A DNA stretch of 54,853 nt from an uncultured Lachnospiraceae bacterium (GTDB taxonomy: Bacteria > Bacillota > Clostridia > Lachnospirales > Lachnospiraceae). Location: NCBI GenBank assembly GCA_902789175.1, contig CADANF010000030.1, positions 1-54,853 of the forward strand, written 5' to 3'. The translations under genes were made by a program, and so were the position numbers. Below, piece after piece: positions 1 to 54,853 of the stretch. Each line of letters opens with the position of its first letter. Position 1 is the stretch's first letter. The notes beneath the pieces were generated by a model, which saw nothing but the letters and a program-made list of their open reading frames with translations, was not told the origin of the DNA and ran no database searches.

Positions 1-1
1 A

Positions 2-181
2 CAGAATGGTGCAGTAAAAACACTTCCAGTAGCAGTACAGGCATTCGTTGGATCATACGTAAAAGAGTGGAACATGATCCTTGCGGCAGCACTTCTTGCT
101 ATCGTTCCTATGATAATCTTATTTATCATAGCTCAGAAGCAGATCATGGATGGTATGATCGAGGGAGCTGTAAAGGGTTAA
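2..181 (+). CDS. Carbohydrate ABC transporter permease, C-terminal fragment (MalG/AraQ type)
   Basis: Only the last 59 codons lie in the window; the frame is open from base 2 to the TAA at 179-181. The visible part reads as the last segment of a binding-protein-dependent permease: a residual periplasmic loop, then 'EWNMILAAALLAIVPMIILFIIAQ' split as a hydrophobic helix at roughly residues 24-45 of the fragment, and a short cytoplasmic tail ending in a GAVKG motif that is common at the end of MalG-like sugar permeases. It would import an oligosaccharide together with upstream partners that are not visible. A terminator follows directly. The family call rests on this short tail only; the substrate cannot be read. 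Confidence 0.75.
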   Translation, partial: QNGAVKTLPVAVQAFVGSYVKEWNMILAAALLAIVPMIILFIIAQKQIMDGMIEGAVKG

Positions 182-238
182 TAATTACCTTGATGCGTTA
201 TTTTTATATTGCTATAATTGGTTTAGCAATTATTAGCC

Positions 239-275
239 AAAAAGAGACCAGGCATATTGCAGGGTCTCTTTTTGT
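239..275 (+). terminator. Intrinsic terminator after the sugar ABC permease
   Basis: A perfect 11-bp stem, AAAAAGAGACC (239-249) with GGTCTCTTTTT (263-273), closes a 13-nt loop. The T-tract forms the 3' part of the stem. It ends the sugar-transport operon 118 nt after the permease stop region and about 25 nt before the YesL-like gene. Confidence 0.8.
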
Positions 276-298
276 ATTAAATATGACCGGGGGATAAT

Positions 299-1072
299 AT
301 GGGCGGACTTTTTGATGTAGATGGACCTATCATGAATGCGCTGCAGGATCTGATGGTTCTAGTAGTGCTTAATCTTTTTACGATACTTTGTTGTATTCCT
401 GTTTTTACAGCAGGGGCTGCACTCACGGCGCTTCATTTTACTATTATGAAGATGAAGAAAGGTAAGTCTGGACTCTACAAAATGTATTTTAGAGAGTTTA
501 AGAATAACCTTAAGACAATGACTCCTACATGGATTGTATTGTTATTATTTGGTATCTTTCTTGCATTTGATTATTGGATCCTTTATAGGATGGCCAGTGC
601 AGGAGAAAGTAATCTGGCAAAAACAAAGGTATTTTTATTTAATAGTGGTACAGATATGATGAAGTTTTTATTTCTGTTGGAATATCTTGGGATATTTATT
701 TGGTTTGCGATATTTGTGTGGGTATTTCCTTACGGAGCAAGATTTGTCAATTCAATCAGAGCAAACCTGCATAATGCACTCCTTTTAGCAACAGGAAAGC
801 TTCCGAGAACACTTGTTATGATGCTCTTTACCATGTTAGTACCATTTTTTATGCTGGTGGCTTTTTTGAAGGTATTTCCTTTGTTTGTAGCTCTTGGTAT
901 TTCTCTTCCAGCATATCTTTGTTCCTTTATATATGCAGGGGTTATGGATCCTATGGTGAGAAAGGCAAAACTTGCAGCAGGTATTCCTCTTTTGGATGAT
1001 GAGGAAGATGATAAAGAAGAAGTAGAAGAGAAGGAAGAAAAGTATAAAAAGGGCGAGAAAACTGATTCATAA
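299..1072 (+). CDS. YesL-family (DUF624) integral membrane protein
   Basis: The 257-residue protein begins MGGLFDVDGPIMNAL and has about five hydrophobic segments (near residues 16-40, 79-98, 122-147, 168-190 and 193-215). An FxxFK-type cytoplasmic stretch (FREFKNNLK) follows the second segment. This layout is that of YesL/DUF624, a family of unknown biochemical function usually found next to carbohydrate ABC transporters and CAZyme clusters, as here. The last 27 residues are an unusually acidic and lysine-rich tail (DDEEDDKEEVEEKEEK...). ATG at 299 is preceded by a CCGGGGG ribosome-binding site. A terminator stands between this gene and the permease, so it may have its own promoter or depend on read-through. 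Confidence 0.8.
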   Translation: MGGLFDVDGPIMNALQDLMVLVVLNLFTILCCIPVFTAGAALTALHFTIMKMKKGKSGLYKMYFREFKNNLKTMTPTWIVLLLFGIFLAFDYWILYRMASAGESNLAKTKVFLFNSGTDMMKFLFLLEYLGIFIWFAIFVWVFPYGARFVNSIRANLHNALLLATGKLPRTLVMMLFTMLVPFFMLVAFLKVFPLFVALGISLPAYLCSFIYAGVMDPMVRKAKLAAGIPLLDDEEDDKEEVEEKEEKYKKGEKTDS

Positions 1073-1132
1073 ATCAACAAGTTTATCTTAAGCAAATTTT
1101 AATAATTTATAAGTTTTATATTAATAAGTATA

Positions 1133-1184
1133 GGGTATAGTATAGTGCGTGAAATGAAGAGAGCTTTATGCTATACTCTTTTTT
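1133..1184 (+). terminator. Terminator or attenuator hairpin just ahead of the Dlt-like operon
   Basis: GGGTATAGTATA (1133-1144) pairs with TATGCTATACTC (1167-1178) over 12 positions including two G-T wobbles, followed directly by six T residues (1179-1184). It ends the YesL transcript. It also lies only 23 nt upstream of the next start codon, leaving almost no room for a promoter downstream of it, so it may act as a conditional attenuator for the operon that follows. Confidence 0.65.
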
Positions 1185-1206
1185 ATGTTTTTAAGGAGAA
1201 AAGTCA

Positions 1207-2763
1207 ATGGCATATAATACTAATACATATTTTATATATTTTCTTCCGGCAGTAATGCTTACATACATGCTTACGCCTAAGAAATATAGATACATAACGC
1301 TTCTTATTGCGAGTGGAGTGTTTTTTGCACTGATAAGTAAATACCTGATCCTTTGGTGTTTTATAACAACATTGGTAACTTATTTTGGTGGACTTCTGAT
1401 AGATCATTTCAATGTTAAGGTTAAGGAAATTCCTAAAACAGAGAAGGTCGAGAGAGAAAAATACCAAAAAAAAGCTTTTAGGATCGTGTTCTTAAGTGTA
1501 TTTATATCAGTTGGAATTCTTGTGTTCCTTAAATATACTCAGTTCACTGTTGAAGAGATAAATAAGTTATTTAAAACAACTTTTTCAATTAGAAAGCTGG
1601 CAATACCTATTGGTATTTCTTTTTATACACTGCAGGCTGTGGGCTATCTTCTAGATGTTTACTGGAAGAGGATAAAAGTTGAGAGAAACTTCCTCCATGT
1701 CTTCTTATTTATGACGTTTTTCCCAACACTTATGGAAGGCCCTATTATGAGATGGGATGATGTTAAGAGTCAACTCTTTGAAGGTAATCCAATTACAGAT
1801 AAAACTTTTGCGAGGGGGGCTGTCCGTATAGGATGGGGACTTTTTAAGAGAATGCTTATTGCTGACAGACTTGATATTATGGTCAGAACATTATTCTCAA
1901 CAAATAAGCATTATGCCGGCGTGATGATTATTTTAACAGCATTTGTGGTAACAATTCAGCTTTATCTGGAATTCTCGGGAACAATCGATATTGTTATTGG
2001 AAGCGCTGAGTTATTTGATATTAGGCTTCCAGAGAATTTCCGCCAGCCATTTCTTTCGGAGAATGCAGCTGAATTCTGGAGAAGATGGCACATCTCACTT
2101 GGTGTGTGGTTTAAAAATTACATTTTCTATCCGGTATCTACAAGCCAGATGATGAAAAAATGGAATAAGTTTGGTAAAAAACATTGTTCCAAATATTGGA
2201 CAATGATAGTTACATCTGCTATAGCGCTTTTCCCTGTATGGATGTTAAATGGGCTTTGGCATGGACCTAAAGAAACATATATACTTTATGGTGTGTTTTA
2301 CTTTATTGTTCTTTTGGTGGGAGAAATGTGGAAGCCTGCAGGATCAGGGATAGCAAATATGCTTCATCTTGATGAAAAAGGTAAGGCTGTCAGATGGTTT
2401 AGAATTGCAAGAACCTGGATCATTATTGGTGTAGGAGAAGTATTATTCAGAGCTGAAAGTTTTGCACAGTTTAAGGAAATGATGAGAAATCTCTTTATAT
2501 CAGATTTCTTTAAAAATATAGAGTTACATAATATGAACCTCGGACTTGATTCAGGAGATTATACAATATGTCTTCTTGGAATCATTGTAGTAGCTATTGT
2601 GGATCTTATGTTAGAAAAGAATCCTGATCTGCTTGATTCTGTTCCTGATCTTCCATTAAAAAAGAGATGGACTATATATTATGCACTTATTCTTGCGATT
2701 GTTTGGTTTGGTGCCTACGGTGCAGGATATCAGCCAGTGGATCTTATTTATGCAGGTTTCTAG
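1207..2763 (+). CDS. MBOAT-family O-acyltransferase (DltB/AlgI-like)
   Basis: A 518-residue polytopic membrane protein. It carries the MBOAT signatures: a conserved 'FFPTLMEGPIMRW' region near residue 175, 'ENAAEFWRRWHISLGVWFKN' split around residue 290, and the catalytic-histidine motif NGLWHGP near residue 353. In Dlt systems the MBOAT protein moves an acyl or aminoacyl group from an acyl carrier protein across the membrane onto a cell-surface polymer. Here it is the first gene of a five-gene operon containing an SGNH protein, a carrier protein and an adenylating ligase, which supports that role. ATG 1207 has AAGGAG at 1193-1198. The polymer acceptor and the transferred group are not evident from sequence. 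Confidence 0.88.
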   Translation: MAYNTNTYFIYFLPAVMLTYMLTPKKYRYITLLIASGVFFALISKYLILWCFITTLVTYFGGLLIDHFNVKVKEIPKTEKVEREKYQKKAFRIVFLSVFISVGILVFLKYTQFTVEEINKLFKTTFSIRKLAIPIGISFYTLQAVGYLLDVYWKRIKVERNFLHVFLFMTFFPTLMEGPIMRWDDVKSQLFEGNPITDKTFARGAVRIGWGLFKRMLIADRLDIMVRTLFSTNKHYAGVMIILTAFVVTIQLYLEFSGTIDIVIGSAELFDIRLPENFRQPFLSENAAEFWRRWHISLGVWFKNYIFYPVSTSQMMKKWNKFGKKHCSKYWTMIVTSAIALFPVWMLNGLWHGPKETYILYGVFYFIVLLVGEMWKPAGSGIANMLHLDEKGKAVRWFRIARTWIIIGVGEVLFRAESFAQFKEMMRNLFISDFFKNIELHNMNLGLDSGDYTICLLGIIVVAIVDLMLEKNPDLLDSVPDLPLKKRWTIYYALILAIVWFGAYGAGYQPVDLIYAGF

Positions 2764-2778
2764 TAAATTGAGGTAATA

Positions 2779-3747
2779 ATGAAAAAATTAAAAAATAACA
2801 TAAAAAACAATTTCATATTGAGATGCATACTTTTTACAAGCATCCTTCTTATTCTGCTTTATGTTCCAAGTATGATATTATCACCTGAGTTTATGACCAG
2901 ACATGAATTAAATCTTGGAAGAAATGAAGTTTTTGCCAAGGTGGCAAATGAAAAACCAGATACTATTGATGTGATAGTACTTGGTGACAGTCTTAGTTAT
3001 ACAACGGTATCTCCAATGCAGATCTGGGAAGAGTATGGATATGCAGTATATGATGCTGGTGCTCCAGGACAAAATATCAATGAGACATTTGATGTTTTAG
3101 AAATTGCACTTAAGAAGCAGCATCCAAAGATCGCTCTTTTAGAGACAAATGAGTTATACAGAAAGACAAAAGAAGCTGGAAAAGATTCTAAGATATCTGA
3201 AGTGGTTTATAAGGCCTGTCCTGTATTTAAATACCATAATGTATGGAAAACTCCATTTGTTTCAAGACTTGGAGATTCATATAAGGGATATATATTTAAT
3301 ACAAAAGTAAAACCTTATAAGGGTGGAGAGTATCTTTTTAGTACAACTGAAAAAAGAAATATATCTGCTGAGAATGAAGAAACCTTTAAAAAGATAAAGA
3401 AGCTTTGTGATGATAACGGAGTAAAGCTGGTCCTTTATTCTGCTCCTTCTCCAAAGTGTTATAACATGGAAAAGATAAATGCCATTGAAGAATTTGCTGA
3501 AAAGTATGGCGTTGATTATATAGAGCTTAATAAAGAAAAAGAGGCTGTAAATATCAATTGGAGTAAAGACACCAGAGATAAAGGGGATCATCTTAATTCT
3601 TATGGTACTAAAAAGACAACAGATTTTATCGCTAAAAAGATAGATTCTTATGGCATATTAAAAGACAGAAGAAATGATGAGAACTTTACTGATTGGCACA
3701 AAGTTTATGAAAAATATAAGACTGCAGAGAGGAAAAATGGAATCTAG
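2779..3747 (+). CDS. SGNH/GDSL-hydrolase-like protein, DltD-like partner
   Basis: 322 residues with one N-terminal membrane anchor (about residues 13-31) followed by an extracytoplasmic domain. The domain contains an SGNH-type block I, 'VIVLGDSLSYTTVSP', near residue 67, an 'APGQNINET' block, and a C-terminal 'GDHLNSYG' that holds the likely catalytic histidine. Such proteins sit beside MBOAT acyltransferases in Dlt, AlgI/AlgX and Pat systems and help hand the acyl group to the polymer. The gene starts 15 nt after the MBOAT stop and is 2 nt from the next gene, so all are co-transcribed. Classical DltD is longer (around 400 residues), so this is a DltD analogue rather than a certain orthologue. 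Confidence 0.78.
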   Translation: MKKLKNNIKNNFILRCILFTSILLILLYVPSMILSPEFMTRHELNLGRNEVFAKVANEKPDTIDVIVLGDSLSYTTVSPMQIWEEYGYAVYDAGAPGQNINETFDVLEIALKKQHPKIALLETNELYRKTKEAGKDSKISEVVYKACPVFKYHNVWKTPFVSRLGDSYKGYIFNTKVKPYKGGEYLFSTTEKRNISAENEETFKKIKKLCDDNGVKLVLYSAPSPKCYNMEKINAIEEFAEKYGVDYIELNKEKEAVNINWSKDTRDKGDHLNSYGTKKTTDFIAKKIDSYGILKDRRNDENFTDWHKVYEKYKTAERKNGI

Positions 3748-3749
3748 TC

Positions 3750-4937
3750 ATGGAAATGAATATTAAAAAAGCAAGAGAGATTGCTGAAACAAATAAAAAT
3801 TCATTTTATTTATTTGATTTTGATATATTTGAGGCAAGGATAAAAATGATAGAGGAAGGGCTTAAGGGCAGTGCTAAAGTATGCTATGCCATGAAAGCAA
3901 ATCCTTTCCTTACTGGTGTTGCCGTAAATGTTTTAGATAGGATTGAAGTATGCTCATATGGAGAATATGAGATCTGTAGAGATTTAAAGATTCCTGCTGA
4001 AAAGCTTCTTATTTCAGGAGTATTAAAGAAAAAAGAAGATTTGGACAAGATAATCAGTGAAACAGATGGAAGATGCATATTTACTGTAGAGTCCTGGAAT
4101 CAGTTCCTTCAGTTAAAAGAAGCAGCTCGTGTAAGAAGGATAAATATCATCATCAGACTTACAAATAAAAGTCAGTTCGGTGTTAATAAAGAAGATATTT
4201 TAGAGATGATAAAGGAATCAATGGATGTAAAAGACCTTAATGTAAAAGGTATCCATTATTTCTCAGGTACTCAGAAAAAACATCCGGATAAGGATAAGAA
4301 AGAACTTCTTATGCTGGATGAACTTATCAAAGAGATAAAGGAATCTACAGGACATGATATTGAAGAATTAGAATATGGTCCTGGAATCCCATATTCATAT
4401 TTTGAAGGTAAGGACGTACTTCCTATGGAAGACTTCCTTGATACTATAAGTAATACCATTAATGAGATGGAATTTGGCGGCAGTGTAACTATTGAACTTG
4501 GACGTGCTATTGCAGCTGTCTCGGGTTGTTACTGCACAAGAGTTCTTGATGTAAAGAAAAATATAGATACAGATTATCTTATGACAGATGGTGGAATCCA
4601 TCAGCTTGCATATGACGGCCAGATTAAGGGAATGTATCATCCATTTATGGAAGTTGTAAGAGATCATGAGGATCTTTATCCAGAAAAAGTGTGGACAGTA
4701 TGCGGTTCACTTTGTACAATGAATGATGTTTTGACTGCAAATATTAAGCTTGGAGATGTCAGGGTTGGAGACGCTCTGATATTCAAAAATGCAGGAGCTT
4801 ATTCTTTTGCAGAAGGTATGGCATTATTTCTTTCTCATGAATTACCGGATGTATACGGTTATTCAGTTAAGGAGGGCTTAATGGTAATGAGAAAAGATGT
4901 TTTGACATATCCATTTAATACAGTAAAAAGGAGTTAA
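3750..4937 (+). CDS. Fold-type III PLP enzyme, diaminopimelate/ornithine decarboxylase-like
   Basis: The 395-residue protein has the alanine racemase-like barrel followed by the decarboxylase C-terminal domain. The PLP lysine is K49 in CYAMKANP. Other family marks are HYFSGTQ (phosphate-binding region), the glycine-rich EYGPGIPYSYFEG, ELGRAIAAVSG, and a C-terminal CGSLCTMND in which C322 occupies the catalytic cysteine position. The residues after this cysteine read T-M-N-D instead of the E-S-x-D of LysA, so the substrate side-chain pocket is changed and the substrate cannot be assigned. It lies between the SGNH protein and the carrier protein of a Dlt-like operon, which suggests it prepares or modifies the amino acid that is loaded. 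Confidence 0.82.
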   Translation: MEMNIKKAREIAETNKNSFYLFDFDIFEARIKMIEEGLKGSAKVCYAMKANPFLTGVAVNVLDRIEVCSYGEYEICRDLKIPAEKLLISGVLKKKEDLDKIISETDGRCIFTVESWNQFLQLKEAARVRRINIIIRLTNKSQFGVNKEDILEMIKESMDVKDLNVKGIHYFSGTQKKHPDKDKKELLMLDELIKEIKESTGHDIEELEYGPGIPYSYFEGKDVLPMEDFLDTISNTINEMEFGGSVTIELGRAIAAVSGCYCTRVLDVKKNIDTDYLMTDGGIHQLAYDGQIKGMYHPFMEVVRDHEDLYPEKVWTVCGSLCTMNDVLTANIKLGDVRVGDALIFKNAGAYSFAEGMALFLSHELPDVYGYSVKEGLMVMRKDVLTYPFNTVKRS

Positions 4938-4942
4938 TAAAA

Positions 4943-5176
4943 ATGGAAACAAGAGAACAGATTATTGAGATTTTAAATGAGATTGATGACAGTATTGATT
5001 ATGAAAATGAAGATAGATTAGTTGATGATCATCTTCTTGATTCATTTGGTATCATCTCACTTGTTGCTGAGTTAGAAGATAACTTTGATATTCAGATAGG
5101 TGCAGAAGAAATGATCCCAGAAAATTTCAATTCAGTTGAAGCACTTGCTGCAATGGTAGAGCGCCTCGCTGAATAA
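4943..5176 (+). CDS. Acyl carrier protein, DltC-like
   Basis: A 77-residue acidic helical carrier. The phosphopantetheine attachment site is Ser34 in 'HLLDSFGIISLVAELEDNF', which closely follows the LLDSFG(T)VELL-type pattern of DltC rather than the DSLD pattern of fatty-acid ACP. It is expected to carry the aminoacyl thioester from the downstream ligase to the MBOAT protein. It starts 5 nt after the decarboxylase-like gene. A small hairpin (CTTATAG/CTATAAG, about 5193-5211) lies between this gene and the ligase without a T-tract, so it probably affects mRNA processing or stability rather than termination. Confidence 0.88.
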   Translation: METREQIIEILNEIDDSIDYENEDRLVDDHLLDSFGIISLVAELEDNFDIQIGAEEMIPENFNSVEALAAMVERLAE

Positions 5177-5224
5177 TCTTTAAATAAAAATCTTATAGTA
5201 TAGCTATAAGAAAGAAGTGGCGAT

Positions 5225-6745
5225 ATGAAAGAGAATTTAATTCAGATATTTGAAAAAACAGTAAATGATTATCCAGAAAATATAGCGGCTATTGATCCTG
5301 AAAGAAAGCTTAGCTATCAGGAGTTAAAAGAGCTGGCTGTCAGAATGGGTAAGAATATTAGAAAGAAAGCATGTCTGGATAAAGAAGAAACAGGTTTTCC
5401 AGTAGCAATTTTTACAGAAAAAAATATAAATCTTTATGGAGCAGTTCTTGGAACGATGTATGCTGGTGGTTTCTATGTATATATTAATCCTGAACAGACT
5501 GTTTCAAGGATAAATAAGATAATAGAAGTACTTGATCCTCGTCTTATCATATATTCAGAGGATTTAAAGGAAAAGTTTGATGAAACAGGATACAAAGGTA
5601 TGGCTGTTTCAATGGAAGAGATAGCTGATTCATGCAGTACAAATGAATTAGATTCATACTGTGTGAATAGAGAAAACCCTATTTATGGCATATTTACCTC
5701 TGGTTCGACAGGTACACCAAAGTGTGTACTTGTAAGTCAGGGTGCAGTTATAGATTTTATTGATCATTTCGTAAAAGCATTTGCTTTTACTCCCTCAGAT
5801 GTTATCGCAAATCAAGCTCCGTTTGACTTCGATGTATCTATTAAGGATATATTCACAGCTTTAATGACTGGAGCAACCCTTCTCCTGATTCCACGAGATT
5901 ACTTTACTCAACCCCCTAGACTCGTGGACTATATATGCGATAATCATGCAACAACCTTAACCTGGGCTGTATCGGCATTATGTATAATTTCTGGTATGAA
6001 AGGACTCGATTATCGTCTCCCTACTGATTTAAAAAGAGTTCTTTTCAGCGGAGAAGTAATGCCAACTAAGCAGTTGATGATATGGCAGAAGGCCCTCCCT
6101 ACTGTTACTTATGTCAATCTTTATGGCCCATCAGAAATTACCTGTAACTGCACCTACTATATTATAGATCATAAGGTGGAGGCTGGCGAAAAGCTTCCGC
6201 TTGGTAAAGTTTTTGATGGAAGAAAAGTTGTTCTTTTAGATGAAAAAGGACAGGAAATAACAGAGAAAAATGTAAGTGGAGAGATCGCTGTAAGTGGCGA
6301 GTCACTTGCAATAGGTTATTATCATAACGAAGAAGAAACAAAGAAACATTTCCAGGAAAGAAATGAAGATGGACATTCTGTAAGAACCTATTTTACAGGC
6401 GATGTAGCTTTTATCGCTGATGATGGGGAAATGTACTTTGCAGGTAGAAAAGATTTCCAGATCAAGCATATGGGTCATAGGATCGAGCTTGAGGAGATTG
6501 AGAGAACTATAGGAACATATGATGGCGTTGAGAGATGCTGTGCAAGATATGATGAAGAAAAGAGCAGAATCTATCTTTATTATACTGGTGAAAGAGATGG
6601 AAGAGAACTTCATGTGGAGGTAAAGAAGAGACTTCCTTTATATATGGTTCCTAACAAATTTATTCATGTTACAGAATTTATTCTGAACAAGAATGGTAAG
6701 ATTGACCGCAAATTATTGGAAAAACTTCCAGTAGTTTCAAAATAA
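5225..6745 (+). CDS. AMP-forming amino acid ligase, DltA-like adenylation enzyme
   Basis: 506 residues with the full set of adenylation core motifs: the A3 P-loop IFTSGSTGTPK near residue 158, NQAPFDFDVSIKD with the Asp expected to hold the substrate amino group, A5 NLYGPSEIT, A7 YFTGDVAF, A8 GRKDFQIKHMGHRIELEEIE, and A10 NGKIDRKLL with the catalytic lysine. Length and motif order match DltA (D-alanine:D-alanyl carrier protein ligase). The segment that in DltA contains the D-alanine-selective cysteine reads TWAVSALCIISG, with its cysteine offset in my hand alignment, so the loaded amino acid need not be D-alanine. It is the last gene of the operon and is followed by a strong terminator. Confidence 0.85.
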   Translation: MKENLIQIFEKTVNDYPENIAAIDPERKLSYQELKELAVRMGKNIRKKACLDKEETGFPVAIFTEKNINLYGAVLGTMYAGGFYVYINPEQTVSRINKIIEVLDPRLIIYSEDLKEKFDETGYKGMAVSMEEIADSCSTNELDSYCVNRENPIYGIFTSGSTGTPKCVLVSQGAVIDFIDHFVKAFAFTPSDVIANQAPFDFDVSIKDIFTALMTGATLLLIPRDYFTQPPRLVDYICDNHATTLTWAVSALCIISGMKGLDYRLPTDLKRVLFSGEVMPTKQLMIWQKALPTVTYVNLYGPSEITCNCTYYIIDHKVEAGEKLPLGKVFDGRKVVLLDEKGQEITEKNVSGEIAVSGESLAIGYYHNEEETKKHFQERNEDGHSVRTYFTGDVAFIADDGEMYFAGRKDFQIKHMGHRIELEEIERTIGTYDGVERCCARYDEEKSRIYLYYTGERDGRELHVEVKKRLPLYMVPNKFIHVTEFILNKNGKIDRKLLEKLPVVSK

Positions 6746-6773
6746 TCTCACGGGGATTTCCCTTTCCCCAAAT

Positions 6774-6862
6774 AAACTGACAGATAGCCAAAGTTTAAGG
6801 ATTCACCGCTCCTTAAACTGTGTTACAATAGTAAATGGCTGTACTGTCAGTTTTATTTTTTT
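6774..6862 (+). terminator. Branched intrinsic terminator after the Dlt-like operon
   Basis: An outer stem AAACTGACAG (6774-6783) / CTGTCAGTTT (6844-6853), an inner AGCCA/TGGCT stem (6786-6790 and 6836-6840) and a perfect 10-bp apical hairpin AGTTTAAGGA (6792-6801) / TCCTTAAACT (6810-6819) nest within each other. They are followed by a T-rich tract (6850-6862). Confidence 0.75.
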
Positions 6863-6963
6863 GAGATGATCATGAAAATAAAAATGTAGTAACAAAAGAA
6901 GTAAGCTATAATGAAATATGATAAAACACACCACACAAATATAATTTAAAAGGGGGATTGATC

Positions 6964-8838
6964 ATGAAAAAAATCTTTAAAAAAATAGTGGCGTTATCAT
7001 TAGCTGCAATGCTTTTTACGGGCTGTGCTAATAATAAGACTGATAGTAAAGCAGGCAGTGATGATACCAATGTGAAAAAAAGTGATACGGTCTCATCAGA
7101 GGGGGACAGTACAAAGGGCGAGACTTCTGAATATGCAGGTAAAACTGCATATGAGATATTGAAAAGCCTTACAACGGAGCAAAAGGTTTCTCAAATGCTT
7201 CAGCCTGCAGTATATATGGTAAGCGAAGAGATGATGCAGGATCAATGCTATGGAAGTCTTCTTTCAAAATTAGAAACTGTTTCTTATACCGAGTGGCAGG
7301 ACATAGTTGATAGTTATCAGGAAGCGGCACTTTCTTCTGATGCAGGAATTCCTTATCTTTTTGGACAAGATGATGTACATGGGGTTAATTATGCCACGGG
7401 GACAGTCATTTTTCCTCATAATATAGGTATGGGAGCTGCAAATGATCCAGAGCTTATGTATCAGGTGGGGCTTATTACAGCAGATGAAGCAAAAATGTGC
7501 CATATGTTATGGAATTTTTCTCCTTGTGTGGCCCAGTCAGCAGATCCTAGATGGGGCAGAACTTATGAAAGTTATGGTGCAGATTTAGATATCATAAAAA
7601 GTTTAAGCGGTGAATATGTAAGAGGTCTTAAGGATGGAGGACTTGTTGCCTGTGGAAAACATTTTTTTGCAGATGGAAATGTAAAGTTTGGTACAGGAGA
7701 AAACTCAGATGCTGTAAGACTTATAGATAGAGGGGATGCTGTCCTTTCAGATGAAGAAATAAATGAACTCCTTTCTGTATATCAGAATCTTATAGATAAC
7801 GGGGTTCAGACGATCATGATAAGCCATTCATCACTTAATGGCGTTAAGATGCATGAAAACAAGAAGTATATTGATTATCTTAAGAATGAAATGGGATTTG
7901 AAGGATTTATCGTAAGTGACTGGAATTCAGTTCAGAATACTTCAGCAGATACATATAAGCAGCAGCTTGTAAATGCCATTAATTCAGGTATCGATATGCT
8001 TATGGAAGTAGAGAGCTTTGATCAGGCAAAGGTTCTTATTCTTGAAGCTATAGATGAAGGAAGTATCAGTGAAGAAAGAATCGATGACGCAGTAAGAAGA
8101 ATTCTTCAGGTTAAGATAAATGAAGGAATAATGGATGATCCTTTCTGCAAGAATATGAAGACAACTATGAAATCTACAGGGTCACCAGAATACAGAAAAG
8201 TTGCTGAAAGGGCTGTAGAAGAAAGCCTTGTTCTACTTAAAAATGAAAATGATATATTGCCATTAAAAAAGGGCAGTAAGGTATTTATCACAGGTCCTGC
8301 AGCAAATAATGCGCAGGTTCAGTGTGGTGGATGGACCATTGACTGGAATAAAAGTCCAAACGTTGGGATTGAAGGAGTTACCACTATACAGAATGGTATG
8401 AAGCAGGTGTTTCCTGAAAAAGATATCGAAGTTATAACTGAGCCGTCCCGCGCCGGGGAAGCGGATGTGATAATTCTAGTAATAGGCGAAGAATCCTATG
8501 CAGAGTGGAATGGTGATACAGAAGATTTAAGTATCACAGGAGACCTTGGCATAAGATCAAATGAAGCGATGATAAATAAGGTAAAAGAGTATAATAAGCC
8601 TGTAGTTACCCTTATAGTTGCCGGAAGGCAGGTCCTTATCAAAGATTATATCGATTCCTGGGATGCGGCAGTTATGTGTTATCTTCCCGGTTCTGAAGGA
8701 CAGGGAGTTGCTAATGTACTTTGTGGCAAAGCTGATTTCAAAGGAAAACTTCCTAGCCCATGGTACGGTAGCGTAGATGAGATAGGAAGCGGAAAAAGCT
8801 GGCTTGATATTGGATATGGCCTTTCGTATTCTGATTAA
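6964..8838 (+). CDS. Glycoside hydrolase family 3 beta-glucosidase, lipoprotein
   Basis: 624 residues. A lipoprotein signal ends in the lipobox LFTGC, then comes a Ser/Asp/Lys-rich linker and the two-domain GH3 catalytic unit. The nucleophile is D319 in GFIVSDWN; KHFFADG is the substrate-loop motif. E514 in IGEESYAEWNGD matches the acid/base of the barley exo-glucanase (ExoI) subgroup, so an exo-acting beta-glucosidase on short beta-glucans is likely. It acts on the outer face of the membrane. ATG 6964 is chosen over the in-frame TTG at 6958 because AGGGGG (6951-6956) then sits 7 nt upstream. It is monocistronic between the terminator and the next promoter; a TATAAT at 6907-6912 may be its -10. 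Confidence 0.9.
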   Translation: MKKIFKKIVALSLAAMLFTGCANNKTDSKAGSDDTNVKKSDTVSSEGDSTKGETSEYAGKTAYEILKSLTTEQKVSQMLQPAVYMVSEEMMQDQCYGSLLSKLETVSYTEWQDIVDSYQEAALSSDAGIPYLFGQDDVHGVNYATGTVIFPHNIGMGAANDPELMYQVGLITADEAKMCHMLWNFSPCVAQSADPRWGRTYESYGADLDIIKSLSGEYVRGLKDGGLVACGKHFFADGNVKFGTGENSDAVRLIDRGDAVLSDEEINELLSVYQNLIDNGVQTIMISHSSLNGVKMHENKKYIDYLKNEMGFEGFIVSDWNSVQNTSADTYKQQLVNAINSGIDMLMEVESFDQAKVLILEAIDEGSISEERIDDAVRRILQVKINEGIMDDPFCKNMKTTMKSTGSPEYRKVAERAVEESLVLLKNENDILPLKKGSKVFITGPAANNAQVQCGGWTIDWNKSPNVGIEGVTTIQNGMKQVFPEKDIEVITEPSRAGEADVIILVIGEESYAEWNGDTEDLSITGDLGIRSNEAMINKVKEYNKPVVTLIVAGRQVLIKDYIDSWDAAVMCYLPGSEGQGVANVLCGKADFKGKLPSPWYGSVDEIGSGKSWLDIGYGLSYSD

Positions 8839-8904
8839 GAGTCCGGTAATTGATATCTAAAATTTGAAATTTGTGTGACAAATGACTGTCTATATGTGGA
8901 ATCG

Positions 8905-8933
8905 TTGTCATATTCTTGCTATGATAGTATCAT
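8905..8933 (+). promoter_or_regulatory. Probable promoter of the EAL gene with a palindrome over the -10
   Basis: TTGTCA (8905-8910) is followed after 17 nt by TATCAT (8928-8933). The -10 lies inside the perfect 13-bp palindrome ATGATAGTATCAT (8921-8933), which could be a repressor site. The assignment is by eye only. Confidence 0.4.
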
Positions 8934-9005
8934 ATAATTAACATAGGGAAGAATGTACAAAGTATGAATCTTATTATATTTTTAGATTTCTAAGAGGGTG
9001 ATGTT

Positions 9006-11327
9006 ATGCTAAGAGGGGGGCTTGATTTTTTAATTCCAAAAGATTATCCGGAATTTAAAGATGAGTTCAACAGAAGAAATTTTAATGCATTGAAACTGCT
9101 GACAATTATCGGTATGCCTTTATCGGCTGTTATTTATCTGTCACAGTTATTTATAATAAATAAGTCGAAAGATCTCACTTTACTCAGCGTTTCGATGTTT
9201 TTTTATTTTGCGGTTTTATCCATTTTAAGAGTGGTATTTCTTAAAAAGGAAAATAAATATATTACGTATATTTTATATCTGGTAGAAGTAATGCCTCTTG
9301 TGATGACTATTCTTATGGGCACAGTTCTGGATCCGGATCATCAGGCGCTAACTTTCCTTTTGTTTCTTTCTTTATTTCCAATTTTTATTTATGACATTCC
9401 TTGGAGACTGATCACATTTGAAACTTCATTTGCTATAGCTTTTGCAGTTCTTAGTTTTCTGGTTAAGGAAGAAAGAGTATTTAGGATGGATATGCTGCAT
9501 CTCATGGAATTCTATACTCTGTCCCTTACAGTGCTTATCATTATATTGGCATCTCGAATAGAAATTGTAAGAGTATTTAATAATACTTTAAAAATGTTAG
9601 AAAAGGATGACCTTACAGGACTTTACACGAGAAATGCATTTCTTACCCAGGCAAAGACCATATTAGAGACAGTTGCGTTGTCTGATAGATATCCTGTGGT
9701 TGTTTATATAAATTTCAAAGGTCTTAAACATCTTAATAATGATTATGGACTTAAAAAAGGCGATGAAATTATTTGTTTCATGGCAAATGAGTTAAAGAGG
9801 CTTTATCCGGAAAGAAATATAGCCAGATTTACTGCAGATAAATATGCATTGCTGATATATAGAGATGAATTAAGCTGCATAAAAGAACTGGTCGATAATG
9901 TAGAAAAGTGGTTATATGATCTGGTGGAATCCACAGGTTATAATGAAGCCAGTTACGAAACTTATACCAAAGGAAGGGTTAAGATCGGGTTTTATGAATA
10001 TAAGAAAGGCGATAATGTAAATAAATGCTATGATCATGCTAAAGTGGCAGGAGATAGTATCATTGAGGATTCAGATAGATATATGGCAGAATATGACATC
10101 AACTTCGAAGAGGAAGAAAAAAATAGACATTATGTTCTGAATAATCTTGATAAAGCTATCGAATCCGGCTGGATAAAGGTTTATTATCAGGCAGTAGTAA
10201 GATCTCTTACCGGAAGAATATGTAGTGAAGAGGCCCTTGCAAGATGGGATGATCCGGAAAGGGGAATGTTATATCCTGATAAATTTATTCCATATATTGA
10301 AAAGAACAGATCTACATGGAAATTAGATCTTGAGATCTTAAGACAGGTATTAAAAGATTTTAGGAAAAGAGAAGAAGCTGGACTTAGGCTTGTACCAGTA
10401 TCCATCAATTTTTCAAGATTTGATTTTGAAAGTAGAAATCTGGCTGAAGAAATCGGGGATATAGTTGGTACCTCAGGTTATTCTCCGGATCTTATCATTA
10501 TTGAGATAACAGAAAGCGTTTATTCTGCGGATCCGGATTTTATAAATAAACAGATAGACAGCCTTCATGCTTTAGGATTCAGAGTATGGATGGATGACTT
10601 CGGAAGTGGTTATTCATCACTTAATCTTCTTCAGGATACTAACTTCGATCTTATTAAACTGGATATGCAGTTTATGAGAAATTTTGGTAACAGAACTGAA
10701 TTTATCATGGAAGACATGATAGATATGGCAAGAAAATGCGGAATAGGTACTCTTGCAGAGGGTATTGAAAAAGAAGAACAGTTCGATCTTATGAGAAGAC
10801 TTGGATGTGAAAGACTTCAAGGGTATTATTTTTCTAAACCGGTATCACTGGAAACCATCTTTGAAAGATATAAGAATGGAATGGGAATAGGATTTGAAGA
10901 TCCAGTAAAAGACAGATTCTATGATGACCTTGGAAAGTATAACTTAAACGATCCATTTTCACTGGATACAGGAGAAGGGCATATTAAGATTCAAAAAAAT
11001 CTGCCTTGTGGTATCCTGGAATTCTTTAATGGAGATGGGTCTTATAAATGCATCAGAGCAAATGATGAATATATTGAGTTCCTGAAAAATATCGGATATA
11101 TAAATGATACGGGATGGTATAAAACGGATAATTATATGAAACTTGATTTCTCAGCCCGTCCTTCAAATGATTTTGTAAAAGGAACTATGGAATGCATAAC
11201 TTCAAAACGATGGGAGAATCTTAATACTGATGAAAGAGGATTTGCAGTTACATCTTACATGCATTGGCTAAGTAAGGATCCTGTAACAGGAAATGATCTG
11301 TTGATAGTTGTTGTACTTATGAGTTGA
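9006..11327 (+). CDS. Membrane GGDEF-EAL protein; degenerate GGDEF, intact c-di-GMP phosphodiesterase
   Basis: 773 residues: about six N-terminal membrane segments (residues 27-190), a GGDEF-like domain (about 198-340), an EAL domain (about 365-620) and a PAS-like C-terminal region (about 655-773). The GGDEF signature is replaced by TADKY near residue 277, so cyclase activity is unlikely. The EAL domain keeps E409-A-L, the Asn of INFSRF, the ITE glutamate, DDFGSGYSSL, IKLD and AEGIE, which together hold the metals and c-di-GMP. It should hydrolyse c-di-GMP under control of the membrane or PAS region. ATG 9006 is preceded by AAGAGGGTG. It opposes the diguanylate cyclase at 16293. Confidence 0.88.
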   Translation: MLRGGLDFLIPKDYPEFKDEFNRRNFNALKLLTIIGMPLSAVIYLSQLFIINKSKDLTLLSVSMFFYFAVLSILRVVFLKKENKYITYILYLVEVMPLVMTILMGTVLDPDHQALTFLLFLSLFPIFIYDIPWRLITFETSFAIAFAVLSFLVKEERVFRMDMLHLMEFYTLSLTVLIIILASRIEIVRVFNNTLKMLEKDDLTGLYTRNAFLTQAKTILETVALSDRYPVVVYINFKGLKHLNNDYGLKKGDEIICFMANELKRLYPERNIARFTADKYALLIYRDELSCIKELVDNVEKWLYDLVESTGYNEASYETYTKGRVKIGFYEYKKGDNVNKCYDHAKVAGDSIIEDSDRYMAEYDINFEEEEKNRHYVLNNLDKAIESGWIKVYYQAVVRSLTGRICSEEALARWDDPERGMLYPDKFIPYIEKNRSTWKLDLEILRQVLKDFRKREEAGLRLVPVSINFSRFDFESRNLAEEIGDIVGTSGYSPDLIIIEITESVYSADPDFINKQIDSLHALGFRVWMDDFGSGYSSLNLLQDTNFDLIKLDMQFMRNFGNRTEFIMEDMIDMARKCGIGTLAEGIEKEEQFDLMRRLGCERLQGYYFSKPVSLETIFERYKNGMGIGFEDPVKDRFYDDLGKYNLNDPFSLDTGEGHIKIQKNLPCGILEFFNGDGSYKCIRANDEYIEFLKNIGYINDTGWYKTDNYMKLDFSARPSNDFVKGTMECITSKRWENLNTDERGFAVTSYMHWLSKDPVTGNDLLIVVVLMS

Positions 11328-11361
11328 TCCCTTTTTTGATGAGGGTATAGATTTATAAAAA

Positions 11362-11520
11362 AGGTGGACCTAGTATAACGTTCGCAAAATAACTGGACTA
11401 ATGCGCTGAATGCTTGCTCGAGAGTGCGTCTCAAAAAACGTAGGCGTAGCGGGCTACGCTGAGGATTCCAGTTATTTAAGTGACGTTATACTAGGGGGCT
11501 TTAGTCCTCTAGGTCCATTC
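11362..11520. terminator. Bidirectional terminator between convergent genes, interrupted by a CTAG-flanked repeat
   Basis: GGACCTAG just before the repeat and TCCTCTAGGTCC after it (ending at about 11516) can pair. If the repeat (11370-11494) is removed so that one CTAG remains, the site reads GGACCTAGGGGG, loop CTTTAG, TCCTCTAGGTCC. That is a near-perfect terminator hairpin flanked by A- and T-rich ends. This is a reconstruction from the sequence itself. Confidence 0.5.
11370..11494. repeat. CTAG-flanked palindromic repeat, copy 1 (125 bp, internally deleted)
   Basis: Both ends carry CTAGTATAACGT as inverted repeats, continued inward by AAATAACTGGA in inverted orientation. The inner part contains the hairpin GCGTAGC-GG-GCTACGC. 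It matches the reverse complement of the 180-bp copy at 37608-37787 but lacks the segment between GAGGATT and CCAGTTATT. It is non-coding, although a spurious reading frame runs through it. Confidence 0.8.
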
Positions 11521-11591
11521 TTTGTATCAGGACAAAAAAAATTCTCAATGGCACTGGGGTTATTCCATTTCCATTTTTTCCCTCTTTATAA

Positions 11592-12710
11592 TTATCTTAT
11601 TATAAAGAATAATGCTAAAAGTATAGCAAGATCTACAAGGTTCAGTATAGTAAATACAGCTATATATCTAAGAGGATGGGCCCCTTTCTTTTTTATATAT
11701 AACTGGAAAGTGATGACACTTGCCATGGAAGCGATAAGGGTTCCAAGTCCCCCGAGATTTGTTCCGATTATCAGTTCTTTTCCCTTATCTGTAAAACCTG
11801 AAAGAAGGATGGCACAAGGAACGTTGCTCATTACCTGAGAGCAGAGAATAGAAGTGATAACTTCTCTTCCTTCGATCATTTTTTTTAAGATTTCATATAT
11901 AGCATCAATTCTTCCAAGGTTTCCTATAAGTATAAAGAAGAATAAAAATGATAAGAGAAGGCTGTAATTTACTTCTTTTAACAGTTTAAAGTCGTAAACG
12001 GTAAAGAATAATAAAATGATACAAAGAAGTATCCAGTAATTTAAGATCCTTAAGATTGAAAGGATAGCTATTATAAATAGTACTGAATATATAATGATAG
12101 ATTTAAGATCTATATTAATTATATCAGAAAGGCTGCTTTCTTTATCTAAAGATCTTAAAGGTTCATTTTTTATCAGAAACATTTGCAGCATGATGATAAT
12201 AAAGGAAAGTATCGTATATAAAGCGGTAAGCTTAATAAAATCCACAAAACTTATATCATAAGTAGAAGATAAGAATAAGTTCTGTGGGTTCCCGAATGGG
12301 GTAAGCATACTGCCGAGATTAGCGGCAATAGTCTCTTCAACTAAAGATATGATGATCGTACTTTCAGATACAGAGTTAAGTACTATAAGGGTGAGTGGCA
12401 CCATGGTTACAAGAGCTACATCATTTGTTACAAACATCGAAAGTAAAAATGAAAAAATAGTAAGAAGTGTTACGGCGCGCCTTGCGTGGCTTGCACTGCT
12501 TATCAGCTGGTGGCTTACATAATCGAAGGCCCCGGCTTTTTTTAATCCTGCGGTAACTGCCATAAGGCAAAATAAGAGAACGAGAGTTCTGAAATTTATA
12601 TAATCAATATATTTTTTATCTGGAAAAACGAAAAAGCAGGATATAAATGCTAGTATTCCAGAAATAATAAGAATAGGTTCTTTACTGAATTTGTTTTTTA
12701 GTCTGTTCAT
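11592..12710 (-). CDS. ArsB/NhaD/SLC13-type anion transporter
   Basis: 372 residues with about ten to eleven hydrophobic helices. The half-repeat signature FVTNDVALVTMVPL near residue 80 and the ETIAANLGSMLTPFGNPQNL motif near residue 125 are typical of the ArsB/CitM/SLC13 ion-transporter group. The second half has SNVPCAILLSGF followed by GTNLGGLGTLIASMAS. Substrates in this group include arsenite, dicarboxylates, sulfate and Na+/H+, and nothing nearby narrows the choice. The start has a strong AGGAGGGAAAGAG site immediately upstream on the minus strand. It is monocistronic, divergent from the zinc operon and convergent with the EAL gene. Confidence 0.8.
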   Translation of the reverse strand: MNRLKNKFSKEPILIISGILAFISCFFVFPDKKYIDYINFRTLVLLFCLMAVTAGLKKAGAFDYVSHQLISSASHARRAVTLLTIFSFLLSMFVTNDVALVTMVPLTLIVLNSVSESTIIISLVEETIAANLGSMLTPFGNPQNLFLSSTYDISFVDFIKLTALYTILSFIIIMLQMFLIKNEPLRSLDKESSLSDIINIDLKSIIIYSVLFIIAILSILRILNYWILLCIILLFFTVYDFKLLKEVNYSLLLSFLFFFILIGNLGRIDAIYEILKKMIEGREVITSILCSQVMSNVPCAILLSGFTDKGKELIIGTNLGGLGTLIASMASVITFQLYIKKKGAHPLRYIAVFTILNLVDLAILLALFFIIR

Positions 12711-12786
12711 CTCTTTCCCTCCTGATCACGCCAACACTCCGGATTATAACATGATGAAGGCATCTATAAAAGATAGATTTTCGCTC

Positions 12787-12815
12787 TTGAAATAAATATT
12801 GGATTATGGTATACC
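12787..12815 (+). promoter_or_regulatory. Promoter of the zinc uptake operon
   Basis: TTGAAA (12787-12792), a 17-nt spacer and TATACC (12810-12815). The -10 is part of the palindrome TGGTATACCA. The transcription start would fall in the adjoining Fur-family box. Confidence 0.55.
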
Positions 12816-12838
12816 AATTTGAGAATTATTATCAAATT
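12816..12838 (+). promoter_or_regulatory. Fur/Zur-type operator overlapping the znu transcription start
   Basis: A 23-bp palindrome, arms AATTTGA and TCAAATT, with 10 of 11 pairs matched about the centre at 12827. Its core TGAGAATTATTATCA (12820-12834) differs at one position from the classical Fur-family 7-1-7 consensus TGATAATnATTATCA. Position (right after the -10, 18 nt before the start codon) and target genes favour a Zur-like repressor that shuts the operon when zinc is plentiful. Confidence 0.65.
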
Positions 12839-12856
12839 TACAAAGGAGTGAAAATT

Positions 12857-13885
12857 ATGAAAAAGAATCTTATCAAGAAAATAACTGTATTGTTATTAGT
12901 AGGATTAATGGCTTTCAGTTTTGCTGGATGCGCTGGAAATCAGTCTGAAAATGCAAAAGAAAACAGTAATACATCAAGTGCAAGTTCATCTGTAACAAAT
13001 GCAGATGGAAAGATTAAAGTTGTATGTACTACTTATCCGCAGTATGATTGGGTAAGACAGATAATCGGTGACAAAAAAGATGATTATGAATTGGTACTGC
13101 TTCTTGATAATGGTGTAGATCTTCATAGTTATCAGCCAACAACTGAAGATATTGTGCAGGCTGGCTCTGCAGATCTCTTTATCTATGTTGGTGGAGAATC
13201 TGATGGCTGGGTTGATGATGTACTTAAACAGAAAACTAATCCTGATCTAAAGACTGTAAATCTCCTGGATGCTATTGGCGAAGCTGCAAAGGAAGAAGAA
13301 GTTAAAGAAGGAATGCAGGCTGAGGAAGAAGGTGAAGAAGAGGAAGTTGAATATGATGAGCATGTCTGGCTTTCTTTAAAAAATGCCTCAGTACTTGTAA
13401 ATGTTATAGCTTCAGATCTTGAAGAGATAGATCCGAAGAATAAAGAAGCACTTGAAAAGAATGCTGCTGCTTATAAAATGGAAATTGATCAGCTTGATGC
13501 AAAATATGAAGATGTAGTAAAGAAAGCATCAAAGAAGGCGGTAGTATTTGGAGATCGTTTCCCATTCAGATATCTTGTAGATGATTATGGTATTGATTAT
13601 TATGCAGCATTTGTTGGATGCAGTGCTGAATCAGAGGCATCATTTGAAACTGTTGCATTCCTTTCAAAGAAGGTTGATGAATTAGGACTTAAGAGTGTAC
13701 TTGTTATTGAGTCGTCAAATGAAAAGATTGCAAAATCTGTTATTGCTAATACAAAGGATAAAAATATGAAGATTCTTAAAATGGATTCTCTTCAGTCTGT
13801 TACAAAGGATGAATTAAATGGCGAGAAGAGCTATCTTGGGATTATGACTTCAAATCTTTCTGTTTTAGAAGAAGCGCTTAACTAA
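12857..13885 (+). CDS. znuA: Zinc ABC transporter substrate-binding lipoprotein
   Basis: 342 residues beginning with a lipoprotein signal and lipobox FAGC. It belongs to the cluster A-I metal-binding proteins (ZnuA/AdcA). Candidate zinc ligands are the His in DLHSYQPT and the His in YDEHVWLS. The site often held by a third His reads GDRFPFRYL, a variant I associate with Firmicute members of the family. An acidic loop EEEGEEEEVEYDEH (about residues 151-165) takes the place of the usual His-rich loop. ATG 12857 is chosen over upstream ATG 12806 because AAAGGAGTG lies directly before it. It feeds the ZnuC/ZnuB transporter encoded next. Confidence 0.9.
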   Translation: MKKNLIKKITVLLLVGLMAFSFAGCAGNQSENAKENSNTSSASSSVTNADGKIKVVCTTYPQYDWVRQIIGDKKDDYELVLLLDNGVDLHSYQPTTEDIVQAGSADLFIYVGGESDGWVDDVLKQKTNPDLKTVNLLDAIGEAAKEEEVKEGMQAEEEGEEEEVEYDEHVWLSLKNASVLVNVIASDLEEIDPKNKEALEKNAAAYKMEIDQLDAKYEDVVKKASKKAVVFGDRFPFRYLVDDYGIDYYAAFVGCSAESEASFETVAFLSKKVDELGLKSVLVIESSNEKIAKSVIANTKDKNMKILKMDSLQSVTKDELNGEKSYLGIMTSNLSVLEEALN

Positions 13886-13903
13886 TTTTTTGGAGGATAG
13901 TTT

Positions 13904-14620
13904 ATGTCTTATATGATCTGTAAAGATTTAGTGCCGGGCTACAATGGAAAAGGTATCGTGTCGAAACTTAATTTTTCAGTGAATAAAGGAGATTATTTAT
14001 ATGTTGTGGGTGAGAATGGAGTAGGAAAAAGTACTCTTATAAAGACTCTGCTCAGTTTGATTCCGCCGGTCTCTGGAGAGATCATTCTTTCAGGAGGGTT
14101 TGAAAGAAGTGATATAGGCTATCTTCCGCAAAGAACAGATGCTCAGAAGGATTTTCCTGCCACTGTACAGGAAGTAGTTTTTTCAGGAATCCTTGCAAAA
14201 TCTAAAAGCAAATGGTTTATATCAATAGAAGAAAAAAAAGAAGCTTTAGGAATATTAAAGAGGATCGGTATTTATGATCTAAAGAATAAATGCTTTGCTG
14301 ATCTTTCAGGAGGACAGCAGCAAAAAGTTTTACTTGCAAGAGCACTTACAGCAGCAGGTAAACTGCTTGTGCTGGATGAGCCTGTTACAGGTCTTGATCC
14401 TATAGCTCAAAAAGATATGTATGACTTGATAAATACTCTTAATAAAAATGGAGTTACTATCATCATGATCTCTCATGATGTTCATGCAGTTAAGTATGCA
14501 ACTCATGTTCTTCACATGAGTAATGAAGGCAATTTCTTCGGAACAGCTGATGAATATAAGGAAAGCGAATTTTGGCTTATGTATCATAAAAAGAAGGAGG
14601 CAGTAGTAAATGAGCATTAG
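13904..14620 (+). CDS. znuC: Zinc ABC transporter ATP-binding protein
   Basis: 238 residues with Walker A GENGVGKST (residues 36-44), Q-loop LPQRTD, signature LSGGQQQK near 134, Walker B LLVLDEP near 155 and the switch histidine in MISHDVHAV. It powers the zinc permease encoded by the overlapping downstream gene. It starts 18 nt after znuA with TTGGAGGA as ribosome-binding site and overlaps znuB by 11 nt, indicating translational coupling. Confidence 0.9.
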   Translation: MSYMICKDLVPGYNGKGIVSKLNFSVNKGDYLYVVGENGVGKSTLIKTLLSLIPPVSGEIILSGGFERSDIGYLPQRTDAQKDFPATVQEVVFSGILAKSKSKWFISIEEKKEALGILKRIGIYDLKNKCFADLSGGQQQKVLLARALTAAGKLLVLDEPVTGLDPIAQKDMYDLINTLNKNGVTIIMISHDVHAVKYATHVLHMSNEGNFFGTADEYKESEFWLMYHKKKEAVVNEH

Positions 14621-15464
14621 TGATATATTTCAAAAATTCTCATATTATCTTACATTTCCATTTGTAAGATATGCTATCATAGTTGGAATACTTATAGCTT
14701 TTTGCTCTGCTCTTCTTGGAGTAACACTTGTTCTTAAAAGATATTCATTTATAGGAGATGGACTATCTCATGTAGCTTTTGGCTCCATGGCTATTGCAAC
14801 TGTTATCAAACTTACAAATATTTATTATCTGGTAATGCCTATAACTATTGTGGCTGCGGTGCTTATGCTTTGCGCCAGCAATAATGCAAAGGTTAAGGGA
14901 GATGCGGTTATTGCGATACTCTCTTCAGGGGCGCTTGCTTTTGGTTATCTGGTGATGAATGTATTTGGAGCATCTGCAAATGTTTCAGGGGATGTTTGCA
15001 CCACTCTTTTTGGTTCGATATCTATACTTACACTTTCAAGTGGAAAGGTCTGGTTCTGTCTGGTTGTATGTTTACTTGTATCTGTGATATATTTTCTTAT
15101 GTACAATAGGATATTTGCGGTTACATTTGATGAGAATTTCATGGCAGCAATGGGAGTAAATGTAAAACTTTATAACCTTGTATATGCTATAATAACAGCA
15201 GTGATAATTGTTCTTGCCATGGATCTGGTTGGATCTCTACTTATCACAGCTCTTCTTGTAATTCCATCTCTTACAGCTATGAGAGTGATGAAAAGTTTTA
15301 AGGCAGTTGTTTTTTATTCTGCTTTGATTTCGGTAGTAGGTGCCTTTGTGGGAATGTTTATTGCTATTGTTTCTCCGACATTTCCTGTTGGTTCAACAAT
15401 TGTAATGGTTGATCTCATAATCTTTATCATACATTGTATTATAAAGAGATTTATAAAAAAATGA
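14610..15464 (+). CDS. znuB: Zinc ABC transporter permease
   Basis: 284 residues with about eight membrane helices of the ABC-3 (ZnuB/MntB) family. Family marks include 'ALLGVTLVLKRYSFIGDGLSHVAFG', split here, near residue 30 and LVGSLLITALLVIPSLTA near residue 207. It forms the membrane channel for metal imported by the adjacent binding protein and ATPase. The start overlaps the end of znuC. It is followed after 25 nt by a lipoprotein gene in the same transcript. Confidence 0.9.
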   Translation: MSISDIFQKFSYYLTFPFVRYAIIVGILIAFCSALLGVTLVLKRYSFIGDGLSHVAFGSMAIATVIKLTNIYYLVMPITIVAAVLMLCASNNAKVKGDAVIAILSSGALAFGYLVMNVFGASANVSGDVCTTLFGSISILTLSSGKVWFCLVVCLLVSVIYFLMYNRIFAVTFDENFMAAMGVNVKLYNLVYAIITAVIIVLAMDLVGSLLITALLVIPSLTAMRVMKSFKAVVFYSALISVVGAFVGMFIAIVSPTFPVGSTIVMVDLIIFIIHCIIKRFIKK

Positions 15465-15489
15465 TAAAAGCCTGGGAGGCGTTAGTCTG

Positions 15490-16152
15490 ATGAAAAGAAA
15501 AAATAAAAAGTTGATCTCATATTTTATGATTTTTTCTTTAGTATTTTTAAGTGGTTGTGGTGATCCTTCTTCTAATAAGAGAAGTGGAGGGACAGGAGCA
15601 AAAACTGTTCAGGATGTGCTAGATGAAAGAACAAAGAGTGAAAGTACCACTGAAATAACAACCGAAACAAAAAACGAAACTGAAACCGAGACTGAAGTTA
15701 CAACAGAGGCTAGTACAGCAAAAGCTGCAGATGTTACTGAACCAAAAACAACAGATGCTACAGATGGAGTACTTACATATACCGCAGATCAGATTGATTA
15801 TGACACTACCAATATGAGTAAGGATATGGTTTATGCAACCATATATAATTTCATGATGGATCCTATATCTCATTCTAATGAGATAATTAAGATCAAAGGA
15901 AATCTCATTACGTTATATGATGAAAAGACTGGTCAGAATTATCATTACTGCCTTATAAAGGATGCTATGGCCTGCTGTCAGCAGGGCATGGAATTTGTAT
16001 GGGATGATGGAAGTAAAGTATATCCTGATGACTATCCGCCACAGGATACAGAAATTATAATAACAGGCAGGTTTGAAACTTATAAAGATTCTCCTGATGA
16101 TAAATATACTTATTGCAGACTCAGTGATGCCGTACTTGAAGTAGTAAACTGA
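15490..16152 (+). CDS. Lipoprotein of the zinc operon, cysteine-containing OB-fold-like domain
   Basis: 220 residues: lipoprotein signal with lipobox LSGC, a 60-residue Thr/Glu-rich low-complexity linker (TETKNETETETEVTTEAST...), then a globular domain from about residue 95. The domain includes MVYATIYNFMMDP, a strand pattern IIKIKGNL, 'YHYCLIKDAMACCQQGMEF' with three cysteines, and TEIIITGRFETY. The strand pattern looks like a small OB-type barrel; similar domains occur near zinc permeases in Clostridia, which is from memory. Being last in a zinc operon, it could hold or deliver zinc at the cell surface. The function is inferred from context only. Confidence 0.6.
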   Translation: MKRKNKKLISYFMIFSLVFLSGCGDPSSNKRSGGTGAKTVQDVLDERTKSESTTEITTETKNETETETEVTTEASTAKAADVTEPKTTDATDGVLTYTADQIDYDTTNMSKDMVYATIYNFMMDPISHSNEIIKIKGNLITLYDEKTGQNYHYCLIKDAMACCQQGMEFVWDDGSKVYPDDYPPQDTEIIITGRFETYKDSPDDKYTYCRLSDAVLEVVN

Positions 16153-16217
16153 TTTGAGACAGTGAACTTACAACACAAAATATTTAGATTTTTTTTCCCA
16201 CTTTTATTTTAATTAAT

Positions 16218-16262
16218 TACCGTAGTGATGTATAATATTTATATATTATTGCGGTTTTTTGC
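16218..16262 (+). terminator. Probable terminator of the zinc operon
   Basis: ACCG near 16218 pairs with CGGT near 16252, enclosing TATAATAT/ATATTA complementary tracts, followed by TTTTTT (16255-16260). The stem is AT-rich and imperfect. Confidence 0.5.
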
Positions 16263-16292
16263 TATTAATTTGGGGTTTGGGAGGATAATAAA

Positions 16293-17939
16293 TTGCATTC
16301 TATAAGATATAGGCTTATTGGAATGGTGACAGGAATGGTACTTGTAGTTTCATTATTCCTTGGTTTGATAAATATAAAAAATATCAATAAATTTGAAACA
16401 GATGAAGCATCTATGTCCATGAATGAGATGTGTTACAAAAATGGAGAGCAGGTAAATCTTTTATTGATAAGAGCTGAGGATATTGTTAAATATGTTGGCA
16501 GTGCCATGCAAAATTATATCACTGGTCCAAATGACCTGGATAATTATCATTTTAGAAAAAATTTAAAAAAATATCTGTCACAGACATTCCTTAATGCGAC
16601 TGCAGATATTGATGGAATAGATACATTTTACCTGCATTTTAATGTGGATAATGTCCAAAATGATGGATTCTGGTATATTAAAAATGCAAAGACTGGAAGT
16701 TATGATTCAGTTAAGATAGTTGATGTTACTAAATATGATTCAACCAACGAAGGTAGGACCAGATGGTATTATAAGCCTGTGGAAGCAGGGGAAGCAGTAT
16801 GGCTTAGTCCATATTTAAATGAGAATATAAGCGTATATATGATCTCGTATTGTATGCCAGTTTATTCTTATGGAAAGCTTGTTGGCGTTGTTGGAATAGA
16901 TATCAACTTTGAGAGTATAAAAGAACTTGTTAAAGGTATGACTATCTATAAAACTGGATATGCATATATTTCTTCGGGAGAGATAGGAAAGGTATATTAT
17001 CATCCGGAGATTCCATCAGGAATAAGTGGAGCTGGCGGAGATATAGAATTTACAAATAATGAGGAATTATTAAATGAAACTTCTTCGGGAGACAAGTTGG
17101 TATCATATACATATGCCGGGGAAAAGAAGGCCATGGCCTTTGAAACTCTAAGAAATGGTATGATACTTGTCCTTACAGCCCCGACGCAGGAGATTTTTTC
17201 CGAACGACAAAAATCCATAACAGAAGCTATAGCGGTTATATGTATAGCATATATAATTGCTTTTATTGTAGTAGTTTCATCATCTGAACATATCATAAAA
17301 CCTTTGATGAAACTTACTGAAGCGGCAAAGCGGATACAGGAAGGTGATTATGATTTTACTATCGAAAAAAGTTTCGATGATGAGGTAGGAGAATTAGCAG
17401 ATGCTATGAATGCCTCTCTTGTTAAGATCAATGAATCTGTATCTACCATTAAAAAAATGGCTTATCATGATGAATTAACAGGCGTTAAGAATCATACAGC
17501 CTATGAAGAAGAGGTAAGAAAATTAGAGCAGTCAATCAAAGATGGTGAGGCAGAATTTGGAATCGTCATGTTAGATATGAATGGTCTTAAGGCTATAAAT
17601 GATAATTATGGACATTCCAAAGGAGATATTGCCATCAGGCTTATGAGCAGTGTCATCTGTGATACATTTGAACATAGCCCGGTTTTTAGAATTGGCGGTG
17701 ATGAATTTGTAGCGGTACTTAAAGGCAGAGATTATGATAATAAGAAGGAATTGCTTGAAAAATTAAAACCTTATCAGAAGGCGAAAGATTTAAATGATTC
17801 TGAGCCATGGCTTAGTGTCTGCGTTGCTGTAGGTTATTCAGAATTTGTTGCTGGAAAGGATAAAGAATTCCTGGATGTATTTAAAAGAGCAGATGATGCC
17901 ATGTATCAGAATAAAAAAGATTTAAAAGCAGGCAGATAA
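16293..17939 (+). CDS. Sensor diguanylate cyclase (dCache-like, HAMP, GGDEF)
   Basis: 548 residues. A membrane helix at about 8-28, a large extracytoplasmic sensor (about 30-300) with dCache-type features (WYYKPVEAGEAVWLSPY, a GVVGIDINFESI strand), a second helix at about 308-328, HAMP (about 330-382) and a GGDEF domain from about 390. The GGDEF motif is intact in FRIGGDEFVAVL (about 468-472) and the substrate loop LDMNGLKAINDNYGH is present, so it should make c-di-GMP. No RxxD inhibitory site is visible five residues before the motif. The start is TTG 16293 behind GGGAGG (16279-16284). Confidence 0.87.
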   Translation: MHSIRYRLIGMVTGMVLVVSLFLGLINIKNINKFETDEASMSMNEMCYKNGEQVNLLLIRAEDIVKYVGSAMQNYITGPNDLDNYHFRKNLKKYLSQTFLNATADIDGIDTFYLHFNVDNVQNDGFWYIKNAKTGSYDSVKIVDVTKYDSTNEGRTRWYYKPVEAGEAVWLSPYLNENISVYMISYCMPVYSYGKLVGVVGIDINFESIKELVKGMTIYKTGYAYISSGEIGKVYYHPEIPSGISGAGGDIEFTNNEELLNETSSGDKLVSYTYAGEKKAMAFETLRNGMILVLTAPTQEIFSERQKSITEAIAVICIAYIIAFIVVVSSSEHIIKPLMKLTEAAKRIQEGDYDFTIEKSFDDEVGELADAMNASLVKINESVSTIKKMAYHDELTGVKNHTAYEEEVRKLEQSIKDGEAEFGIVMLDMNGLKAINDNYGHSKGDIAIRLMSSVICDTFEHSPVFRIGGDEFVAVLKGRDYDNKKELLEKLKPYQKAKDLNDSEPWLSVCVAVGYSEFVAGKDKEFLDVFKRADDAMYQNKKDLKAGR

Positions 17940-17964
17940 GGACCATAAATAAAGAATCATAAAT

Positions 17965-18012
17965 AAAAAAATCCCCTTTGGCTTAACATAAAACCTTAGG
18001 GGATTATTTTTA
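17965..18012. terminator. Bidirectional terminator between the cyclase and TetR genes
   Basis: AATCCCCT (17970-17977) pairs with AGGGGATT (17998-18005), with A-rich sequence before and T-rich sequence after. It serves both convergent genes and overlaps the stop codon of the minus-strand gene. Confidence 0.75.
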
Positions 18013-18579
18013 CGGATTCAATTCATTACTCATCTTTTGGTAGGCTGCTTTTTCACTGCTGTCTAAAAGAAGTTTTAAATTTTTAGAGATGGTCTTTGGT
18101 TCTTCAATCATCCCGCCAAGAACCCATTCAGTTATCATGCCACATACTCCATAGGCGAAGAATCTTGCAAAGAATTTTCTGGTTTTATTATCTACAACAT
18201 TTCGTTCATCAAGAATATTTATCGCATCTTCAAATAATCCTTCAGCTACTTCAATGAAGAAGGTTATAAGGAAGGCATTGGCATGTTTTATGGTGTTGAT
18301 ACAGAATTCCTTATCTTTCTTTAACTGGGCTAAGATATTCAATATACATAAGTCCCAGTTAAAGAAAGTTACATCCTTCATATAAGGCTCTATATATTCA
18401 GTAGTATATATCCATTTTAATAAAGCATATTTATCTTTAAAATGATAATAGAAAGTTTGTCTGTTGATACCACAGCCGTCAGCAATTTCAGAAATAACAA
18501 TTTTATCAAAAGGTTTTTCTTTTGTAAGTTTTTTTAAGCTTTTTGTGATAGCTTTTTTAGTAAGAGTTGATTCAGGCAT
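18010..18579 (-). CDS. TetR/AcrR-family regulator
   Basis: 189 residues. The N-terminal helix-turn-helix is typical of TetR: 'FDKIVISEIADGCGINRQTFYYHFKDKYALLKWIY' spans about residues 24-58, with the NRQTFYYHFKDK recognition helix. The C-terminal ligand domain resembles the group seen with DhaS-type TetR proteins and ends in KKLLLDSSE-like helices. The ligand and target are unknown. It is transcribed divergently from the response regulator gene 103 nt away, so it could control that two-component operon or itself. The minus-strand ribosome-binding site is GGGAGG. Confidence 0.85.
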   Translation of the reverse strand: MPESTLTKKAITKSLKKLTKEKPFDKIVISEIADGCGINRQTFYYHFKDKYALLKWIYTTEYIEPYMKDVTFFNWDLCILNILAQLKKDKEFCINTIKHANAFLITFFIEVAEGLFEDAINILDERNVVDNKTRKFFARFFAYGVCGMITEWVLGGMIEEPKTISKNLKLLLDSSEKAAYQKMSNELNP

Positions 18580-18682
18580 TAGAATTAACCTCCCATTGAT
18601 TTATTATACATATTATTTTAGAAACCATTATGATAAAATTCAAGATAGAAGATGTTTTTTTATAGATAGGGGTGACAAATAA

Positions 18683-19357
18683 ATGAGAATTCTTATTGTA
18701 GAAGATGAAACAAGACTTGCAGATACTATAGCAGATATCATTGAAGAATCCGGAGAAACAGTAGATATTGATAATGATGGTGAAGATGGATATTATGATG
18801 CTGCTTCCGGAATTTATGATGCCATCGTACTGGATGTAATGCTTCCTCATATGGATGGATTTGAAATCTTAAGGAAGATAAGAAGTGAAGGAATCACAAC
18901 TCCGGTGCTTATGCTGACAGCCAGAACGAAACTTAGTGACAGAGTTACCGGACTTGAAAGTGGAGCTGATTATTATCTTACAAAGCCCTTTGAAAATGAG
19001 GAACTGATAGCTGCACTTCATGCTATTATGAGAAGAAAAGCATCAGATATGATACCTGATGAACTTTCCTTTGGTGATATAAAGCTTTCTCCTTCAACAG
19101 CAGAGCTATCCTGTAAAGGAAAGAGTATAAAGCTTAATGCGAAAGAATTTGAACTGATGCGTTATCTGATGATAAATGGCACTAATATTATTTCAAAGGA
19201 GACTATCATAAATAAGATCTGGGGATATGACTCAGATGCAGGAGATAATAATGTTGAGGCTTATATTTCATTTTTAAGAAGAAAGTTAGATAGTCTTAAA
19301 ACGAAGGTTTCAATTTCGGTAGTAAGAAAAATGGGTTATCATCTAGAGGAGAAATGA
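18683..19357 (+). CDS. OmpR-family response regulator
   Basis: 224 residues. The receiver domain has acidic residues E7-D8, phosphoacceptor D51 (AIVLDVMLPHMDGF), Thr in LMLTAR and Lys in LTKPF. The C-terminal winged helix includes LNAKEFELMRYLM and DNNVEAYISFLRRKL. It binds DNA when phosphorylated, most likely by the kinase encoded by the overlapping next gene. ATG 18683 has AGGGGTGA upstream. Targets are not apparent; the M23 peptidase and the TetR gene are neighbours. Confidence 0.92.
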   Translation: MRILIVEDETRLADTIADIIEESGETVDIDNDGEDGYYDAASGIYDAIVLDVMLPHMDGFEILRKIRSEGITTPVLMLTARTKLSDRVTGLESGADYYLTKPFENEELIAALHAIMRRKASDMIPDELSFGDIKLSPSTAELSCKGKSIKLNAKEFELMRYLMINGTNIISKETIINKIWGYDSDAGDNNVEAYISFLRRKLDSLKTKVSISVVRKMGYHLEEK

Positions 19358-20661
19358 TGAAGAAATCAAAAAATCCGGTTATCAATAAATTAAAATGGAA
19401 ATTTATTCTGATCATGATGATCATCGTGGTCTTATTTCTTGCGGGTATTTTTATATTTCAATATCTTATCCAGAAAAAAGCTTTAGAAGCAGAAAACTGG
19501 GCAGCTCTGACAAAGTCTATTGAAGATTTTGAGAATCCTTTTAATAGAAATATGGGTGATGGAGAAAGAAAAGGAAGAGATGGCATTATAGGTCCTTTTG
19601 AAGAAAAAAAGGGTATGGGACGAAGAGTTGCTACCATAGTTGTTTCTGTTGATTCTTCAGGTGTTATAACCAAGGAAAGAAATGATATTTTCTATGTATC
19701 AAATAGTGACATAACGGAACTTGTGGCGAATTATCTATCTGATGGAAAAGAATTTCAACAGCTTTCGGATTATGATTTTATCTGTATGAAAAAGGAACTG
19801 GATAATGGAGAGACCATATTATCATTTGCGGATATTTCAAATGATATGAAGGCTCTTAATAGTATTCTTATCAATGCGCTAAAGATTGGTTTTGGAGTAT
19901 TTACTGTAATGTTTATTGTGGCAATATTTCTTTCAAAATGGGTTACTAGTCCGGTTGAAAAGGCATGGAATGATCAAAAGAGATTTATTGCAGACGCATC
20001 TCATGAATTAAAGACACCTCTTACAGTAATAATGTCAGGAACTGATATGGTAAGGCGTTCTTTAAAGAAGGATGAAGAAAAGAACAGGAGAGATTTAAAA
20101 AGACTTGATAATATCCATTTTGAATCAGAGAGAATGAAGGAACTCATAGGAGAATTAATAGAAGTTGCAAGAGGAGATATGGACCAAAAGACTGTATTTG
20201 AAGAAGTAAGTCTTAGTGAGGTGGCAGAAGATTCAGTTCTCTCCTGGGAAGCTATATATTTTGAAGATGATAAAAAGCTTACTGCAGAAATTGATGAGGG
20301 TCTTATTATCAAGGGAGACAGGACAAAGATAAGACGTCTTATGGATATTCTGATTGATAATGCAAAAAAATATAGTTTTGAGAAAAGTGAAGTGATATTA
20401 AGTCTGAAGAAGGGTAAATATAAAGGAAGAAAAGAGGGTATTATATTTTCTGTAACGGATCATGGCACACCTTTAAGTGAAGAAGAGATTTCTCATTTAT
20501 TTGAAAGATTCTACAGGGCCGATAAGACCAGAGAAGTAACAAATGGTTATGGTCTTGGACTTACTATAGCAGAAAGCATTGCAAAGGAGCATAAAGCGCG
20601 TATATGGGCGGAATCGGATGGAAAAGAAGTGAACAGGTTTTCAGTGCTTTTTTCGACGTAG
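19354..20661 (+). CDS. Sensor histidine kinase, partner of the OmpR-type regulator
   Basis: 435 residues with two membrane helices (about 17-37 and 172-193) enclosing a roughly 130-residue external sensor that carries a Gly/Lys/Arg-rich insert (NMGDGERKGRDG...). The phosphoacceptor is H217 in FIADASHELKTPLTV. The ATPase part has the N box (DILIDNAKKYS), G1 FSVTDHGTPL and FERFYRADKTREVTNGYGLGLTIA. The G1 motif reads DHGTPL rather than DxGxG, a modest deviation. It overlaps the regulator gene by 4 nt (ATGA), so the two are translated together. The signal is unknown. Confidence 0.9.
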   Translation: MMKKSKNPVINKLKWKFILIMMIIVVLFLAGIFIFQYLIQKKALEAENWAALTKSIEDFENPFNRNMGDGERKGRDGIIGPFEEKKGMGRRVATIVVSVDSSGVITKERNDIFYVSNSDITELVANYLSDGKEFQQLSDYDFICMKKELDNGETILSFADISNDMKALNSILINALKIGFGVFTVMFIVAIFLSKWVTSPVEKAWNDQKRFIADASHELKTPLTVIMSGTDMVRRSLKKDEEKNRRDLKRLDNIHFESERMKELIGELIEVARGDMDQKTVFEEVSLSEVAEDSVLSWEAIYFEDDKKLTAEIDEGLIIKGDRTKIRRLMDILIDNAKKYSFEKSEVILSLKKGKYKGRKEGIIFSVTDHGTPLSEEEISHLFERFYRADKTREVTNGYGLGLTIAESIAKEHKARIWAESDGKEVNRFSVLFST

Positions 20662-20663
20662 TG

Positions 20664-20692
20664 TTTACATAATTCATTGTTTGGTTTATAAT
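20664..20692 (+). promoter_or_regulatory. Promoter of the M23 peptidase gene
   Basis: TTTACA (20664-20669), exactly 17 nt, then a perfect TATAAT (20687-20692), 45 nt before the start codon. Confidence 0.7.
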
Positions 20693-20736
20693 TAACATTT
20701 GTTATGAAAATGTTACATTGAATTTTGGAGGCTTAA

Positions 20737-21978
20737 ATGACTAAGAAGAGGATATTAAAGGCAGCTATGTCATGTATGCTTGCTGCATCATTTGTCTTAC
20801 CATTAGGAATTAACAACATAAATGCACTTTCTATCGTTAAGGCGGATGACCTTGATGATGCAAGAAAGGAAAAAGAAGAAGCAGAAGAAAAAAAGAAAGA
20901 AGCAGAGGAGAAATTATCTGTTCTTAATAAAGAAGCTGAGGATACCAATGCTGCAATAGAACAGCTTGATATAGAGATTAGTGAATATAATTCAAAGATC
21001 GCTGAATTAAAAGAGCAGAGAAATAAATTGCAGGCTCAGCTTTCTGTCACTGAGATAAAGCTTCAGAATGCTCATATAATGGAGACAAATCAGTATTCAT
21101 CAATGAAAAAACGTATGCAATATGCATATGAAAATGGTGATATCGATTATATATCAGCGCTTATATCTATTGAGGATTTTGATAGTATCCTGAATCAGTC
21201 TGAATATATAGAACAGGTATCAACTTTTGACCAGGAGCAGCTTAATAAACTTATTGCAATTAAAAAAGAGATTGCTGAAGGCGAAGAAGAGATGCGTGAA
21301 AAGTTAAAAGAGATAGAAGATGTAAAAGCGCAGAATGAAATTGAACAGGGAGCGCTGCAGGTTCTTCAGGATGGAAAGAAAGAAAAACTTGGAGAATATA
21401 ACCTTCAGATTTCAGAAACAAATGATCTTATTACAGAACTTGATGAAGATATTGAAACAAAGGCAAGTGAGATCGCAAGTTTGGAAGCAGAAGTAGAAAG
21501 AAAGAGACAGGAAGCAGCAGAAGCTGCTGCAGCGGCTCCTTCATCTGGTGGTGGAGACAGTGATTACGTGCCTGTGATCAGTGGTGATGGAACAATATGC
21601 TGCTGGCCTTGTCCTTCAAGTTATTATATTTCATCATATTATGGTCCTAGAGACACAGGTATTTCAGGTGCTTCAACATATCATAGAGGAATAGATATTG
21701 GTGCAGATTACGGAGTATCAATCGTTGCTGCAGGTGATGGTTATGTAGCATCAACTGGTTACAGCTATATAAGAGGTAATTATGTAATAATAAGCCATGG
21801 TAATGGTTTATGTACCTTATATCAGCATATGTCTGGCTTTGCTGTTTCTTCTGGTGACAATGTATCAGCAGGACAAACAGTAGGATATGTTGGTGAAACA
21901 GGAGTTGCATCGGGGGCACATCTTCATTTTGAAGTATGGGTAAATGATGAGCCTGTTAATCCGCTTGGTTATTTTTAA
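20737..21978 (+). CDS. M23 (LytM) peptidase with coiled coil, EnvC/CwlO-like murein hydrolase
   Basis: 413 residues: signal peptide (about 1-35, cleavage after ADD-preceding VKA), a long charged coiled coil (about 36-260), a short Ala/Ser/Gly linker, and a LytM domain at the C-terminus. The zinc ligands H316 and D320 (YHRGIDIGADYG) and the HLH motif H395-x-H397 (GAHLHFEVW) are intact, so the enzyme should be an active endopeptidase on peptidoglycan bridges rather than a non-enzymatic activator. Coiled-coil LytM proteins of this kind are commonly governed by FtsEX, which is not in the window. ATG 20737 follows TTGGAGG; a terminator follows the gene. Confidence 0.88.
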   Translation: MTKKRILKAAMSCMLAASFVLPLGINNINALSIVKADDLDDARKEKEEAEEKKKEAEEKLSVLNKEAEDTNAAIEQLDIEISEYNSKIAELKEQRNKLQAQLSVTEIKLQNAHIMETNQYSSMKKRMQYAYENGDIDYISALISIEDFDSILNQSEYIEQVSTFDQEQLNKLIAIKKEIAEGEEEMREKLKEIEDVKAQNEIEQGALQVLQDGKKEKLGEYNLQISETNDLITELDEDIETKASEIASLEAEVERKRQEAAEAAAAAPSSGGGDSDYVPVISGDGTICCWPCPSSYYISSYYGPRDTGISGASTYHRGIDIGADYGVSIVAAGDGYVASTGYSYIRGNYVIISHGNGLCTLYQHMSGFAVSSGDNVSAGQTVGYVGETGVASGAHLHFEVWVNDEPVNPLGYF

Positions 21979-21995
21979 AATTAGCAACTTTAGAT

Positions 21996-22032
21996 AATCC
22001 CGTTTCATTTAATATGAGACGGGATTTTTTTT
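21996..22032 (+). terminator. Intrinsic terminator after the M23 gene
   Basis: AATCCCGTTTCAT pairs with ATGAGACGGGATT, with one G-T wobble and a short loop, and is followed by eight T residues. Confidence 0.85.
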
Positions 22033-22163
22033 ATATGTGAGTTTTTTTGGGTACAAAAAATTCTCTGTGTTCCTTTTCTTTACAAAACTCCAATTTTGTC
22101 TAATTACAAAGAAATATTAAAGTTTTATTATACCTAATGAAAATAAAGATTGGAGGTAATAGC

Positions 22164-24272
22164 ATGAAGAATTTTGGGAAAACTGTCGTACGTTTCAGGA
22201 TGCTCATTATAATAGTTGGCATTTTACTTTTAATACCTTGTGCGATCGGATATCTCAAAACGAGAACCAATTATGATGTCCTTACTTATCTTCCAAAGGA
22301 TATTGAAACTATGAAAGGGCAGGATATCCTTGTAAAGGATTTCGGAACTGGAGCGTTCTCGGTTGTAGTAGTAGAAGGAATGCCTGATAAAGATATAGAA
22401 AAATTGCAGGCTAAGTTAGAAGATGTTGATCATGTAAAAAAAGTTGTCTGGTATGGGGCATTAGCAGATATATCAATACCAGAAGAGCTTCTCCCTTCAA
22501 AGATCGAGTCAAGGATAGAAAATGGCGACTGTAAACTGATGATGGTAATTTATGATTCTACCATGTCATCCGATGAGACAATGAATGCGGTTGAAGAAAT
22601 AAGAAAGACAGCTGGGGAGCAGGTATTTCTTAGTGGAATGTCAGCAGTAGTTGTAGATACCAAGAATCTTTGCGATAAAGAAGTTCCTGTTTATGTAGGA
22701 ATAGCAGTACTTATAACATTTATAGTACTTTCACTTACAATGGATTCATTCCTTATACCGGTATTTTTCTTATTAAGTATAGGAATGGCAGTTGTATATA
22801 ACCTTGGTACTAATTTTATATCAGGAGAGATCTCTTATATTACAAAGGCCTTGGCTGCAGTACTCCAGCTTGCTGTTACAATGGATTACTCAATCTTCTT
22901 ATGGCACAGTTATTGTCAGGAAAAGGCAAAATATAGAGACGATAATGAAAGAGCAATGGCTGATGCCATTAACAGTACTCTTTCATCAGTAATTGGAAGT
23001 TCAGTAACTACCGTTGCTGGTTTCGTAGCACTTATGTTTATGAGCTTTACATTAGGACTTGATCTTGGTGTTGTAATGGCTAAGGGTGTAATACTTGGTG
23101 TTATTGCATGTGTAACAATACTTCCTTCTCTTATCTTAGTATTTGATAAGGCAATTTCAAAGACAACTCATAGATCACTTATACCTGAGTTTAAAAAGCT
23201 TCCAAAGGTAATAGTTAAGTATTCATGGATTGCTATTGTTTTATTTGCAATCCTTATAATTCCTGCACTGCATGGATATAAGAATACAAAGGTTTATTAT
23301 AATCTGGATACTTCTCTTCCAAAGGATTTAAAGAGTATCACTGCAAATGAAAAATTAAAAGAAGAGTTCAATATGAATTCAACTCATATGGTACTTTTTG
23401 ATTCAAACATGAGTGAAAAAGATATCAATAAACTTATTGCTGATATTAAAGAAGTTGATGGAGTTAAAGCAGTACTTGGACTTGAATCTATTGTGGGACC
23501 AACATTCCCTAAGGAAATGATCCCTGACAGCATTATGGAAGTATTTGATAATGGTGAATACAGAATGATGCTTATCATGTCAGAATATGCTGTTGCTTCA
23601 GATGAAGTTAATGCACAATGTTCATCTATCAATAAGATCATTAAGTCTTACGATTCAAAGGCAATGCTTGTAGGAGAAGCTCCTTGTACAAAGGATCTTA
23701 TCGATATAACAAATACAGACTTCAGCAAGGTAAATACAGTTTCAATCGGACTTGTATTCCTTATCATATTCTTTGTATTTGGCTCAGCAACACTTCCGAT
23801 CATTCTTATATGTGTAATTGAGTTTGCAATATTTATCAATATGGGTATTCCATATTACGCAGGAACGGTTCTTCCATTTGTAGCTTCAATAGTAATCGGT
23901 ACTATTCAGCTTGGATCAACAGTTGACTATGCGATTCTTATGACAAACAAATATAAGAATGCAAGATTAAGCGGATTAGAGAAGAAAGAAGCTATACAGC
24001 AGGCACTTGCAACTTCTATGACATCTATAATAGTCAGTGCCCTTACTTTCTTCGGCGCAACATTTGGTGTAGGTGTTTATTCAGAAATAGATATGATCAG
24101 TGCTCTTTGTAAATTAATGGCGCGTGGTGCCCTTATCAGTATGATAGTTGTAATCACTCTCCTTCCTGCAGCATTAAGAGTACTTGATGGACTTATAATT
24201 CATACAACAAAAGGTCTTAGAGGCCTTAAAAAAGATAAAAAATCTGATACTGATGCAGTTGCTTCAGTATAA
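22164..24272 (+). CDS. MMPL/RND-superfamily transporter
   Basis: 702 residues in the two-fold RND layout: a helix, an external loop, a six-helix bundle, then a repeat of the same. Helix 4 regions contain 'AVLQLAVTMDYSIFLWHSY' and its second-half equivalent 'GTIQLGSTVDYAILMTNKY', whose D-Y pairs are the proton-relay positions of MMPL proteins. It probably exports a lipid or hydrophobic compound using the proton gradient. ATG 22164 is chosen because GGAGG (22152-22156) precedes it; the in-frame ATG at 22137 would put that site inside the gene. It is followed after 24 nt by a heptad-repeat lipoprotein that probably works with it. Confidence 0.88.
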   Translation: MKNFGKTVVRFRMLIIIVGILLLIPCAIGYLKTRTNYDVLTYLPKDIETMKGQDILVKDFGTGAFSVVVVEGMPDKDIEKLQAKLEDVDHVKKVVWYGALADISIPEELLPSKIESRIENGDCKLMMVIYDSTMSSDETMNAVEEIRKTAGEQVFLSGMSAVVVDTKNLCDKEVPVYVGIAVLITFIVLSLTMDSFLIPVFFLLSIGMAVVYNLGTNFISGEISYITKALAAVLQLAVTMDYSIFLWHSYCQEKAKYRDDNERAMADAINSTLSSVIGSSVTTVAGFVALMFMSFTLGLDLGVVMAKGVILGVIACVTILPSLILVFDKAISKTTHRSLIPEFKKLPKVIVKYSWIAIVLFAILIIPALHGYKNTKVYYNLDTSLPKDLKSITANEKLKEEFNMNSTHMVLFDSNMSEKDINKLIADIKEVDGVKAVLGLESIVGPTFPKEMIPDSIMEVFDNGEYRMMLIMSEYAVASDEVNAQCSSINKIIKSYDSKAMLVGEAPCTKDLIDITNTDFSKVNTVSIGLVFLIIFFVFGSATLPIILICVIEFAIFINMGIPYYAGTVLPFVASIVIGTIQLGSTVDYAILMTNKYKNARLSGLEKKEAIQQALATSMTSIIVSALTFFGATFGVGVYSEIDMISALCKLMARGALISMIVVITLLPAALRVLDGLIIHTTKGLRGLKKDKKSDTDAVASV

Positions 24273-24296
24273 AAAGGAGTAGAAAGGATTGATAAT

Positions 24297-26573
24297 ATGA
24301 GAAAAGTAAGCAGTAAAAAAATAATTGCAGCTGGTCTTTGTTGTTCACTTGTTATTACAACAGTTGGATGTTCTGCATTAAATAATGCAAACAGAGAAGT
24401 TCCTCAGGTAGAGACTTTAGCTTCAGATACTGATGCATCAAACCTTACAGATGTGATATCAGATTCTCTTAGCTTAAATGCACCTCAGAATGCTGATAAG
24501 GATGAGACAGTATATGTCCTTGCAGATGCTAATGGTAATGTAAATAAGACTATTGTTAGTGACTGGTTAAAGAATAGTGATAGATCAGAATATCTCTCAG
24601 ATGTTTCAGAATTAAAGGATATAAATAATGTGAAGGGTGATGAAACATTTGAACAGAAAGGTAACAGCATCAAATGGCATGCAAATGGCAATGATATTTA
24701 TTATCAGGGAACAACAGATAAAGAAATCCCTGTAGCTGTAAAGGTTACATATTATCTTAATGATAAAGAGATAAAGCCAGAAGAACTTGCTGGAAAGAAA
24801 GGTACTGTAAAGATCAGATTTGATTATATCAATAAAGCAAAAGAAAAGGATTGCTATGTTCCTTTTATTATGGCAACAGGATTTATGCTGGATGCAGATA
24901 AGTTTACTAATGTAAATGTAGCAAATGGTAAGCTTATTTCAGATGGAGGCCGTTTTATCATAATTGGTATGGGTATGCCGGGATTAAAGGACAGTCTTGG
25001 AATTGAGGCTGAGGAATTCAGCATTCCTGATTACTTAGAAGTTACAGCGGATACATCATCATTTAGTATGGCAATGGCTGTAACTGTTGCAACTACAACA
25101 GCACTTACAGATAAGGATCTTGATGTAAAGACTCTTGAAGAAAAGATTGGCTCTCTTTCAGGTGAATATAATAAAGGAATGGGAGAACTTGTTAAGGGAA
25201 TTAAAGATTATACAGATGGTGCAGCTAAGGTAAATGATGGCGTTTCTCAGGTTTTTGATGGAACAACAGCAGTTAAGGATGGCGCACTTCAGGTAAGAGA
25301 TGGTGCCAGTACACTTTCAGATGGGGTCAATCAGATCAATGATCAGGTTCAGAATATCAGCCTTCCAAGCGTTAAGTCAGTAGCAGGAAACATGTCTGAA
25401 GAGGAAAAACAAAAGACTAAGGAAGCTGTAATGAAAGAGGCTGAAAGACTTGGCGCTCCATCAGAGGATAATCTTACAGCATCTATGACAAAGGGTGTTA
25501 CTGATGCAGTATATGGAAGTATTGATGATTCAGCACCTGAATTAAAGGCAGTTACAGAGGCTGCTGCAGCAGATCCTGATTATGGAGCAGCAAAAGTAAT
25601 AGGCCAGACAGGAGCAACAAAGGGGGCAGCTCTTGGTGAAGGTGCTTCTTATCTTGGGTCAGATGGAAAAGCACATACATTAAAAGAAGACGCTTATGCA
25701 GCGGCTAACTCAGTTGATGCAGAGACAGCTCTTGCAGCAATCAATTCTTTAACAACAGATGAGCAGAAAGCAAGCATTGCTGCTCTTGAGTCACAGCTTG
25801 TAGAAGCAAATGTAACAGTACAGTTACAGCAGATCGCAGATTCAAAGGGAATCACTGTAGAACAGTTACTGCAGGCTGCTCCAGAGACAAAGGATCAGGT
25901 TACAGCAGCAGTAAAAAGTTCAGTAGAAAGCCAGATGTCAAATCTTTATGTTTCACTTTATAAGGCAGGTTATGGATCAGGTTATGGAACAGGATTTGCA
26001 ACAGGTTACGGCACAGGTTATGCAAATGAATATGCAAATCTTGCAGGTGAATTCAGCAATGTAATGGGTAACGTTAAGACAAATCTTTCAGCTGTTCTTA
26101 CTGGCACAGGAAGTACTATTAAGTCAATGTGTGAAGCTTATGCTGAGGCAGGGGCAAATGTAACTCTTAGCAGTGTTGATGAAAAGATAAATGCTTTCGG
26201 GGGAAAGATTGATACACTTAAGGCTGCAATGAACCAGGCAGCAGCTGGATCTGACAAACTAAAGGCTGGTACATATACACTTTATGATGGAACAGTAGAT
26301 CTTAACAACGGAGCAGAAACACTTTATACTGGTTCTAAAGAACTTACAGATAATAATGCCAAGTTAAATGATGGAGCTGACAAATTAGGAGATGCAACAT
26401 CTAAGATAGTAGATGCCATTAATAGTGGAGAGGCTGATATGGATGAGGTGCTTGGTAAGCTCAATACTTTAAGAGATTTATCAGATGAATACCAGAGTTT
26501 CACTGGCCTTTTGGATGGTAAATCAGGAAATGTCAAGTTCATTATTAAAACAGATGGGGTAAGTGAAAAATAA
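24297..26573 (+). CDS. Lipoprotein with YhgE/Pip-type heptad repeats, partner of the MMPL transporter
   Basis: 758 residues with a lipoprotein signal (lipobox TVGC), a beta-rich N-terminal domain (about 70-280) and two sets of heptad-like D-G repeats. The first is DGAAKVNDGVSQV..DGTTAVKDGALQV..DGASTLSDGVNQ (about 305-350) and the second is near 675-720 (YDGTVDLNNGAETLYTGSKEL). Such repeats occur in YhgE/Pip proteins and in companions of MMPL exporters. Between them is an Ala-rich helical region and a glycine-tyrosine stretch in which GYG/GYA recurs every four residues (about 558-577). I infer a periplasm-side adaptor or scaffold for the upstream transporter; no enzymatic motif is visible. Confidence 0.7.
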   Translation: MRKVSSKKIIAAGLCCSLVITTVGCSALNNANREVPQVETLASDTDASNLTDVISDSLSLNAPQNADKDETVYVLADANGNVNKTIVSDWLKNSDRSEYLSDVSELKDINNVKGDETFEQKGNSIKWHANGNDIYYQGTTDKEIPVAVKVTYYLNDKEIKPEELAGKKGTVKIRFDYINKAKEKDCYVPFIMATGFMLDADKFTNVNVANGKLISDGGRFIIIGMGMPGLKDSLGIEAEEFSIPDYLEVTADTSSFSMAMAVTVATTTALTDKDLDVKTLEEKIGSLSGEYNKGMGELVKGIKDYTDGAAKVNDGVSQVFDGTTAVKDGALQVRDGASTLSDGVNQINDQVQNISLPSVKSVAGNMSEEEKQKTKEAVMKEAERLGAPSEDNLTASMTKGVTDAVYGSIDDSAPELKAVTEAAAADPDYGAAKVIGQTGATKGAALGEGASYLGSDGKAHTLKEDAYAAANSVDAETALAAINSLTTDEQKASIAALESQLVEANVTVQLQQIADSKGITVEQLLQAAPETKDQVTAAVKSSVESQMSNLYVSLYKAGYGSGYGTGFATGYGTGYANEYANLAGEFSNVMGNVKTNLSAVLTGTGSTIKSMCEAYAEAGANVTLSSVDEKINAFGGKIDTLKAAMNQAAAGSDKLKAGTYTLYDGTVDLNNGAETLYTGSKELTDNNAKLNDGADKLGDATSKIVDAINSGEADMDEVLGKLNTLRDLSDEYQSFTGLLDGKSGNVKFIIKTDGVSEK

Positions 26574-26593
26574 TCACTTTAAACAAATAAAAC

Positions 26594-26642
26594 AAAAATG
26601 AGCCCTAGGGGACTTAACTTAAGTTCCCTAGGGCTCATTTTT
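26594..26642. terminator. Strong bidirectional terminator
   Basis: A 20-bp arm beginning AAAAATGAGCCCTAGGG pairs with the arm ending CCCTAGGGCTCATTTTT, with a single G-T wobble, around TTAACTTAA. It separates the heptad-repeat lipoprotein gene from the convergent GT2 gene and touches the latter's stop codon. Confidence 0.88.
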
Positions 26643-27669
26643 AATTAAAGCCGATCAGTTTTTGAGAAATTTTATATCCAATCTTTATTATGAATATTCC
26701 GAATTTTGATCTCATCTGCATGGATAGGCCTAGTATATGACGGTTGACGTATTTGTATTGACCCTGTTTTTGATCTTTTAAGAATTGCCAAAGTTCATCT
26801 CGTTTAGCTAAAGCTTCAGGTGAGCCGTCCTTAAGAAGGAAGGAAGTTGATACAGCCATCATTACAGCAAGATACTGACTTAAATAACGTCTCAGTTTTT
26901 TATTCTCAATAGTACGAAGAGGATGATCTTTAATAAGAATCTTCGTTACTAAAAGCTGCTGATCGATTCGGTTCAACATGTTTTTTTCATTTACGGACTG
27001 GTCATCTCTACCTATGAAATAATGATAAAGATCCACATCTATATAGTAAAGCTTTTTCATATATGGAAGAGGATGATATACATAAATGTTATCTACATAG
27101 AATGTATGCTTTGGAAGGGTGAGGCCTGTATGTCGAAGGAGATCTGTGCGGTAGATCACTGAATGCATAAGGATATTCTTCCAGGGCTTAAATTTTCCTA
27201 TCTCATCCCAGGTAAATGAAGTGCGGCTTGGCATGATACCGCGGTAAGTAATGCGTTTTTTCTTCTTCTTGCCAAGTTTTTCATAAACATAATCAGAAAT
27301 CAGCATATCAAATTCTGTATCAAGTTTTTCATTTTCTTCAAGGAAAGTAAGGATAACTTTTAATGCTTTTTTTCCAAGCCAGTCGTCGCTGTCTAAAACT
27401 TTGAAATATCGTCCGGTAGCATTTTTAAGACCGGTCATTACAGCGTCTCCGTGGCCTCCGTTTTCTTTATGGATGACCTTTATGATATCAGGATAATCAG
27501 CAGCGTATTTATCGGCTTTTTCGGCTGTTTTATCTTTTGAACCGTCATCTACTATGATGATCTCGATACAATCTTCATTTATAAGACAGGATTTAATAGC
27601 TCTGTCCATATAATCCTCTGAATTATAACAGGGAATTGCGATCGTAAGGATCTTATCTTTCTTTTCCAT
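26641..27669 (-). CDS. Family 2 glycosyltransferase (GT-A)
   Basis: 342 residues. The GT-A domain starts with LTIAIPCYNSEDYMDRAI and continues with IIIVDDGSKDKTAE, ENGGHGDAVMTGLKNATG and the metal-binding FKVLDSDDW. The C-terminal 150 residues form a lysine-rich helical region without clear membrane helices. It likely transfers a sugar from a nucleotide donor to a cell-surface glycan or lipid acceptor. It is the second gene of a minus-strand pair after a PAP2-type phosphatase, 25 nt downstream. The start has AAAAGGGG upstream on its strand. Confidence 0.87.
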   Translation of the reverse strand: MEKKDKILTIAIPCYNSEDYMDRAIKSCLINEDCIEIIIVDDGSKDKTAEKADKYAADYPDIIKVIHKENGGHGDAVMTGLKNATGRYFKVLDSDDWLGKKALKVILTFLEENEKLDTEFDMLISDYVYEKLGKKKKKRITYRGIMPSRTSFTWDEIGKFKPWKNILMHSVIYRTDLLRHTGLTLPKHTFYVDNIYVYHPLPYMKKLYYIDVDLYHYFIGRDDQSVNEKNMLNRIDQQLLVTKILIKDHPLRTIENKKLRRYLSQYLAVMMAVSTSFLLKDGSPEALAKRDELWQFLKDQKQGQYKYVNRHILGLSMQMRSKFGIFIIKIGYKISQKLIGFN

Positions 27670-27694
27670 TTAAAAAACCCCTTTTTCTCATGTT

Positions 27695-28351
27695 TTAATC
27701 TGTTGTGTCATTCATCTTTTTTTCTATGCTTAAGTATTGTGGAAGAACATAAATAAGCACAAAGAAAACAACTGCCATAAAAAAGGCTGATATAACGTCT
27801 ATAACTGAATGTTGTTTTAAAAACATTGTTGATAAAATTATAAGTACTGAAAGAATGATGATAAGTATACGGCGTAAGGTACTCTTAGCAAATCTTTCAT
27901 TAAGTAAGAGTGCTGTAGTGACGCAAAGAGTATTATATACGTGGATGCTGGGCAATACATTTGTTGGAGTGTCTGTGGATTGCAGATTCTTGACCAGATC
28001 AGTAAAAATATTATTTCTTGGATAAACATCAGGTCTTAAATCTAAAGCATTTGGATATATATAAGATATTATCAGAAACATTGTCATTCCGCTGGCAAGA
28101 TACCATGCAAGACGGTTGAATTCTTTTTGTTCAAATAATACAAAGTATGCCACAGTTACAAAGATATATGCAAACCATAAAAGATAAGGAACTATAAAAG
28201 CTTCCATAAATGGGATTTTATCATCTATCATGCAGTGGATATAATTAAAGTTTACATCAGTTCTTTTTTCAAGATAGATGAAACAAATGAAGTATACTGG
28301 GATATAAAGTACCCATAAAGCAAATGAGTATTTCTTAAAAAATGTTTTCAT
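27695..28351 (-). CDS. PAP2-superfamily membrane phosphatase
   Basis: 218 residues with about six membrane helices. PAP2 marks visible are PSIHVYNT (histidine of motif 2) and LKQHSVIDVISAF (motif 3, H and D). Motif 1 (KxxxxxxRP) is not obvious. Members dephosphorylate lipid phosphates or act as inositol-phosphate transferases (Aur1-like). The start is taken at 28351 (MKTFFKKY) because AGAGGA lies just upstream; the longer frame to 28381 would include this site. With the GT2 gene it forms a small operon, possibly for a lipid-linked glycan. Confidence 0.78.
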   Translation of the reverse strand: MKTFFKKYSFALWVLYIPVYFICFIYLEKRTDVNFNYIHCMIDDKIPFMEAFIVPYLLWFAYIFVTVAYFVLFEQKEFNRLAWYLASGMTMFLIISYIYPNALDLRPDVYPRNNIFTDLVKNLQSTDTPTNVLPSIHVYNTLCVTTALLLNERFAKSTLRRILIIILSVLIILSTMFLKQHSVIDVISAFFMAVVFFVLIYVLPQYLSIEKKMNDTTD

Positions 28352-28467
28352 AATTCCTCTTTTAGTTTCTAAAATATGCATTTACTATGATAATTTATAC
28401 AGGGGTTCATGTCAAAATAAATTATATTAAAAATGGCTTAATTTTTCTGTAAATCTGTATTACTTCA

Positions 28468-28496
28468 TTGAATGAAAGCATTATTTTTACTATAAT
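28468..28496 (+). promoter_or_regulatory. Promoter of the ppk operon
   Basis: TTGAAT (28468-28473), a 17-nt spacer and a perfect TATAAT (28491-28496), 51 nt before the ppk start. Confidence 0.7.
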
Positions 28497-28546
28497 ATAA
28501 GGGTATTGTTGGTTTTAATGGGTTTTTGGTGATCTGGAGGTTTTTT

Positions 28547-30628
28547 ATGGGTGAACAGTTATATGAAAACAGGGAACTCTCATGGCTTAGATTTAATGAG
28601 AGAGTTCTAGAGGAGTCGGAGGACGAACGTACTCCTTTATGTGAAAGACTCAGTTTCGTATCTATATATCAGACTAATCTTGATGAATTCTTTATGGTAA
28701 GAGTTGGATCTCTTCATGATGAAATGCTTCTTGATGATGAAAAAGATAATAAGACTAATATGAAGGCTAGCAAACAATTAGAAGCTATAAGGGAAAAAGT
28801 TAAAGGCCTTAATATACGTAAGGATGCTTCATATGCAAATCTTATGAATAAGCTTCAGGATCAGGGAATACATCTTATTGATTTTGCCAGGCTGAATCAA
28901 AAGGAAGGGGATTTTTTAAAGCAATATTTTGAATCTGAGATCCTTCCACTTCTTTCACCTATCACAGTAAGCAAGAAACAGCCATTTCCGTTTATAAAAA
29001 ATAATGAAATCTGTGCCGTTGCAGTGCTTGAAACAAAAGCCAGCAAGCAGAGGCTCGGAATAGTTCCTTGTAATAATGGAATGTTTAGAAGACTTATACA
29101 GATCCCTGGAAATAAGGGATACTATATGCTGGCTGAAGAGTTGATATTACATTTCCTGCCAAGCGTATTTCAGGGATATGATATCATCAGTAAATCTCTT
29201 ATCAGAGTTACTAGAAATGCTGATATTGATGCAGATAAAGTATATGATGAAGAATTGAATTATAGAGATCATATGGCAGAAGTTATCAAGATGAGAAAAA
29301 AACTTACACCTGTAAGGATGGAATATACAAGGGATCTTGATAAGAAAGTTCTTAACCGTATGAAGAAATATCTGAATATTGATAAGGATATGTTATTTAA
29401 GCTGAACTCGCCTCTCGATCTTTCTTTTGTATTTGATATTCAGGACATTTTAAGAAAGAAGGAGGAACTCTATTTTAAAAAGCGTGTTCCTCAGAAATCG
29501 CCTTCATTTGATGAAACTAAGGCTCTTATACCTCAGATAATTAAAAAAGATAAAATGCTGTTCTATCCATATGAAAGTATTAGACCATTTCTTAATATGC
29601 TTCATGAGGCTGCAAATGATCCAGAAGTTGTATCTATTAAAATGACTCTTTACAGATTGGCTAAGCATAGTAAAGTTGTTGAATATCTTGTTGAAGCGGC
29701 AGAAAATGGAAAACAGGTAGATGTTTTAGTTGAGCTTAAAGCAAGGTTTGATGAAGAGAATAATATCGAATGGTCAAGACAGCTTGAACAGGCAGGATGC
29801 CATGTTATATACGGCCTTGATGGCCTTAAGGTACATTCAAAACTTTGTCTTATCACGAAAAAGGATGGTAATGAAGGTGTAAGGTATATAACTCAGATCG
29901 GGACTGGAAACTATAATGAGAAGACGGCGAGACTCTATACTGACATTTGTATAATGACTGCAGATGAGCGAATTGGTAAAGAGGCAGATCTCATTTTTAA
30001 AAAGCTTAGTCTTGGAGAGGTAATGGAGTCTGTGGATCAACTTATGGTTGCTCCAAAGAATTTGCAGAATAAGATAATTGAAAAGATCGATAGAGAAATA
30101 GAGGTTGCAAAAAACGGTGGAGAAGCTTATCTTGGAATTAAGATAAATTCACTTACTGATAAGAAAATCATAGACAGGTTGATCGAAGCCTCACGCGCTG
30201 GGGTAAAGATTGATATGGTCATCCGTGGCATTAACTGCCTTCGTTCTGGCATTCCTGAAAAGACTGATAACATAAGGATAATCAGCATCGTAGGAAGATT
30301 TTTGGAACACTCGCGTATCTATATTTTTGGAAAGGAAGAAAGAGAGGAGATATTTATTTCTTCTGCTGACTTTATGACCAGAAATACTGTGAGAAGAGTG
30401 GAAGTTGCTATGCCTGTTAAAGATGAGGACATAAAAACAAGGATCAGAAATATTTTTAATACCATGCTTCAGGATAATTATAAGGCGAGAATCCAAAAGC
30501 CAGATGGAAGTTATCCATATGTTGCTCATGAAGCGCCGCTGATCAATTGCCAGGAAATATTCTATGCTGAGGCTTATCAGGCAGTAGGAAGCGAAGTTAA
30601 AGATTTAGATGAAAAAGAAAACAGATAA
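28547..30628 (+). CDS. ppk: Polyphosphate kinase 1
   Basis: 693 residues, the usual PPK1 length, with all four domains in order: N (ENRELSWLRFNERVLEE), head, C1 and C2. The autophosphorylated histidine is H430 in VHSKLCLITKK, followed by the conserved IGTGNYNEKTARLYTDI; the second active-site histidine is H588 in EHSRIYIFG. It makes inorganic polyphosphate from ATP reversibly. ATG 28547 is preceded by CTGGAGG (28534-28540), so the longer GTG-initiated frame is rejected. The 3' end overlaps the next gene, a sensor kinase, by 20 nt, indicating coupled expression. Confidence 0.93.
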   Translation: MGEQLYENRELSWLRFNERVLEESEDERTPLCERLSFVSIYQTNLDEFFMVRVGSLHDEMLLDDEKDNKTNMKASKQLEAIREKVKGLNIRKDASYANLMNKLQDQGIHLIDFARLNQKEGDFLKQYFESEILPLLSPITVSKKQPFPFIKNNEICAVAVLETKASKQRLGIVPCNNGMFRRLIQIPGNKGYYMLAEELILHFLPSVFQGYDIISKSLIRVTRNADIDADKVYDEELNYRDHMAEVIKMRKKLTPVRMEYTRDLDKKVLNRMKKYLNIDKDMLFKLNSPLDLSFVFDIQDILRKKEELYFKKRVPQKSPSFDETKALIPQIIKKDKMLFYPYESIRPFLNMLHEAANDPEVVSIKMTLYRLAKHSKVVEYLVEAAENGKQVDVLVELKARFDEENNIEWSRQLEQAGCHVIYGLDGLKVHSKLCLITKKDGNEGVRYITQIGTGNYNEKTARLYTDICIMTADERIGKEADLIFKKLSLGEVMESVDQLMVAPKNLQNKIIEKIDREIEVAKNGGEAYLGIKINSLTDKKIIDRLIEASRAGVKIDMVIRGINCLRSGIPEKTDNIRIISIVGRFLEHSRIYIFGKEEREEIFISSADFMTRNTVRRVEVAMPVKDEDIKTRIRNIFNTMLQDNYKARIQKPDGSYPYVAHEAPLINCQEIFYAEAYQAVGSEVKDLDEKENR

Positions 30629-32699
30629 AAAATTTTATGTTAGTATGCGTGGCTTTATCAGGGCATCTATCATAATACTTATACTTGCAGTTATAACATT
30701 TATTATCGCTCTTATGATAAACCTTATTGGAAGGAGCGAATCTCGAAATCTTATAGACACTACCATGGAAAATGCAATGAAGTTGTCAGAAGAGGTTGGA
30801 GAGATAGGAATAAGTAATATCACAGGGAACGAAAGGATCCAGTATGAGACTGGAGCTATAGCTTCTCTTTATAACGGAAGAGTTATAATCGTATCAAGAG
30901 ATTATAGGATAATCAGAGATACATTTTCTAATAAGACAGAAAAAGGTGATAAGAATTATGGGACTTATATCATCAGTGGCGATGTGATGGATGTAATGAC
31001 CCAAAAAAAGGAAAGCAAAAATTTTATTGCCGGAAGCGTGGCGCAGGTAATGTATCCCGTAAAGGATCAGAATGGGGATGTAACCGGAGTAGTTATCCTT
31101 ACATCTTCAATCAAGAGAATAGAAAAGGTTTATAAAGACATTGCAGAAAAGCTTATTGCAGTCGCGGCTGTGCTTGTCATACTTTCAATTCTTGCAGCTA
31201 TATGGATCTCAAAGGTGTCAGTCAGGGATATTGATAACATAGCCAAACAGATCAGGCAGGCCTCGGATGGAAATCTGGATACTCAGATAAAAGAAAGAGG
31301 ATTTAGAGAAACCAGATATTTGGTGCGAAATTACAATGCGGTGCTTAGTAAACTGGCATCGGCAGATTCTTCGAGACAGGAATTTGTTTCAAATGTGTCT
31401 CATGAGTTGAAAACACCGATAGCATCTATGAAGGTACTGGCGGAATCCATTTTAGGAAATGAAAATACTTCAGTTGATGATTATAGAGAATTCATGACAG
31501 ATATTGTTGCAGAGATCGATAGAGAGACTACTACTATAAATGACCTTCTTATTCTGGTTAAAACTGATAAGCAGAATACAGTCATGAATTTTAAACCAGC
31601 TAATATAAATGAACTTATTGATGTTATCCTAAAGAGGGTAACTCCTCTTGCTGAAAATAGAGGAATACGTCTTACCTATGAAAGCTATAAAGATGTTGTA
31701 GCTGATGTGGATAGCGTTAAATTTTCAATAGCAATATCGAATCTGGTAGAAAACGCTGTTAAATACAATGTGGATAATGGTTGGATCAAAATTTCCCTTA
31801 ATGCTGACCATAAATATTTTTATGTTAAGGTTGCAGATTCAGGTGTCGGCATCCCTGATGATGCAAAGGATAAGGTGTTTGACAAGTTCTACAGAGTTGA
31901 TAAAGCTAGAAGCCGTGACACAGGTGGAACAGGTCTTGGACTATCAATATCAAGAAATGTAGTTAATGCTCATGGCGGAACTATAAGACTTTATAGTGAA
32001 TCTGGAAAGGGAACTACATTTACCGTGAGAATTCCAATTAAACACGAAACTCCTGTTGATCAGGGCAGACCAAAGAATAAAAAAAATGACGATCAGGAGA
32101 AATCCGGATCAAAGAATAAACATGGCAAAACAGATGATCAGGAGAAATCTGGATCAAAGAATAAACATGGTAAAACAGATGATCAGGAGAAATCTGGTTC
32201 AAAGAATAAACAGAGCATCACTACCGCACTGATGATGCTCGTTATGGCATTTTCTCTTATGGGCTGTTCCATGGGAGGACGTGTTAAGGATACTGTTTCA
32301 GTAGGGCTTGAAGAAGAGATAAGGTCTTCTGATGGTAATAAGATAAAGATTTATTATTCGGACGGGGAGAGTCTTGTTTCAAAGGAAGATAAGTACCAGT
32401 TAAAACAGCCGGATAATGTTTCTGTATCAATAGAGGAAGTTATGTCCCAGATAGAGTTTCCGCAGACGATGTCTTATAGTGGATATATCATGACTAGTAA
32501 GAATACAGTATCATTAAGCTTTACTGCTGACGAATCTTTATCAAAGGAAGAGCTGCTTCTTAATAAAGCAGCAGTTGTAAACAGTCTTTCTCAGATAAGG
32601 AATATTGGAGATATTGTTATTACCGTTAATACTATGAATGGCGGGGATATAGAGACGGCAACTTATACCGACGCATCATTTTATTATTACGGTAATTAA
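30609..32699 (+). CDS. Sensor histidine kinase fused to a GerMN-like lipoprotein domain
   Basis: 696 residues. Residues 1-492 are a complete kinase: helix 13-38, an external sensor, helix about 181-203, HAMP, H265 in NVSHELKTPIASMK, N box NLVENAVKYN, VADSGVGIP and DTGGTGLGLSI. Residues 493-535 are a charged linker made of about three tandem 15-residue units DDQEKSGSKNKHGKT. Then comes a hydrophobic segment with a lipobox-like MAFSLMGC (C553) and a 140-residue domain resembling GerMN. Actinobacterial LpqB, a GerMN lipoprotein, modulates sensor kinase MtrB, so this fusion may join such a pair. No response regulator is adjacent. The frame is open throughout; an internal start for the lipoprotein lacks a clear ribosome-binding site. 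Confidence 0.82.
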   Translation: MKKKTDKKFYVSMRGFIRASIIILILAVITFIIALMINLIGRSESRNLIDTTMENAMKLSEEVGEIGISNITGNERIQYETGAIASLYNGRVIIVSRDYRIIRDTFSNKTEKGDKNYGTYIISGDVMDVMTQKKESKNFIAGSVAQVMYPVKDQNGDVTGVVILTSSIKRIEKVYKDIAEKLIAVAAVLVILSILAAIWISKVSVRDIDNIAKQIRQASDGNLDTQIKERGFRETRYLVRNYNAVLSKLASADSSRQEFVSNVSHELKTPIASMKVLAESILGNENTSVDDYREFMTDIVAEIDRETTTINDLLILVKTDKQNTVMNFKPANINELIDVILKRVTPLAENRGIRLTYESYKDVVADVDSVKFSIAISNLVENAVKYNVDNGWIKISLNADHKYFYVKVADSGVGIPDDAKDKVFDKFYRVDKARSRDTGGTGLGLSISRNVVNAHGGTIRLYSESGKGTTFTVRIPIKHETPVDQGRPKNKKNDDQEKSGSKNKHGKTDDQEKSGSKNKHGKTDDQEKSGSKNKQSITTALMMLVMAFSLMGCSMGGRVKDTVSVGLEEEIRSSDGNKIKIYYSDGESLVSKEDKYQLKQPDNVSVSIEEVMSQIEFPQTMSYSGYIMTSKNTVSLSFTADESLSKEELLLNKAAVVNSLSQIRNIGDIVITVNTMNGGDIETATYTDASFYYYGN
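32088..32213 (+). repeat. In-frame tandem 45-bp repeats in the kinase-lipoprotein linker
   Basis: Units start at 32088, 32133 and 32178 (the third is partial, 36 bp). They differ by only a few bases and encode 15-residue units beginning DDQEKSGSKNK. Confidence 0.9.
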
Positions 32700-32719
32700 A
32701 GTGTTAATTGCGGAGGATT

Positions 32720-35668
32720 ATGTTAAAAAGACCATTGGCACTATTTCTCTTCCTCTTTGTTTTAGGGGAGATAATAGTTAGGTTACTAATAAGTAATATA
32801 CTATGGATAATACCTGTCACGTTAACGGCAGGTTTGATAATCAGAAGAGGCAGAAAATATATGACCGGAGAAATCCGTGTCATATATTTCCTGCTTTTTT
32901 TTGGCTTGCTTTTAGGAATAGGCCACGGAGTATTGTATTCCTGCCTTAGGTATAGGGAAGTAAGCTGCTTTAAAAGAATGGGAGATACGGAGGTTGTATG
33001 TTCTGGCGAAATAATAAGTTTAAAGGAAGGGGATGGGTATAAGAGTTATGTGATAAAAACAAAAGAAGGAAAGGTGATCTTTTATTTAAAAGATGACGAT
33101 GCGTATATTAGCAGCGAGGGATGTTCAAATGGCGAGGATTGTTATATAAATGGCGAGGGAAAAGATGGCTCTAAAGTTTATAAGATACTGCCAGGGGACC
33201 AAATAACTTTAATGGGACAGTTGGAGGAGATAAAGAAAGCATCTAATCCGGGAGGTTTTGACAGAAATTCCTATTATAAGTCAAAAGGTATTGATTTTTT
33301 GATCAAGGGAAAAGTTATTGAAATTAAAAGAAGAAACAGTTTAAGAAAAATTCTGTATGGGATAAAAATGGATATGAAAGAAGCGCTGTACTTAATTTTA
33401 CCTAAAAAGAAGGCGGGGCTTTTATCTTCTATGTTGCTGGGAGATAAAGAAGATATTGATAGAGAAGAATATATCATTTATCAGATGAATGGTATGGCCC
33501 ATATGCTGGCAATTTCTGGACTTCATGTGAGTCTTGTTGCGGAAGCCTTTTTCTTTTTTTTCATGCTTTTATGCAGGAGGAGGAGAGCTGCAGCGGGATT
33601 GACTATCATTTTTATTATTTTATATGGTTCGATAACGGGATTTGCAGAAGCAACAAGTCGCGCTGTGATCATGATGACAGTTATAATGGGTGGAAGGTTT
33701 TTTTCTTCTGTGGCTGATTCGGTTACTAGCTTATTTCTTGCTCTTTTTATAAATATCATCATTAATCCATATGCTATATATTCCCCGGGATTTATTATGA
33801 GTTATCTTGCGGTAGCAGGGGTTCTTGTCAGCCAGGTTTTTTACAAACTGATCTTTAATAATGAAAGATTTCTTATGGTTCCTCTTAGACTTAGAAAATA
33901 TATAAAATATCTGATAAAGGCAGGCTTGATGGGTATTATTTTAAATGCTGTCATGCTTCCTGTTATGTTAAACAATTATTATGGTATTCCTGTTTTTTCA
34001 CTTTTGATAAATATGCTTCTTGTGCCGCTTTTAAGCATTGCCCTTGTTTCGGGTTTTACTGGAGTTGGGATATATCTGTTGATCATCAGGTTGATAAGTG
34101 TGTTAGGGGGAGGAGCTAATGTAATAAGTGTATTAGGAGCAAATGCAGGAAGTGTGTCAGGAGCAGGAGCAAATGCAGGATGTGTATTAGAAGCAGGAGC
34201 AAATGCAGGATGGCTGAGATTTATTTGTTCTATAATAGTTCTTCCTGCCAAGTGGGTGCTTAATATCTACGAAGCAGTTGGAAGATTTATAATAAAGCTT
34301 CCAGGTTCTTATATAACCACAGGTCATATCGGGACAGCAGGAGTTGTTATCATATGTGTTATCTTTTTTATCATAACAGTGTTTATTTATCATGCACTTA
34401 AGCATCATACATTTTATCATCATTCACTTAGGAAACAGGTGTTTCGTCATCATTTACTTTGGAATCAAGTGTTTCATCATCATTTACTTTGGAAAAACGT
34501 GTTTCATCATCATTCACTTTGGAAAAACGTGTTTCGTCAGCAGGTATTTCGACATCGCAGACATAAGCATAGATCAGAAAAAATAGGAAATGATAAAAGA
34601 AGAGAATATGTGATAACTTTATCCATTTATATCCTTATGATGATCATTTCCGTAGGAACAGTAAAAATTATAAATCAATGTCGGGAATGTGTTTTATTTC
34701 TTGATGTTGGTCAGGGAGACTGCTGTATCGTCCATACAAGAAGCAGTGGCAATTATATATTTGATGCAGGATCTTCTTCGGTTAAGGATGTAGGTTACAG
34801 GACACTTATCCCGGCATTGAAATATTATGGGATTGATAAGATAGATGTGATCTTTGTGTCCCATACAGATGAGGATCATATAAATGGGATAATCGAATTT
34901 ATCAATCTTTCAGATATAGAAAAAATAAAAATTAAGAATATCGCTTTTGCTAAAGGAACTGCAGAAGATAAAAATATGAAGGCAGTTCTCTCGTGGCTGG
35001 ATACAAAAGAATCTAAAGAAGATCATAGTACTAAGATTATATATCTTAATGCAGGGGATGTGATCAGTAAGGGAGAGCTGAGTATAAATATCCTGTATCC
35101 TTTTAAAGATAAGAAATCTATTGAAGATGAAAAAATAATGAAAACAGGTGAATATGGTAGAAATATGGTGAAAAAGGATAAATATGAAAAACATGATCAA
35201 AGACAGCTTTTTAATGGCTTGGTTGAAAACAGCGGTAATGACTATTCTTTGGTGGCAGAGCTTAGATATAAAAAACTGGAAGCTATTTTTACAGGTGACA
35301 TCAGCTCCGATGTTGAAGAAAAAATTGTAAAACAGTCTTTTGGAAAAAAAGAAGAATCATATGTGGAAGATAGAAAGGGAAAAGAAGATTTTGATGTGAA
35401 AGATAAAAAGGGAAAAGAAGATTTTGATGTGAAAGATAGAAAGGGAAAAGAAGATGTTCTCAGAATTTTAAAAGTACCTCATCATGGTTCAAAATATTCT
35501 TCCTCGGAAGCTTTTCTTAAAAGTGTGGACTGCGACATAGCGATAATATCTGTAGGTGAGAATAACCTTTATGGTCACCCTCATAAGGAAACTCTAGAGA
35601 GGCTGGAGGAGGCAGGCTGTAAGGTTTATAGAACGGATAAAGATGGGGCGATAATTATAGAAGAGTAA
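32720..35668 (+). CDS. comEC: ComEC/Rec2-family DNA uptake channel protein with beta-lactamase-like domain
   Basis: 982 residues: N-terminal helices and OB-type external domain (about 30-190), the competence domain with SMLLGDKEDID and MAHMLAISGLHVSLV (about 235-275) and multiple helices, then a C-terminal metallo-beta-lactamase fold (LFLDVGQGDCC near 665, VSHTDEDHING near 715, VPHHGSKYSS near 920). It should translocate single-stranded DNA. Three in-frame tandem repeats make it longer than most relatives: an ANAG-rich stretch, a His/Trp-rich loop and an acidic/lysine repeat inside the beta-lactamase domain. ATG 32720 is chosen because CGGAGG (32711-32716) precedes it; the upstream TTG 32708 would enclose that site. 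Confidence 0.9.
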   Translation: MLKRPLALFLFLFVLGEIIVRLLISNILWIIPVTLTAGLIIRRGRKYMTGEIRVIYFLLFFGLLLGIGHGVLYSCLRYREVSCFKRMGDTEVVCSGEIISLKEGDGYKSYVIKTKEGKVIFYLKDDDAYISSEGCSNGEDCYINGEGKDGSKVYKILPGDQITLMGQLEEIKKASNPGGFDRNSYYKSKGIDFLIKGKVIEIKRRNSLRKILYGIKMDMKEALYLILPKKKAGLLSSMLLGDKEDIDREEYIIYQMNGMAHMLAISGLHVSLVAEAFFFFFMLLCRRRRAAAGLTIIFIILYGSITGFAEATSRAVIMMTVIMGGRFFSSVADSVTSLFLALFINIIINPYAIYSPGFIMSYLAVAGVLVSQVFYKLIFNNERFLMVPLRLRKYIKYLIKAGLMGIILNAVMLPVMLNNYYGIPVFSLLINMLLVPLLSIALVSGFTGVGIYLLIIRLISVLGGGANVISVLGANAGSVSGAGANAGCVLEAGANAGWLRFICSIIVLPAKWVLNIYEAVGRFIIKLPGSYITTGHIGTAGVVIICVIFFIITVFIYHALKHHTFYHHSLRKQVFRHHLLWNQVFHHHLLWKNVFHHHSLWKNVFRQQVFRHRRHKHRSEKIGNDKRREYVITLSIYILMMIISVGTVKIINQCRECVLFLDVGQGDCCIVHTRSSGNYIFDAGSSSVKDVGYRTLIPALKYYGIDKIDVIFVSHTDEDHINGIIEFINLSDIEKIKIKNIAFAKGTAEDKNMKAVLSWLDTKESKEDHSTKIIYLNAGDVISKGELSINILYPFKDKKSIEDEKIMKTGEYGRNMVKKDKYEKHDQRQLFNGLVENSGNDYSLVAELRYKKLEAIFTGDISSDVEEKIVKQSFGKKEESYVEDRKGKEDFDVKDKKGKEDFDVKDRKGKEDVLRILKVPHHGSKYSSSEAFLKSVDCDIAIISVGENNLYGHPHKETLERLEEAGCKVYRTDKDGAIIIEE
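34110..34210 (+). repeat. In-frame GAxANAG-encoding repeats in comEC
   Basis: GGAGCAAATGCAGGA recurs with variable spacing of about 30-36 nt and encodes GANAGS/C/W units in what should be a loop between membrane helices. Confidence 0.8.
34409..34528 (+). repeat. Four tandem 30-bp units in comEC encoding a His/Trp-rich loop
   Basis: Units start at 34409 (degenerate), 34439, 34469 and 34499 and encode VFHHHLLWKN-type decapeptides. The next partial unit runs into VFRQQVFRHRRHKHR. The unit length keeps the reading frame. Confidence 0.9.
35371..35456 (+). repeat. Tandem 33-bp repeat inside the comEC beta-lactamase domain
   Basis: About two and a half units encoding D(R/K)KGKEDFDVK, immediately before the LKVPHHGSKYSS motif. 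The insertion is in frame. Confidence 0.85.
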
Positions 35669-35713
35669 ATCTTGCCAGAAAGGGGGTGGAGAGCCGGAAA
35701 TAACCGTGAATTA

Positions 35714-36212
35714 ATGTGGAGCTTGAGTGAGGCGAATGGCTATAAAAAGACAGGAAAATAAGGAGATTATAGCCGTTGACGTTTGGATGTGGAGCTTGAG
35801 TGAGGCGAATGGCTATAAAACGACTGGAAAATAAGGAAATTATAGCCGCAGCCGCCGAGATACTGATTTTGAGAGCTGCGATTGGCTATAAAAAGACAGG
35901 AAAATAAGGAAATTATAGCCGTTGACGTTTGGATGTGGAGCTTGAGTGAGGTGATTGGCTATAAAACGACTGGAAAATAAGGAAATTATAGCCGTTGACG
36001 TTTGGATGTAATGCTTTAGGGAGGTGATTGGCTATAAAACGATAAGAAAATGTGGAAATTATAGCCGCAGCCACCGAGATGCTGATTTTGAGAGCTGCGA
36101 ATGGCTATAAAACGACTGGAAAATAAGGAAATTATAGCCGCAGCCGCCGAGATACTGATTTTGAGAGCTGCGATTGGCTATAAAACGATAAGAAAATATG
36201 GAAATTATAGCC
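35714..36212. repeat. 73-bp periodic array: seven 37-bp inverted-repeat units with 36-bp spacers
   Basis: Repeat units start at 35738, 35811, 35884, 35957, 36030, 36103 and 36176, each exactly 73 bp apart. Every 37-bp unit begins GGCTATAA and ends TTATAGCC, a perfect 8-bp inverted repeat around a 21-nt loop that varies in three subtypes. The six 36-bp spacers fall into two families: A (starts GTTGACGTTTGGATGT; spacers 1, 3, 4) and B (starts GCAGCC, ends GCTGCGA(T/A)T; spacers 2, 5, 6). Spacers 2 and 6 are identical, as are repeats 2, 4 and 6. A partial A spacer precedes the first unit. Because 73 is not a multiple of 3, it is not a protein repeat. This fills the comEC to nuclease-like gene interval. 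Confidence 0.92.
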
Positions 36213-36310
36213 GCAGCTACTTTGATCCTGGTTTTGATAGTGGTGAAATGAAAGGCTATATTACAAGGAAAACAGGAGTTTATATTTTGGAAAAGGGGAT
36301 GGAATATTTG

Positions 36311-37123
36311 ATGAACAATCATGAAATGGTAAAAGAGATTAATGTGTTAGAGAACAGTATTAAACAAGTGTTATGTGAATTGGAAAAGCTAAAAAATACA
36401 GCGCCGCAAAAGGTTAAACTTCGCGCAGTAAAGCATGGAAATGTGTACCAGTATTTCATACGTAGAGAAAAATCTGACACCAATGGTGAATACATATCAA
36501 AAAAAGAACTATCAAAAGCTTTTACGCTAGCTCAGATAGAGTATGATGAAAGGCTTTTAGCATTGTTGAAGGATGCAAAGAATACATTAGAGAAATATAT
36601 AGCATCAGAAATAAGCAATCCTTATGAGACTGCACTTAAAGAGATGTCGCTAGGTAAAAGAGAGCTGATTCAATCACATTATATATCGGATGGAGATTAT
36701 ACTAAAAAATGGATAGAACAGAAATATATAGGATTGCCATTCAAAGAAGATTATCCTGAGTATTATACAAGACAAGGACTTAGGGTTCGTTCAAAATCTG
36801 AAGTGATAATAGCTGATATCCTAGAGGAAAAGGGTATTCCTTTTTTATATGAGAAACCTCTGCGGTTGAAGAAAAGAATAGTTCATCCTGACTTTACGCT
36901 GTTGAATATCAAAGAAAGAAAAGAAGTGTTTTGGGAACATTTTGGGATGATGGATGACAGGGAATATAGGGATGAAGCTTTGCTAAAAATAAGGGAATAT
37001 GAGGCAAACGGGTTTTACCAATATGATTCTGTGATCTGGACTTTTGAAAGTACAAAACATCCTGTGAATACAAGGGAAATCCGGAATATGGTCAGGGTAT
37101 TACGTGAGGCTCTGGGATATTAA
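36311..37123 (+). CDS. PD-(D/E)XK-like protein of unknown function
   Basis: 270 residues from this start. The N-terminal half is helical (VLENSIKQVLCELEKLK) with a central YQYFIRREKSDTNGEYISKKEL region. The C-terminal half looks like a PD-(D/E)XK nuclease fold: 'VRSKSEVIIADILEEKGIPF', then PL-RL-KKRIVHPDFTLL with the PD, and VFWEHFGMMDDREY with an E-x-H in place of the usual E-x-K. I recall many similar proteins of unknown role in Lachnospiraceae. ATG 36311 follows AAAAGGGG at a 12-nt gap. The frame stays open back to ATG 36101, inside the repeat array, adding 70 residues partly encoded by repeats 6 and 7, so the true start is uncertain. Confidence 0.6.
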   Translation: MNNHEMVKEINVLENSIKQVLCELEKLKNTAPQKVKLRAVKHGNVYQYFIRREKSDTNGEYISKKELSKAFTLAQIEYDERLLALLKDAKNTLEKYIASEISNPYETALKEMSLGKRELIQSHYISDGDYTKKWIEQKYIGLPFKEDYPEYYTRQGLRVRSKSEVIIADILEEKGIPFLYEKPLRLKKRIVHPDFTLLNIKERKEVFWEHFGMMDDREYRDEALLKIREYEANGFYQYDSVIWTFESTKHPVNTREIRNMVRVLREALGY

Positions 37124-37607
37124 CAACTCGAAGAACTATTATAATAATAAGACTTAGCAAAAAAAGTATAGAGGGAACTTATTTTTTAAGTATAAAAGCT
37201 TATATGTCATTTCAACAAAAAAGTCCCGATTAGGGTCCTTGTGTGTTTTAGAATTATTTTTTGTAGCAACTGTTTTATTTTGGAGGATATTTGTTGTGTT
37301 TTATTTTGGAGGATATTTGTTGTTGGACCAATATGGTTTAAATGATATAGTTTTAAGTTTGTCAGAAATTGACGATGATAAGAGCATTATATGATTTATA
37401 GCCGAAAATGCACATTTTTTATTGAAATATGCACTTCTTTGTAATGTGATAATCACAATTGATTCAATATAAATATATTAAAGAAAAATATAAATAAAAT
37501 AATTTATTAATATATCACAGTTGAAATAACTGTGTATATATATAAAGGACTTTGGCTTAAATTCGCGAATAACCAAAGTCCCAAACACCTAGCACTCAAA
37601 AAAAGTA
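37124..37607. other. Gene-free stretch with small repeats and hairpins
   Basis: No credible coding region. It holds a tandem duplication of a 26-bp unit (37271-37296 and 37297-37322, each with a TTGGAGGA ribosome-binding-site-like core), and two hairpins: CACAGTT/AACTGTG (37516-37534) and GGACTTTGG/CCAAAGTCC (37547-37581, enclosing the palindrome ATTCGCGAAT). It is very AT-rich and ends at the second CTAG-flanked repeat. Confidence 0.6.
37271..37322 (+). repeat. 26-bp tandem duplication
   Basis: Two identical copies of a 26-bp unit starting TGTTTTATTTTGGAGGATAT lie head to tail, with no start codon at a usable distance. Confidence 0.85.
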
Positions 37608-37787
37608 CTAGTATAACGTCACTTAAATAACTGGACCGAATGCTTGCCTGCTTACATCGATAGCACGCCTCAAAAATCCTCAGCGTAGCCCGCTACGCCT
37701 ACGTCCGCTACGCCTACGTTTTTTGAGACGCACTCTCGAGCAAGCATTCAGCGCATTAGTCCAGTTATTTTGCGAACGTTATACTAG
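37608..37787. repeat. CTAG-flanked palindromic repeat, copy 2 (180 bp, longest)
   Basis: Both ends carry CTAGTATAACGT in inverted orientation, continued by TAAATAACTGGAC and its imperfect counterpart. AATGCTTGC/GCAAGCATT and TCAAAAA/TTTTTGA arms also pair, so the element could fold end to end. Inside is a 15-bp tandem duplication CCGCTACGCCTACGT that copies 1 and 3 lack. No transposase is encoded. The right end directly abuts the coding remnant of an ABC permease. Confidence 0.85.
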
Positions 37788-37788
37788 T

Positions 37789-38145
37789 GAGGTTTCAAAA
37801 CAGTTTAGAATTATTGTAATAATAATTCTAATATTTGCTGCTGCAGCGAATATTATAGCATTATGTAGCATGCTTATGGAAAACTTTCAGACTTTTGGAG
37901 TTGAAATGATTTGTGGTGTATCGCGTAAAAGTATTAATAATAAAGAGAGCTTTATAGCATTAGGGTTAATAATGGCTATTGGAGATGTATTTGCTTCAAT
38001 GGGACTTTTGATCTTTGGATATACACTTAAATCTGTTTTGGTGGTTCAATATGCGATGATAAGTATATTGATCATAACGAGTGTGGCATGCGCAGTATAT
38101 ATTAAAGAAATGCAACTGGATACCTATATTGGAGGAAAGGAATAA
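37789..38145 (+). pseudogene. 5'-truncated FtsX-like ABC permease remnant
   Basis: About 118 codons remain, encoding three hydrophobic helices (FRIIVIIILIFAAAANIIALCSML, 'ESFIALGLIMAIGDVFASMGLLIFG' split, and VVQYAMISILIITSVACAVY) and the end of an FtsX/MacB-type permease, with the 'GVSRKSINNKE' cytoplasmic segment between helices. The 5' part is missing: coding sequence begins right at the edge of the CTAG-flanked repeat. A frame open into the repeat from TTG 37723 gives repeat-derived residues and no plausible start. It is immediately followed by its ATPase, itself frameshifted. Confidence 0.75.
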
Positions 38146-38800
38146 ATGATAGAATTAAATAATGTTTCGGTAAGCTATGGAAAAAAAGAAGCAAAAATAG
38201 AAGCTTTAAAAAATATTAATATAACAATTAAAAAAGCTGAATTTGTTACCATTTCCGGGAAAAGTGGTTGTGGGAAGACTACGCTGCTTAATGTTCTTGG
38301 AGGAATCATAAAGCCAGATTCTGGGAAATACTTATTTGAAGGTGAAGATGTAAGTGGATTCTCCGATAAAAAAATGGCTGCATTTAGAAATAAAAGCATA
38401 GGTTTCGTGGTGCAACATTTTGCATTGATAAATGATAGAACAGTATATGAAAATGTTGTTCTTCCATTAAGATATAGACATAAAAAAGCTTTAAATGATT
38501 TAAAAAACGTAGATCAGATATTGGAAGAACTAGATATTATCTCAAAGAAAAATAAGTATCCATATCAGATTTCTGGTGGGGAAAGACAAAGAACAGCTAT
38601 AGCTCGTTCTATAATAGCAGATACTACAGTTATACTTGCTGATGAACCAACTGGTTCATTGGATGAAGAAAATGGTAAGAAAATTTTGGGGATTTTAAAG
38701 AAACTTAATGAAAAAAATAATTCTAGTCACTCATGATCCTGGTATTGCGAAGGAAGGGACAAAAAGAATAGTAATGAAAGATGGAGAAATATTCACTTGA
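38146..38800 (+). pseudogene. Frameshifted ABC ATPase, LolD/MacB-like (bacteriocin-exporter type)
   Basis: The intact frame covers 38146-38736 with Walker A SGKSGCGKTT, Q-loop VVQHFALI, signature ISGGERQRTA and Walker B VILADEPTGSLDEE. An extra A in the A7 run at 38711-38717 changes the frame, giving a premature stop (NNSSHS). Removing one A restores IILVTHDPGIAKEGTKRIVMKDGEIFT to the stop at 38800, including the switch histidine. The repaired protein would be about 217 residues, the size of ATPases paired with lactococcin-972-type or peptide-efflux permeases. With its permease truncated, the transporter is non-functional unless the frameshift is a sequencing error. Confidence 0.8.
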
Positions 38801-38825
38801 CTATCATTATTGGCTGTTGTATTAT
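38797..38825 (+). promoter_or_regulatory. rpsT promoter
   Basis: TTGACT (38797-38802), a 17-nt spacer and TATTAT (38820-38825). The -35 overlaps the old stop codon of the decayed ATPase. The resulting leader of about 130 nt contains a GTGTAAA/TTTACGC hairpin (about 38835-38850), a possible site for S20 autoregulation. Confidence 0.65.
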
Positions 38826-38961
38826 ATGTTTTGCGTGTAAATTTTTACGCAGATAGTGGTTTCACATGCCCGGCTTTTTTAGAAAGCTGACCGTGTCTTG
38901 GCTAAATGGAATCATTCATAATAAATTATTTTTTTTTAATCTTTTATGGAGGTAAAGAACA

Positions 38962-39225
38962 TTGGCTAACATTAAATCAGCTAAGAAGAGAATTCTTGTA
39001 AGCAAGAAGAAGGAAATGAGAAATAAGGCAGTTAAGACAGAGCTTAAGACTCTTGTTAAGAAGGTAGATGCTGCTATCGCTGAGGGTAACAAGGAAGCTG
39101 CTGCTACAGCACTTCTCGCTGCTACATCAAAGATTGATAAGGCTGCTAAGAAGGGCATCCTTCACAAGAACACAGCTGCTAGAAAGATTTCAAGACTTAA
39201 CAAAGCTGTTAATAAGATTGCTTAG
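38962..39225 (+). CDS. rpsT: 30S ribosomal protein S20
   Basis: 87 residues, highly basic and helical, with the S20 start ANIKSAKKRILVSKKKEMRNKAVKTELKTL split across residues 2-31 and end KNTAARKISRLNKAVNKIA. The start codon is TTG at 38962 behind TGGAGGT; a UUG start is also known for E. coli rpsT, where S20 represses its own translation. The codon use (AAG, GCT, CTT) is typical of a highly expressed gene. It has its own promoter and a strong terminator, and faces holA convergently. Confidence 0.96.
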   Translation: MANIKSAKKRILVSKKKEMRNKAVKTELKTLVKKVDAAIAEGNKEAAATALLAATSKIDKAAKKGILHKNTAARKISRLNKAVNKIA

Positions 39226-39232
39226 TTTATAT

Positions 39233-39260
39233 AAAAAAAACGCCGTAAGGCGTTTTTTTT
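39233..39260 (+). terminator. rpsT terminator
   Basis: AAAAAAAACGCC, loop GTAA, GGCGTTTTTTTT: a 12-bp perfect stem with GC core and T-tract. Confidence 0.92.
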
Positions 39261-39283
39261 ATTTGCATTGCAAGTAATGGACG

Positions 39284-39320
39284 GGGTCTAACGGGTGGGA
39301 TTACCCCGTGACATTAGACC
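39284..39320 (-). terminator. holA terminator candidate
   Basis: GGTCTAA and TTAGACC pair around an inner CGGG/CCCG stem; the structure overlaps the holA stop codon. Read on the minus strand, the A/T-rich rpsT terminator lies downstream, so both may share it. Confidence 0.45.
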
Positions 39321-40348
39321 AATGAAATGATAAGTTTTTCCAATGCGTCTTTATCACTTAGAGCTCCGGTCTTTATGGCATAATCTGTGTCCTGACAGAG
39401 AGTAACTGCTTTAAGTAAATCTTTATATTTATACTGTTTTACGATGGTCATATATTTCTTGATAAAATAAGGATTTATCCCTGCTACTTTAGACATTCTT
39501 GTATGATCATACTTCTCATTATCCATAAGAGAAAGCTGACTTAAGATATTATAATGTCTTGTGATAAGAGTGAGAATCTTCATAGGAGCTTCTCTTAAGA
39601 TCATCAGATCATTATAAAGAAGTATAGCTGTCTTTTTATCGTGTTTTGATATAGCATCGACCATTTCAAATACTTTGTCTTCAGTTTTAGAAATGGATAT
39701 TTCATCGACTGTATCAGCTGTGATCTTATCTTTTTCCAGGGAATAGCAGATCAGTTTTTCCACTTCATTTGAAAGGTTGGTCATGTCTGGGCCGGCAACT
39801 TCATAAAGTCTATATATTGCCTGATCCTCCACATTAAGTCCTTCATCAGTTATTTTCTTTTTTAACCATGTAAGAAGAGTTCGTTCATCCATGGTATCAA
39901 AAGTATATACAGCATTTTTCTCGTCGAAAAGCTTATATAGTTTGCCTCTTTTATCAACAGCCTTTGTGAGCTGTCCCTGCTTTTCCATATCATGCTCGCA
40001 GAAGATTAAGATGTTCTCATCGGCCATTTTTTCAAGACCTTCAAGTAGATCTTCATTTGCTTTTAAGAAAAATCCGCTATCTTCAACTAAAATGACTCTA
40101 TGCTCAGCAAAAAATGGAAGAGTGACGATGTCATTTGCAATGGCCTTTCCATCAGCAGATGAGGTGTCATAATGAGAAAAATTCATAGTATCGTCTTCTG
40201 GAACAAGGACTGAAATAAGCTGGTCCCTGAACTGATTAATGAGATAGTGCTCGGATCCTGTAAGAAGATATAGGTTATGAAAGGACTTTTCTTTAATTTC
40301 CCGGGTTAACTCGGTCATTCCTTTTGTTGATTCAGATTTTTTTGCCAT
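39314..40348 (-). CDS. holA: DNA polymerase III subunit delta
   Basis: 344 residues, normal for HolA. Recognisable parts are the N-terminal AAA-like domain (NLYLLTGSEHYLINQFRDQL, VILVEDSGFF, NILIFCEHDMEK), 'AGPDMTNLSNEVEKLICY' (about 215-232) and the C-terminal helical collar domain (MKILTLITRHYNIL, TDYAIKTGALSDKDALEKLI). It loads the sliding clamp as part of the clamp-loader complex. comEC-holA-rpsT is a conserved neighbourhood in Firmicutes; here comEC is separated by 3 kb of accessory DNA, and holA points opposite to comEC and rpsT. The start is preceded by AAAAAAGGA on the minus strand at a slightly long distance. Confidence 0.92.
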   Translation of the reverse strand: MAKKSESTKGMTELTREIKEKSFHNLYLLTGSEHYLINQFRDQLISVLVPEDDTMNFSHYDTSSADGKAIANDIVTLPFFAEHRVILVEDSGFFLKANEDLLEGLEKMADENILIFCEHDMEKQGQLTKAVDKRGKLYKLFDEKNAVYTFDTMDERTLLTWLKKKITDEGLNVEDQAIYRLYEVAGPDMTNLSNEVEKLICYSLEKDKITADTVDEISISKTEDKVFEMVDAISKHDKKTAILLYNDLMILREAPMKILTLITRHYNILSQLSLMDNEKYDHTRMSKVAGINPYFIKKYMTIVKQYKYKDLLKAVTLCQDTDYAIKTGALSDKDALEKLIISLV

Positions 40349-40371
40349 TTACCATCAGATCCTTTTTTCAT

Positions 40372-40532
40372 AATGTAAGAATGTCACATGCCACAATGTA
40401 AGAATGTCACATGCTACAATGTAAAAATGTCACATGCCACAATGTAAAAATGTCACATGCCACAATGTAAAAATGTCACATGCTACAATGTAAGGATGTC
40501 ACATGCTACAATGTAAGAATGTCACATATCAC
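40372..40532. repeat. Seven tandem 23-bp repeats between holA and glgB
   Basis: Units start at 40372, 40395, 40418, 40441, 40464, 40487 and 40510. Each contains AATGTAAnAATGTCACATG followed by C(C/T)AC. The core ATGTCACAT is a perfect 9-bp palindrome about the C. Variation is limited to four or five positions. The array lies just upstream of the holA start on one side and about 170 bp before glgB on the other, so it could be a regulatory protein array or a slippage-generated minisatellite. Confidence 0.92.
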
Positions 40533-40701
40533 GTTTTCATGTGTAAAGTATAGCTTAACCGGTAAGCTTAAGGCAAGAAAAATAGATTAAATTATTTGAT
40601 GCACGATGGGGTCCTTCGTGGTAAAATATGAATAATGACGTTGAAACGTTTGTTAGGGTTATGTTAAAAAGTGTATGTTAATGGCAGGAGGAATTTTTTA
40701 C
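40533..40701. other. Intergenic leader before glgB
   Basis: No gene. A near-palindrome AGCTTAACCGGTAAGCT lies at 40552-40568. TTGAAA at about 40640 with a TAAAAA 18 nt further on is a possible glgB promoter, but the match is weak. Confidence 0.35.
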
Positions 40702-43092
40702 ATGAATGAGAGACTTAATAACTGGGTGAATTGGGTTCTTTATGATGAGCTTATGGCAGGCAAGATCAATGCTCCAAGACAGCTCCTGGGTATTCATGAT
40801 TATGGTGATGGACAGGTTATAACTTGTTACAGACCACATTCAGACAAGGTTTCTGTAAGAACAGCCACGGGGAAGACTTATTATCCATTAGAGAAAATAA
40901 GTGAAGAAGGGTTCTATGGGATTTATTTTCCAACAACAAAAATCCAAGGTAATAAATATAGGTTAAAAACAGAATATTATGATGGAAGCGTGGTTGAATC
41001 AGCAGATGCATATGCATATGAGGGTAAGATCACTGATTTTGATGCTTATCTTTTTGCGGAAGGAAAGCATTATGATATATATGAAAAGATGGGGGCTCAC
41101 CCATGTGAGATAGATGGTGTTAAAGGAACATATTTTGCGGTATGGGCACCAGATGCACGTCGTGTGTCAGTTGTAGGTGACTTTAATATGTGGGATGGAA
41201 GGCTGAATCCTATGCAGATCCATTCGGCATCGGGTATATATGAACTTTTTATTCCGGACGTTCTTCCGGGAGCAGTATATAAATTCCAGATCCTTACAAG
41301 ATATGGTGAGATTCTTTATAAGGATGATCCATACGGAAATTATAATCAGGTAAGACCCGACAATGCTAACATTGTATATGATATCAATCAGTATAAATGG
41401 AATGATAGAGCCTGGATGAATAACAGGGCAAAGAAGGACAGGGTTACTAGACTTAAAGAGCCAATGTCTATCTATGAGTGTCATTTGGGTTCATGGCAAA
41501 AGAAGGATGAGGATTCAGATTTTGGATTCTATAATTATAGAGAATTAGCAGATAAATTAGGTGCTTACCTTCAGGAAATGGGATATACCCATGTGGAACT
41601 TATGGGCGTCGCAGAATATCCATTTGATGGTTCATGGGGGTATCAGGTTACAAATTATTATGCACCTACATCAAGATATGGAACACCAGATGATTTTATG
41701 TATTTTATCGATGAGATGCATAAGAGACATATTGGGGTTATCCTTGACTGGGTTCCAGCACATTTTCCTAAGGATGCTCATGGCCTTGGAAGATTTGATG
41801 GCATGCCGCTTTATGAAAATGCAGATCCTAGAAAGGGAGAACATCCTGACTGGGGAACTTATATATTTGATTACGGGCGCAATGAAGTTGCTAACTTTCT
41901 TGCTGCAAATGCGCTTTTCTGGGTTGAGAAATTCCATATTGATGGACTCAGAGTTGATGCTGTAGCATCAATGCTTTACCTTGACTATGGAAAGAGAGAT
42001 GGAACATGGGTTCCAAATAAAAATGGCGGAAAAGAGAATCTTGAGGCAATAGATCTTTTAAGAACTATCAACAGTGTTATGGAAGAAAGAAATCCGGGAG
42101 CATATCTTATTGCAGAGGAATCTACTGCATGGCCTGGAGTTACAGCACCTTCTTCTATGGATGGACTGGGATTCTTATTTAAATGGAATATGGGATGGAT
42201 GAATGACTTCCTTGAATATATGAAGTCAGACCCATATTTTAGAAGCTTTAATCATAATAAGCTTACTTTCTCCATCAGCTATACATATTCAGAGAACTAT
42301 ATCCTTGTTATATCTCATGATGAGGTAGTGCATCTTAAATGTTCCATGTTAAATAAGATGCCTGGTGATGAAGCCGATAAATTTGCAAATTTAAGAACTG
42401 CATATGGATTTATGTTAGGTCATCCAGGTAAGAAGCTTCTCTTTATGGGACAGGAATTTGCTCAGAGCCGTGAATGGAGTGAGGCTAGAAGCCTTGACTG
42501 GTTCCTTCTTGATAATCCTCTTCATAAAGGAATGCAGGAATGGGTTAAGGAACTGAATCATATTTATACAAAGTACGATGCGCTTTACTATAATGATAAT
42601 GAGCAGATTGGATTTGAATGGACAAAGGTTGATGATGCAAAGAGTGGTATTTATGCATTTGTAAGAAGAGGTTCTTCGGCTAAGGATCAGTTGATGTTTA
42701 TATGTAACTTTGTTCCTGTTGAAAGAAAAGATTATAAGATCGGGGTTCCATGTCTTACAAAATATGAAGAGATACTTTCATCAGATGAGGAAAGATTTGG
42801 GGGACTTGGAAGAAATAATAAGAAGAAGTTCGAGGCAGTAAAAGAGCCATGTGACAGAGAGCAGTATTCAATTGTTATGGATGTGCCTCCTCTTTCGGTT
42901 ACGGTTTTAAAATATGCTTATGAAGATGAAACTACTAAAGAATTAAAGAAGAAATCAGTAACCCAAAAGACATCAAAGAAAATAGCAAAGGATACGACGG
43001 TTAAAAAGACATCAAAGAAAGTAGCAAAGGATACGACGGTTAAAAAGTTAGCAAAGAAATCTGCAGCTAAAACAGGTAAAAAAGAAAAATAA
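40702..43092 (+). CDS. glgB: 1,4-alpha-glucan branching enzyme (GH13)
   Basis: 796 residues. After an N-terminal beta domain and a CBM48 (GTYFAVWAPDARRVSVVGDFNMWDGR near 145-170) comes the GH13 barrel: DWVPAHFPKDAHGL, GLRVDAVASMLYLDYG with the nucleophile Asp, IAEEST with the acid/base Glu, and VISHDEVVH. It forms alpha-1,6 branches in glycogen. The final 45 or so residues are a lysine/threonine tail of imperfect KKxxKDTTVKKTSKK repeats not needed for catalysis and unusual for the family. ATG 40702 is favoured by AGGAGG at 40686-40691; the in-frame ATGs upstream would enclose it. Confidence 0.93.
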   Translation: MNERLNNWVNWVLYDELMAGKINAPRQLLGIHDYGDGQVITCYRPHSDKVSVRTATGKTYYPLEKISEEGFYGIYFPTTKIQGNKYRLKTEYYDGSVVESADAYAYEGKITDFDAYLFAEGKHYDIYEKMGAHPCEIDGVKGTYFAVWAPDARRVSVVGDFNMWDGRLNPMQIHSASGIYELFIPDVLPGAVYKFQILTRYGEILYKDDPYGNYNQVRPDNANIVYDINQYKWNDRAWMNNRAKKDRVTRLKEPMSIYECHLGSWQKKDEDSDFGFYNYRELADKLGAYLQEMGYTHVELMGVAEYPFDGSWGYQVTNYYAPTSRYGTPDDFMYFIDEMHKRHIGVILDWVPAHFPKDAHGLGRFDGMPLYENADPRKGEHPDWGTYIFDYGRNEVANFLAANALFWVEKFHIDGLRVDAVASMLYLDYGKRDGTWVPNKNGGKENLEAIDLLRTINSVMEERNPGAYLIAEESTAWPGVTAPSSMDGLGFLFKWNMGWMNDFLEYMKSDPYFRSFNHNKLTFSISYTYSENYILVISHDEVVHLKCSMLNKMPGDEADKFANLRTAYGFMLGHPGKKLLFMGQEFAQSREWSEARSLDWFLLDNPLHKGMQEWVKELNHIYTKYDALYYNDNEQIGFEWTKVDDAKSGIYAFVRRGSSAKDQLMFICNFVPVERKDYKIGVPCLTKYEEILSSDEERFGGLGRNNKKKFEAVKEPCDREQYSIVMDVPPLSVTVLKYAYEDETTKELKKKSVTQKTSKKIAKDTTVKKTSKKVAKDTTVKKLAKKSAAKTGKKEK

Positions 43093-43106
43093 AATAAGAT
43101 GTAACG

Positions 43107-43140
43107 AAGCCGGAAAGAGATTTCCGGCTTTACTTTTTTT
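43107..43140 (+). terminator. glgB terminator
   Basis: AAGCCGGAAA (43107-43116), loop GAGA, TTTCCGGCTT (43121-43130), followed by a T-tract. Confidence 0.88.
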
Positions 43141-43194
43141 ATCATATATTGTATTGTTTTTTGAGTGAAATAAAGACAAGATTTGGGTGTTAAG

Positions 43195-44202
43195 ATGAAA
43201 AAGGAAATCAGAAATGGAATTATAAAATGGGCGATAATATTTGCTCTTGTTTATCTGGCTTATATATGGCAGAAAGAAACCTTTGACAAAGCTGCGGATA
43301 TAATCATAAATTTGCCGGTTTGGGTAAATGTATTAGTTGCAGTGTCTTCTCTTTGCTATTTCTTTTTTGAAGGAGCCATAATTTATAGAATGACATACTT
43401 TGATAAAGAGAGGATAAGTCTCTGGGATGGCATAAAATGCGGGCTTTACTGTGCGTTTTATAAGGCAGCTACACTTGGATCCGCTTCAGGTTTTGCAGAG
43501 ATTTATTATCTTAATTCCTGTGGAGTTCCGGTTTCAAAGGGAACAGGTATGACTCTTACCCAGTATACTTTTCAAAAGATAGCCATAGGTATAATGGGAA
43601 CTGCATCATTTATAGTACTTCTATTTACAAAAGAAAAAGGTATTGCAAATTATGAAGGTTATGTGGCCTTAGGTGTCCTTGTTATAGCTGTTATCGTTGC
43701 TTTTCTTATGTTCCTTGCGGCTTCAAAATGGCTTGCGGATCTGATACTTAAGATTGCGAGAAAAGTTTTAAAAGAAGGAAGACGTTTCCATGACAAGCTC
43801 GAACTTATAGAAACAAATGTTACAGCATTTAATAAAGAAGGACGAAATATCCTTTCACGAAAGAAAGAAGCTCTCCTCCTTCTTGGCCTTAATATGTTAA
43901 AGCTTTGCTGTTGGTATATAATGCCCTGGATAGTGCTTTTACCTCATTATAAGCTGAACCCTGTAAGAGTATTGCTGCTTCTTGCGGTTGTCAATATGAT
44001 CAGCTGCGTAATGGTATCGCCTGCAGGACTTGGAACATTTGAGTTTGTATTTATCACAGTTTTTAGTCTTATAATAGCTAAAGAATCTGCAGCGGCAGCA
44101 GCTATCCTTTATAGATTTTACAGCCTTATTTTCCCTTTCATTGTGGGAGCTTTCTTTGTTGCGCTGCATAAAAGAAAGAAAAAATTAACCGAAGAAGGCT
44201 GA
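43195..44202 (+). CDS. LPG-synthase-TM / UPF0104-type membrane protein
   Basis: 335 residues with about eight membrane helices and no soluble domain. The pattern of a short N-terminal helix, GIKCGLYCAFYKAATLGSASGFAEIYYL and the late 'VVNMISCVMVSPAGLGTFEFVFITVF' stretch (split over residues 265-290) matches the flippase-like part of lysylphosphatidylglycerol synthases (AglD/MprF N-terminal family), without the lysyltransferase domain. A role in lipid or glycolipid translocation is a family inference. ATG 43195 is used; a TTG 12 nt upstream is possible, and neither has a strong ribosome-binding site. The 3' end overlaps the convergent phosphatase gene by 18 nt. Confidence 0.75.
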   Translation: MKKEIRNGIIKWAIIFALVYLAYIWQKETFDKAADIIINLPVWVNVLVAVSSLCYFFFEGAIIYRMTYFDKERISLWDGIKCGLYCAFYKAATLGSASGFAEIYYLNSCGVPVSKGTGMTLTQYTFQKIAIGIMGTASFIVLLFTKEKGIANYEGYVALGVLVIAVIVAFLMFLAASKWLADLILKIARKVLKEGRRFHDKLELIETNVTAFNKEGRNILSRKKEALLLLGLNMLKLCCWYIMPWIVLLPHYKLNPVRVLLLLAVVNMISCVMVSPAGLGTFEFVFITVFSLIIAKESAAAAAILYRFYSLIFPFIVGAFFVALHKRKKKLTEEG

Positions 44203-44835
44203 TTCATTTTTTACAGAATATTTTCCATCTTTATACTCTATGATTATTATATTGCAATTAACTTGTAATGCACCGTCCCAGAATTTTGAAAGGTCGGTGC
44301 ATTTTTTTATATACATCATAAGGGCTTTATTCATGGCACCGTGGCCGGAAATGAATATTCGCTCTATTGGATGACCGGGATGAAATGGGTTTTCTTTGGG
44401 AGAAAGAAGAGATAGGGGTTCGATCACATTCTTCATAAAATCCTCGGTCCTTTTAAGGAGTTCCTCAAATGTTTCTCCGCCTTCGCCTGGAATAAATTTT
44501 TCAGGAGACTTAAAAAAGTTGGAGAAAGTGTTGTGGGATAAGGCATCTCTTTCTTCAGAGGTCTTTCCTTCGTATATTCCGAAATTCATTTCTATCAATC
44601 GGTTGTCTTTAATGATAGGAATTTCAGTACGGTTTCCTCTTATTCCCTCGGCTGTTCTATAAGCTCTTTTAAGAGGACTTGTATAGATAACATCAAAGTA
44701 AGTATTTTTAAGATTTTCACCACTTCTATCTGCGAGATTTTTTCCTTCTTCGTTTAATGGAATATCAGTATTTCCCTGAATTTTCTTAAGAACATTCCAG
44801 TCGGTGGTACCATGTCTCATTATATATATTTCCAT
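44185..44835 (-). CDS. Histidine phosphatase family protein (phosphoglycerate mutase-like)
   Basis: 216 residues. The phosphohistidine motif is IMRHGTTDWN at the N-terminus, followed by QGNTDIPLNEEG, the arginine-bearing TSPLKRAYRTAEGI, the acidic MNFGIYEGKT and the second catalytic histidine in FISGHGAMNKALM. Members include cofactor-dependent mutases, CobC and small-molecule phosphatases; the substrate cannot be told. AAAGGAG precedes the start on the minus strand. Its 5' side faces a CTAG-flanked repeat copy, which separates it from ung. Confidence 0.87.
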   Translation of the reverse strand: MEIYIMRHGTTDWNVLKKIQGNTDIPLNEEGKNLADRSGENLKNTYFDVIYTSPLKRAYRTAEGIRGNRTEIPIIKDNRLIEMNFGIYEGKTSEERDALSHNTFSNFFKSPEKFIPGEGGETFEELLKRTEDFMKNVIEPLSLLSPKENPFHPGHPIERIFISGHGAMNKALMMYIKKCTDLSKFWDGALQVNCNIIIIEYKDGKYSVKNESAFFG

Positions 44836-44866
44836 AGTTGCTCCTTTTATGAAGTTAGTTTTTATG

Positions 44867-44966
44867 CTAGTATAACGTCACTTAAATAACTGGACCGAAT
44901 GCTTGCCTGCTTACATCGATAGCACGCCTCAAAAATCCTCAGCGTAGCCCGCTACGCCTACGTTTT
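44867..44966. repeat. CTAG-flanked palindromic repeat, copy 3 (about 100 bp, half element)
   Basis: It begins CTAGTATAACGTCAC and is identical to the left part of copy 2 through CTACGCCTACGTTTT, then ends abruptly at the coding sequence of ung. The right half with the second terminal inverted repeat is missing. The last 38 bp are read as the C-terminal codons and stop of ung. Confidence 0.85.
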
Positions 44967-45630
44967 CAATCTGCCAATCGATGGCTGAAAGACCGTTTTT
45001 TTTAAGAAATTCATTGGCTTTTGAAAAATGTTTGCAGCCAAAAAATCCTCTATAAGCTGAGAGAGGACTTGGATGAGGAGCTTCTAATATCAGATGATTA
45101 GGGTTGGTGAGCATTTTCTTTTTGCTTCTGGCAAAGCTTCCCCAAAGTAAGAAGACGATAGGTCGATCTTCTTCATTTATTATCCTTATAACGGAGTCAG
45201 TGAATTCCTCCCAGCCTTTATTCTGATGGCTGGCTGCTTCGTGAGCCCTCACGGTAAGAACTGCATTAAGTAAAAGAACTCCCTGGTTGGCCCATTTTAC
45301 CAGATAACCATTATCAGGAATGTAGCAGCCCAGGTCTTCATGCAATTCTTTATAAATATTTAAAAGTGAAGGTGGGATATCTACTCCTGGTTTTACTGAA
45401 AATGAAAGGCCGTGAGCCTGGCCTACGTCATGATAAGGATCCTGTCCAATTATCACTACTTTTACATTTTTAAGAGGCGTAAGATGAAAGGCATTAAAGA
45501 TATCATCCCCAGGTGGAAAAACAGTATGAGTTGCATATTCATTTCCAACGAAATCAAATAACTTTCTATAATAAGGTTTACTATATTCAGGCTTTAATTT
45601 TTCAGCCCAGTCATTGGTAATTTCTGGCAT
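44929..45630 (-). CDS. ung: Uracil-DNA glycosylase, C-terminus encoded by a repeat element
   Basis: 233 residues of family 1 UNG. The water-activating motif GQDPYHDVGQAHGLSFSV is near residue 58, followed by NKGWEEFTDSVI, VFLLWGSFARSKK and the catalytic-loop HPSPLSAYRGFFGCKHF near 192. It removes uracil from DNA at the start of base-excision repair. The family normally ends soon after IDW; here IDWQIE is followed by NVGVAGYAEDF and a stop, all read from the adjacent CTAG-flanked repeat, so the original stop has been replaced. Both catalytic motifs are intact, so activity is expected. AAAGGAAGA precedes the start. Confidence 0.94.
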   Translation of the reverse strand: MPEITNDWAEKLKPEYSKPYYRKLFDFVGNEYATHTVFPPGDDIFNAFHLTPLKNVKVVIIGQDPYHDVGQAHGLSFSVKPGVDIPPSLLNIYKELHEDLGCYIPDNGYLVKWANQGVLLLNAVLTVRAHEAASHQNKGWEEFTDSVIRIINEEDRPIVFLLWGSFARSKKKMLTNPNHLILEAPHPSPLSAYRGFFGCKHFSKANEFLKKNGLSAIDWQIENVGVAGYAEDF

Positions 45631-45774
45631 ATTTATCTTCCTTTCGCTTGTCCTTATATTTCCTATAAGATCTAAGTAATTGTATCACTTATTTAGTTGG
45701 AGTGAAATAATAATTCTTTTTATAAAAATGGTATTAGCCAGAAATATTTAGGTAAAAATGGATTTTTTATGGTT

Positions 45775-45802
45775 GACTTTAACGCATCTGTGTGCTAAAG
45801 TC
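45775..45802. promoter_or_regulatory. Near-palindromic site upstream of the leuA T-box
   Basis: GACTTTAACGCA and TGTGCTAAAGTC (12-bp arms, two mismatches) flank TCTG. A TATAAT at 45817-45822 could be the -10, lacking a good -35, which would centre the palindrome near -41, where activators often bind. The assignment is by eye. Confidence 0.4.
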
Positions 45803-45837
45803 CCAATATAAAGATTTATAATCTAAATGCCATGAAG

Positions 45838-46118
45838 AGGAATAGTAGAGATAGGGATTCCAAAGAGAGAGCTGTCGGTTGCTGCGAGACAGTGGAGGAA
45901 ATATTTTCGAACTCGCCTCGGAGCAGCCGGGTGAATTATTGATCATTATATAGTAGCCTTAGGACGGAACCCAACCGTTATATCTGGGAGGATATAAAAT
46001 GCATCAGGGCATTCGTATCTGATAATGAGGTATCTTCAAGTATTTTGAGGATATGAAGCAGAGTGGTACCGCGTATTATTCGCCTCTGCAACAGCGTGCT
46101 GTTGCAGAGGCTTTTTTT
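45838..46118 (+). ncRNA. T-box leader (tRNA-Leu-responsive) controlling leuA
   Basis: The antiterminator contains the T-box consensus as GAGTGGTACCGCG (46061-46073). Stem I shows AGAGAG and a GAACTCGCC specifier region, in which CUC (45912-45914) is a leucine codon in agreement with the leuA gene it precedes. The terminator is a perfect 14-bp stem, GCCTCTGCAACAGC (46082-46095) / GCTGTTGCAGAGGC (46098-46111), followed by seven T residues. Uncharged tRNA-Leu should favour the antiterminator and let leuA be transcribed. Confidence 0.93.
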
Positions 46119-46202
46119 ATTGAAAAATGATAAAATAAGTTTTAGGGCAGCATAGGAAAAAAGACATGTACTAACAATCACTAAAAATGGAGGAAAAAGC
46201 AA

Positions 46203-47873
46203 ATGAAGAATTACGATCATTACAAAAGAGGCTATTTTATGCCACCAGTTAATTGTACTGAATGGGTTAATAAAGAGTATATAGATCATGCGCCTGCATG
46301 GTGCTCGGTTGACTTAAGAGATGGCAACCAGGCTCTTGTAACACCAATGAATCTTGAACAAAAGATCGAATTCTACAAAGAACTTATTAAGATCGGTTTT
46401 AAAGAGATTGAAATTGGTTTCCCTGCTGCCAGTGATACAGAATATGAATTCTGCCGTAGACTTATAGAAGATAATTTAATACCTGATGATGTTACAATAC
46501 AGGTTCTTACTCAGGCAAGAGAACATATTATAAAGAAGACTTTTGAAGCTGTACAGGGAGCAGATCCAAAGAATGTTATCGTTCATGTTTATAACTCAAC
46601 TTCTCTTGCACAGCGTGAGCAGGTATTTAAAAAATCTAAGGAAGAAGTGAAGCGTATTGCTATAGATGGTGCTGCACTTTTAAAAAAGCTGGCCGATGAA
46701 GCTGGGGCTCCATATAGATTCGAATATTCTCCTGAAAGCTTTACAGGTACTGAAGTTGATTATGCTCTTGAGGTTTGTAATGCAGTTCTTGATGTATGGC
46801 AGCCAACTGGTGATAGAAAAGCAATTATCAATCTTCCTGCAACAGTGGAAATGTCACTTCCTCATGTTTATGCAAGTCAGATTGAATATATGAATAAAAA
46901 CTTAAAGTATAGAGAAAATGTTGTCCTTTCTCTTCACCCACATAATGACAGAGGATGTGGTGTGGCAGATGCGGAGCTTGGACTTCTTGCAGGAGCTGAC
47001 AGGATTGAAGGAACACTTTTTGGAAATGGTGAGAGAACAGGAAATGTAGATATTATCACTATTGCCATGAACATGTTTACACATGGTGTTGATCCAGAAC
47101 TTGATTTTTCAGATATGCCTCGTATTCAGGAAGTATATGAAAAATTTACAGAGATGGTAGTTCCTCCAAGACAGCCATATTGTGGAAAACTGGTATTTGC
47201 AGCTTTTTCCGGATCTCATCAGGATGCTATTGCCAAAGGCATGAAATGTAGAGAAGATGATTCTGATCAGATGTGGACAGTTCCATATCTTCCTCTTAAT
47301 CCAGAAGATATCGGACGTACTTATGATGGAGATGTAATAAGGATCAACAGTCAGTCAGGTAAGGGTGGAATCGGATTTATACTTGAGACTAAATATGGTA
47401 TGGAACTTCCTAAGAAGATGAAGGAAGATGTTGGATACTATATTAAAGGTGTATCAGACAGAGAACATAAGGAACTTAAACCAGAAGAAGTTTACAAGAT
47501 GTTCGTTCAGGAATATGTTAATCTTAAAGCGCCTATTGAATTTAAGGCCTGCAGCTTTATTCAGGAAAAGGGAGGCATAACTTGCGAGATCTCAATTCAA
47601 AGAGATGGAGTTGCAAAGGTTTATCATGGACATGGTAATGGACGTCTTGATGCTGTAAGCAATGCAATCATGAGACATTTTAAGATACAGTTTTCACTGG
47701 TTACTTATGAAGAGCATGCTCTTAACAGAGGCTCTGATTCCAAGGCTTGTGCTTATGTGGGTATTCAGACAGAGGAAGAAGAAAAGTTCTTCTGGGGATG
47801 CGGAATTGAGGATGATATTGTAATTGCTTCTGTACAAGCTTTAATAAGTGCAGTTGATAAAGCGATGAATTAG
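46203..47873 (+). CDS. leuA: 2-isopropylmalate synthase
   Basis: 556 residues, the long type of LeuA. The barrel opens with AWCSVDLRDGNQALVTPM (catalytic Arg and metal Asp) and contains FGNGERTGNVD and HPHNDRGCGVA (metal histidines). The C-terminal regulatory domain, about 430-556, is the site of leucine feedback (ITCEISIQRDGVAKVYHGHGNG region). It condenses acetyl-CoA and 2-oxoisovalerate in the first step of leucine synthesis. Expression is controlled by the T-box just upstream. ATG 46203 follows GGAGGAAAAAGCAA. A terminator follows, so it is monocistronic. Confidence 0.95.
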   Translation: MKNYDHYKRGYFMPPVNCTEWVNKEYIDHAPAWCSVDLRDGNQALVTPMNLEQKIEFYKELIKIGFKEIEIGFPAASDTEYEFCRRLIEDNLIPDDVTIQVLTQAREHIIKKTFEAVQGADPKNVIVHVYNSTSLAQREQVFKKSKEEVKRIAIDGAALLKKLADEAGAPYRFEYSPESFTGTEVDYALEVCNAVLDVWQPTGDRKAIINLPATVEMSLPHVYASQIEYMNKNLKYRENVVLSLHPHNDRGCGVADAELGLLAGADRIEGTLFGNGERTGNVDIITIAMNMFTHGVDPELDFSDMPRIQEVYEKFTEMVVPPRQPYCGKLVFAAFSGSHQDAIAKGMKCREDDSDQMWTVPYLPLNPEDIGRTYDGDVIRINSQSGKGGIGFILETKYGMELPKKMKEDVGYYIKGVSDREHKELKPEEVYKMFVQEYVNLKAPIEFKACSFIQEKGGITCEISIQRDGVAKVYHGHGNGRLDAVSNAIMRHFKIQFSLVTYEEHALNRGSDSKACAYVGIQTEEEEKFFWGCGIEDDIVIASVQALISAVDKAMN

Positions 47874-47893
47874 CGTTAAAATAGACTTTGTGT

Positions 47894-47926
47894 ATGGCCT
47901 GTGCCTTGGCACAGGCCATTATTTTT
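47894..47926 (+). terminator. leuA terminator
   Basis: ATGGCCTGTGCC (47894-47905) and GGCACAGGCCAT (47908-47919) form a perfect 12-bp stem followed by TATTTTTG. Confidence 0.88.
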
Positions 47927-47968
47927 GTTTGGGATAAGTCCCGGACTACTGGCTAAGGAGAACTAGTA

Positions 47969-49096
47969 ATGGCGGAAAATGTATTCAGGGAAGATGGGGA
48001 CTTTCTTGTCAGAGTAAAGGAAGCTGTAGTTGAAAGAGATGAGCTTAATCAGAGGATTCAGACTATAAAAGATGAACTTAAGAAAGCTAAAAAATCAGCT
48101 GCGGATGAAGACAAATCTATAAGAGATGAGATCGATTCAACCATCAAGAAGAGACGTTTGGAATTAAGCAGCGAATACAACAGGCATATAAATGAGAATC
48201 AGGCTAAAGTTAAAAAAGCTGAAGCTGCAAGAGATAGAGGCAAGAGTGCCCAGATAAATGAACGGATCAAAGAAGAGACTAAAGATTTAAGGCTTGATAA
48301 TAAAAATAAAGAAAAGCAGATTAAAAAGTTATTTAAGGAAAATAAGGTTCCTTTATTCTGCAGGACTAAATTTTATTATTATATGTTTATGCCTAAGGGA
48401 TTCCTTGATATCTTAAAAATGGCAGGTTCATTTATCCTTATTTATCTATGTTTTCCTACGGTCCTCACCTGGCTGTTAAGGATCACAGCCTTTGCCGGGA
48501 TGAATGAAAAAAAGAGAGATATATTATCAGTTATTGTTTTAGCTGGTGTAGTGATAATCCTTATTCTTATATACTTTTTTATCTATATAAAGACCAAGGT
48601 TAAATATCTTGAAGAGATAAAAGAAGGAAGAGAGATAAGAAATGATATTGCTTTTAATGATAAGAAGATAAAAGCTATCAAAAGGAAAATATTAAAGGAT
48701 AAAGATGAAAGCTTTTATGAACTGTCAGATTATGATGACAGGATCAGTGAACTTAATAAAGAAGCAGAAGACATCAGCGATGAGAAGAGAGAAGCTTTAA
48801 AAAATTTTGACGAATTCGTAAAAAACGATATAATGAATGAGATAAACAACAGAAGAAAGCCGTTGTTAGATGAAATCCTTAACAATAAGGAAAGACTTAC
48901 AGAAGAGCTTTCGGATACAGAGAAGGCATATAAAGAAAAATGTCTTTTCATCTCAAATAATTATGCTTCATATATAGGAGAAGAATTCTGTACTCAGGAT
49001 AAGCTTAACGATCTTATACAGATCATGGCAGACGGTGCTGCCGAAAATGTGTCAGATGCAATAGCTTATTATAAGAATCCGACTCCTAAAGATTGA
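47969..49096 (+). CDS. Coiled-coil membrane protein of unknown function
   Basis: 375 residues, not matched to a family I know. A charged coiled-coil (about 15-125), then two membrane helices (about 147-172 and 184-210), then a second coiled-coil (about 215-345). Both coiled-coils would lie in the cytoplasm, forming a hairpin anchored in the membrane. Lys and Glu dominate. It starts after CTAAGGAGA and is followed after 18 nt by the DUF5711-type gene and then cvpA, suggesting a common envelope-related operon. Confidence 0.65.
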   Translation: MAENVFREDGDFLVRVKEAVVERDELNQRIQTIKDELKKAKKSAADEDKSIRDEIDSTIKKRRLELSSEYNRHINENQAKVKKAEAARDRGKSAQINERIKEETKDLRLDNKNKEKQIKKLFKENKVPLFCRTKFYYYMFMPKGFLDILKMAGSFILIYLCFPTVLTWLLRITAFAGMNEKKRDILSVIVLAGVVIILILIYFFIYIKTKVKYLEEIKEGREIRNDIAFNDKKIKAIKRKILKDKDESFYELSDYDDRISELNKEAEDISDEKREALKNFDEFVKNDIMNEINNRRKPLLDEILNNKERLTEELSDTEKAYKEKCLFISNNYASYIGEEFCTQDKLNDLIQIMADGAAENVSDAIAYYKNPTPKD

Positions 49097-49114
49097 GGGA
49101 AGGCTTAAGTAAAT

Positions 49115-50356
49115 ATGGCATTTAGAAAGAATGATACAGGATATGACAATGTAATAAATATTGGCGGCTCTGAGGAAATGGCAGCCGAGAATAGTAAAAG
49201 ATTACGAAACAGCAGTAGATTAAAAGCTAGACTACTGATGATTCTTGTTACAGCGGTGATACTATTCGGAGCATGTTTTTATGTATATACAAGACTCAGA
49301 AGATTCCGCGGATATAAGGTGGTACACTCATCAGATGTAGTATTTGATACCAATTCTAAATTTATACGATTTGGGGATAATATCTTAAAATACTCACAGG
49401 ATGGAGTATCCTATATTGATTCTAATGGTAACAATGTATGGACAGCCGGAATAAATACAACAAATCCTATTGCTTCCGAAAGAGGGAATTATGCTGTGGT
49501 TGCAGATAAGGGAGGCAATAACGTTTATGTATTTAATCTTGATGGACTTGTAAGTGAAGTTACCATGCCGTATAAGGTTGTGGATATTGATGTGGCAAAG
49601 CAGGGAGCATTTACATGTGTTCTTGAAAGCAGCGAGACAAATTACATCAATATGTACAGTTCAGCAGGTCAGCCTATTTATGAAATGCAGACCTCTATCA
49701 ATAAGAGTGGATATCCTATTGATATAAGCATATCCCATGATGGTGAGAAGCTTTTCTCTAGTTTTTTTTATATGAATGGTATTAATACCAATGTTAAACT
49801 TACTGCATATAATTTCGGTGAGGTTGGACAGAATGCAAATGCAGACAGAATGGTGGGAGGATTTACATTTGAATCAGAGATGATCCCAAAGGTTGAATTC
49901 CTTACAAATGACATAGTTGCTGCATTTTCTGATAAGGAGATCATCATTTATGACATGAAGGAAAAACCTTCCGAAAGAGCAAGGATAAAGTATGATAATG
50001 AGATACAGAGCATATTTTATTCCGAAAAATATGTAGGGACAGTTGAAAGAAATAATACAGCTACATCAACTTCGGCTGCGTATTTTACCATGAAATTATA
50101 TGATCTGAATGGAAAAGAGAAATTCGAATTTCCATTTGATCTAAATTATAAGCAGATTTATGCTTCAGAAGATGAGATTATTTTTACCGGAGGCAATCAG
50201 TGCCTCATTGTAACTACTAAGGGGCGTACTAAATTCAGATATTCTTTTGATTCTCAGGTTATGAATATGATACCTGCATCAAAGAGTAATGAATATATAG
50301 TAACATTTGAAGATAAAACAGAGACCATCAAGCTTACTGCATATGATGGACACTGA
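49115..50356 (+). CDS. DUF5711-type membrane-anchored beta-propeller-like protein
   Basis: 413 residues with a short cytoplasmic N-terminus, one membrane helix (about 40-60, LLMILVTAVILFGACFYVYT) and a beta-rich external domain of repeated strand units with D-x-x-G turns (DSNGNNVWTAG, DLNGKEKFEFPF). The layout matches the DUF5711 group of anchored propeller-like proteins, often beside cvpA in Lachnospiraceae (from memory). No enzymatic motif is visible. It is 18 nt after the coiled-coil gene and 16 nt before cvpA, with its own AAGGCTTAAG-type weak site. Confidence 0.7.
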   Translation: MAFRKNDTGYDNVINIGGSEEMAAENSKRLRNSSRLKARLLMILVTAVILFGACFYVYTRLRRFRGYKVVHSSDVVFDTNSKFIRFGDNILKYSQDGVSYIDSNGNNVWTAGINTTNPIASERGNYAVVADKGGNNVYVFNLDGLVSEVTMPYKVVDIDVAKQGAFTCVLESSETNYINMYSSAGQPIYEMQTSINKSGYPIDISISHDGEKLFSSFFYMNGINTNVKLTAYNFGEVGQNANADRMVGGFTFESEMIPKVEFLTNDIVAAFSDKEIIIYDMKEKPSERARIKYDNEIQSIFYSEKYVGTVERNNTATSTSAAYFTMKLYDLNGKEKFEFPFDLNYKQIYASEDEIIFTGGNQCLIVTTKGRTKFRYSFDSQVMNMIPASKSNEYIVTFEDKTETIKLTAYDGH

Positions 50357-50372
50357 TTAAAAGGAGATTTAT

Positions 50373-51149
50373 ATGGCACTTACGATTATCGTACTTTTAG
50401 TGATAATTATTTCTGCTCTTATAGGTCTAAGGAGAGGGCTTTTCCGTGCGGTGATAGGAACGCTTGCTACGGTTATAGCCCTTGTTCTTTGTTATTTATT
50501 AACACCCTATACGAGCCAGTTTCTGATTGAAAATACTAAGATAGATGATTCTATCGAAGAAAAAATCTATAAAAGATTTGAAGAAAATGTAGAAAAAAGG
50601 ATAAGAGATGAATATAGGAAGCTTGCTGAAGAAGAAATTGATCCAGACACTCTTCATACTTATACAAAAGAGTATATGGATCATGAAACTGACAGAAGTA
50701 AAAAGGTAAGTCTTATAAAAGAGATAGATATACCTCAGTTTATGTCGAATGCTCTTATTGCCAATGATAATAAGGATACCTATGTAAAGATGGGGGTGGA
50801 TAATATTTATCGTTACATTGCAAAGAGCGTAGCCTATATGGGTGTAAATGTTATCGCATGTCTTATTACATTTATAGTTATAAGGATACTTCTTATCATT
50901 TTAACAGTGGTCCTTAATTCTATATTTGGATCTATAAAACTGGTGAAATTTGTAGATAAGCTGGGTGGATTTGCGGCAGGTTTAGTATTTGGTTTTTTGA
51001 TCGCATGGTTAGTTATGGCGGCAGCATCTATTTATATGGGAAATGACTTTGATAAAGCAGTAGAAGGAAGCAAGGTACTTACCTATATCAATGATAAGAA
51101 TATGCTTCTGCATGTTTTTACAAATGTTACAGATGTTATCTTTAAATAA
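50373..51149 (+). CDS. CvpA-family membrane protein
   Basis: 258 residues. Two helices at the N-terminus (LTIIVLLVIIISALIGLRRGLFRAVIG, with the typical GxxRGLxR turn) and two near residues 150-178 and 190-218 match CvpA (colicin V production family). A charged insert of about 85 residues (Ile/Glu/Lys/Arg-rich, 55-135) sits between them and is longer than in E. coli CvpA. Role inferred: envelope homeostasis. AAAAGGAG precedes ATG 50373. Confidence 0.8.
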   Translation: MALTIIVLLVIIISALIGLRRGLFRAVIGTLATVIALVLCYLLTPYTSQFLIENTKIDDSIEEKIYKRFEENVEKRIRDEYRKLAEEEIDPDTLHTYTKEYMDHETDRSKKVSLIKEIDIPQFMSNALIANDNKDTYVKMGVDNIYRYIAKSVAYMGVNVIACLITFIVIRILLIILTVVLNSIFGSIKLVKFVDKLGGFAAGLVFGFLIAWLVMAAASIYMGNDFDKAVEGSKVLTYINDKNMLLHVFTNVTDVIFK

Positions 51150-51183
51150 AAAGATACAGAAAATGCCGGAAATCTTTGCTTTG

Positions 51184-51212
51184 TTGACGAAATGATACTA
51201 AGAGAGTAAAAT
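51184..51212 (+). promoter_or_regulatory. Promoter of the murT-gatD operon
   Basis: TTGACG (51184-51189), a 17-nt spacer and TAAAAT (51207-51212), 38 nt before the GTG start. Confidence 0.6.
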
Positions 51213-51250
51213 CTTTTCGGTTACCGATGATTAAATGGAGGAAATTTAAA

Positions 51251-52639
51251 GTGAGATTTTATATAGCACTCTTTGTTGCGAAATGTGCCCGTTTGGGAAT
51301 TAGAATATTTGGAAAAGCGCTTCATCTTAATGGGAGTCATTTTCCAGGAAATCTTGCTAGACGCATAGATCCAGAATTCTATAATAAAGTTGCAAAACCT
51401 GAGACTATCATTGCAGTTACAGGGACAAATGGGAAGACTACTACCTGTAATATGATAATTGATGTTCTTGAAAGAACAGGACATAAGGTACTTAGTAACA
51501 AAGCTGGTTCCAATACTATAGGAGGAATATCTACTACATTTCTTAGTGGGGTAACTCTCTTTAATAAGCCAAAATATAAGATCTGTGTTCTTGAAGTAGA
51601 TGAAAGAAGTTCTCTTAGGATATATCCATATATAAAGCCAAATTATCTTGTGGTTACAAATTTATTCCGTGATTCGTTAAAGCGTAATGCCCATTCTGAA
51701 TTTATTTTTAATATAATCAATAGTTCTCTTTCAGAAGATACTGTTCTTATCCTTAATTCGGATGATCTTATCAGCAATCGCATGAAGGCTGAAGGAAAGA
51801 ATAAGAAGATATTCTTTGGTATCGATAAGTTAGAAACAGATAAGAAAGAATCAGTTAATATTGTAAATGATGCTCGTATCTGCCCTAATTGTTATACAAA
51901 GTTAAAATACGAATTCGTTCGTTACCATCATATTGGTAAGGCTTATTGCCCTAACTGCGGTTACAAGTCACCTGAGGCTGATTATCTTGTGACTAAGGTG
52001 GATAAGGCTGCAGAGAAGATTGAGATAAGAACAAAAGATGGAAAAGTATCCGCTTATAAGATGGCATCGGATAGTATTTTTAATGTATATAATGAAGTTG
52101 CATGTATCACTCTTTTAAGAGAGATAGGGATCAAGGATGAGGTTATAAAGAAGGCTTTTGATGAGCTGGAGATCGCTAAATCCAGATATATGAAGGAAAC
52201 AGTAAATGGAGTTCATATCGTTAATAATCTGGCTAAAGGTCAGAATCCGGTTGCCTGCTCCATAGTATTTGATTATGTAAAAAATGAGCCAGGGGAGAAA
52301 GAAGTTTGTCTCCTTATAGAAGATTTCCATGATAATCTGGAATCATCAGAAAATATTGCCTGGTTCTATGACTGCGATTTCGAATTCTTAAATGATCCAT
52401 CAATAAAGAAAGTAGCTGTAGGTGGACATAGAGCGATGGATGTTAAGTTCAGACTCCTTTTAGCAGGGGTGCCAGAAGAAAAAATCGTTGCCTATGAAGA
52501 AATTGAAAAGATTCCAGATGAATTAAATAAGACTAAGGGTGAAACTATATACATTTTATATGATATGTATGAACAGGCCAATACTGACAAACTTAATGAC
52601 CTTTTAAAGAAGAGTCTTAGGAATGGAGGTAATAACTAA
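51251..52639 (+). CDS. murT: Lipid II isoglutaminyl synthase, MurT subunit
   Basis: 462 residues, Mur-ligase type. ATP site VTGTNGKTTTCNM near residue 57; a ribbon of four cysteines CPNC...CPNCG near 208-230, the MurT-specific zinc insertion; and the DUF1727-like C-terminal domain. MurT activates and aminates the alpha-carboxyl of D-Glu in lipid II using ammonia from GatD. The region normally reading SWIWDxDFE is AWFYDCDFE here. The start is GTG 51251, since TGGAGG (51235-51240) lies 10 nt upstream and inside the longer ATG frame. It is followed without a gap by the GatD-like gene. Confidence 0.88.
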   Translation: MRFYIALFVAKCARLGIRIFGKALHLNGSHFPGNLARRIDPEFYNKVAKPETIIAVTGTNGKTTTCNMIIDVLERTGHKVLSNKAGSNTIGGISTTFLSGVTLFNKPKYKICVLEVDERSSLRIYPYIKPNYLVVTNLFRDSLKRNAHSEFIFNIINSSLSEDTVLILNSDDLISNRMKAEGKNKKIFFGIDKLETDKKESVNIVNDARICPNCYTKLKYEFVRYHHIGKAYCPNCGYKSPEADYLVTKVDKAAEKIEIRTKDGKVSAYKMASDSIFNVYNEVACITLLREIGIKDEVIKKAFDELEIAKSRYMKETVNGVHIVNNLAKGQNPVACSIVFDYVKNEPGEKEVCLLIEDFHDNLESSENIAWFYDCDFEFLNDPSIKKVAVGGHRAMDVKFRLLLAGVPEEKIVAYEEIEKIPDELNKTKGETIYILYDMYEQANTDKLNDLLKKSLRNGGNN

Positions 52640-53373
52640 TGAAAAAAATTGTCATTGAATATTTATATCCTGAAGTATGTAACCTCTATGGAGATACATT
52701 TAACGTAAGATATCTTGAAGAATCAGTCGCTCTCACAAATGAAGTAGAGGTGGTAGAAACTGCTCTTACAGATGAACCAAGATTCGTAAATGAAGAAGTT
52801 GATTTTATCTATATGGGATCGATGTCGGAAAGAACTCAGGAGATAGTTATAAAGAAATTAAAACCATATAAGGACAGGATAATTGAACTTATTGATAAGG
52901 GCTGTCCTATGCTTTTTACAGGTAATGCTATAGAAATCTTCGGAGATAAGATAGAAGGTAAGAACAGGGGGGTATCAGGCCTTGGAATAACCGGACTTAC
53001 TGCAAAAAGAGATATGATGAAGCGTTATAATACCCTTTACTTAGGTAAGATGGAAGGGCTGGATTCTCTTATTATGGGACATAAAGCAGTTTTTAGCTTT
53101 AGTTTTGGTGATAATAAGAAGAACTATGCTTTTCATTCAATACATGGATGTGGAATTAATAAAGAATCAGAATATGAAGGATATAGAAAGAATAACTTTT
53201 TAGCTACATATCTGATAGGACCACTGTTTATCCTTAATCCGGATCTTTTAAGAAAATATATGAAAGATATGGGAGTAGAAGAACCACGTCTTAAATTTGA
53301 AAAAGAAATGGATGAAACATATAAGATAAGACTTAGAGAATTCGAAAGTGAGAAGACAAATTTTCTCCAATAA
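52639..53373 (+). CDS. gatD: GatD-like glutamine amidotransferase homologue lacking the catalytic dyad
   Basis: 244 residues, overlapping murT by one base. It aligns along its length with GatD of S. aureus: IEYLYPEVCNLYGDTFNVRYL at the start and ATYLIGPLFILNP near the end. The nucleophile position (C94, ICGGYQFLG) reads FTGNAIEIFG with G95, and the catalytic His position (H189, TYLHGP) reads TYLIGP with I193. A nearby C89 lies outside the elbow. By hand alignment the protein cannot hydrolyse glutamine in the normal way; it may serve MurT structurally, with free ammonia as donor, or have another role. Confidence 0.82.
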   Translation: MKKIVIEYLYPEVCNLYGDTFNVRYLEESVALTNEVEVVETALTDEPRFVNEEVDFIYMGSMSERTQEIVIKKLKPYKDRIIELIDKGCPMLFTGNAIEIFGDKIEGKNRGVSGLGITGLTAKRDMMKRYNTLYLGKMEGLDSLIMGHKAVFSFSFGDNKKNYAFHSIHGCGINKESEYEGYRKNNFLATYLIGPLFILNPDLLRKYMKDMGVEEPRLKFEKEMDETYKIRLREFESEKTNFLQ

Positions 53374-53400
53374 CAAATGATTGAAAGGACATAATGTAAA

Positions 53401-54651
53401 ATGGGTAAAGAAGTTTTTATGCAGTATGAATCTGAAGTAAGATCATATTGCAGGATTTTTGATCAGGAACTTGCTACAGCAAAGGGAGCTAAGATCACTG
53501 ATGTAAACGGAAAAGAATATATTGATTTTTTCTGTGGAGCCGGTGCGCTTAATTATGGACATAATAATCCATATATCAAAGAAAAGATCATTGATTATAT
53601 TGAGAAAGATGGCATAATGCATGCCATGGATATGCATACAGAGGCCAAGGAGGCATTCATCTCATATTTCCAGGAAAATATCCTTAAACCAAGAAATATG
53701 GATTATAAGATCATGTTTCCGGGGCCAACTGGAACTAATGGTGTTGAAGCTGCATTAAAACTGGCAAGAAAAGTAAAGAAGAGATCAGAAATCTGGTGCC
53801 TTATGGGATGTTTCCATGGTATGACCTTAGGAACACTCTCTCTTACGGCGGAAAGAGGAGCAAGACACGGAGCAGGTGTACCACTTACAAATGTTACACA
53901 TATTCCAGCTCCATATATGTTTGATGGACTTGATACAGTTAAATATATGCAGACTTTAGTAGACGATGATCATTCAGGTGTTGAAAAGCCGGCTGCTCTT
54001 ATACTTGAAACAGTTCAGGCGGAAGGCGGTATTCAGGTATTTGGTGTAGATTATCTTAAAGCAGTAAGAGAATTCTGCGATAAAAATGATATTTTGCTTA
54101 TCATTGATGATGTTCAGGTTGGCTGTGGAAGAACTGGATCATTTTTCTCATTTGAAAGAGCAGGCATTCAGCCGGATATATTTGTATTATCAAAATCAGT
54201 AGGTGGATATGGATTTCCATTTGCACTTACATTATTCAGACCAGAATTAGATATTTGGAGTCCGGGGGAGCATAATGGAACTTTCCGAGGTAACCAGCTT
54301 GCTATGGTTGCTGCGCGTGCTGCTTTAGAACTCTTTAATAATAATCATATGGAAGAAGAGACTAAGAGAAAGTCCAAGATAATAGAGGAATTTTTAAATA
54401 ATGAGATCAAGCCGCTTGATGACAGGTTTGAAGTAAGAGGTATTGGATTCATCTGGGGAATCGATACCCATGACAGTGATCTTAGCAAGCGTGTATCAGT
54501 CCGTGCTTTTAGCAATGGCCTCATTATGGAAAGAGCTGGAAGAAGAGATGAAGTGGATAAAGTTATGCCACCTCTTATCATTGACGATGAAACTCTAATA
54601 AAGGGTCTTAATATTTTGAAAAAAAGTTTTGTAGAAGAACTGGGAAAATAA
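53401..54651 (+). CDS. Class III PLP aminotransferase, diaminobutyrate aminotransferase (EctB)-like
   Basis: 416 residues with fold-type I, class III marks: FPGPTGTNGVEAALKLARK, MGCFHGMTLG, 'IDDVQVGCGRTGSFF' (D stacking with PLP) and LSKSVGGYGFP with the PLP lysine K265, then HNGTFRGNQLAMVAA. The LETVQAEGGIQV and FRPELDIWSPGEHNGTF elements match 2,4-diaminobutyrate:2-oxoglutarate aminotransferases (EctB/Dat). No EctA or EctC is visible, so the product may be diaminobutyrate for another pathway. The end of the window begins 200 nt after its stop, and it stands 27 nt after the gatD-like gene. Confidence 0.85.
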   Translation: MGKEVFMQYESEVRSYCRIFDQELATAKGAKITDVNGKEYIDFFCGAGALNYGHNNPYIKEKIIDYIEKDGIMHAMDMHTEAKEAFISYFQENILKPRNMDYKIMFPGPTGTNGVEAALKLARKVKKRSEIWCLMGCFHGMTLGTLSLTAERGARHGAGVPLTNVTHIPAPYMFDGLDTVKYMQTLVDDDHSGVEKPAALILETVQAEGGIQVFGVDYLKAVREFCDKNDILLIIDDVQVGCGRTGSFFSFERAGIQPDIFVLSKSVGGYGFPFALTLFRPELDIWSPGEHNGTFRGNQLAMVAARAALELFNNNHMEEETKRKSKIIEEFLNNEIKPLDDRFEVRGIGFIWGIDTHDSDLSKRVSVRAFSNGLIMERAGRRDEVDKVMPPLIIDDETLIKGLNILKKSFVEELGK

Positions 54652-54767
54652 TACTTATATCCCTTAAAACTTGGGAACTTTGAAATTTTTTTACACCCTA
54701 AAACGACGCAAATAAGCCATTCTTTTTAGAAACGAAAAAAAACTTTAAAAATATTTCAAAAAAGTGG

Positions 54768-54796
54768 TTGACGTATCCGTTTTAGGGTGTTATTAT
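54768..54796 (+). promoter_or_regulatory. Strong promoter at the window end, flanked by 13-bp inverted sites
   Basis: TTGACG (54768-54773), a 17-nt spacer and TATTAT (54791-54796), with an A-tract-rich upstream region. The spacer contains CGTTTTAGGGTGT (54778-54790), the exact reverse complement of ACACCCTAAAACG at 54693-54705. The gene it drives lies beyond the window; the about 50-nt visible leader has no recognised element. Confidence 0.7.
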
Positions 54797-54853
54797 AAAC
54801 AAGCTGTCAGCGATGAGGGCAAACAACGAAAGCCTTCAAAGCCCAGTAAAATC

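Follow-up and report, generated by a model that had tools for sequence, protein, structure and literature searches.

A palindromic array spaced in helical turns and the adjacent nuclease-like gene P2: a candidate two-part DNA element in Lachnospiraceae

The array between comEC and P2

The window, that is, the whole stretch of 54,853 nucleotides under analysis, derives from an uncultured Lachnospiraceae bacterium and carries a tandem array of palindromic sites between comEC and a gene here called P2 (Table 1). The repeat unit is GGCTATAA-21-TTATAGCC, with exact 8-bp inverted ends in 7/7 repeats, and the spacers are 36 bp long in 6/6 cases. A first-pass annotation had described seven 37-bp repeats at this constant spacing, and they were confirmed by pattern search and by TRF (period 73, 6.8 copies, score 517); a reversed-pattern control gave 0 matches across the window genome. 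The two spacer families reported there were also recovered: spacers 1, 3 and 4 make up family A, spacers 2, 5 and 6 make up family B, and spacers 2 and 6 are identical.

Table 1. Features of the array locus (window coordinates).
Feature	Coordinates	Strand	Basis or remark
comEC (PF03772 Competence)	32708..35668	+	Neighbours array and P2 on the upstream side in several congeneric species
Partial family-A spacer running into first repeat	35714..35737	.	Sequence inspection
Array of seven palindromic 37-bp sites in tandem; period 73 bp, 7 helical turns	35738..36212	.	Pattern search and TRF
Palindromic site 1	35738..35774	.	
Palindromic site 2	35811..35847	.	
Palindromic site 3	35884..35920	.	
Palindromic site 4	35957..35993	.	
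Palindromic site 5	36030..36066	.	
Palindromic site 6	36103..36139	.	
Palindromic site 7	36176..36212	.	
P2, partner gene, 270 aa from ATG at 36311	36311..37123	+	PD-(D/E)XK-like nuclease module at the C-terminus; families searched gave no match over the full length

The array has the look of a CRISPR locus. This identity was rejected, in agreement with the annotation, because the spacers repeat and cas genes were not found in the scanned ORFs: neither Pfam (8 window ORFs) nor PADLOC (10 window ORFs) detected a Cas family. STAR-like false CRISPRs, as described in PMC5294841, likewise combine a repeat-spacer look with absence of spacer diversity and of cas genes, and carry a GC-rich direct signature. 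The window array shares that look, but its word is inverted, its spacing is quantised in helical turns and it is accompanied by a partner gene; on inspection, the STAR signature T[GAT]TGTTG[GT]GGCCC[CA] is absent from its repeats.

The open frame of P2 reaches upstream to 36101, inside the array. A coding role, suggested previously in the form of an enlarged 5' region of the gene that follows, was nonetheless discarded because successive units shift the frame by one base and the arrays of relatives use other words. Exchange of mosaic units, another early proposal, agrees with the presence of seven units in the window and five at the same locus in the sister species G065. A second, homologous 73-bp array with five units and homologous spacers is present in the window genome (G000:C26:30806-31134).

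Within the genus, comEC is probably context only. Arrays in the comEC-P2 gap have periods of 72-74 bp, and their words differ between genomes: GGCTATAA in G065, GGCTAAGA/TCATAGCC in G073 and G030, and GGTAACA in G023 and G020, with three degenerate units seen by eye in G024 (the sequence upstream of L138 was left out of this comparison). The gap is short and without array in G064, G001 and G007 (85, 63 and 125 bp), and holds other sequence in G033; in G007 and G033, a 74-bp array lies 132 and 55 bp from P2, respectively.

Arrays with the same geometry are found well beyond this locus. The tandem pattern GCTATAA-N20..23-TTATAGC-N36..40-GCTATAA matched 71 stretches of named genomes, mostly Lachnospiraceae (RM5, P6A3, XBB2008, RGIG10136 and others) together with Treponema from horse faeces; single matches in other taxa, Lactococcus, Thermotogaceae and Pacearchaeota among them, may be due to chance. 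In viral contigs the tandem pattern had 0 matches and P2 had none that could be confirmed, and a phage origin was set aside. When up to 3 arm mismatches were allowed, 259 units were collected, with loops of 21 bp in 206, 20 bp in 33, 22 bp in 19 and 19 bp in 1; spacer length was 36 bp in 166/184 cases. Loops, spacers or arm words are often unrelated between such arrays. Even adjacent units can have unrelated loops and spacers, as in array L067 of P6A3, where arms and exact spacing are kept. Unit spacings of 72, 74 and 83 bp were seen in Treponema L035 and L032, equivalent to one extra helical turn inside an array.

P2 and its linkage to arrays

No full-length match for P2 was obtained in Pfam (15 proteins), in NCBIfam or PHROGs (4 proteins each), or among PDB sequences up to E=1; PHROGs yielded two weak partial matches (E 0.014 and 0.057). 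The C-terminus, however, appears to be a PD-(D/E)XK-like nuclease module. Residues E164, P193-D194, E205, E209 and H210 are invariant in 15 homologs, one of them from Treponema, and compose the acidic motif E...PD...E(x)K/H of such enzymes, in agreement with PADLOC matches of PDDEXK type. The module matches the end of the PADLOC candidate defence family PDC-S68 (E 1e-27) and of proteins in other families, and the likeness to PDC-S68 is confined to it: models of that family are around 1200 aa long, compared with around 270 aa in P2, and the N-terminal half of P2 is unmatched. One homolog (L080) hit the PADLOC 'CAS-associated' PD_DExK model at E=0.015 only. In a 398-genome sample of the phylum, matches outside the family of P2 cover its C-terminal part only, with one extending back to profile position 97. 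Judged by a dN/dS of 0.21 between the window and G065, P2 is under purifying selection, a value derived from 9 synonymous and 8 other changes. A published description of the array-P2 pair was not found in the open-access PMC literature, and the undescribed P2 family points to what may be a DNA-binding or self-spreading bacterial element of a new kind.

Two side observations concern the family. A 1229-aa open frame (G000:C15:6807-7202) carries the same nuclease module as P2, and in-frame stops interrupt several of the P2 paralogs, suggesting family turnover and decay.

Homologs of P2 were detected within 1 kb of arrays at four loci of other records: L049 (RGIG507), L072 (XBB2008), L080 (P6A3) and Treponema L035, the latter with 33-34% identity. 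A profile built from 15 sequences matched 9/11 array genomes (G095, one of those counted, is the same genome as G024) compared with 92/298 genomes of the family, ten of the 298 with at least 340 bits; the two array genomes without match, G089 and G090, are both MAGs. Within the genus, P2 was present in 4/4 genomes with GGCTATAA arrays and in 21/61 overall, a count that includes some weak or partial matches (p=0.011).

The association was also examined from the side of the gene. A tandem array of 5, 6 or 7 turns was detected within 1.5 kb of P2 at 44/77 loci, and at 20/26 in the clade scoring at least 340 bits, compared with 11/828 control genes (Fisher 3e-43); a palindrome was not demanded on either side of this comparison. 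Five of 82 P2 loci had been dropped (L248, from the same genome as L137, and the fragments L273-L276), and the controls left out the P6A3 stretches and, of 90 stretches, L166, L177 and L237, which have a known array or P2. The 33/77 P2 loci where TRF reported no such array include at least two, L137 and Treponema L035, with degenerate arrays recognisable by eye that TRF misses; the genome stretches are samples, and many P2 loci have at most 1.5 kb of flank. The TRF rows near P2 lie upstream in 42/56 cases and downstream in 14/56, at a median distance of 112 bp for all 56, with overlapping rows of one array counted apart.

As a prediction test, 20 P2 regions in 18 genomes were chosen by profile score, mostly one per genome, before their arrays were inspected. 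A 5-, 6- or 7-turn array was present within 1.5 kb in 16/20 regions, with periods of 53, 62, 64 and 73-75 bp. In these regions, the 55.6 kb around P2 contained 19 arrays and the remaining 284 kb contained none.

Spacing in helical turns and the DNA of the arrays

The periods of 61 arrays near P2, a set that still includes the fragment loci L273 and L274, were (in bp, with the number of arrays in brackets if above one): 42 (4), 46, 51, 52 (2), 53 (9), 54 (2), 56, 62 (4), 63 (4), 64 (5), 72, 73 (15), 74 (10), 75 and 90. They cluster at 52-54, 62-64 and 72-75 bp, with R=0.835 at 10.5 bp. When one array was kept per 60%-identity P2 cluster and period bin, the remaining 42 gave R=0.79 (p~4e-12), and an unconstrained scan of periods between 6 and 20 bp on this collapsed set peaked at 10.35 bp, or at 10.30-10.55 bp under stricter filters. 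No such phase was found among other tandem periods of the sampled stretches, 73-bp rows left out (R=0.10).

Period class follows the P2 tree: 8 changes were counted, compared with a shuffled mean of 17.8, and 0/200 shuffles were as low. Near-copies add to this signal, and the 5-turn label of L139 (51 bp, more than 1 kb away), which is probably spurious, was kept in this test and in the linkage count. Whole-turn spacing in three pitch classes, together with a pitch that follows the protein, would be most simply explained by a P2-containing complex occupying the same face of the helix at successive sites.

A/T content oscillates along the arrays. In 29 array clusters whose similarity outside the arms was below 55%, the oscillation had a period of 10.25-10.5 bp and a power of 0.57, while the highest of 1000 shuffles reached 0.05 at those periods and 0.10 at any period tried. 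The same A/T phase was seen in twelve arrays whose arm words differ (r=0.83; 0/5000 random shifts as high), four of which come from P6A3 and may share ancestry with the GGCTATAA arrays of that genome. Clear phasing was detected in 18/26 of the 7-turn arrays and in 3/12 of both the 5-turn and the 6-turn arrays; hence, phasing as a universal feature was rejected, and it holds for the 7-turn class only.

Tandem repeats in bacteria are readily written off as minisatellites or false CRISPRs. A neutral minisatellite lying beside a gene, with its period fixed by descent, would account for the varying copy number and the mosaic units. It scarcely deserves credit, however, because arrays with unrelated sequences or different arm words agree in period and phase, because the linkage to P2 extends across genera, and because the period clusters lie one helical turn apart. 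The annotation had pictured this outcome as a repeat limited to one strain, untranscribed and lacking a conserved partner gene; arrays of the same geometry occur in many Lachnospiraceae and in Treponema, and P2 is the conserved partner gene.

Changes in the arms were examined in the 259 units. Position 2 was altered on one side in 33 units and position 4 in 26, with 0 matched changes at either; at position 1, changes were one-sided in 94 units and matched in 36 (28 expected). Matched double changes were found at positions 5 and 6 in 11 and 4 units, and base pairing would fit these too. Base pairing of mirrored loop positions did not exceed that of between-loop controls. The mostly uncompensated arm changes and the phasing of A/T every ~10.4 bp make the array look like double-stranded DNA read by a protein, as proposed initially for inverted repeats aligned on one helix face. 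An RNA hairpin array is disfavoured by loop pairing at or below control level and by the uncompensated changes, even if some single units form long perfect hairpins. Alternative hairpins as the purpose of the design are thus no longer favoured. Altogether, the first-pass reading holds for the non-CRISPR nature, the helix phasing and the mosaicism, and fails for the hairpins and the 5' extension; P2, immediately downstream, had been overlooked.

Tandem repeats directly upstream of a nuclease-like gene bring to mind ToxIN and, in general, type III toxin-antitoxin modules, in which the array RNA would be the antitoxin of a nuclease toxin. Rfam had no match at the arrays of the window and nine loci, neither for a ToxI-type RNA nor otherwise, and 15 P2 proteins gave no toxin match, of ToxN type or other, in Pfam up to E=1; the constraints are of DNA type: periods are quantised in DNA turns and arm changes are uncompensated. 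Many trans arrays, moreover, are without gene. We consider such a module very improbable.

Inverted repeats in array consensuses were longer than in shuffles (p<=0.05) in 32/50 arrays: 7/12 in the 5-turn class, 7/12 in the 6-turn class and 18/26 in the 7-turn class. The consensus was not palindromic beyond shuffles in the other 18/50, L250 and L281 among them despite clearly palindromic single units. A recurrent 6-bp pair between units has an outer span of ~36 bp in the 5- and 7-turn classes and an ambiguous one, 37 to 45 bp, in the 6-turn class.

Copies in trans and a possible mechanism

Cognate copies of the arrays occur in trans in G000, G005 and RM5, and exact units number tens each in RM5, P6A3 and G005, mostly in trans. 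AGCAACA, the word of G005, was first found through its 73-bp period. Whole-genome counts of its exact form were 48 in G005, 29 in G077, 4 in G084 and 1 forward plus 9 reverse in G071, all P2-positive, with 1-2 in G064, G001 and G007; the count was 0 in the P2-less genomes G002, G009 and G061 and in G000, G023, G065 and G024, which use other words. All carriers among the 14 genomes tested are P2-positive.

RM5 has five P2 paralogs, with nearby array periods of 73, 54, 63, 52 and 64 bp; the 63-bp cis array has only 2.2 copies, and the 63-, 54- and (by consensus) 73-bp cis arrays are not palindromic beyond shuffles. Trans arrays of this genome match the arrays of three paralogs: GGCTATAA at 72-73 bp, GTAACGT (span 37) at 64 bp, and one 53-bp array that shares 67.5% identity with the 54-bp cis array over 428 bp. 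This last array gave the only match when eight RM5 trans arrays were compared with the cis arrays by blastn; the others agree in word and period only, or not at all.

The mostly upstream position of the arrays suggests autoregulation, and P2 arrays might be autoregulatory operators only, with the trans copies as functionless recombination debris. We regard this explanation as unlikely. RM5, P6A3 and G005 hold most of their exact units in trans, and the units of L067 keep arms and spacing around unrelated loops; trans arrays therefore also appear to be under selection.

Arrays are enriched in gaps between convergent genes (12/44 vs 16/158 gaps) and do not significantly avoid divergent gaps (4/44 vs 24/158), a weak orientation signal; two arrays that overlap ORFs of 100 aa or longer had been excluded. 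The enrichment, together with A/T phased every 10.4 bp over seven turns, would fit a general DNA-wrapping protein (gyrase, HU or an Lrp-like octamer) that binds the arrays, with P2 as a passenger nuclease exploiting or maintaining them. Related cases are the E. coli BIME-2 elements, intergenic mosaic palindromes associated with DNA gyrase, and intrinsically curved DNA with phased A-tracts, which has ~10.5-bp A/T phasing. The arrays resemble them in mosaic palindromes and phasing and differ in their lineage-private words and linked nuclease-like family. Against a wrapping protein are the restriction of AGCAACA to P2-positive genomes (14 tested), the period that follows the P2 tree, the weak phasing of 5- and 6-turn arrays and the lack of significant avoidance of divergent gaps; several pitch classes per genome also argue against a single general protein. 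We judge it improbable.

Our preferred reading, to which we assign a probability of about 0.6, is that array and P2 constitute one two-part DNA element, self-dispersing, in which P2 or a complex containing it would bind sites on one helix face. Many P2 paralogs would own a private site of ~36-37 bp, palindromic in most arrays, set in tandem beside the gene (mostly upstream) and copied in trans in some genomes. Spacing by 5, 6 or 7 whole turns, largely according to P2 clade, would align the sites along one side of the duplex. They would most likely be bound by P2 dimers, or by a P2-containing complex, assembling cooperatively along that face, and in the 7-turn family phased A/T-rich stretches may let the DNA bend around the complex. 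The upstream array would probably double as the operator of P2, and the nuclease module probably cuts, permitting arrays to expand, contract and spread; nuclease-assisted expansion and spread are suggested by the unit difference between sister species and by the trans copies.

The closest parallel is REP/RAYT, described in PMC2817692, where a gene devoted to DNA processing is accompanied in cis by palindromes of its own, which are extragenic, recur in trans and differ in word between lineages. P2 loci are alike in their cis arrays (44/77) and cognate trans copies. They differ in several respects: P2 has no match to HUH/Y1 tyrosine transposases, nor to any transposase (15 proteins, Pfam up to E=1); its arrays are tandem with whole-turn spacing, and a hairpin constraint is not supported; no GT(A/G)G head adjoins the window palindromes, GTGG occurring inside family-A spacers; and the genomes counted have tens of exact units each. 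By analogy, the best reading is that the P2 pair would work like REP/RAYT with an unrelated protein.

A bolder and more tentative extension is that the arrays are orthogonal, self-addressed DNA lattices. Each P2 paralog would read its own word at its own pitch (5, 6 or 7 turns), several per cell, and the nuclease would write new arrays, so that word and pitch evolve with the protein in a selfish or domesticated genome-organising element. The spacing, expressed as a number of helical turns, seems to be inherited and to follow a protein family. Should P2 both read and write arrays, this would be a nuclease-plus-address system, analogous to REP/RAYT with unrelated chemistry; orthogonal DNA-lattice proteins could then be drawn from nature, and co-evolution of a protein with its DNA sites could be put to the test, including five paralogs in one genome (RM5).

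Several minor observations were made. RM5 holds an orphan class, a 74-bp array with the word TCCATCT and without known cis P2 partner (L042:1628-1818). In G005, inspection by eye puts the pyrimidine-rich strand of the trans arrays on + between 0.50 and 1.55 Mb and on - between 1.745 and 2.11 Mb; sampled stretches show a flip in GC skew at ~0.18 Mb, which would locate the terminus there and the strand switch nearer the replication origin. Replichore polarity was set aside, as the switch may follow gene orientation or strand skew. In the window, tandem repeats are also found inside comEC (34111-34539, 24/30/60 bp; 35347-35455, 33 bp) and at 40372-40527 (23 bp, 6.8 copies), and a T-box leader (Rfam RF00230) lies at 45823-46090, ahead of an open frame at 46203.
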